IMG/VR virus record: IMGVR_UViG_3300018416_003057 | Location: 1 to 24,736 of that record | Direction: 5' to 3' (one strand) | DNA: 24,736 bases | Source of the DNA: a virus | Shown here: piece by piece, positions 1 to 24,736 of the stretch | Numbering within the stretch: position 1 is the stretch's first letter | Layout: each line of letters begins with the position of its first letter | Position numbers and translations under genes: made by a program | The notes under the pieces: generated by a model | Told to the model about the DNA's origin: nothing | Databases searched by the model: none | What the model saw: only the letters and a program-made list of their open reading frames with translations

Positions 1-203
1 AACTTACGAATCTGACTATTTGTTAAAGGATTCTTTTTCTTGTCTGTAGTATGTGATGTAAATATCATTACATCATCACCTGATGAAACTGATTGCATTT
101 TCTTAGCAAGTTTCATGTGTCCTACTGTCGGTGGATTAAAACGACCAAAAGTAAATGTAGCACCTTTACCTCTTGCTTCTGTTATGTCTTTAAAGTTTTT
201 CAT
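1..203 (-). CDS. Nucleotidyltransferase (cytidylyltransferase-like), 3' end cut off by window
   Basis: The gene starts at the ATG at 203 and runs off the left edge, so only the first 67 residues are visible. They include a GRFNPPTVGH stretch (about residues 20-29), which fits the nucleotide-binding T/HxGH signature of the cytidylyltransferase-like superfamily (adenylyl- or cytidylyltransferases that activate a phosphorylated substrate with ATP or CTP). The substrate cannot be told from this fragment. T4-like marine phages often carry such a gene. The N-terminus, MKNFKDITEA, resembles the T4 capsid-targeting peptide with an I-T-E cleavage-type site, so the protein may be packaged in the head (inference). 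It overlaps the end of the upstream 92-aa gene by 14 nt, suggesting coupled translation. Confidence 0.8.
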   Translation of the reverse strand, partial: MKNFKDITEARGKGATFTFGRFNPPTVGHMKLAKKMQSVSSGDDVMIFTSHTTDKKKNPLTNSQIRK

Positions 204-468
204 ACTTTTCTATCTTTAAAACTAAATCAGTTTTACCTCTAATTAATCTATGATACATACCTTTGTCTATATCAAATTTACGCTCAGTTCTTAATTCAAA
301 TGGTAAACTACCATTGTATTGAAACTGCCAACCCTCACCTTCTAATACTGTTATTTTTCTATTCTCTAAATCACGATGCCAAACTAATTCAGTACTAGCT
401 ACATCTTTAGAGAAAGTTCTTATTTCACCTTCATCTATGTAAGGTTTACCAGAAGAAATTTCCACCAC
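190..468 (-). CDS. Conserved phage protein, 92 aa, unknown function
   Basis: I do not recognise a named family with confidence. The protein is small and mostly beta-like, with WHRDLE near residue 31 and a GMYHRLIRGKTDLVLKI stretch near the end. Two spaced histidines between strands suggest a cupin-like small barrel, but that is only an impression. Similar small proteins occur in T4-like marine phages as hypothetical genes (recollection). The start is a GTG at 468, because no in-frame ATG occurs until about residue 71. The start overlaps the previous gene by 23 nt, and the stop overlaps the next gene, so it sits in the middle of a tightly packed late block. Confidence 0.75.
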   Translation of the reverse strand: MVEISSGKPYIDEGEIRTFSKDVASTELVWHRDLENRKITVLEGEGWQFQYNGSLPFELRTERKFDIDKGMYHRLIRGKTDLVLKIEKYEKL

Positions 469-814
469 CTGTAAGTCCTAAATCTTTTGCGTAATATGGT
501 AGTCTACAACTCCAATATCTAGGTGTCAATTTATCATTTGCAGTATCACAATTATGTCTATCAGCAAATGCTTTTCTTCGTGCTGGGTCTTTTAATTTTA
601 CTGACAAATTAGACCCACCATCTTTAGCACCGAATGATACTTTTTTTACTTTGTCTCCATCTTTTACATAGACATAAAATTTCTTAGCACCACCTCTTTT
701 TGGTTTGTTGATTTCTTTGTTATCATCTTCTGTAACTTCAATCATAGGTCTTTCTAAAGGTACATACTTACCTTCAAATTTACCGTAATCTATATGTTCT
801 AGAAATGATTTCAT
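446..814 (-). CDS. Conserved phage protein with C-terminal YWSCRLPYYAK motif, 122 aa
   Basis: The N-terminal 40 residues are variable and charged. A conserved-looking domain follows: KRGGAKKFYVYVKDGDKVKKV, then DPARRKAFADRHNCD, then PRYWSCRLPYYAKDLGL. This resembles a domain of unknown function shared by marine T4-like phages and large DNA viruses of algae; I associate it with DUF5872 from memory and cannot verify that. Two cysteines (in HNCD and WSCR) could form a metal site or a redox pair. The protein is basic. It starts with MKSF like several neighbours, but has no clean [L/I]xE site nearby. It overlaps the upstream basic protein gene by 4 nt (ATGA-type junction). Confidence 0.8.
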   Translation of the reverse strand: MKSFLEHIDYGKFEGKYVPLERPMIEVTEDDNKEINKPKRGGAKKFYVYVKDGDKVKKVSFGAKDGGSNLSVKLKDPARRKAFADRHNCDTANDKLTPRYWSCRLPYYAKDLGLTGGGNFFW

Positions 815-1515
815 TTTTTAGCTTTTCCTTTCATTTTGTTCTTTCTTCTTCTAGCTGCATCAGCTTTTGGACTGTCACTAAACGCTACTGCTTTGTCAAA
901 AGCTTTTTGTGATACTGCACCTTTTGGATTCATTTTCTCACCAGAACCTCTTTTAATTCTTTCTCTTTTCTTTCTGATATTATCCCAAAGACTTTCAGCT
1001 TTTCTTTTACCGTCTTTATCATACTTACCAGATTTCTTTTTAGCAATAGCTATTGCTGCTTGTTGTGCTGGTGATACAGCTTCTCCTCTGACTTTAGCTG
1101 CTAAGTCACTATCGGCTTTACCCCAAGTACCTTTACCTTTTGTAATAAAAGAATTTACTCTAGCCAATCCCCATTGGACAGCTGTAGTTCCTGGTCTATG
1201 TCCTGTTTGCCATGCTTTGACACCTCTTTTATATACTTGTTTTAATACACCCAATGGCATACCTGACTTCTTAGCTTTATTTGATAATGCTTTGTCTGGA
1301 TTACTTTCACCAAACATCTTTTTAAACTTCAAAGTATGTTTACTTGGTTTAGTCTTAGCATCATCATCACCAGGAGCAGGTTTAGTACTACCTTTAGCAA
1401 AGTGTTTTGCTCTAGCTTCTTTTTCTTTCTTACTCAATCCTTTGTAATACTTTTTAGGTTGTGTCCCAGGTTCGTCTTTTACTTGTGGGTCTTGTGGTTG
1501 TTTTCTCTCTTTCAT
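811..1515 (-). CDS. Highly basic conserved phage protein, 234 aa (possible DNA-binding or packaged protein)
   Basis: Very rich in Lys and Arg throughout. It has a KYYKGLSKKEKEARAKHFAKG segment near residue 22, a SKHTLKFKKMFG segment near residue 58, and a well-ordered central domain (about residues 83-145) including GVKAWQTGHRPGTTAVQW and ARVNSFITKGKGTWGKADSD. The C-terminus is a charged tail ending in Lys repeats. I associate the central domain with a DUF shared by phages and large DNA viruses (DUF5824 in memory, unverified). Its role is unknown; basicity and its place in a late block suggest binding to packaged DNA (inference). The gene touches the 410-aa gene upstream with a one-base stop/start overlap. 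Confidence 0.8.
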   Translation of the reverse strand: MKERKQPQDPQVKDEPGTQPKKYYKGLSKKEKEARAKHFAKGSTKPAPGDDDAKTKPSKHTLKFKKMFGESNPDKALSNKAKKSGMPLGVLKQVYKRGVKAWQTGHRPGTTAVQWGLARVNSFITKGKGTWGKADSDLAAKVRGEAVSPAQQAAIAIAKKKSGKYDKDGKRKAESLWDNIRKKRERIKRGSGEKMNPKGAVSQKAFDKAVAFSDSPKADAARRRKNKMKGKAKK

Positions 1516-2747
1516 TACTTGTCCCAGTTTTTAGCTACAGTAAAGTTATTAAAACTGAATTCCATTTTGTCTACAATTTTAACAGCTTCACCTGTTCTGT
1601 CAATAGCAACATAACCTTCTGGTGCTACTACTTTAAGTCCATTATCAACTTTAACGAATGTCTTTGCTAGACCCTTTGCTTGGTCCATTTTCTTAACAAT
1701 CATTAACTTTGCTTCAATCAAAAATCTCATAAAATCTACGACTTGTTCTAATGTTTTAAGTGAACTATTGATCACTCTTATATGTTCTCTTAACTTAGAT
1801 TGTTGTACAGGACTATCTGATTTGTTCTTCTTCCACCAATTTTGAAAGTGAACTAGATATCCTTTTACAGCATCTTTACCTTTCGGTAATTTTTTTCCTT
1901 CTCTTGTATATGTATTTAGATAAGTTTTGAACCCAGCTCCAGCAGCTGATGTACCTAAACTATCTTGCCATTTTAAAAACTTATTGAATTTACCTGAGTT
2001 TATTCTATGAAATTGTTTACCTGCACCTGACAATAATTTTGTAACTTTTACAGTATCTTTTGCTGTAAATGTAGCTGCTCCTGTTACATCTCTATATGTT
2101 GCATCATCTTGCCATACAGTAGATGATGAACCCGGTAACTTAGCTCCAAACGATGCTTTTAAATCTTGTATTGTATTACCTTTATATGTTGTATGCCATA
2201 CAATACCCACTTTAGCTTTTTTTATTTGTCTACCAATCTCTGAATCAGATGGTACAGCATACAAAATAGTATTTGGTTGAAATGTAATGTGTTTAACACC
2301 ATCGATTGTCATTGTTGATAAATCGTCTGTAAACATTAAATCACCTTGAAGTATTTCTTTCATACCCAATTTACTGAATTCATCTAAACAGACTTTCATC
2401 TTTTTGTTTAACTCACCATCAGTATCTGCATCGATATCTTCGTATGTATGATAATAAGGTTGTGGATCTTGAGTTTTTCTAAACAAAGCTTTCTTAGCTA
2501 CAAAGAATTTACCTGTCTCAGGATGAGGACCAGCAAACACTGCTGGAGCTCCGTCCCACTTGACTGTAACATTTAGTTTAGATTTACCACCACCAGCAAA
2601 CATATCTCTTAATGATTGAAGAAACTCTATTGCACTTCGACCACCAGCAATACCAAAATTTAGAATTTCATCTTCTAGATGTTCTAAATGTAAATTTTTA
2701 CCTGCTGCTTCTGTTAGATATTCCATTACTTCAATGAACCTTTCCAA
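1515..2747 (-). CDS. Large conserved phage protein with nucleotidyltransferase/ligase-like motifs, 410 aa
   Basis: In cyanophage-type genomes this family is annotated as hypothetical. The sequence shows KWDGAPAV at residues 63-70, which looks like motif I (KxDG) of the covalent nucleotidyltransferases (ATP-dependent DNA/RNA ligases, capping enzymes). EGYV lies at 377-380 and VKIVD at 389-393, which look like motifs IV (EGxV) and V. LQGDLMF at 133-139 could sit at the motif III/IIIa position. The spacing between motif III and IV is unusually long (about 240 residues), so the fold assignment is inference. The N-terminus (MERFIEVMEYLTEAAG) carries an LTE|A site like the T4 head-protease site. 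The gene overlaps the PAP2 fusion gene by 22 nt. Confidence 0.8.
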   Translation of the reverse strand: MERFIEVMEYLTEAAGKNLHLEHLEDEILNFGIAGGRSAIEFLQSLRDMFAGGGKSKLNVTVKWDGAPAVFAGPHPETGKFFVAKKALFRKTQDPQPYYHTYEDIDADTDGELNKKMKVCLDEFSKLGMKEILQGDLMFTDDLSTMTIDGVKHITFQPNTILYAVPSDSEIGRQIKKAKVGIVWHTTYKGNTIQDLKASFGAKLPGSSSTVWQDDATYRDVTGAATFTAKDTVKVTKLLSGAGKQFHRINSGKFNKFLKWQDSLGTSAAGAGFKTYLNTYTREGKKLPKGKDAVKGYLVHFQNWWKKNKSDSPVQQSKLREHIRVINSSLKTLEQVVDFMRFLIEAKLMIVKKMDQAKGLAKTFVKVDNGLKVVAPEGYVAIDRTGEAVKIVDKMEFSFNNFTVAKNWDK

Positions 2748-5101
2748 TTCTTAGTTGTAGTATTTATTTCAAACTTGGTAGCGAAACCCGATCCAGAACT
2801 TGTAGCAATACCTACAACATTCCATTGTGGTTCAGGTGGCATACCATCTAGACTTTCGACTAATAATACATTGATACTATTATACTCTTTACCTGATACT
2901 TTCATTATCTTAATGACTAATACAGGAAAATCATTATACTCTTTACCGATCTTTGCTAGGTCTTCTACTTTTTTCTTTTCAAAATCATCTCTTGTACCCA
3001 TGTGTTTTAGTTTGTTACCACCATACACAATTACTAGAGGTAAAGCTGTGTTACCGAATCTTGCTTCACCTTCAAATTCAGCTGCTAATGCAAACAATGA
3101 TGTAGATAAATTTTCATAACTACTCATTTTACTTTCTACATATTTTAATATACCTTTGATATAATTCATACCAGACCAATTAGAAGTCAATTTGAATACA
3201 GTATCCATTGATGTGCCTAAACCTAATACAACTTCATCACCTTCTTTTACAGAATCTAGTTCTCTTAATTTTTTAAGATCACTTGATGATATTTTGACAT
3301 CACCACCCTCAATCACAACTATAGGTTCTATTGGTCTATCTTTTACAGCAAATTGAGAGTTTAGTTTTTTAATGAGTTTTTTGTTTTCTTGATGTAGTTT
3401 ATTGATTGGATCACCTGTCATAGCTTTATTAAATGCTTTGATTTCTCTAACTAAAGGTTTATTAGCTTTAATAGTTCTAGTACCTTCTGTTATGACACCA
3501 CCTTGTGATTGTAATTCTTTGACTATTGAATTAGCTGATTTACCAATTTTATTTGATTTAACTTGTTTATCAGTAAATGATTTTGCTGCTTGATTTGCTG
3601 ACTTAGCAAGTTTTGAGAAAACACCTTTTATTTTCTTGTATAAAAAGTCTACACCTTTAGATACTTTAGCACCCAACTTAGCTAGAACAGCAGTTCCTTT
3701 ATTAAATATATCACTTATACCTTCTGAAATAAGTTCAGCTTCAGTATCCCATTCTAAATGATTCTGTTGAATTGTTTGAATTTTAGTAGGCATATTACCA
3801 GCTATACCTGTCATAAATCTAGCATTAGCAAACATACCGACTTTACCAATTCTAGCTGCTCCGACTTTAGCATCTTTTTTTAATGATACTTGATAAAATT
3901 CTACAACCGATTTATCATTAGAATCTAATAAAGTTATTTTACTTTTAGTATCTGTTTTTATTCTTCTATGTTGTGCTTGTAAATCTAGACCTTTCATTTC
4001 TTTCATTATTCTGAATAAATCTGATCTAGTACCTTTTGATATCATCACAGCATCTGCAGTATTTACTTTATCTGGATTTGGTACTTCAAATATTTCAGGT
4101 GCGTTATCATAATAATCACCAACACTATTATGAATAAAATCTTTAAAAGATCCTAGTTGTCTCATTGAACCACCTAATTCTTTACAGTAGTCTAACATTA
4201 TTTTCTCACCATTATCAACATTAGATGTAAATTCTTCTATCCAAGATTTACATATTGGTGAAAATTCTTGATGTGATAGTATCGACAACCCTTTACCCAT
4301 ACCTTCAACAATTGCACAACCCTCATAAATTTGTGTTCTGGCTGTAGGTGACTTTGGTAATGTATCATTAATTGATATGAATACATCTTCTTCTTTGAGT
4401 TCGAATGATTCTAATTTTAGATCAGGTTCCATACCTTTTTTAGATAGATCATATAGATGATCAGCTAATCTGATACCAAATTCTGTATCAGTAGGATAAT
4501 GAGCACCTGCTATTTGTCTACTATGACCAATCCTTTTACCTATATCTAGAATGTTCTTTCTATGTTCTAATGGTGCTTCATCAGCAACTAATAATGATAC
4601 TAATCTACCTTGAGTAGCATGTCCCGAAGGATATGAAGGTGTACCTGCTGTTTTAAGTGGGAATGTATTTAATGGTAGACCTAACTCTTTTGCTAATGCT
4701 TTTGGTCTAGGTCTATTGTAATGTCTTTTGAGTGCTAGTATAATAGGATTCGATTGATCTCGTAATGATTTTATTCGTGTGAAATCTACTTCAATACCAT
4801 ATTCATCTAAGTATTCTTTGAATGGTCTAATAACTTTGATGTCATATTCAACCATTTCATCTTCCCATTGAGTTCTAAACTGACCAAGAGAAATAAGATG
4901 TTGTATTTCTTTCTTAGTCTTTTCAGATGAATTTTTAGGAAAAGGATATTGTTGCCAATCTTCTAGATTGATATGTTTGAATTCTGAATAATCTTTTTTA
5001 AGTTGTTTTAATCTATCAGCTGATAGCTTTACACTATGACCTAGTTTGTCTAACTTACTTTCTTTTGATTCTTCTTGGATTATTTCTGCAAATGATTTCA
5101 T
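2726..5101 (-). CDS. PAP2-type phosphatase domain fused to a large phage-specific C-terminal region, 791 aa
   Basis: Residues about 60-220 carry all three PAP2 (type 2 phosphatidic acid phosphatase / vanadium haloperoxidase-like) motifs: Kx6RP at K125...R132-P133, PSGH at 158-161, and SRx5Hx3D at S194...H201...D205. The catalytic residues therefore look intact, and the domain should hydrolyse a phosphomonoester or lipid phosphate. No transmembrane helices surround the motifs, so it resembles the soluble class A acid phosphatases. The remaining ~570 residues are unrecognised; residues ~460-530 are Lys-rich and amphipathic. The N-terminus MKSFAEIIQE|ES matches the T4 capsid-targeting peptide and its I-x-E site, hinting at packaging and injection. 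No Shine-Dalgarno is seen; a CATAAATA box lies 7 nt upstream of the ATG. Confidence 0.9.
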   Translation of the reverse strand: MKSFAEIIQEESKESKLDKLGHSVKLSADRLKQLKKDYSEFKHINLEDWQQYPFPKNSSEKTKKEIQHLISLGQFRTQWEDEMVEYDIKVIRPFKEYLDEYGIEVDFTRIKSLRDQSNPIILALKRHYNRPRPKALAKELGLPLNTFPLKTAGTPSYPSGHATQGRLVSLLVADEAPLEHRKNILDIGKRIGHSRQIAGAHYPTDTEFGIRLADHLYDLSKKGMEPDLKLESFELKEEDVFISINDTLPKSPTARTQIYEGCAIVEGMGKGLSILSHQEFSPICKSWIEEFTSNVDNGEKIMLDYCKELGGSMRQLGSFKDFIHNSVGDYYDNAPEIFEVPNPDKVNTADAVMISKGTRSDLFRIMKEMKGLDLQAQHRRIKTDTKSKITLLDSNDKSVVEFYQVSLKKDAKVGAARIGKVGMFANARFMTGIAGNMPTKIQTIQQNHLEWDTEAELISEGISDIFNKGTAVLAKLGAKVSKGVDFLYKKIKGVFSKLAKSANQAAKSFTDKQVKSNKIGKSANSIVKELQSQGGVITEGTRTIKANKPLVREIKAFNKAMTGDPINKLHQENKKLIKKLNSQFAVKDRPIEPIVVIEGGDVKISSSDLKKLRELDSVKEGDEVVLGLGTSMDTVFKLTSNWSGMNYIKGILKYVESKMSSYENLSTSLFALAAEFEGEARFGNTALPLVIVYGGNKLKHMGTRDDFEKKKVEDLAKIGKEYNDFPVLVIKIMKVSGKEYNSINVLLVESLDGMPPEPQWNVVGIATSSGSGFATKFEINTTTKNWKGSLK

Positions 5102-5107
5102 AAACAG

Positions 5108-5115
5108 TATTTATG
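5108..5115 (-). promoter_or_regulatory. Late-promoter-like CATAAATA box before the PAP2 gene
   Basis: CATAAATA differs at one base from the T4 late -10 box TATAAATA. It lies seven bases before the ATG of the PAP2 fusion gene, so a transcript would begin at or next to the start codon. It sits inside an inverted repeat (AGTATT, six bases, AATACT at 5106-5123). No Shine-Dalgarno separates it from the ATG. Confidence 0.35.
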
Positions 5116-5121
5116 TTAATA

Positions 5122-5331
5122 CTATTTTTGAATTCTGTGCTTACTGAGGAACTTTTCGATCTTTGTGATCTGGTCGATCAATTCTAGTTGTCTATCCTCG
5201 TTTTGATGTGTCTTTTTCAACTGAATGAGTTCTTTTTTTATTTCAGTTTTCTCTACCAATAAATCGACAAGAGGTTTACCTTTAATAATCCCCTTGTCTT
5301 TAATTGTTTTAGTCTGAGTTGATGATTTCAT
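5122..5331 (-). CDS. Small charged helical protein, 69 aa, unknown function
   Basis: The family is not recognised. The protein is Lys/Glu/Gln-rich with heptad-like Leu/Ile spacing from about residue 20 to the end, so a short coiled coil is likely. There are no cysteines and no membrane segment. The ATG at 5331 overlaps the end of the HAD nucleotidase gene by 23 nt, and the gene ends 20 nt before the PAP2 gene. It is probably co-transcribed with the nucleotidase from the promoter near 5846. Confidence 0.65.
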   Translation of the reverse strand: MKSSTQTKTIKDKGIIKGKPLVDLLVEKTEIKKELIQLKKTHQNEDRQLELIDQITKIEKFLSKHRIQK

Positions 5332-5815
5332 TTAACTGTCTGATTGTATCGTCTGCAGTAGTATGTAGTATTCCTATACCACCTGCTTCTACCCAACAAT
5401 CGATATTTTTATCTCTGTCGTCAATCAATACTGCTTTCTTATGAGCGAAAGCTGCTTTCTGACTACCTTTGAATGTAGGTATAACTGTCCAATAAGGATT
5501 TATATGTTCTCTTATCCATTCGATCTTATCTCTTACAACAAGTTCTCTGTTAACAGTACCTGCTGCAGTTAATATTTCAGTATGAATACCAGAATTTAGA
5601 CACCAATCAGTCAATTTCCAAGCATCTGGAAGAGGATCCATCTTTCTAAACATATGCTTAGAAGTCAATTCTCTCTTATGTTCGTCATACACTTTATGAC
5701 CAGCATCGTTATTCCAAACCTTTTCACCTAACATTTCTGCTATTTTAGACTCAAAATCAGCTAAAACACCGTCCATATCTAAGAATATTTGTCTTATTTT
5801 CATATCTTTTTTCAT
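5309..5815 (-). CDS. HAD-family 5'(3')-nucleotidase-like phosphatase
   Basis: The N-terminus carries HAD motif I as FLDMDGVLADFE (nucleophile Asp, then DxD Asp two residues later). ILTAAG is the motif II region, a Lys-rich segment (FKGSQKAAFAHKK) covers motif III, and LIDDRDKN is motif IV. This resembles the cytosolic deoxyribonucleotidases (NT5C type), which remove phosphate from dNMPs; phages use such enzymes in nucleotide salvage. The frame stays open upstream to 5893, but that extension is just translation of the promoter, so I start at 5815, exactly at the predicted +1. A second ATG at 5803 (MKIRQIFLDMDG) is the alternative start. No Shine-Dalgarno is seen. Confidence 0.85.
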   Translation of the reverse strand: MKKDMKIRQIFLDMDGVLADFESKIAEMLGEKVWNNDAGHKVYDEHKRELTSKHMFRKMDPLPDAWKLTDWCLNSGIHTEILTAAGTVNRELVVRDKIEWIREHINPYWTVIPTFKGSQKAAFAHKKAVLIDDRDKNIDCWVEAGGIGILHTTADDTIRQLNEIINSD

Positions 5816-5821
5816 ACTATT

Positions 5822-5851
5822 ATTATACAAAAAAGGTACCTGCGGTATCAA
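5822..5851 (-). promoter_or_regulatory. Sigma70-like promoter, 18-nt spacer class, for the HAD nucleotidase
   Basis: Minus strand: -35 TTGATA (5851-5846), 18-nt spacer containing CCGCAGGTACC and a T-run, -10 TATAAT (5827-5822). Predicted +1 is 5815, the A of an ATG. The same core, spacer length and T-run recur in front of 14482 and 14699. Confidence 0.75.
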
Positions 5852-5885
5852 GTCTGGCATCTTTAAATGTCTAAATTCCCACATA

Positions 5886-7271
5886 CTAATCAAAATTTAA
5901 ATCTTTTGTATTTTCAGAAGATATTCTTTTACCTGTTGATGTATTATCCATAACAGGACCTATATCAACTAATTCATCTTGTGCTGATTGTTCACAATCA
6001 TACAATCTCATTTTTGCCCTATCAACACCCAATACAAACCTCTTATGATAAGTCGGATCATTATATCGATTCTTTAACTGTTTGACCATTACTTGATCAA
6101 GTTCTTGCATTTCTTCTGTAGATATCAAAGCAAACATAAAGTCTGCAGTTGCTGGTAAACCAAATGATTCAGAAGTATCTTCAAGACCTACATCTGTAGA
6201 TACAAAACCTGTTCTATTAGTTTGTGTTGCAGACATAATTGGTACATCAAATTCAACTGCTAGTCCTCTAAGTTCTTCTGCAATAGACTTAATATATGAA
6301 TAAGTATTCACATTACTACCAGGTCTTACTCTGAATGAACTACAGATATTCAAATAGTCAATGAATATAATGTCTGGTTTGAAATCTCTTTTTAAATCTA
6401 ATTCTTGAAGTAGATGTCTAATGTGACCACTATGTGCTGTTGCTGTTGGATATTCTTTAATGATCAATTTACCTTTTGTCTTCTCTCTAATTCTAGTGAT
6501 CTTTTTCTCATACATCAACTTTGGTAAGTCTTGTAATTCATTCAAAGATATATCAAGTAGATTTGCATCAATTCTTTCAGCGATCTTTTCTTCTGCCATT
6601 TCCATAGTAATATATAATACATTCTTACCTTGAATCAAAGATGATGATGCACAATGACACATGAATAATGATTTACCAACACCCGTACCTGCCATGACAA
6701 TATTCAATGTCTTATTTGGAAGACCACCTTTACTGATCTTATTCATAAGTTCTAAATCAAATGGTATTCTTTCTTCTTCTCTGTGCATGAAGTCATATCT
6801 AGAATCCCAATCTTCTATAAAGTCATGACCAATATTTGAATCGAAAGATACAGACAAAGCTTCTCTTAGAATATCAGGTATCTCACCTTGATGTCCTTGT
6901 TTATCTTGAATGATTGCAATAGAATTCATTACACCATTGTAAACTGCTCTGTCTTTACACCATTTCTCTGTAGAATCGATCAACCATTCATCAGGTGTTT
7001 CAGAATTATCTTCTTTGATATCTCTGATTAACACCATTGTATCAGACAATAGTTGTTGATCAACATCATCTTTTTCATCAATGTCAATGATAAGTGCTTC
7101 TGGTGTTGGTGAAGTTTGATACTTTAGAAAGTACTCACGAATTTGTTTGAATAAAAATTCTTCGTCCCTTTCAGAAAAAAATTCTGATTTTATGTAAGGT
7201 AAAGTCTTTCTAGTAAATTCTTCATTCTGTATCAGATTCTTGAGAATCGTCTGTTCTAATCGCGTTGCCAT
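5886..7271 (-). CDS. 41: Replicative DNA helicase, T4 gp41 type (DnaB-like)
   Basis: This is a ring helicase that unwinds the phage replication fork and works with primase and polymerase. The N-terminus has the gp41-like signature [24 protein letters not shown]. Walker A is GTGVGKS at residues 195-201 and Walker B is IIFIDYLN at 301-308, with a following ATQTNR segment typical of the DnaB/RecA core. At 461 aa it is close to T4 gp41 (475 aa as I recall), so it is full length. It overlaps the uvsX gene by 50 nt, placing recombination and helicase genes in one transcript from the promoter near 8449. There is only a weak A/G-rich stretch before the ATG at 7271. Confidence 0.95.
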
Positions 7272-8265
7272 ATAAAAATTCTTGTTTCGCTACTTCGTTA
7301 ATTTGATCAAGTACTTCTGGTGTGAAATACTTCTCTGGATTGTTGTTAATTGTTTTACCAAATTGTGTTGTACCATCAGGTAACTCAATTCGTGTAGATG
7401 ATTGTTTGAAGATACCATACTTCACTGCTAAGTCTAATAGACCATAATGTCTATCTAAACCTGAATCATATTTTAGTATAACATCTACCATTTTATTTTC
7501 TATTGTAAGTCTAGACTTCTCATTCTTACAATGAATAATATTACCGATAACATCTTTTCCGTCTTTCTCTTTTTTCTTTGATAAAAAGATAATTGATGAT
7601 GCAGCGTATTTAAGACCACTACCACCACCCATAACTTTCTTAGCGAATAAACCCATTTCATCATAAGTGTGATTTGTTACGATTAATGGTACTCCTGCTT
7701 TACCAAGTTTAAGAGTTAGAACTCTGAAAGCTGCTTTGACTAATTGTGCTCTTGTCATATCTCTAGTCTCTGCACCTGCAGCTGTATCTTCAATCTCTTT
7801 AGTTGTTGATAACATACCAAGTGAATCTAAAACAAATAACATTTTCATTTCTGTTTTATCTTTGATATATTGATCTAGAATTTTTATAGATTGAGTTCTA
7901 AATTCTTGAACTGTTGTTACAGGAACAATAACGATTCTAGAGGAATCGATACCTCTTTCTTCGATCATGTCTTTCGTGATTGCACTTTCTGATTCAAAAT
8001 AGATAACCGCTGAATCTGGATTATCATTTAAGAATTGTTTACACATTCCAAGTGCGAAGAATGTTTTACCTGTTGCTGATTCACCTGCTAGTGCTGTGAT
8101 CTTATTATTAGGTAACCCATCATATATTGAACCTGATAAAAGAGCATTAAATATATAAGAACCTGTGTCAATGTATCCACTAACATCAGCTGCTTGTACA
8201 CCTTCTTCTACAATAGAAGCAAACTCATTACCCGTTGTTTTAATTAAGTTTTTCAAATAACTCAT
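7222..8265 (-). CDS. uvsX: UvsX, RecA-like recombinase
   Basis: This is a strand-exchange protein for recombination-dependent replication and repair. Walker A is GESATGKT at residues 61-68 and Walker B is [10 protein letters not shown] at 141-150; the downstream [12 protein letters not shown] and [13 protein letters not shown] segments match the RecA/UvsX core (L1/L2 and ATP-sensing region). At 347 aa it is shorter than T4 UvsX (about 390). The C-terminus is acidic (DDSQESDTE), as in RecA proteins. A GAGG Shine-Dalgarno lies 10 nt upstream of the ATG. It sits 15 nt downstream of a 53-aa membrane peptide gene and overlaps gp41 by 50 nt. Confidence 0.95.
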
Positions 8266-8280
8266 ACTATATTATCCTCA

Positions 8281-8442
8281 TTATTTATTTCTTGTTCTTC
8301 TCCTGAGAGCTTTCAAACTATTATCGTAATCGATATGTTCTCTAATTTCTCTTTTCCATGACTGCAACTCAATGAATATTAATATTAACATCACCCAAGT
8401 TACTAGATGAAACGATAAGAACAACCAACTAATTTCAGTCAT
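8281..8442 (-). CDS. Small single-pass membrane protein, 53 aa
   Basis: An open frame from ATG 8442 to TAA 8281, upstream of uvsX. The peptide has one hydrophobic helix (about residues 5-26, WLFLSFHLVTWVMLILIFIE) and a charged, Arg-rich cytoplasmic-type tail (ALRRRTRNK). The ATG is exactly at the predicted +1 of a near-perfect promoter (TTGACA, 16 nt, TATAAT), which is strong support for a real gene. The tail reads like a membrane-anchored binding peptide; its function is unknown. It is the first gene of the uvsX-gp41 transcript. Small early phage membrane peptides often act on host membrane processes (inference only). Confidence 0.75.
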   Translation of the reverse strand: MTEISWLFLSFHLVTWVMLILIFIELQSWKREIREHIDYDNSLKALRRRTRNK

Positions 8443-8448
8443 ATTACT

Positions 8449-8476
8449 ATTATACTACCAAACCTGATTCTGTCAA
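8449..8476 (-). promoter_or_regulatory. Near-consensus sigma70 promoter for the 53-aa peptide / uvsX / gp41 unit
   Basis: -35 TTGACA (8476-8471), 16-nt spacer ending GGTAG, -10 TATAAT (8454-8449). Predicted +1 is 8442, the A of ATG. It lies inside the last codons of the SNase gene. The same GGTAG-TATAAT junction occurs at 13181-13208. Confidence 0.8.
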
Positions 8477-8860
8477 GTGCGTACGATTCTTTAAATGATT
8501 TGCTTCGATATCTTCTTTTGACTGACCATCGTATGGTACTGCATGATGATTATCAATCATTATTCTATTGATACTGTAAGTACTACTTCCAACAAATAGT
8601 TCTCCAAGTATTCTACCGAACTTACCTTTGTCATGAGATACTAATTCTATTTCTTGATCTTTTAATTGTTCTTTTAAAAATTCTTTTGAAGCTAGTCCAA
8701 ATTTCTTTTCTTCTAAATCTCTAGTTCTTGACTCTGGTGTGTCAATACCTTTCATTCTGACTCTTTGTTTTTTGTATGTCATACCGAAACCTAAATCGAT
8801 ATCAACATCAACGGTGTCACCATCGACAACGCGGGTTACTGAAACTTTATATCTGTACAT
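8450..8860 (-). CDS. Staphylococcal-nuclease-like (thermonuclease) DNase
   Basis: An SNase-fold Ca2+-dependent nuclease. VVDGDTVDVDIDLGF near residue 11 and RVRMKGIDTPE at 33-43 hold the expected acidic metal ligands (D15, D40), the catalytic Arg (R35) and Glu (E43); DKGKFGRILGEL at 77-88 supplies the second catalytic Arg (R83). The active site therefore appears complete. No signal peptide is seen, so it acts in the cytoplasm, probably degrading host DNA or recycling nucleotides. At 136 aa it is a minimal SNase domain. A strong AGAGG precedes the ATG, and the gene starts 8 nt after the polymerase stop. Its 3' end carries the next promoter. Confidence 0.9.
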   Translation of the reverse strand: MYRYKVSVTRVVDGDTVDVDIDLGFGMTYKKQRVRMKGIDTPESRTRDLEEKKFGLASKEFLKEQLKDQEIELVSHDKGKFGRILGELFVGSSTYSINRIMIDNHHAVPYDGQSKEDIEANHLKNRTHLTESGLVV

Positions 8861-8868
8861 ATTTACCT

Positions 8869-11364
8869 CTATCCGAAAAATGATTCAAGTGAAGACACAG
8901 GTTCTGTAGTCCACCCAATCTTGTTTAGTATTACACCTAAAGGTTCGACAAATGATTTTTGAAATTGTGTATCATAGTCTATGTAAGGTTCTAGTTCAAA
9001 CTCTTTAGGTAGGGCCGAAACAAATGATATCACATTCTCATTCATTATGTTTGGAAGTTTCATATAACAAAACTTGATCTTTTCTCCATTTGTGATAACA
9101 GGATATTTCTTGTCTATATTGTATTTATATAAAAAATTATTGTAGAGAAGTGAACCTCTTACATGAATTGGTGTACCTTTATTATATATTGATGCTGCGT
9201 TGTAATACTTCTTCACATTCTGTACACCTCTTGGAAAAGATATTTCTTCAATCGGTAACTTATTAAATTCATTTCTAGAATTAGTTATAAAATCCCATAC
9301 ATCACTTTCTGTACCATTCATCACAACTTTAAGTCCGTCTTCAAGTTTCTTTCGACACCACATTGGTGTTGAAGACTTTGCTGTCTCGATACCCATCATT
9401 TTTAGTTTTGGTGTTTTGAATCTAACACCTTCTGAATCATGTACATTGAGAATATATCTTTTCTTTGCTGTCCAGATACCTTTATCTGCAATGACTTCTC
9501 TACCCATTTCCATTTTGTTTTGATAAGCATTCATGTAAGAAGCAAGTTCTTCATAAGTCTCTTTCATGTATGGTTCTAGTTTTTCTTTTGCAATTGTATC
9601 TAGAAAGTCTACAGGATTTTTTGGATTCACTCTGTCAACTAAATCTTCGAATGTAACATAGATAGAATCAGTATCAATTGCTACAACATAATCAGTATCA
9701 GTCTCTAGAAGTTTGTTAAGATAATCATTAACAGCTTTCTCAACCCACTTGATACTTAACTGACCTGCTGTCGTAATACCTTCTGCTATCTCTCTGTTGA
9801 AGTATCTGAAATACTGATTACCCAAAGCACCATAACAACTATTAAGTGAAATCTTTCTCACCATTTGATTGTTATTATTTTTGACAATATCATATTCAAG
9901 TTCTTTTCTTTTTTTGATATTATCTTTTGGAGTATTCTCAAGTTCTTGTTGTGATTGAATCATCTTTCTTTTGAACAATACTCTTTGATCATAAAGTTCT
10001 TCTAACAACTCTGGTAAGAATCCTTGTCTATCAGTTCTAAACAAAGCACCGTTTGGTGTTACTGTAGTATTAGTTAACATACTGGTATCTACTTCACCTT
10101 CTAGTAACTTCTTAACATTGATTTCTTGTTGAAATATTTTTCTTTGATATGTGTCCGGACTCATGTTGTATTGCATGATCAAATGTGGATATAGACTATT
10201 CAAGTCAAAAGACATAACCCATTTATGTTGACCAACATGAGGTTCTTTTACATAAGCACCAACAATTCTAGAATCCTGTGCCATCTTCTTTGGTGGTGGT
10301 ACTACACCTCTTTTCTTTAAGAAGTTGTATATTAGTAAATCCCAATAACGAACTGATCCGAATACATCTTCATAGTTACACTTTGCTTGATACGCCATAG
10401 TAATAACTAACTCCATAAGTTGTAGTTTATCATCTAGTTCTTCAACAAGTTCTGTATCACGAATATTATAATCTAGAAACTTCTGATAATCATTTCTATA
10501 GAATAGATGCATTGCACCAAATTCAGAATAGTCTAGTTTCTTTTTACCAAGTTCTATCTCTGCTATATGATCTAGACGATATGTCTCTCTCGTAATATAT
10601 GTAAACTTCTTGTACATTTCTAGATAATCTAGAATAGCTACACCAGCAATGTTATATGAAACCATTTGTTTTTGACCCATATACAACCATTCTCTAGATG
10701 TAACTAATTCATGTGGTGATAGTTTTCGAACAGTATCCCAATCAAATAGTTTCCAAATACGATTAACAAGATAAGCAATATCAAATGTTTCAACATTCCA
10801 ACCAGTGACTACATCAGGTTCTAAGTTGTCCCATATCTCCATGAACTTTAAAAGTAATTCTTTTTCGTGTCTTGTTTTATGATACACAACATTTGGATTA
10901 TCTGTTTTGTAATCAAAATTATCAGTACCAATAACATGAGTTTCATCATGACCAAAAAGTTTCATGGTGATAGCATTGACTCTTTCTTCTGCTTCAGTTG
11001 GTTCTGGAAAACCATTTTCACATTCACACTCAATATCAATATTAAGTATGTTGATGTTCTTGATATCAAATTCTATGTCTGACGGATATGTTTCTGATAG
11101 ATAAGTATACTCCCATGAATCTAACCCATGAATATCAATACCTGTATTATCATATTGTTTTTTCCAATGTCTTGCATCACTTGGTGATTTGAACTTCTTC
11201 GATTGAAGATATTCACCTGAAATAGATTTGTGTGCTGTTGCTTTGTTTGTCGGTATATAAAGAGTTGGTTCGTATTTCAATCTCTTGAGATACTTCTCAC
11301 CATTCTTTACACCTCGAACAAGTATAAAGTCTTTGTATCTTTTTACATTAGTATAGTAGTGCAT
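8869..11364 (-). CDS. 43: Family B DNA polymerase, T4 gp43 type
   Basis: The replicative polymerase with proofreading. Exo I is D110-I-E112 in LNIDIECE, Exo II is NVETFDIAYL near 190-199, and Exo III is YNIRDTELV with D303. Polymerase motif A is FDLNSLYPHLI (D386), motif B is KISLNSCYGALGN (K503...Y510), and motif C is AIDTDSIYV (D563, D565). Both activities look intact. At 831 aa it is somewhat shorter than T4 gp43 (898). The C-terminal SLESFFG looks like a clamp-binding peptide comparable to the T4 gp43 tail. The ATG at 11364 is only about 2 nt after the predicted +1 and has no Shine-Dalgarno. There is no sign of an intron or split, as occurs in some T4 relatives. Confidence 0.97.
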   Translation of the reverse strand: MHYYTNVKRYKDFILVRGVKNGEKYLKRLKYEPTLYIPTNKATAHKSISGEYLQSKKFKSPSDARHWKKQYDNTGIDIHGLDSWEYTYLSETYPSDIEFDIKNINILNIDIECECENGFPEPTEAEERVNAITMKLFGHDETHVIGTDNFDYKTDNPNVVYHKTRHEKELLLKFMEIWDNLEPDVVTGWNVETFDIAYLVNRIWKLFDWDTVRKLSPHELVTSREWLYMGQKQMVSYNIAGVAILDYLEMYKKFTYITRETYRLDHIAEIELGKKKLDYSEFGAMHLFYRNDYQKFLDYNIRDTELVEELDDKLQLMELVITMAYQAKCNYEDVFGSVRYWDLLIYNFLKKRGVVPPPKKMAQDSRIVGAYVKEPHVGQHKWVMSFDLNSLYPHLIMQYNMSPDTYQRKIFQQEINVKKLLEGEVDTSMLTNTTVTPNGALFRTDRQGFLPELLEELYDQRVLFKRKMIQSQQELENTPKDNIKKRKELEYDIVKNNNNQMVRKISLNSCYGALGNQYFRYFNREIAEGITTAGQLSIKWVEKAVNDYLNKLLETDTDYVVAIDTDSIYVTFEDLVDRVNPKNPVDFLDTIAKEKLEPYMKETYEELASYMNAYQNKMEMGREVIADKGIWTAKKRYILNVHDSEGVRFKTPKLKMMGIETAKSSTPMWCRKKLEDGLKVVMNGTESDVWDFITNSRNEFNKLPIEEISFPRGVQNVKKYYNAASIYNKGTPIHVRGSLLYNNFLYKYNIDKKYPVITNGEKIKFCYMKLPNIMNENVISFVSALPKEFELEPYIDYDTQFQKSFVEPLGVILNKIGWTTEPVSSLESFFG

Positions 11365-11372
11365 AATATATA

Positions 11373-11401
11373 ATTATACAATAGAAATGCCATAATGTCT
11401 A
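11373..11401 (-). promoter_or_regulatory. Sigma70-like promoter for DNA polymerase gene
   Basis: -35 TAGACA (11401-11396), 17-nt spacer, -10 TATAAT (11378-11373). Predicted +1 is about 11366, two bases before the polymerase ATG. The -35 lies inside the 3' end of the denV-like gene. No Shine-Dalgarno follows. Confidence 0.6.
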
Positions 11402-11784
11402 TACCATTCTGGTTTCTGTTGTATCCTTTCTTCAATCCTTTGTAATACGATTGATTGATCTTCTTCTGAAGGATCCCAATCATTAAAATAATCTGTAGGA
11501 AATTGATATGTTTTAAAGTGTCTATGTTGATCTAACTTATATCCTCGTTTCTTTAGTTCTTCTCTAATCTCGTCATATCTTTTAAAAAGATATCTACCTT
11601 TGTCATAGAAAAACATTACATGACCTTTACCCAAAGTAAATTTCTTAGGGATTTTGTTAGAGTTCCAACTCTCTGATTTTAGTGATCTCTGTAAGGCAGG
11701 TCCTATCATGAATATCTCACGATACTCTGCCATTAAATGTTGATCAGTTAAATCTTCTACAGGGATTATATTGATTCTTGTCAA
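11374..11784 (-). CDS. denV: Pyrimidine dimer DNA glycosylase / AP lyase, T4 endonuclease V type
   Basis: Repairs UV-induced cyclobutane pyrimidine dimers by cutting the glycosidic bond and then the backbone. The N-terminus MTRINIIPVEDLTDQHLMAEYRE.. aligns directly with T4 DenV, giving the Thr2 amine nucleophile, Arg3, Arg22 and catalytic Glu23. GKGHVMFFYDKGRYL and the C-terminal EWYRHYG match the rest of the family. The start must be TTG at 11784, because only this yields the required Thr2; the TTG overlaps the preceding TGA (TTGA junction). T4 Arg26, a substrate-contacting residue in the T4 enzyme, is Met here, within an EIFMIGPALQRS segment that differs from T4. The length (136 aa) matches T4 (138). 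Confidence 0.95.
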   Translation of the reverse strand: MTRINIIPVEDLTDQHLMAEYREIFMIGPALQRSLKSESWNSNKIPKKFTLGKGHVMFFYDKGRYLFKRYDEIREELKKRGYKLDQHRHFKTYQFPTDYFNDWDPSEEDQSIVLQRIEERIQQKPEWYRHYGISIV

Positions 11785-12002
11785 ATTACTCTATCAGGTG
11801 TAAAGTGTGATTCAACAGCTTGAAGTTTTTCTTCTGCTGCAGTGAGTAAGTTGAGTTGTTCATCAATAGCCCCAACGATATCAGGATGCTCTCCAATACC
11901 GACAGACTGTTTCATATACACAGCAATATTTGCTTTTGCTGATGCAATTTCACCTTGATATCTCAATTTAAGAGCTTCTCTTAATTGTTTATCTAATTCC
12001 AT
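11781..12002 (-). CDS. Small helical protein, 73 aa, unknown function
   Basis: The family is not recognised. It is predicted nearly all-helical: a Leu/Lys/Ala-rich first helix (KQLREALKLRYQGEIASAKANIAVYMKQ), a turn with GIGEHPDIV, then a second helix (DEQLNLLTAAEEKLQAVESH). The two helices could form a helical hairpin. It lies between lysozyme (2 nt gap) and denV (4-nt TTGA overlap), so it is translated as part of that cluster. Similar two-helix small proteins are frequent and uncharacterised in T4-like marine phages. Confidence 0.75.
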   Translation of the reverse strand: MELDKQLREALKLRYQGEIASAKANIAVYMKQSVGIGEHPDIVGAIDEQLNLLTAAEEKLQAVESHFTPDRVI

Positions 12003-12004
12003 AA

Positions 12005-12475
12005 TTAATCCATAACATCTATATCACGCAAACGATTCATTAATCTTCTAGCACGATTATAGACTTGTTTAGCCCATTTGGAGTCCATACCTTCTACAGA
12101 AGCTTGTTTGTAATCACCTTCATTCAAAGCTGCAAACATTTTTTTGAATTTTACTAATCTAGTCAATCCAAGATTGAATGCCATATTAGCAATAATCAAT
12201 TTTACTTCTTCTGGATAGTCTCTCCAATTATTGTGAAAACGATCTTCACATTCTTTTAGAACAATATTTAAATCTTGAAATAATAGTTCATCACTTCTAG
12301 TTTGTGTAATAGGAGTACCTTCGCCTAATCCATATTCTTCATCACTCTCTAAAATTAAATGACCTACACCTACAGTTGGATAACCTAGATGATCTAAGTA
12401 TACTTCTAATACTTGACCTTCATCAGCTATAATTTCTTCTCTAAGTCTTTGTCTAAACTCTTTACTATATTCCAT
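12005..12475 (-). CDS. T4-type lysozyme (GH24 endolysin)
   Basis: A muramidase that cleaves the NAM-NAG bond of peptidoglycan. The T4 lysozyme catalytic triad is present with native spacing: Glu19 (DEG), Asp28 (YLD) and Thr34 (PTVGVGH), matching T4 E11, D20 and T26. C-terminal features also match (AFNLGLTRLVKFKKM and KWAKQVYNRARRLMNRL). There is no signal peptide or SAR helix, so it needs a holin or other route to the periplasm. It could be the main endolysin or a tail-associated lysozyme; the stand-alone 156-aa form favours an endolysin. A GAGG lies 9 nt upstream of the ATG. It overlaps the preceding gene by 11 nt. Confidence 0.93.
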   Translation of the reverse strand: MEYSKEFRQRLREEIIADEGQVLEVYLDHLGYPTVGVGHLILESDEEYGLGEGTPITQTRSDELLFQDLNIVLKECEDRFHNNWRDYPEEVKLIIANMAFNLGLTRLVKFKKMFAALNEGDYKQASVEGMDSKWAKQVYNRARRLMNRLRDIDVMD

Positions 12476-12794
12476 TGTTAAGTTCCTCTAGCCCTTGATT
12501 GGCTAACAGTTCTATGAGTATATTACCCATGAGTTGGTTGAATTCTTGATCTTCTGAAATAGTGTCAACTAATTCATCAGGACAAGAACGAACAGCTCTT
12601 TCAAAATCTATTGTTGGTGTTTCACTTTCTTCTCTAGGTATAAAATTAATTTTACCATACTGATAAACTATACCTTTGTAATCACCCTTTAAGATTTTGA
12701 TGGCTCTTTCTCCATTTTGATGAACGACTTCTGTATAGAGACCATCATCAAATAATGGATAATGAGTATTTATAGTGTTATCTTCCTTGACCAC
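12465..12794 (-). CDS. Conserved phage protein, 109 aa, unknown function
   Basis: I do not recognise a family. Residues 1-55 look beta-rich (YTEVVHQNGERAIKILKGDYKGIVYQYGKINFIPRE), and the C-terminal half is helical and acidic (DFERAVRSCPDELVDTISEDQEFNQLMGNILIELLANQ). The start is a GTG at 12794; no other start codon exists in frame until the Met at residue 89, so GTG is forced. It overlaps the previous small basic gene by 17 nt and the lysozyme gene by 11 nt. Because it is translationally tied to lysozyme it may serve the lytic stage, but this rests on position alone. Confidence 0.75.
   Translation of the reverse strand: MVKEDNTINTHYPLFDDGLYTEVVHQNGERAIKILKGDYKGIVYQYGKINFIPREESETPTIDFERAVRSCPDELVDTISEDQEFNQLMGNILIELLANQGLEELNNGI
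12767..12774 (-). promoter_or_regulatory. TATAAATA box inside coding sequence, upstream of lysozyme
   Basis: An exact match to the T4 late -10 box, lying about 25 bases into the 109-aa gene. If active it would give a late transcript for lysozyme and denV, 290 bp downstream. It also encodes Thr-Ile-Asn-Thr in frame, so it may be chance in AT-rich DNA. Confidence 0.25.
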
Positions 12795-12936
12795 GATAAC
12801 TCTTATGAGACCTTTTCTTTGATTTATTCATAGTAGACATACTAATTTTTACTCTACGACCTCGACCACCTCTTCCATTTGAAGATGCTTTTCGACCTCG
12901 TGAGTCTCTACTGAATTTCCTAAAAAGTAAGGCCAT
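12778..12936 (-). CDS. Small Arg/Gly-rich basic protein, 52 aa
   Basis: An open frame from ATG 12936 to TAA 12778. The peptide begins MALLFRKFSRDSRGRKASS, has an RGG/RGR cluster (GRGGRGRRVKI) in the middle, and ends KSKKRSHKSYRGQGR. Over a third of the residues are Arg or Lys, which suggests nucleic-acid binding. Its ATG shares one base with the stop of the AT-hook gene (TAATG), and its end overlaps the following GTG start by 17 nt. This perfect fit between two genes is the main support that it is real. I recall short RG-rich proteins of this kind in T4-like cyanophages but cannot verify homology. Confidence 0.75.
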   Translation of the reverse strand: MALLFRKFSRDSRGRKASSNGRGGRGRRVKISMSTMNKSKKRSHKSYRGQGR

Positions 12937-13145
12937 TACTTCTTAGGTTTATTTTTTGAACCCTTAGGTCTTCCACGACCTCTTTTAGCAGGAGCTTTTT
13001 TAGTTGGTGTCTTACCATCTTTATAAGCTTCGTTTACATTTGCAGTAGTAGGATCATCAGCAACATATCTACCTTTAGAGTCTCTTGCTCTGACACCTGT
13101 TGGTTCACTACTGAAAAAGTTTTTTAGTGCATTCCAAAATGACAT
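12936..13145 (-). CDS. Small AT-hook protein, 69 aa
   Basis: The C-terminus contains a clear AT-hook core, RGRGRPKGSKNKPKK, which binds the minor groove of AT-rich DNA. The N-terminus (MSFWNALKNFFSSEP) is a short amphipathic helix, and the middle contains RDSKGRYVADDP. The frame is open upstream to 13178, but that part overlaps the -10/+1 region of the promoter; the ATG at 13145 has a GGAG Shine-Dalgarno 9 nt upstream, so I start there. It could compact phage DNA or alter host transcription; no direct evidence distinguishes these. It is the first gene of the cluster that ends with denV. Confidence 0.8.
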   Translation of the reverse strand: MSFWNALKNFFSSEPTGVRARDSKGRYVADDPTTANVNEAYKDGKTPTKKAPAKRGRGRPKGSKNKPKK

Positions 13146-13180
13146 AATATATTTCTCCAATAATTTATTAATATACATTA

Positions 13181-13208
13181 ATTATACTACCGAATCCTCA
13201 GGTGTCAA
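13181..13208 (-). promoter_or_regulatory. Near-consensus sigma70 promoter for the AT-hook gene cluster
   Basis: -35 TTGACA (13208-13203), 16-nt spacer ending GGTAG, -10 TATAAT (13186-13181). Predicted +1 is about 13174, giving a ~29-nt leader with a GGAG Shine-Dalgarno. The -35 box is embedded in one arm of the 13191-13232 hairpin. Confidence 0.75.
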
Positions 13209-13232
13209 GTTTTTTCGACACCTGAGTCTTCG
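13191..13232 (-). repeat. Long inverted repeat overlapping the -35 box (operator or hairpin)
   Basis: Ten-base perfect arms CTCAGGTGTC (13197-13206) and GACACCTGAG (13217-13226) around a 10-base loop. They extend outward through a 2-base mismatch to CGAA/TTCG. No T-tract follows on the minus strand, so it is not a canonical terminator. It covers the -35 of the AT-hook promoter and sits directly after the Hsp20 stop. Confidence 0.7.
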
Positions 13233-13239
13233 AATTTAT

Positions 13240-13695
13240 TTATTCAGATAGAAATACTTTCTTATCTGATTTTTTGAGACTACCAATCTCAATAGTTCTA
13301 GCTTTCTTTTCTTCTGGAACTATTCTTTCAGCGTAAATGGTTAGAATACCATTCGAAAGATCGGAACCTTTAATCACAACATCATCTGCTAGAACAAAAT
13401 TTCTAGAAAATTTTCTTTGTGAGATTCCTTGATGAACAAACCCACTATCTTTCTCACCGATATCACCTTCTACAGTAAGATTGTTTTCTTTAACAGTAAT
13501 TGTTAAATCTTCTTCACCGAACCCAGCTACTGCTAGTTCAATTAAGAATGTATCCTCTGTAGAACCTTTACGAATATTGTAAGGTGGATAGTTAGTTTGT
13601 GGTATTTGTCGAACTCTGTCCAATTGTGTAAACATATTGTCAAAGCCGATTGTGAAAGGAGAGAGTTCTCTCCAGATTGCTTCATTTATAGTCAT
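13240..13695 (-). CDS. Hsp20 / alpha-crystallin-type small heat shock protein
   Basis: An ATP-independent chaperone that holds unfolding proteins. The alpha-crystallin domain spans about residues 45-135: FLIELAVAGFGEEDLTITVKENNLTVEG, then GISQRKFSRNFVLADDV, and the signature LSNGILTI at 113-120. A short N-terminal region (FTIGFDNMFTQLDRV) precedes it. The usual C-terminal I-x-I/V motif may be IEI at 135-137. At 151 aa it is a normal length. T4-like cyanophages commonly carry hsp20 (established). A strong AGGAGG lies 4-5 nt before the ATG. A late-type box and a hairpin lie upstream, so it could be expressed late to aid virion assembly. Confidence 0.95.
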   Translation of the reverse strand: MTINEAIWRELSPFTIGFDNMFTQLDRVRQIPQTNYPPYNIRKGSTEDTFLIELAVAGFGEEDLTITVKENNLTVEGDIGEKDSGFVHQGISQRKFSRNFVLADDVVIKGSDLSNGILTIYAERIVPEEKKARTIEIGSLKKSDKKVFLSE

Positions 13696-13720
13696 ATTTC
13701 CTCCTAATTAAAGCAAGGTT

Positions 13721-13749
13721 AAAAAAACGTAGACCCTAATGGCATCTAC
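13721..13749 (-). terminator. Rho-independent terminator (or 5' stem-loop) upstream of Hsp20
   Basis: On the minus strand, GTAGA (13749-13745) pairs with TCTAC (13733-13729), with partial inner GC pairing and a short loop, followed after one C by seven T (13727-13721). It would end transcripts from the 14.7-13.8 kb genes. It also lies at the 5' end of any RNA started at the TATAAATA box 7 nt upstream. Confidence 0.65.
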
Positions 13750-13755
13750 ATAATA

Positions 13756-13763
13756 TATTTATA
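13756..13763 (-). promoter_or_regulatory. T4-late-type TATAAATA promoter for Hsp20
   Basis: An exact TATAAATA, 61 nt before the hsp20 ATG. Predicted +1 is about 13749, the first base of the 13721-13749 stem-loop, so the RNA would carry a 5' hairpin. It lies immediately after the stop of the 48-aa gene. Confidence 0.5.
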
Positions 13764-13770
13764 ACAGAAA

Positions 13771-13917
13771 TTAACTCTGTTCTAAATAAACTTTCATTAA
13801 TTCATTCTTTTTACTTTCCCAAAGTTTTTTCATTTCAGGGTCTTGAGCTCTTTCTTCTGCTCTTCGTAAAAAGAAAATTCGTCTAGTTAAAGACTTTCTT
13901 AAAAAATCATTTTTCAT
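13771..13917 (-). CDS. Small basic helical protein, 48 aa
   Basis: An open frame from ATG 13917 to TAA 13771. The peptide (MKNDFLRKSLTRRIFFLRRAEERAQDPEM...) is helical and rich in Arg/Lys in its first half, mixed charge in the second (KKLWESKKNELMKVYLEQS). Its ATG lies inside the last codons of the 191-aa gene (11-nt overlap), typical of coupled phage genes. It is followed directly by the late box and terminator before hsp20. No family is recognised; a small regulator or a nucleic-acid-binding peptide is possible. Confidence 0.65.
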   Translation of the reverse strand: MKNDFLRKSLTRRIFFLRRAEERAQDPEMKKLWESKKNELMKVYLEQS

Positions 13918-14482
13918 TTTTATTACCTAAATATTTTTGATATTTTATTCTATTTAAAACTGTTTGTTTGAATTTATTTGTTGGATCAAAGTTATTGACC
14001 GAATGTCTATTGACTGTAGCTCTGCAAGTGAAACAATCACCTTCTACTAGTGATCTATACACAACATCAGCTTTTGATTCGGTTGTATTGTCTTGTATTT
14101 GTATTCTCTTATTATCAGAAAAACACATTAAATCATTACCTTCTCTATCTACAAAATTATGAATATAGAAACCTCTACTTGTACCCTTTCCGGATACATA
14201 CTTTAAAGTCATATCGTATCTTTTCTTTTCTTTACCAACAAAAGAACCTGTGGGTTCATCATTTTTGTGTTGTTCTTTTAGATTTTCTCTATCTATTTTC
14301 TTTTGATGATACATCATTGAATTTCTAATACCGTTAATCTGTTTAATTGATATTTCACCTTTCAAAGAAAGATGATTATAAACATCTTGTAAAAAGTGAT
14401 TATTTTTTCTATGACCATTATTACATAAAAATTTAAAGATATCTAAATAATCACTTTGAAATTTTTCTAATGTTATTTTCAT
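13907..14482 (-). CDS. Phage protein with C-terminal beta domain seen in phage replication/repair proteins, 191 aa
   Basis: The N-terminal ~75 residues are helical (MKITLEKFQSDYLDIFKFLCNNG...). The C-terminal part (about 85-185) reads GSFVGKEKKRYDMTLKYVSG, then FYIHNFVDREGNDLMCFSDNK, then VEGDCFTCRATVNRHSV, then FKQTVLNRIKY. This is the layout of a small beta-barrel module widespread in phage hypothetical proteins (SxxGxxGxR...GNxxxWxxx...KGTVKxH...KQTxLxR), probably OB-like; family name unknown to me. The open frame extends to 14521, but the extra N-terminus (KPRVHFLYN) is translated promoter. The ATG at 14482 is 3 nt after the predicted +1 with no Shine-Dalgarno. Confidence 0.8.
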   Translation of the reverse strand: MKITLEKFQSDYLDIFKFLCNNGHRKNNHFLQDVYNHLSLKGEISIKQINGIRNSMMYHQKKIDRENLKEQHKNDEPTGSFVGKEKKRYDMTLKYVSGKGTSRGFYIHNFVDREGNDLMCFSDNKRIQIQDNTTESKADVVYRSLVEGDCFTCRATVNRHSVNNFDPTNKFKQTVLNRIKYQKYLGNKNEK

Positions 14483-14491
14483 TATGTACAT

Positions 14492-14521
14492 ATTATACAA
14501 AAAGTGTACCCGCGGTTTCAA
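14492..14521 (-). promoter_or_regulatory. Sigma70-like promoter, 18-nt spacer class
   Basis: -35 TTGAAA (14521-14516), 18-nt spacer with CCGCGGGTACAC and a T-run, -10 TATAAT (14497-14492). Predicted +1 is 14485, three bases before the ATG of the 191-aa gene. The spacer core matches those at 5828-5845 and 14713-14730. Confidence 0.75.
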
Positions 14522-14699
14522 GTTTTAATTCATGGGAGTCTTCAAACTGTAACCCATTTTCATCTCTCAGCTTTTTTAATGAGGTAAGGCCTCCTCGCGA
14601 AGTTGTGTTCACTCTTTCCCAACCAGACCGCGGTCCAGCATTTCCAGTTTCGTTTATCGACTTCAACCAACCAACCAACTTTTCAAGTCTCAACTTCAT
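14493..14699 (-). CDS. Small protein, 68 aa, in a locally GC-richer segment
   Basis: The frame opens with MKLRLEKLVGWLKSINETGN, followed by a Gly/Arg/Ser segment (GPRSGWERVNTTSRGGL) and a charged C-terminus. The family is unknown. Support: the ATG lies one base after the predicted +1 of a promoter of the same class as two other genes here, and the stop falls at the next promoter's -10 box. The DNA is visibly richer in G and C than its neighbours (it contains a GACCGCGGTC palindrome at 14626-14635), so it may be recently acquired or highly constrained. A structured small RNA from the same promoter is the alternative. Confidence 0.6.
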   Translation of the reverse strand: MKLRLEKLVGWLKSINETGNAGPRSGWERVNTTSRGGLTSLKKLRDENGLQFEDSHELKLETAGTLFV

Positions 14700-14706
14700 T
14701 ACATAT

Positions 14707-14736
14707 AGTATATCAAAAGTGTACCTGCGATATCAA
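14707..14736 (-). promoter_or_regulatory. Sigma70-like promoter, 18-nt spacer class, for the 68-aa gene
   Basis: -35 TTGATA (14736-14731), 18-nt spacer containing CGCAGGTACAC, -10 TATACT (14712-14707). Predicted +1 is 14700, one base before the ATG. Direct and inverted repeats lie immediately upstream (14738-14760). Confidence 0.7.
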
Positions 14737-14737
14737 A

Positions 14738-14760
14738 TGTGACATTTATGTGACATAAAT
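14738..14760. repeat. TGTGACAT direct repeat and 17-bp palindrome upstream of promoter
   Basis: TGTGACAT occurs twice with an 11-bp period (14738-14745 and 14749-14756). The second copy is part of a 17-bp palindrome, ATTTATGT-G-ACATAAAT (14744-14760). It sits just upstream of the -35 of the 14700 promoter and so is placed like an activator or repressor site. Confidence 0.5.
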
Positions 14761-14780
14761 ACTTATATGACATATTTAAG

Positions 14781-14815
14781 AAAAAAATTAAAGAAATTTC
14801 ATAAGATTATGAAAT
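14781..14815 (-). terminator. AT-rich rho-independent terminator after the cyclase/curli-like operon
   Basis: Palindrome 14796-14815 (arms ATTTCAT and ATGAAAT around a 6-base loop), followed on the minus strand by TTCTTTAA and a run of seven T (14787-14781). It lies 44 nt beyond the cyclase stop codon. Confidence 0.6.
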
Positions 14816-14858
14816 CAGGAAGATTACAGAAAGTAATTCACAAATTTATACCAGAGTC

Positions 14859-16709
14859 TCAATCTTTGTAAAGTTTACGAACCTCACCATCTATTATTGG
14901 TGCGTACATTTTAACAGGTTCTTCTTTACCTTTGACTTTGACTTCACCTAATATACTCATTGGTATATCACTACATTGAAGATACGAATATTCAGACACG
15001 ATTATAGGTGTATCTTCTTGTCTCGTTTGTGCTTCTAATCTAGCTCCAAGATTAACAGCGTCACCAACAACACTATAATCCATTCTTGTTTCTGAACCCA
15101 TATTACCTACAATACATACACCCGTATTCACACCAGTACCAAATTTGACTCTTGGTAATCCCATATCTTTCATCTTTTCTTCTAGTTCGTCACCTAGAAG
15201 TTCTATTTCGATTGATGTTTTAACAGCCATCTCAGCATGATTAGGACAAAGGATCGGAGCATTCCAAAATGCCATAATACAATCGCCCATATACTTATCA
15301 ATAGTACCACCATTCTTTAATACAATCTTAGTCATTTTATCTAGAAACTCATTGATCAATTCTACTAATCCCTCTGGATCATCTTCTTTCATATAACGCT
15401 CACTTATGGGTGTGAATCCAACAATGTCGGCGAACATGAAACTCATCTCTTTTCTTTCACCACCTAGTTTCATTAGACTTGGATCTTTGACAATCATATC
15501 AACATATTCAGGTGATATGTAAGTACCAAACTGTCCTTTAATTTGTTGTTTGAGTTTGAACTGAACATAGAAGTTGTTAAAACTCGAATGACTAAATATA
15601 AGTATCAATAAGATAAGGGGATATGAAAAATCAATCAAGATTCCGGAAGCGAAGACTTCAAACCCAGCGAAGACAACGCCGGTTACACTCCCACCGAAAA
15701 CTAAAGCTGATAACCATATCGGTAAATGATAAACCGATAGGAGAAGTATTAGTCCCAAGAAAAACATTAGACTTACCTCACCCAATAGAACCCATTGAGG
15801 TCTACTAATTTGTTTACCACCTGTAAGAGTATGAATTACTGATGCTTGAATATCATGAGGATATTTTAGACCCATTGGCGTAGTAACTAATGGTGAGATA
15901 CCTTCTGCTGTTGTACCAATGATAACTGTTTTACCTTGAAGATCAGGTAGAACATCACCATATTGATATCTCTCAAAAGTATTAGTCCAATCTACATATA
16001 TTGATCCTGTGTAATCTGTTTTAACAGGTTCATATGGTGGTATTCTCATATTCTCAATACCTGTTTCTTCTACTTTCATTGTATATGATTTTTTGTTCGC
16101 CATGACACGAACTGTTTCCATACCAAAACTAGGATATAATTTATTTTGTACTGAAATGACTAATGGTATTCTTCTTACTGAACCATCAACTTCTGGAGAT
16201 GACGATAACATTCCTACCCCATCAGCAGCTGATCCGTGTATATTATTTACTATAGAGTTGTACCTGTAAGCAAAGGTTGTTGCATCACCATTACCTAAAG
16301 TAGCAGTTCCTACATGAGGTGCTACACTTTCTAACCCCTTCTGAGATGTAGTTGATGACAAAACAATACCATTATCTTTTACCCAAGATGAAAATATCTC
16401 GTCACCACCAAATCTATCTACATCAGCAAACATAGTAGTGAATCCTATCACACCAGCATTACTGTTTCTTAAATCTGATATCATCTGAGCAAATTGATGT
16501 CTTGGAAATGGCCATTGACCAAATTGTTCTAAAGATTTTTCTCCGATATCGATAAGAACTATCGATTCGTTTTGAACTTGTTCTTCTGCTTTCTGATAAT
16601 AATCAAAATTGATTACTCTGAGTTGTTCTATAATATCAGGATCATAAACTCTGAGTCCGATTAAACTGACAAGAACTATTATACATGACCAAATAGAAGT
16701 TAGTTTCAT
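14859..16709 (-). CDS. CHASE2-domain class III adenylate cyclase, membrane-bound, 616 aa
   Basis: An N-terminal membrane segment (residues ~6-20) leads into a periplasmic CHASE2 sensor (~25-300, including WPFPRHQFAQMISDL and DGSVRRIPLVISV..YPSFGMETV). Three membrane spans (~306-326, 331-352, 355-373) and a linker (FGTYISPEYVDMI) precede the cyclase domain (~418-600). Catalytic residues are present: metal ligands D428 (FADIVGFT) and D476 (KYMGD), adenine-selecting K472 and D544 (RMDYSVVGD), and transition-state N553 and R557 (VNLGARLE). It should make cAMP. This is the last gene of the curli-like operon, joined to the second curlin-like gene by an ATGA overlap. A CHASE2 cyclase in a lytic-type phage is unexpected; the FecR neighbour echoes bacterial FecR-CHASE2 cyclase pairs (recollection). 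Confidence 0.93.
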   Translation of the reverse strand: MKLTSIWSCIIVLVSLIGLRVYDPDIIEQLRVINFDYYQKAEEQVQNESIVLIDIGEKSLEQFGQWPFPRHQFAQMISDLRNSNAGVIGFTTMFADVDRFGGDEIFSSWVKDNGIVLSSTTSQKGLESVAPHVGTATLGNGDATTFAYRYNSIVNNIHGSAADGVGMLSSSPEVDGSVRRIPLVISVQNKLYPSFGMETVRVMANKKSYTMKVEETGIENMRIPPYEPVKTDYTGSIYVDWTNTFERYQYGDVLPDLQGKTVIIGTTAEGISPLVTTPMGLKYPHDIQASVIHTLTGGKQISRPQWVLLGEVSLMFFLGLILLLSVYHLPIWLSALVFGGSVTGVVFAGFEVFASGILIDFSYPLILLILIFSHSSFNNFYVQFKLKQQIKGQFGTYISPEYVDMIVKDPSLMKLGGERKEMSFMFADIVGFTPISERYMKEDDPEGLVELINEFLDKMTKIVLKNGGTIDKYMGDCIMAFWNAPILCPNHAEMAVKTSIEIELLGDELEEKMKDMGLPRVKFGTGVNTGVCIVGNMGSETRMDYSVVGDAVNLGARLEAQTRQEDTPIIVSEYSYLQCSDIPMSILGEVKVKGKEEPVKMYAPIIDGEVRKLYKD

Positions 16710-17524
16710 TGTTGAGTTACACTAATCGAACAACCACTAGCTGTCTGACAATTTTGTGATAAAGAATATGATTGAGATGTATTTCCTTTTTGTAGTAAAT
16801 CTAAATCTGTAGGATAAGCACCATTCAATTCGATTGTTGCCGTATGTGCACCATTGTCTCTTTGATTAATCCATACATCATTACCATCATTGTTAATTGT
16901 AAGAGTTAATGTTTTGTCACCATTCTGTGCTTGTCTAGCGAATACATCATTATCATCAGCGTATATATTTACAGTCATAGAATGTGATATACTACTTGTA
17001 TCCATCTTTTGACTTCCAATAAATTTATTATCATCACCATGTATATCTAATCTTACAAAGTTTCCACCTGGTTCATTACCGTCATAGTCCCAAGTTGGTG
17101 ACCAGTTAGAAGTATCATTCAATGAATAACCTTGTCCAAATTTTACTGTATTGTCATCACCCCAAATATGAAATTGAAAATCGTTATCATTACAATTTGA
17201 AGTTGAACACTTTTGACGAATATCTATATTATTTCTTAGTCCGTCTAAATCACCACCCCAACTATATCCTGAACCCCATGAATCAGTATAACCAATATAG
17301 TTTTTATTTCCTAATTGTAAAAGATTAATAGTGTTGTTATTGTGATCAAAAGAAAATCTAATTAAATTATCATGTCCAATCTGTTCAATACTTAGATTTA
17401 AATTATCACTACCACCTGTAGCGACTTGATCTAAATGAATATGATTAGGATCAGCCAGACTGTTTAATGATAATAACGACACTATCGCCGTCATTAACAA
17501 TAATTGAATTTTTAACACCTTCAT
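16706..17524 (-). CDS. Secreted curlin-like repeat protein 2, 272 aa
   Basis: A signal peptide (MKVLKIQLLLMTAIVSLLSLNSLA) precedes a mature region of short beta repeats. LNLSIEQIGHDNLIRF at about 42-57 contains the curlin motif QxGxxN; later units follow as INLLQLGNKN, FHIWGDDNTVKF, LDIHGDDNKFIG, VNIYADDNDVFARQ, TINNDGNDVWINQ and LDLLQKGNTSQ. These fit a beta-solenoid of CsgA/CsgB type, where Gln and Asn ladders stack into amyloid. Cysteine pairs occur at 106/111 and 259/265. ATG 17524 has a GAGAG upstream; the first 74 nt overlap the FecR gene in another frame. It is probably exported through the CsgG-like pore encoded upstream. It could instead be a non-amyloid adhesin. Confidence 0.8.
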   Translation of the reverse strand: MKVLKIQLLLMTAIVSLLSLNSLADPNHIHLDQVATGGSDNLNLSIEQIGHDNLIRFSFDHNNNTINLLQLGNKNYIGYTDSWGSGYSWGGDLDGLRNNIDIRQKCSTSNCNDNDFQFHIWGDDNTVKFGQGYSLNDTSNWSPTWDYDGNEPGGNFVRLDIHGDDNKFIGSQKMDTSSISHSMTVNIYADDNDVFARQAQNGDKTLTLTINNDGNDVWINQRDNGAHTATIELNGAYPTDLDLLQKGNTSQSYSLSQNCQTASGCSISVTQQ

Positions 17525-18611
17525 TTTCACTCTCTATTTTTACTGCTGATTCAATTGGTACTCTTATATCTATGATTCCGTTAACTTCTCTATAAAACCA
17601 TATCTGACCTGTTGAATCATCTATTATTGTATTATATTGAGTATTCTTATCGAATCCCAATGCTGTACCCACTATGTTACCTTCAGTGGATCCTGTTTTA
17701 CCTTTGTCTCTTTGTTTCTGTTTTAAAATGTTTACTTCTTCGAAAAGTTTAAGAACATCTTGAAGAAAGTCAACATCTAATAAATCTATATCAAGTTCTG
17801 AGAACTCTAAATCTTCACCACCATCATCCCAATCTTCTTTTAAATAATCTATATCAAGATCATTAAAATCTAGAAGACTGTCACTACTATCATCTTGAGT
17901 TTCTGCAGCTTCGTCTGTAGCATCTTGAACTTCTTGTGGTGGTGATACAATAAACATATTATCTATTGCATCTAAATTCATAATATTATCTAACACTACA
18001 GGTTGTACAGGTGGTGTCGATATACTAGACACCATTGTAGCTTGAAATGCTTCATTCAAAACAACTACACCACCTTCATTCGTAACTGTTATTTCACCAG
18101 ACGGACTACAATCACCATCAACTGTACATTCTGTTTCCGGTAGAAGTATTACTAAACTCCGACCAAGTTCATCTACACTAGTTGTAAAACTTGTGCCTCG
18201 AACACCAATCGTTGCCGTTGGTGTTGTAATGACGATATTTTCTTTTGGTACTAGACCCAACTTACCTGTTGTAAATCTAGCTGTGCCTGATACAAAACTC
18301 ATAGCCATTTTTGACTTTGAGGGATCAGGATCAAAATAATATTCGTCTATTACTACTTCGGTATGCTCTGTCAACTTCAAGTTAGTTTCATCAATAAACT
18401 TGATGTTCATTCTACCTTGAGCTGTTTCTATAGAATCTTTAAAGTATATGTCTTCTCCGATTCCACCGGATAAAGTTTCACCTGTATCTCTTACTATACC
18501 AGAACTACCATTGTGTTCTGTTATATCACCTATATCATTTGCATAAACAAAAGTAGTAAATAGACAAAAATTAATCGCCAGTATCTTTTTGATTGATTGT
18601 AATTGTAGCAT
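17451..18611 (-). CDS. Secreted FecR-domain protein with acidic linker, 386 aa
   Basis: A signal peptide (MLQLQSIKKILAINFCLFTTFVYA) is followed by a FecR domain (about 28-145): GIVRDTGETLSGGIGEDIYFKD, then ETAQGRMNIKFIDETNLKL, and NIVITTPTATIGVRGTSF. FecR domains occur in periplasmic signalling proteins and in exported proteins of surface-polymer loci. Residues 225-290 are extremely acidic with a near-repeat (DFNDLDIDYLKEDW / EFSELDIDLLDVDF), perhaps Ca2+- or protein-binding. Cys162 and Cys168 may pair. The ATG at 18611 gives a clean signal peptide; an upstream TTG at 18632 would only add seven residues. It overlaps curlin-like gene 1 by 41 nt and gene 2 by 74 nt. It could be an assembly factor, anchor or sensor partner for the cyclase. 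Confidence 0.85.
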   Translation of the reverse strand: MLQLQSIKKILAINFCLFTTFVYANDIGDITEHNGSSGIVRDTGETLSGGIGEDIYFKDSIETAQGRMNIKFIDETNLKLTEHTEVVIDEYYFDPDPSKSKMAMSFVSGTARFTTGKLGLVPKENIVITTPTATIGVRGTSFTTSVDELGRSLVILLPETECTVDGDCSPSGEITVTNEGGVVVLNEAFQATMVSSISTPPVQPVVLDNIMNLDAIDNMFIVSPPQEVQDATDEAAETQDDSSDSLLDFNDLDIDYLKEDWDDGGEDLEFSELDIDLLDVDFLQDVLKLFEEVNILKQKQRDKGKTGSTEGNIVGTALGFDKNTQYNTIIDDSTGQIWFYREVNGIIDIRVPIESAVKIESENEGVKNSIIVNDGDSVVIIIKQSG

Positions 18612-19299
18612 TTTCACTATCAAAATCTGCAATCAGTTCACTATGACACGAATTTACACCACTAGGGCATGTTCCAGAACTCTGAACGATATCAATATTA
18701 CCATTAGACTGAATTAACTCTAAATCAATTTTATGATAAGCTCCATCAGTTTGACTTGTATTAACATCATTTGAACTACCTGTAACATCTAAATCGTATG
18801 TTGCGTCGTCAACTTCAACAACAGTTGTAAATACATTAGAACTACCTGTAACATCTAAATCAAAATCTAGTCTTTCAGAAGATTGAGCTGCTCCCCAATC
18901 TAAGTCCATAGTATTTGAACTACCTGTCCAATTTGCTAATAAGTTAGATGAGTCAGCTGAACCTGATGCACCAATAGTCTGATCCCAATCATTACTACTA
19001 CCTGTCATATTGACACTATAAGTAGATTGATCGAGAATCATTGGTCCATAAATTTTGTTCATGTTACCAATCATATCAAAATTAATTGTATTAGTTGTAC
19101 CTGTAATTACCATTGCTGAACCACATAGTCCGCTTGATATGGATCCACATAATTTGTTACCATATCCAATCTGATCAATAGTTAATGTAAGAGTATCACC
19201 TGTTTGATCAAGTTTGATTGCATTATCAGTTGTTGCTTCAGCAAATAATAAAGTTGGTGTAAATAATACTAATGCTAAAATTTTATTTAACATTTTCAT
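18571..19299 (-). CDS. Secreted curlin-like repeat protein 1, 242 aa
   Basis: A signal peptide (MKMLNKILALVLFTPTLLFA) is followed by LTLTIDQIGYGNKL (39-50), a canonical curlin unit with QxGxxN, and INFDMIGNMNKIYG. Four TGSSN units then occur at residues 99, 125, 151 and 173, spaced about one or two beta turns apart with alternating Asp/Leu strands (DLDVTGSSN). The pattern fits an Asn-ladder beta-solenoid. A Cys pair (211, 218) lies near the C-terminus. I start at ATG 19299, which has GAGG 8 nt upstream and a clean signal peptide; the frame opens further to 19362. It overlaps csgG by 17 nt. Likely substrate of the CsgG/CsgF pore (inference from operon order). Confidence 0.8.
   Translation of the reverse strand: MKMLNKILALVLFTPTLLFAEATTDNAIKLDQTGDTLTLTIDQIGYGNKLCGSISSGLCGSAMVITGTTNTINFDMIGNMNKIYGPMILDQSTYSVNMTGSSNDWDQTIGASGSADSSNLLANWTGSSNTMDLDWGAAQSSERLDFDLDVTGSSNVFTTVVEVDDATYDLDVTGSSNDVNTSQTDGAYHKIDLELIQSNGNIDIVQSSGTCPSGVNSCHSELIADFDSENATITINQKDTGD
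18769..19005 (-). repeat. DNA-level repeats encoding the TGSSN units of curlin-like protein 1
   Basis: Four copies of ACAGGTAGT(T/A)C-type sequence (minus strand), near 19005-18991, 18927-18913, 18849-18835 and 18783-18769; the last two share a longer match encoding DLDVTGSSN. Near-identical DNA suggests recent unit duplication or recombination. Confidence 0.7.
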
Positions 19300-20146
19300 T
19301 TTCTTTTTCCTCGTTATTATTAGTTTCTTCTGGCCATTGAATTGTCCAAAAACCTCTTTCATCGCCTTGAAGAATTAATTCGTAAACAGCAGCTTCGATT
19401 GCTGATCTTACACTTCTGGTTACACTCTCATTCTCGGTCATTCCGTCTTCAACTTCTACTAACTGAGTATCCATCTCAACGAATCTAAACACATCAAATC
19501 CTTCAGCGACCGATAAAATTGTCTTTGATGTTTGTACATTTAATAAAATTTCACCTGTAAGAACACTTACTGCTCTCAAGTGAACAACTACGATATCTCT
19601 ACGGTAAGCTTGTTGAGCACCTATGCCAAGATATCTAGCACCTCTTCCTCCAGTTTCTATATTGGTATCGTACCCAATAATACCACCTTCAAGAATAATC
19701 CCAGCGAATAAGAGTGGTGCTAATTTTTTCTCCTCTTGATACGCTTCTCTTGTTGTTCTTACTATTTGACGCTCTCTAGTCAAATGGTCTATACCAACTC
19801 TTTCTACTACACGAAACCATGTACCATCACCCGCTGTTTTCAGAGCATCAATTAACATAGTCTCTGTACCTTGTGATACTGCTGTACTAAACATAGCTGC
19901 ATCACCTTTCTGTTTTCTTTGACCTGTTTTATCTAAAAACTTATAAACTGCTATAACAGGTTTTTCTACAGCTGGTGGTAGATTCAATAGTTTTTCGTGT
20001 GTTGGTAATTCTATAGTTTTAGGTTCTTCTGCACACTCAACAAAACTTGCACAGTTAGTATCGTGTATTCCTTTTACACTTACCATAGATGCACAACTAC
20101 TTAATAGTAGAAGGCTAACAACACCTATCCCTATCCTAAAGTTCAC
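19283..20146 (-). CDS. csgG: CsgG-like curli secretion lipoprotein (outer-membrane pore)
   Basis: CsgG forms the nine-subunit outer-membrane channel that exports curli subunits. There is a lipoprotein signal with lipobox LSSC (Cys18). Family hallmarks follow: VIAVYKFLDKTGQRK, FSTAVSQGTETMLIDALK, WFRVVERVGIDHLTRERQIVR, ILEGGIIGYDTN, GGRGARYLGIGAQQAYRRD, VLTGEILLNVQTSKTILS and a C-terminal DERGFW. At 287 aa it equals E. coli CsgG (about 277) in scale. The constriction loop differs: the E. coli loop ends YPASNF, whereas here it reads KGDAAMF, keeping the Phe but not the Tyr and Asn. The start is GTG 20146, with a GGAGG contained in the last codons of the CsgF-like gene and no gap between them. 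Confidence 0.95.
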   Translation of the reverse strand: MNFRIGIGVVSLLLLSSCASMVSVKGIHDTNCASFVECAEEPKTIELPTHEKLLNLPPAVEKPVIAVYKFLDKTGQRKQKGDAAMFSTAVSQGTETMLIDALKTAGDGTWFRVVERVGIDHLTRERQIVRTTREAYQEEKKLAPLLFAGIILEGGIIGYDTNIETGGRGARYLGIGAQQAYRRDIVVVHLRAVSVLTGEILLNVQTSKTILSVAEGFDVFRFVEMDTQLVEVEDGMTENESVTRSVRSAIEAAVYELILQGDERGFWTIQWPEETNNNEEKENENVK

Positions 20147-20707
20147 TTAACCTCCGAATGAACCATTACCAATTGGTATGGTTATAATTGTCTCTGTTCC
20201 GTCTTCGTCAACAATAGTTAAAACAATAACTTCTTCACCGAGAACACACCCTGTCATTGCTTCTGTATCACAAGTTGTTTTTAGATATGATATTGTATTA
20301 CCTTCTAAAGCAAAACTACCAAAATCAGATTCTACACAGGTTGGATCTAATGTTAAATCACATTGTTTAAATAATGAATCAACTAATTGTTTTGAAAGTT
20401 GTGAGTAAATACGGCTTTCTAAGTTCCTTATGAACTTAGCCATTGTTGTGTTTTCAGCTTCTCTCTGAGCTGCTAATAAAGCTGATTCTATATCTTTTTG
20501 TATAGCATCTCGTCTAGACTTTTCTTGGTTCTCAATAGTGAGATAATGTGCTGATGTACCTACACCTGAAAAGCTAGGATTTTTAAATTTATGAGTAAGT
20601 TCATCTGCATGTACACTAGGGCTTAAACCTACTAAACCAAATACAAATATACTAATTAAAGCGACTAACTCTAAATTATTTCTTATTTTTTCTTTCCTGT
20701 TTTTCAC
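20147..20707 (-). CDS. csgF: CsgF-like curli assembly protein
   Basis: CsgF plugs the outer face of the CsgG pore and nucleates curli. After a signal peptide ending SVHA (residue 34), the mature protein starts DELTHKFKNPSFSGVG, close to the E. coli CsgF N-terminus (F-x-F-R-N-P-x-F-G-G), the part that inserts in CsgG. A helical stretch (AKFIRNLESRIYSQLSKQLVDSLF) and C-terminal strands (VIVLTIVDEDGTETIITIPIGN) follow, as in CsgF. Two Cys pairs (CDLTLDPTC and CDTEAMTGC) are extra features. The start is GTG 20707, the only start giving the signal peptide, overlapping the membrane-protein gene by 32 nt. Directly precedes csgG, as csgF precedes csgG in bacteria. Confidence 0.88.
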   Translation of the reverse strand: MKNRKEKIRNNLELVALISIFVFGLVGLSPSVHADELTHKFKNPSFSGVGTSAHYLTIENQEKSRRDAIQKDIESALLAAQREAENTTMAKFIRNLESRIYSQLSKQLVDSLFKQCDLTLDPTCVESDFGSFALEGNTISYLKTTCDTEAMTGCVLGEEVIVLTIVDEDGTETIITIPIGNGSFGG

Positions 20708-20999
20708 TAGTTACCTTAGCCAAAGCTTCTTTTTCTTCAGCATCCTCTAAAATCATTTGTCTTTCACGATATTCTAGTACAACTTTCACTTTTTGTTGTA
20801 ATCTAATCATATCGTTATCTAACATACGATTCGCATCAATACACTTAATAAGTGCTAGATGCATTGTTTCTATCTCAGGTTCTAGTTTATCTGTAATATA
20901 TTTCCATACAAAGTATATAAAATATCCCATTCCTAGAGCCATTATAATGGGAAATCCAAAATCACTTATAGCTTGAGCTAAAGCATCCATTCCGTCCAT
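20676..20999 (-). CDS. Small single-span membrane protein with cytoplasmic coiled coil (107 aa)
   Basis: One N-terminal membrane helix (about residues 15-34, FGFPIIMALGMGYFIYFVWKY) precedes a long charged helix with heptad-like spacing and a Lys/Glu-rich tail. No named family is recognised; the layout is similar to small phage holins and to YvrJ/BhlA-like peptides, but also to accessory inner-membrane proteins. I start at ATG 20999, which shares a base with the preceding stop (TGATG) and has GAGGAG upstream; a TTG at 21002 is also in frame. Its place between another membrane peptide and csgF argues for a role in the export module. Confidence 0.75.
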   Translation of the reverse strand: MDGMDALAQAISDFGFPIIMALGMGYFIYFVWKYITDKLEPEIETMHLALIKCIDANRMLDNDMIRLQQKVKVVLEYRERQMILEDAEEKEALAKVTSEKQERKNKK

Positions 21000-21313
21000 C
21001 AATCTCTCCTCACATCAAGTTTCACATTCTGAGGTTGACCTTTTTCATTCGTTCTAAAGTTCTCAGCTCGTGCTACTCTGTCTATTGGTGGAGTCAATTC
21101 TAAAGCACTACTAACTAATAAGTCAATTTTTATCAACTCATTACTACCAACTCTTGCTCTGTCTTCTAACATTTTACAGAAACCTGTTAGTGTTTTGATG
21201 TCATCTATAACTCCGTCTAAAATCTGTTTTAGTACTAAGAAGATAAAGAATCCCATCACCAACGCTCCTGCTATTGGTGCTCCGACCTCTGCGATCAGAC
21301 CTAATATATCCAT
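20999..21313 (-). CDS. Small single-span membrane protein, first gene of the curli-like operon (104 aa)
   Basis: One hydrophobic helix (about residues 10-32, VGAPIAGALVMGFFIFLVLKQIL) is followed by a helical region and a polar C-terminal tail (AENFRTNEKGQPQNVKLDVRRD). The layout matches the next gene (helix near the N-terminus, G-x-P-I in the span: VGAPIAGAL here, FGFPIIMAL there), so the two may be paralogues that form a hetero-oligomer. Unknown function; a holin-like or energising inner-membrane role is possible. A GGAG Shine-Dalgarno lies 10 nt before the ATG, 26 nt downstream of a TATAAATA late promoter. Confidence 0.78.
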   Translation of the reverse strand: MDILGLIAEVGAPIAGALVMGFFIFLVLKQILDGVIDDIKTLTGFCKMLEDRARVGSNELIKIDLLVSSALELTPPIDRVARAENFRTNEKGQPQNVKLDVRRD

Positions 21314-21338
21314 GCTAATGTTTCTCCATTAATACTAG

Positions 21339-21346
21339 TATTTATA
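21339..21346 (-). promoter_or_regulatory. T4-late-type TATAAATA promoter of the curli-like operon
   Basis: An exact TATAAATA, 26 nt upstream of the first gene's ATG with a proper Shine-Dalgarno between. No -35 is needed in T4-type late promoters. It abuts the T-tract of the terminator just upstream. Confidence 0.65.
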
Positions 21347-21376
21347 AAAAAAGGGAGACAAAGACTGCCTCCCTTT
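21346..21376 (-). terminator. Strong rho-independent terminator after the IscA-like gene
   Basis: Minus strand: an 11-bp stem (AAAGGGAGGCA / TGTCTCCCTTT, one G-T pair), 5-base loop, followed by a continued T-run to 21346. It starts 17 nt after the IscA-like stop codon. Confidence 0.85.
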
Positions 21377-21393
21377 CTTATTTTTTAATGGAT

Positions 21394-21726
21394 TTAGATT
21401 GAAAAAGACTCACCGCAACCACAATAAGCTGCTGCGTTTGGGTTTACAAAGGTGAATCCTTCGTTGATTCCATGATATTGATAGTCTAGTTGCATACCAT
21501 GTAGATAATCTACTGATGCTTGGTTAATCCAGATACTAAAGTCACCATAATTGACTTCTAAATCTAGATCATCTTCTTTTCCTTTACAGAAATCAAAGAT
21601 GTAAGCGTAACCATTACAACCACTACCTTTAACTCCGATTCTGATATTTCTATTATCGTTTTCTTGAGTTTTCTCTTGAAGTTTAATCAGAGCTTCGTCT
21701 GTCAATTCGACTATACACGCACTCAC
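21394..21726 (-). CDS. A-type Fe-S cluster carrier (IscA/HesB/ErpA-like)
   Basis: Delivers or holds Fe-S clusters for apo-proteins. It has the IscA fold pattern (LTDEALIKLQEK, IRIGVKGSGCNGYAYIF, GFTFVNPNAAAYCGCGESF) with the three cluster ligands in place: Cys37, Cys102 and Cys104 in the CGCGxSF signature. At 110 aa it is full length. HesB-like genes are known auxiliary genes of marine T4-like phages. The start is GTG 21726, overlapping the stop of the 54-aa membrane protein by GTGA, so the two are translationally coupled. A terminator follows at once. It may maintain host Fe-S enzymes during infection (inference). Confidence 0.95.
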   Translation of the reverse strand: MSACIVELTDEALIKLQEKTQENDNRNIRIGVKGSGCNGYAYIFDFCKGKEDDLDLEVNYGDFSIWINQASVDYLHGMQLDYQYHGINEGFTFVNPNAAAYCGCGESFSI

Positions 21727-21887
21727 TTTTCTTCTTTATAGATAGTCCACAGACCATAAACTAAAGCAGGCCATGCCAATAATTTGACAACTGGTGCTGC
21801 GAGGAGAACTAGTAATGACATACCTACTATAGTTGCTCCGTCCCATGATGTTCTTTCGGCTAATCTAGCCTTTACGAAATCTATCAT
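21723..21887 (-). CDS. Small membrane protein, 54 aa (MIDFVKARLAERTSWDG family)
   Basis: An open frame from ATG 21887 to TGA 21723. The N-terminus MIDFVKARLAERTSWDGATIV is followed by a hydrophobic stretch (GMSLLVLLAAPVVKLLAWPALVYGLWTIY) that makes one long or two short membrane helices, and a KEEK tail. I recall near-identical small proteins in T4-like cyanophages and pelagiphages, function unknown. A GGGAG Shine-Dalgarno lies 6 nt before the ATG, and a TATAAATA late promoter lies 29 nt upstream. It shares a GTGA junction with the Fe-S carrier gene, which makes a two-gene late unit. Confidence 0.85.
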   Translation of the reverse strand: MIDFVKARLAERTSWDGATIVGMSLLVLLAAPVVKLLAWPALVYGLWTIYKEEK

Positions 21888-21916
21888 ATTTACTCCCTGT
21901 TATAGTTAGTCTTATA

Positions 21917-21924
21917 TATTTATA
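21917..21924 (-). promoter_or_regulatory. T4-late-type TATAAATA promoter for the 54-aa protein / IscA unit
   Basis: An exact TATAAATA (minus strand), 29 nt upstream of the ATG at 21887, with a GGGAG Shine-Dalgarno between. It overlaps the stop region after the RimK-like gene and lies in a short CTTATA/TATAAG palindrome. Confidence 0.65.
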
Positions 21925-21928
21925 AGAG

Positions 21929-22987
21929 TTAAGGTGTTAATACCGGCCAAATTGACCGATCTTTATACTTTTCTAGTATTCTTTTTGTTGGTTTATCAGC
22001 TACTTCTTCTATACCATTTAAACCAGGGTTTGCGTTGACTTCTAAACAATAAGGTAGTTCTTTCTCTCTATCTTTTGAGGGTAGAAGATCAACACCGACT
22101 AGTCTACCACCAAATTCTTCTGCTATTCTAATCGATTCTGTTCTTTCTAGTTCTGTTAATTCTATTGATTCAGCTGTAGCACCCATAGAAACATTACTTC
22201 GAATATCATCACTCATAACATTTCTTTTCATAGCACCAACAACTTCACCTTCATTAACAATAACTCTTATATCATAATCTATTTTAATATATTCTTGAAG
22301 TAGTAAAGATAAGTACTTATTATATAATAAAGTCATTTGTACTAATGCTTTTAGTGATCTCATACTCTCTACAACAACTACACCGACACCAGTTTGTGAT
22401 CCAGAAGATGATTTCAATACTACAGGAAAATTAGTATTCAATCTTTTAAATACATCTTCTACTGTTTCTGAATGTACAATAGGTTCTGTTTTAGGGGTTC
22501 TAATATCGTATTGTAGACATTTTAAGTAACTCATATATTTACTATTACATAAGTCATAACAATCTATTGAATTCAAAACAAAATAACCTTCTTTTTCAAG
22601 ATAACTCATCATATCATACCAATGTCTACTACCTGTAAAACCTAATGTACCTAATCCTCTCGGCATGATAATCCAATCAGACTGATTTATTTTTATTGGT
22701 TTTTGATATTTGTATTCACCTTTATGATCTGGTAATATAACTTGTAATTCATCATCTAATGGTAAAGAATGAATTTCGTGTCCATTTTCTATTGGATTCA
22801 TGTGCATACCAACAAAATCAGCATGTACAACATTCAGTCCTAGTTGTTTTGCTGTCTTATCGATTATTGGTGTTGAAGGTGTTTCTCTTGCTGTGTCTCT
22901 GACTTGAGCACCAGAATGACTTATAACAAGAATATTATAAGGTTTGATATCTTCTGATAATTGTACGAATTCTTTAAGACTTTTCAT
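21929..22987 (-). CDS. RimK-like ATP-grasp ligase, 352 aa
   Basis: ATP-grasp enzymes of the RimK group join an amino acid (often glutamate) to a carboxylate; E. coli RimK modifies ribosomal protein S6. Here the ATP-grasp domain spans about 150-335: FPVVLKSSSGSQTGVGV (Lys192 and glycine-rich loop), DYDIRVIVNEGEVVGAMKR, GVDLL (Asp300) and the Mg-binding LEVNANPGLNGIE (Glu316, Asn318). The N-terminal 140 residues form a pre-ATP-grasp-type domain. Active-site residues look intact. The N-terminus MKSLKEFVQLSE|D matches a T4-like capsid-targeting peptide with an L-x-E site, so the enzyme may enter the cell with the DNA. The gene overlaps the 78-aa gene by 14 nt. Its target is unknown. Confidence 0.9.
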   Translation of the reverse strand: MKSLKEFVQLSEDIKPYNILVISHSGAQVRDTARETPSTPIIDKTAKQLGLNVVHADFVGMHMNPIENGHEIHSLPLDDELQVILPDHKGEYKYQKPIKINQSDWIIMPRGLGTLGFTGSRHWYDMMSYLEKEGYFVLNSIDCYDLCNSKYMSYLKCLQYDIRTPKTEPIVHSETVEDVFKRLNTNFPVVLKSSSGSQTGVGVVVVESMRSLKALVQMTLLYNKYLSLLLQEYIKIDYDIRVIVNEGEVVGAMKRNVMSDDIRSNVSMGATAESIELTELERTESIRIAEEFGGRLVGVDLLPSKDREKELPYCLEVNANPGLNGIEEVADKPTKRILEKYKDRSIWPVLTP

Positions 22988-23210
22988 TTACTTTCTTCTC
23001 TAGTTCTTCTATCCTTTTCATAATCAAAGGATAATCAGCTTCAAATTTAGATTGTTTTTTTGCTAGTTCTATATCGTATTTATGTGACAAATACTCCATA
23101 AAAGAATCTAATTTGTCTTGAAACCAGATACCGAAAGTTGTAGTTTGAAACCACTTGTAAAAAGAGGATCCTATGATACTCTTTAACAATAATATAATTA
23201 AAGAATACAT
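22974..23210 (-). CDS. Small membrane-associated protein with C-terminal coiled coil, 78 aa
   Basis: The N-terminus MYSLIILLLKSIIGSSFYKWFQ is hydrophobic, either a short membrane anchor or an uncleaved signal. The rest is charged and helical, ending in a likely coiled coil (YPLIMKRIEELEKKVNEK). Unknown family. It lies 1 nt after the lipase stop and overlaps the RimK-like gene by 14 nt. Its context next to a lipase and its membrane anchor could mean that it helps target the lipase to membrane, but this rests only on position. Confidence 0.7.
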   Translation of the reverse strand: MYSLIILLLKSIIGSSFYKWFQTTTFGIWFQDKLDSFMEYLSHKYDIELAKKQSKFEADYPLIMKRIEELEKKVNEKS

Positions 23211-23211
23211 T

Positions 23212-23994
23212 TTACTGATTGACTAGTTGATCATATTCTAGATCATTTTCTAGATGCATAATATAATCGTCCATATTATGATCTGCTATAAAATCTAGTC
23301 TTCCTTTGAAAATTGTTTTGAGTAATGACCAACCTTTGTCACGAATTCTTTCAGTTGAATAACGACCTAGTTCTTTAACTTCACCTGTAGATTTTATATA
23401 CAAACATTTACCATTGTGTCTCCAACGAATGTATGTTGGTACACAAGGAACTACATCATTATTATTTACAAATCTTTGATGATTTAAATTAGCATCACAC
23501 CATTGACTAAACAAAGGACCACCTGCTCTTGGTGAACCAAATGTGAATAATGTATCTATATTATGATGATTTTTATATTCTAATCTCTGTGCTAGAATCG
23601 TTGCCATAGCACCACCAAGTGAATGACCACATGCCCAAATAGATTTATTTTTTGATATTCTAGAAAGAAGTTCTTCGACATCATCATAGACTTTATCGAC
23701 TTCTTCTTTGAATCCTTGATGAATTTTATTACCTGATACTGAATCAGCTTTGAATATTTCTAAGTCAGCGTACACATCATTCATTTCTGAAGGTTCTGTA
23801 CCTCTACATGCTATTGCAACATCATGTTTACTAGAGAACACATAAGTCTGTGCACCATCTACATCAAACAAGACTGTTTTTGTAAAACCTAATAACTTTG
23901 CTGATAGTCTAGCATCTTTTAAATTTGAGTACGCTATTTTAGCTAACTTTGCAAATAATACTCGTTTTTCTTTAACAGATAGATCATTGATCAC
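23212..23994 (-). CDS. Class 3 lipase-like alpha/beta hydrolase, 260 aa
   Basis: Fungal-type (class 3) lipases hydrolyse acylglycerols or phospholipids. The nucleophile elbow is ACGHSLGGAMA (Ser125 in GHSLGG); IACRGTEP near 61 is the oxyanion strand; FTFGSPRAGGP and VNNNDVVPCVP (Asp180) are typical; His239 in ADHNMDDYI completes the triad. No signal peptide, so the enzyme is cytoplasmic or released on lysis. The start is GTG 23994, which overlaps the RegA stop by one base (TAGTG). A lipase inserted between RegA and downstream genes is unusual for T4 itself; related genes occur in some marine T4-like phages (recollection). It could aid lysis or free host fatty acids. Confidence 0.88.
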   Translation of the reverse strand: MINDLSVKEKRVLFAKLAKIAYSNLKDARLSAKLLGFTKTVLFDVDGAQTYVFSSKHDVAIACRGTEPSEMNDVYADLEIFKADSVSGNKIHQGFKEEVDKVYDDVEELLSRISKNKSIWACGHSLGGAMATILAQRLEYKNHHNIDTLFTFGSPRAGGPLFSQWCDANLNHQRFVNNNDVVPCVPTYIRWRHNGKCLYIKSTGEVKELGRYSTERIRDKGWSLLKTIFKGRLDFIADHNMDDYIMHLENDLEYDQLVNQ

Positions 23995-24392
23995 TATTTG
24001 GCGACTCCAATGTTATATTTAGCAACCAGTTTCCAATCGTTTTTTTCTTTGTGAGGTAACACTTTAATTTGACTCATTGGTGCTAAAGGTGTTGACGCTT
24101 GTTCACTATGAACAATCTTTAAAAGATTCCATTCTTCTAACAATCTTGCTATAGCATTTCTTCTTGCTATGTCGTTTTCTGTTATAGATGAATCTTTACC
24201 ATCTAAAGCAAACAATTCTTTAAAGTGTACCAAATAGTACTTACTTCTTTTGTGTAATATATGACATGACTGATAGAGAGTTCTATCTTTCCTTGATGCC
24301 ACACCAATCCGTGTTAATGTTTCTCTGATTTTTAGAAAATCATCATTTTCTTTAAATGATATTTCTAACATATTGTCTATGTCATAACTCAT
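23994..24392 (-). CDS. regA: RegA translational repressor
   Basis: RegA binds the initiator region of early phage mRNAs and shuts off their translation. The match to T4 RegA is clear: FLKIRETLTRIGVASRKDRTLYQSCHILHKRSKYYLVHFKE..LDG aligns with the T4 sequence, as do the ARRNAIARLLEEW segment and WKLVAKYNIG at the C-terminus. At 132 aa it is slightly longer than T4 (122). The ATG at 24392 overlaps the gp62 stop in an ATGA junction, preserving the T4 gene order 62-regA. In T4, gene 43 follows directly; here it lies about 12.6 kb further on. Confidence 0.95.
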   Translation of the reverse strand: MSYDIDNMLEISFKENDDFLKIRETLTRIGVASRKDRTLYQSCHILHKRSKYYLVHFKELFALDGKDSSITENDIARRNAIARLLEEWNLLKIVHSEQASTPLAPMSQIKVLPHKEKNDWKLVAKYNIGVAK

Positions 24393-24712
24393 CTCACTCC
24401 ACCCTTGTTCATTCTTCTCTTTAGAATCCCGATCTCGTTTTTGTTCAAAATATTCAAATATTCTTCTGCTTTCTCTCGGGATACTGAATAGTATTCCATA
24501 ACGATCTTCAAATCGTCTGCTAATTCAGGTTTTGCCCATTTTGCAAACCTTTTTCTTTTTCTAATACTATTTAGTAAATAATGATATTGTAGACGATGCG
24601 AAACATCAAATCTACTGTTCATTTCATTAGCATAGAGTAGAGTATCTTGGTGGTAAGATAATGATCTATTTACAAGAAAAGGAGCGTATTCTTTCTCATT
24701 GATATCATTCAT
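24389..24712 (-). CDS. 62: Clamp-loader small subunit, T4 gp62 type
   Basis: gp62 with gp44 loads the sliding clamp gp45 for the polymerase. The N-terminus YAPFLVNRSLSYHQDTLLYANEMN and RKRKRFAKWAK match the cyanophage-type gp62. At 107 aa it is much shorter than T4 gp62 (187), as in marine relatives. It ends with the ATGA overlap into regA. The ATG at 24712 lies 24 nt from the window edge; those bases contain a stop in one frame (24723-24725), which may end gene 44, but too little is visible to call it. Confidence 0.88.
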   Translation of the reverse strand: MNDINEKEYAPFLVNRSLSYHQDTLLYANEMNSRFDVSHRLQYHYLLNSIRKRKRFAKWAKPELADDLKIVMEYYSVSREKAEEYLNILNKNEIGILKRRMNKGGVR

Positions 24713-24736
24713 GATATCTTTTTTAGAATATGTTAT

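What the first reader, a model, noticed from the sequence alone, without database searches (positions are those of the whole stretch)
1515..2747. Hypothetical late protein with covalent nucleotidyltransferase (ligase-like) motifs
KWDG (63-66), EGYV (377-380) and VKIVD (389-393) match motifs I, IV and V of ATP-dependent ligases and capping enzymes, in the right order, but with an insert of about 240 residues between motifs III and IV. If real, it would be a novel packaged ligase or nucleotidyltransferase family in marine T4-like phages.
Basis: inference. Interest (0 to 1): 0.58.

Follow-up and report, generated by a model that had tools for sequence, protein, structure and literature searches.

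The report
Capsid-tagged ligase-like enzyme of marine phages
This phage gene, until now filed as a protein of unknown function, looks like an enzyme that joins or modifies RNA ends through a lysine-bound nucleotide, and in many marine phages it carries a short tag of the kind that sends proteins into the virus head, so it may be injected into the host along with the DNA.

Summary
The motifs are real and in order. The gene is 1515-2726(-), 403 aa (the ATG overlaps the upstream stop), so Lys63 becomes Lys56. It belongs to Pfam DUF6267 (function unknown; 461 of 50,697 phage records). In 100 non-redundant members K56, D58, K79 (Ia), D129 (III) and H178 (IIIa) are invariant; E370 (IV) is 99/100, K383 (V) 98/100. 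A model (pLDDT 90) superposes on RNA ligases: VIA-align ranks 1-10 are all RNA ligases (best Z 7.7, 177 residues, 4.0 A). Foldseek and profile scores are not significant, so the case rests on motifs, register and superposition together. A helical insert of about 150 residues lies between IIIa and IV. New here: 71 of 99 members start with a T4-type capsid-targeting tag (shuffled mean 5.3). A tagged NMNAT-like adenylyltransferase, found in virions of other phages, lies downstream (also in this window) or is fused. An untagged DUF6267 protein was absent from a published virion proteome. Best reading: a divergent covalent nucleotidyltransferase, probably an RNA ligase, packaged in tagged versions. 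Activity, substrate and packaging of this protein are untested.

The parts
1515..2726 (-). DUF6267 gene, 403 aa, ATG start overlapping the upstream stop; divergent RNA-ligase-like covalent nucleotidyltransferase
2709..2726 (-). MEYLTE (residues 1-6), capsid-targeting-like tag, predicted prohead-protease cut after E6; same layout as the start of T4 Alt, MELITE
   Evidence: residues 1-12 have pLDDT under 50
2670..2690 (-). HLEHLED (residues 13-19), near-invariant element upstream of motif I, role unknown
   Evidence: H16 100/100, D19 99/100, E18 98/100, H13 96/100
2550..2561 (-). motif I KWDG (residues 56-59), predicted nucleotide-accepting Lys56
   Evidence: K56, D58, G59 100/100
2481..2501 (-). 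motif Ia region VAKKALF (residues 76-82), K79
   Evidence: K79 100/100; in register with Ia of an RNA ligase profile
2340..2348 (-). motif III QGD (residues 127-129)
   Evidence: D129 100/100; aligns with VQGEL of an RNA ligase profile
2184..2207 (-). motif IIIa GIVWHTTY (residues 174-181), H178
   Evidence: H178 and Y181 100/100; His at motif IIIa also in RLIG1
1671..2117 (-). helical insert, about residues 204-352, between IIIa and IV
   Evidence: helices 222-349 in the model; III-to-IV gap 228-279 in 82 long members, 159-170 in 7 short members
1608..1619 (-). motif IV EGYV (residues 370-373)
   Evidence: E370 and G371 99/100
1572..1583 (-). motif V VKIV (residues 382-385), K383; second lysine of the T4 ligase motif replaced by V385
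   Evidence: K383 98/100; IV-to-V spacing 13 as in T4 Rnl1
2726..5101 (-). upstream overlapping gene, 791 aa, tag MKSFAEIIQE, PAP2 domain, rest unassigned
811..1515 (-). DUF5824 protein, 234 aa; in HTVC008M this domain is the C-terminal part of the NMNAT-like protein
1..203 (-). start of NMNAT-like (CTP_transf_like) gene, MKNFKDITE tag then GRFNPPTVGH; cut by the end of the record

Best explanation
DUF6267 is a divergent member of the covalent nucleotidyltransferase fold, of the RNA-ligase type. Mechanism: Lys56 attacks the alpha-phosphate of ATP (or the AMP half of NAD+) to form lysyl-AMP; K79, D129, H178, E370 and K383 hold the nucleotide and metal; AMP then passes to a 5'-phosphate end, most likely of RNA, for sealing. 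The helical insert between IIIa and IV takes the place of the separate substrate-binding domain of other RNA ligases. In tagged versions such as this one, the N-terminal MEYLTE targets the protein to the prohead core, the prohead protease removes it, and the enzyme enters the host with the DNA, together with an NMNAT-like adenylyltransferase, to act at time zero (for example on cleaved tRNA). Shown by computation: motifs, conservation, superposition, tag statistics, gene association. Inferred: catalysis, RNA as acceptor, packaging, role. My estimates by step: fold and lysyl-nucleotide chemistry 0.85; packaging of tagged versions 0.65; RNA ligation rather than another acceptor 0.5.
For: Conservation of all seven catalytic positions in 100 members (98-member set). 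Model pLDDT 90, pTM 0.85. VIA-align ranks 1-10 all RNA ligases: 5cou Z 7.7/177 residues/4.0 A, 1xdn 7.7/190/4.1, 6n0t 7.0, 2hvq 7.0, 2c5u (T4 Rnl1) 6.9; first unrelated row Z 6.3 with 81 residues; by my reading of the titles 26 of the 50 rows listed are ligases. A poorer model from 27 sequences also gave ligases at the top. hhalign puts I on I, Ia on Ia, III on III and IV on IV against an Rnl5-like RNA ligase, and IV-V on IV-V of T4 Rnl1. IV-to-V spacing 13 as in T4 Rnl1. RLIG1, a proven RNA ligase, uses the same set (KxDG, Arg Ia, Glu III, His IIIa, Glu IV, Lys V), and its top Dali hit was Naegleria RNA ligase too (PMC11494293, passages). Tag: 71 of 99 members vs 5.3 after shuffling vs 156 of 939 other ORFs. 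T4 Alt begins MELITE, T4 gp23 has FLTE/AEIG, the S-SZBM1 capsid protein ILTE/AAPT. NMNAT-like ORF in 30 of 46 loci with at least 3 kb downstream, in this window, fused in S-PM2.
Against: Foldseek finds no significant PDB match (best RNA ligase E 1.1 with the good model, 0.18 with the first), and Z 7.7 lies in the range the tool calls typical for models without a clear match. Profile-profile P-values are 0.012-0.07 for the best ligase comparisons, and an unrelated control (the PAP2 gene) reached 0.046-0.065. No Pfam ligase model is among the 25 families shown for the 98 members. Motif V lacks the second lysine of T4 Rnl1/Rnl2. The only published virion list that I could check for a phage with the gene lacks it, though that copy is untagged (S-SZBM1_141). 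28 of 99 members have no recognisable tag.
Confidence: 0.6

Rival explanations
1. Same fold and lysyl-nucleotide chemistry, but the acceptor is not an RNA end: it nucleotidylates a protein, a small molecule or a DNA end, or caps RNA.
For: The fold is shared by DNA ligases and these also appear in the list. The insert is unlike any ligase domain I know of, and the frequent partner is a small-molecule NMNAT-like adenylyltransferase.
Against: Ranks 1-10 are RNA ligases, and DNA ligases come lower. H at motif IIIa and a single K in motif V recall RLIG1. No OB domain follows motif V: the protein ends about 20 residues later.
Confidence: 0.27
2. Real enzyme, but not packaged: it works in the infected cell with the replication genes among which it lies, and the N-terminal segment serves another purpose.
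For: The gene lies beside gp41, uvsX and polymerase genes. Untagged members exist (28 of 99) and the untagged S-SZBM1 copy is absent from virions.
Against: The tag has the length and (I/L/V)xE end of T4 head tags, is the unstructured end of the model, varies as a removable unit, and is shared with the adjacent NMNAT-like protein that is found in virions of S-SM1 and S-SZBM1.
Confidence: 0.28
3. Pseudoenzyme: ligase fold kept for nucleotide or RNA binding, without catalysis.
For: Second lysine of motif V lost; no biochemical data.
Against: All other catalytic positions are kept at 98-100 of 100 across members down to 25% identity.
Confidence: 0.07
4. Structural or scaffold-bound internal head protein with chance motifs.
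For: Tag; large helical region.
Against: Conservation concentrates on ligase motifs, and the motif region matches ligases in structure.
Confidence: 0.04

Closest known systems
Pfam PF19782 DUF6267 / phrog_455
   Same: Full-length match, E 7e-91 and 6e-85
   Different: Neither library assigns a function; no paper in the held library names PF19782 or DUF6267
RLIG1 (C12orf29) type RNA ligases
   Same: KxDG, basic residue at Ia, acid at III, His at IIIa, EG at IV, Lys at V (PMC11494293 passages)
   Different: RLIG1 is minimal; DUF6267 carries a helical insert between IIIa and IV, an upstream HxEHxED element and a capsid tag; no sequence-level match was shown
Naegleria/Deinococcus-type RNA ligase (Rnl5) and trypanosome REL1
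   Same: Best superpositions, Z 7.7; motifs I, Ia, III and IV in register by hhalign, QGD against QGE
   Different: Profile score not significant; no N-terminal OB domain; the Rnl5 label of the bacterial profile is mine, from recall
T4 Rnl1 (gp63) and Rnl2
   Same: EGYVA with Lys 13 residues after the Glu; Z 6.9 and 7.0
   Different: Motif V K-x-K becomes K-x-V; helical domain inserted rather than C-terminal; no Pfam RNA_lig_T4_1 or RNA_ligase match seen
T4 internal head proteins and Alt
   Same: Short N-terminal tag ending in (I/L)xE
   Different: Unrelated payload; cleavage and packaging not shown here

Membership tests
DUF6267 (PF19782) | score over curated cut-off (27 bits) | tested here: met
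   305.7 bits, full length
covalent nucleotidyltransferase superfamily | motif I KxDG with invariant Lys | tested here: met
   100/100, filter caveat; 4 of 290 unfiltered frames without it are truncated or frameshifted
covalent nucleotidyltransferase superfamily | conserved residues at Ia, III, IIIa, IV, V in order | tested here: met
   K79, D129, H178 100/100; E370 99/100; K383 98/100
covalent nucleotidyltransferase superfamily | nucleotidyltransferase core fold | tested here: inconclusive
   ranks 1-10 of VIA-align are RNA ligases, 168-202 residues at 4.0-4.7 A, Z 6.7-7.7; Foldseek E not significant
covalent nucleotidyltransferase superfamily | lysyl-NMP intermediate | not testable with these tools
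   needs labelled nucleotide
T4 Rnl1 / Rnl2 families (PF09511, PF09414) | score over Pfam cut-off | tested here: not met
   no match for the window protein at E up to 10; not among the 25 families shown for 98 members
T4 Rnl1 / Rnl2 families | motif V with two lysines (K-x-K) | tested here: not met
   V385 in place of the second Lys; T4 FKIK and IKCK
RLIG1-type RNA ligase | full active-site set incl. His IIIa and Lys V | tested here: met
   by position only, against residues named in PMC11494293
RLIG1-type RNA ligase | sequence homology | not tested
   no RLIG1 sequence was compared directly; a PDB profile search found no ligase
T4-type internal head protein | N-terminal capsid-targeting tag | tested here: met
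   MEYLTE in the window; 71 of 99 other members
T4-type internal head protein | presence in the virion, cleaved | not testable with these tools
   no virion data found for a tagged member; untagged S-SZBM1_141 absent from Table 1 of PMC9146016
NAD+-dependent ligase (LigA) | NMN-binding domain Ia | not tested
   the HxEHxED element is a candidate only

The most novel reading that the evidence does not exclude
A virion-borne, self-fuelling RNA repair pair: DUF6267 is an NAD+-using (or dual ATP/NAD+) RNA ligase whose released NMN is turned back into NAD+ by the adjacent or fused NMNAT-like enzyme. Both are sent into the head by the same kind of tag and injected to mend host or phage RNA cut by defence nucleases before any phage gene is expressed. 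The HxEHxED element would bind the NMN half.
Probability: 0.1. Interest if true: 0.87.

Novelty: new variant of a known kind. Interest (0 to 1): 0.62.

Why it matters
It would give a function to a gene family found across cyanophages and other marine T4-like phages, add a ligase architecture with the helical domain inside the catalytic domain, and be, as far as I know (recall), the first RNA-ligase-type enzyme carried in a phage head. It makes testable whether marine phages bring RNA repair into the cell at time zero. It also suggests that an N-terminal (I/L)xE tag can be used to list injected proteins of marine T4-like phages from sequence alone.

Tried and rejected
hhalign of the whole family against T4 Rnl1, Rnl2, two bacterial RNA-ligase profiles and a mixture, with seven unrelated families as controls: no significant score; only the register is telling. 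phmmer and profile search of PDB sequences: no ligase. Foldseek PDB and BFVD: PDB not significant; BFVD matches under E 1e-3 (13 rows) appear to be the family itself, including the S-PM2 fusion, but some are unnamed or otherwise named entries whose identity I did not check. SWI2_SNF2 matched 17 of 98 members weakly in Pfam (best E 4e-4); not followed up, no function taken from it. PADLOC: nothing. NCBIfam: nothing for the window protein; the neighbours resemble NMNAT models below their cut-offs. PF09511 in 18 records that hold the gene: none, but the control genomes also stayed silent, so this says nothing. S-CREM2: no gene annotated at the expected place beside its virion cytidylyltransferase, so no test. 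S-CREM1, S-SCSM1 and DLP6 papers: the passages seen give no usable virion data for this protein. Late promoter: ATAAATA lies at 2761-2767(-), 35 bases before the ATG, but the window has 11 matches against 15.5 by chance, so 'late' is neither shown nor refuted. The strict first version of the tag pattern gave 63 of 100 vs 163 of 1148 control N-termini vs 67 of 1148 shuffled; the wider version is; both were written after seeing the N-termini, and members were given the benefit of any Met within 22-25 residues before the core.

Full report
What is there. The listed ORF 1515-2747(-) holds the three motifs at the stated residues. The gene very probably starts at the ATG at 2726: it overlaps the stop codon of the upstream gene (2728-2726), and close relatives have no upstream extension. 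The protein is a full-length member of Pfam DUF6267 and phrog_455, both without function. tblastn finds it in 461 of 50,697 phage records, mostly Synechococcus and Prochlorococcus phages, also Pelagibacter, Methylophilales, Vibrio, Stenotrophomonas and Pseudoalteromonas phages.

Conservation. From 294 loci I obtained 290 usable frames; three were dropped for in-frame stops (L084, L225, L070), and one further locus gave none, which the script did not name. Filters on the N-terminal element, K[WYF][DE]G, length and ambiguous letters left 277 sequences with the window, and removal of those 80% or more identical left 100. K56, D58, G59, P61, G66, K79, Q127, D129, N152, Y156, H16, H178, Y181, N271 and K340 are identical in 100 of 100; E370 and G371 in 99, K383 in 98. 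The 98-sequence alignment used for modelling agrees.

Structure. A first model from 27 sequences was poor (pLDDT 74.5), yet VIA-align ranked Naegleria RNA ligase entries at the top (Z 6.3). The second model, from 98 sequences, has pLDDT 90 and pTM 0.85, with only residues 1-12 below 50 as a stretch. VIA-align then gave RNA ligases at ranks 1-10: Naegleria RNA ligase 7.7, trypanosome REL1 7.7, fungal tRNA ligase 7.0, T4 Rnl2 7.0, T4 Rnl1 6.9. These rows align 168-202 residues, from the segment before motif I to beyond motif V. The unrelated rows below (cytochrome b562, DnaK and others) align about 70-150 residues, as I read it on the helices. Z under 8 is not proof by the tool's own warning, and Foldseek is not significant. 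Profile comparison is also not significant, but its best alignments put the right motifs on one another: TVKWDGAP on TEKLDGSS, LQGDL on VQGEL, PEGYVA on REGVVV, and EGYVAID...AVKI on T4 Rnl1 EGYVAVM...HFKI. Taken together I hold the fold and chemistry at about 0.85.

Catalytic set. RLIG1, shown in print to be a 5'-3' RNA ligase, uses a KxDG lysine, Arg at Ia, Glu at III, His at IIIa, Glu at IV and Lys at V, and its own best Dali hit was Naegleria RNA ligase (PMC11494293, passages). DUF6267 has a residue of the same kind at each place, including the His at IIIa. The assignment of Ia, III and IIIa was made by me with the alignment in view. The difference from T4 Rnl1 and Rnl2 is motif V (K-x-V, not K-x-K); bacterial RNA-ligase-like proteins found here also show K-A-I or K-L-V. 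So I do not file it under Rnl1 or Rnl2; it is a separate family of the same fold.

Insert. The distance from III to IV is 228-279 in 82 long members and 159-170 in 7 short ones (89 of 100 measurable). The block is helical in the model (222-349). It holds two invariant residues, N271 and K340. Its likely role, inferred, is to bind the substrate.

Tag. The residues before the core read MEYLTE/AAG here, and MENFKTHITE, MIKFKQFIAE, MQFSDFITE and the like in relatives. T4 Alt begins MELITE, T4 gp24 MAKINELLRE, and T4 gp23 has SFLTE/AEIG (cut sites recalled). T4 capsid-targeting sequences are 10-20 residues and the protease cuts after Glu (PMC5694885, passages). 71 of 99 members fit the pattern, against 5.3 on average after shuffling the same residues, and 156 of 939 other ORFs in the loci, some of which look like tagged proteins themselves. 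Short forms and some long forms are untagged. The capsid protein of S-SZBM1 has ILTE/AAPT, so the same cleavage rule is plausible there.

Natural control. In S-SZBM1 the DUF6267 protein (SSZBM1_141) starts MAKNTHLEH, without tag, and is absent from the 30 proteins found in virions; the next gene, the cytidylyltransferase (140), starts MRFRQFIIE and is present, as is 139 (PMC9146016 sections 16 and 27). In S-SM1, DUF6267 (SSM1_189) is untagged; the neighbour SSM1_190 (T4-GC190) starts MKKFSAFLNE and T4-GC190 was detected in virions (PMC3037559 sections 14 and 26). Whether SSM1_189 was detected I could not see: the table is a supplement. The authors of PMC10665884 (section 19) caution that such proteins might be contaminants.

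Partner. An ORF with the NMNAT-type GRFNPPxxGH motif lies in 54 of 99 loci, and in 30 of the 46 with at least 3 kb downstream. It is closest to nicotinamide/nicotinate nucleotide adenylyltransferase models but below their cut-offs. In S-PM2 it is fused to DUF6267 in one 591-aa protein. In this window its start (MKNFKDITE, then GRFNPPTVGH) lies at 203-1(-), cut by the end of the record. A tag is seen in 30 of 45 of these with a simple N-terminus. In Melnitz, neighbours 15 (MQGFKTFLSE) and 18 (MKKFSEIIE, NMNAT-like) flank the tagged DUF6267.

How it most likely works. Shown: motifs, conservation, superposition, tag, association. Inferred: lysyl-AMP formation; transfer to an RNA 5' end; packaging and injection of tagged versions; a role in mending RNA, such as tRNA cut by host nucleases, by analogy with T4 Rnl1 (noted in PMC11494293). 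An NAD+ link with the NMNAT-like partner is possible but untested.

Print. No paper in the held library contains DUF6267, PF19782 or phrog_455, or 'T4-GC 71'. Searches that combined cyanophage, RNA ligase, ejection and capsid targeting gave no listing that describes this (listings only).

Noticed in passing
window 14859-20707 (-): A curli-type export cluster in a phage: CsgG (19283-20146, E 9e-52) and CsgF (20147-20707, E 1.5e-8), FecR domain protein (17451-18632), two repeat-rich secreted-looking proteins without Pfam match (16706-17530, 18571-19362), and a CHASE2 plus class III nucleotide cyclase (14859-16709, E 2e-39 and 1e-18). A membrane cyclase in a phage is unusual.
   Followed up: partly
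window 2726-5101 (-): 791-aa protein with tag MKSFAEIIQE, a PAP2 phosphatase domain in the first quarter and about 550 residues without a convincing Pfam or PHROG match.
   Followed up: partly
L089 and L139, frames upstream of the match: Two DUF6267 frames have about 130 extra N-terminal residues that still end in a tag-like FESFLAED or FESFLNES before the core.
   Followed up: no
L191 7718-8380 (HTVC008M): Neighbour with zeta-toxin/AAA_33 P-loop, weakly like seryl-tRNA kinase, start MIPFILKE: a possible tagged kinase beside the ligase-like gene.
   Followed up: partly
window 2670-2690 (-): Near-invariant HxEHxED element about 40 residues before motif I, in tagged, untagged and short members alike; no explanation.
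   Followed up: no
window 21929-22987 (-): RimK-like ATP-grasp protein starting MKSLKEFVQLSE, another possible tagged enzyme.
   Followed up: no
window 23212-23994 (-): Class 3 lipase domain protein, E 1.5e-23.
   Followed up: no
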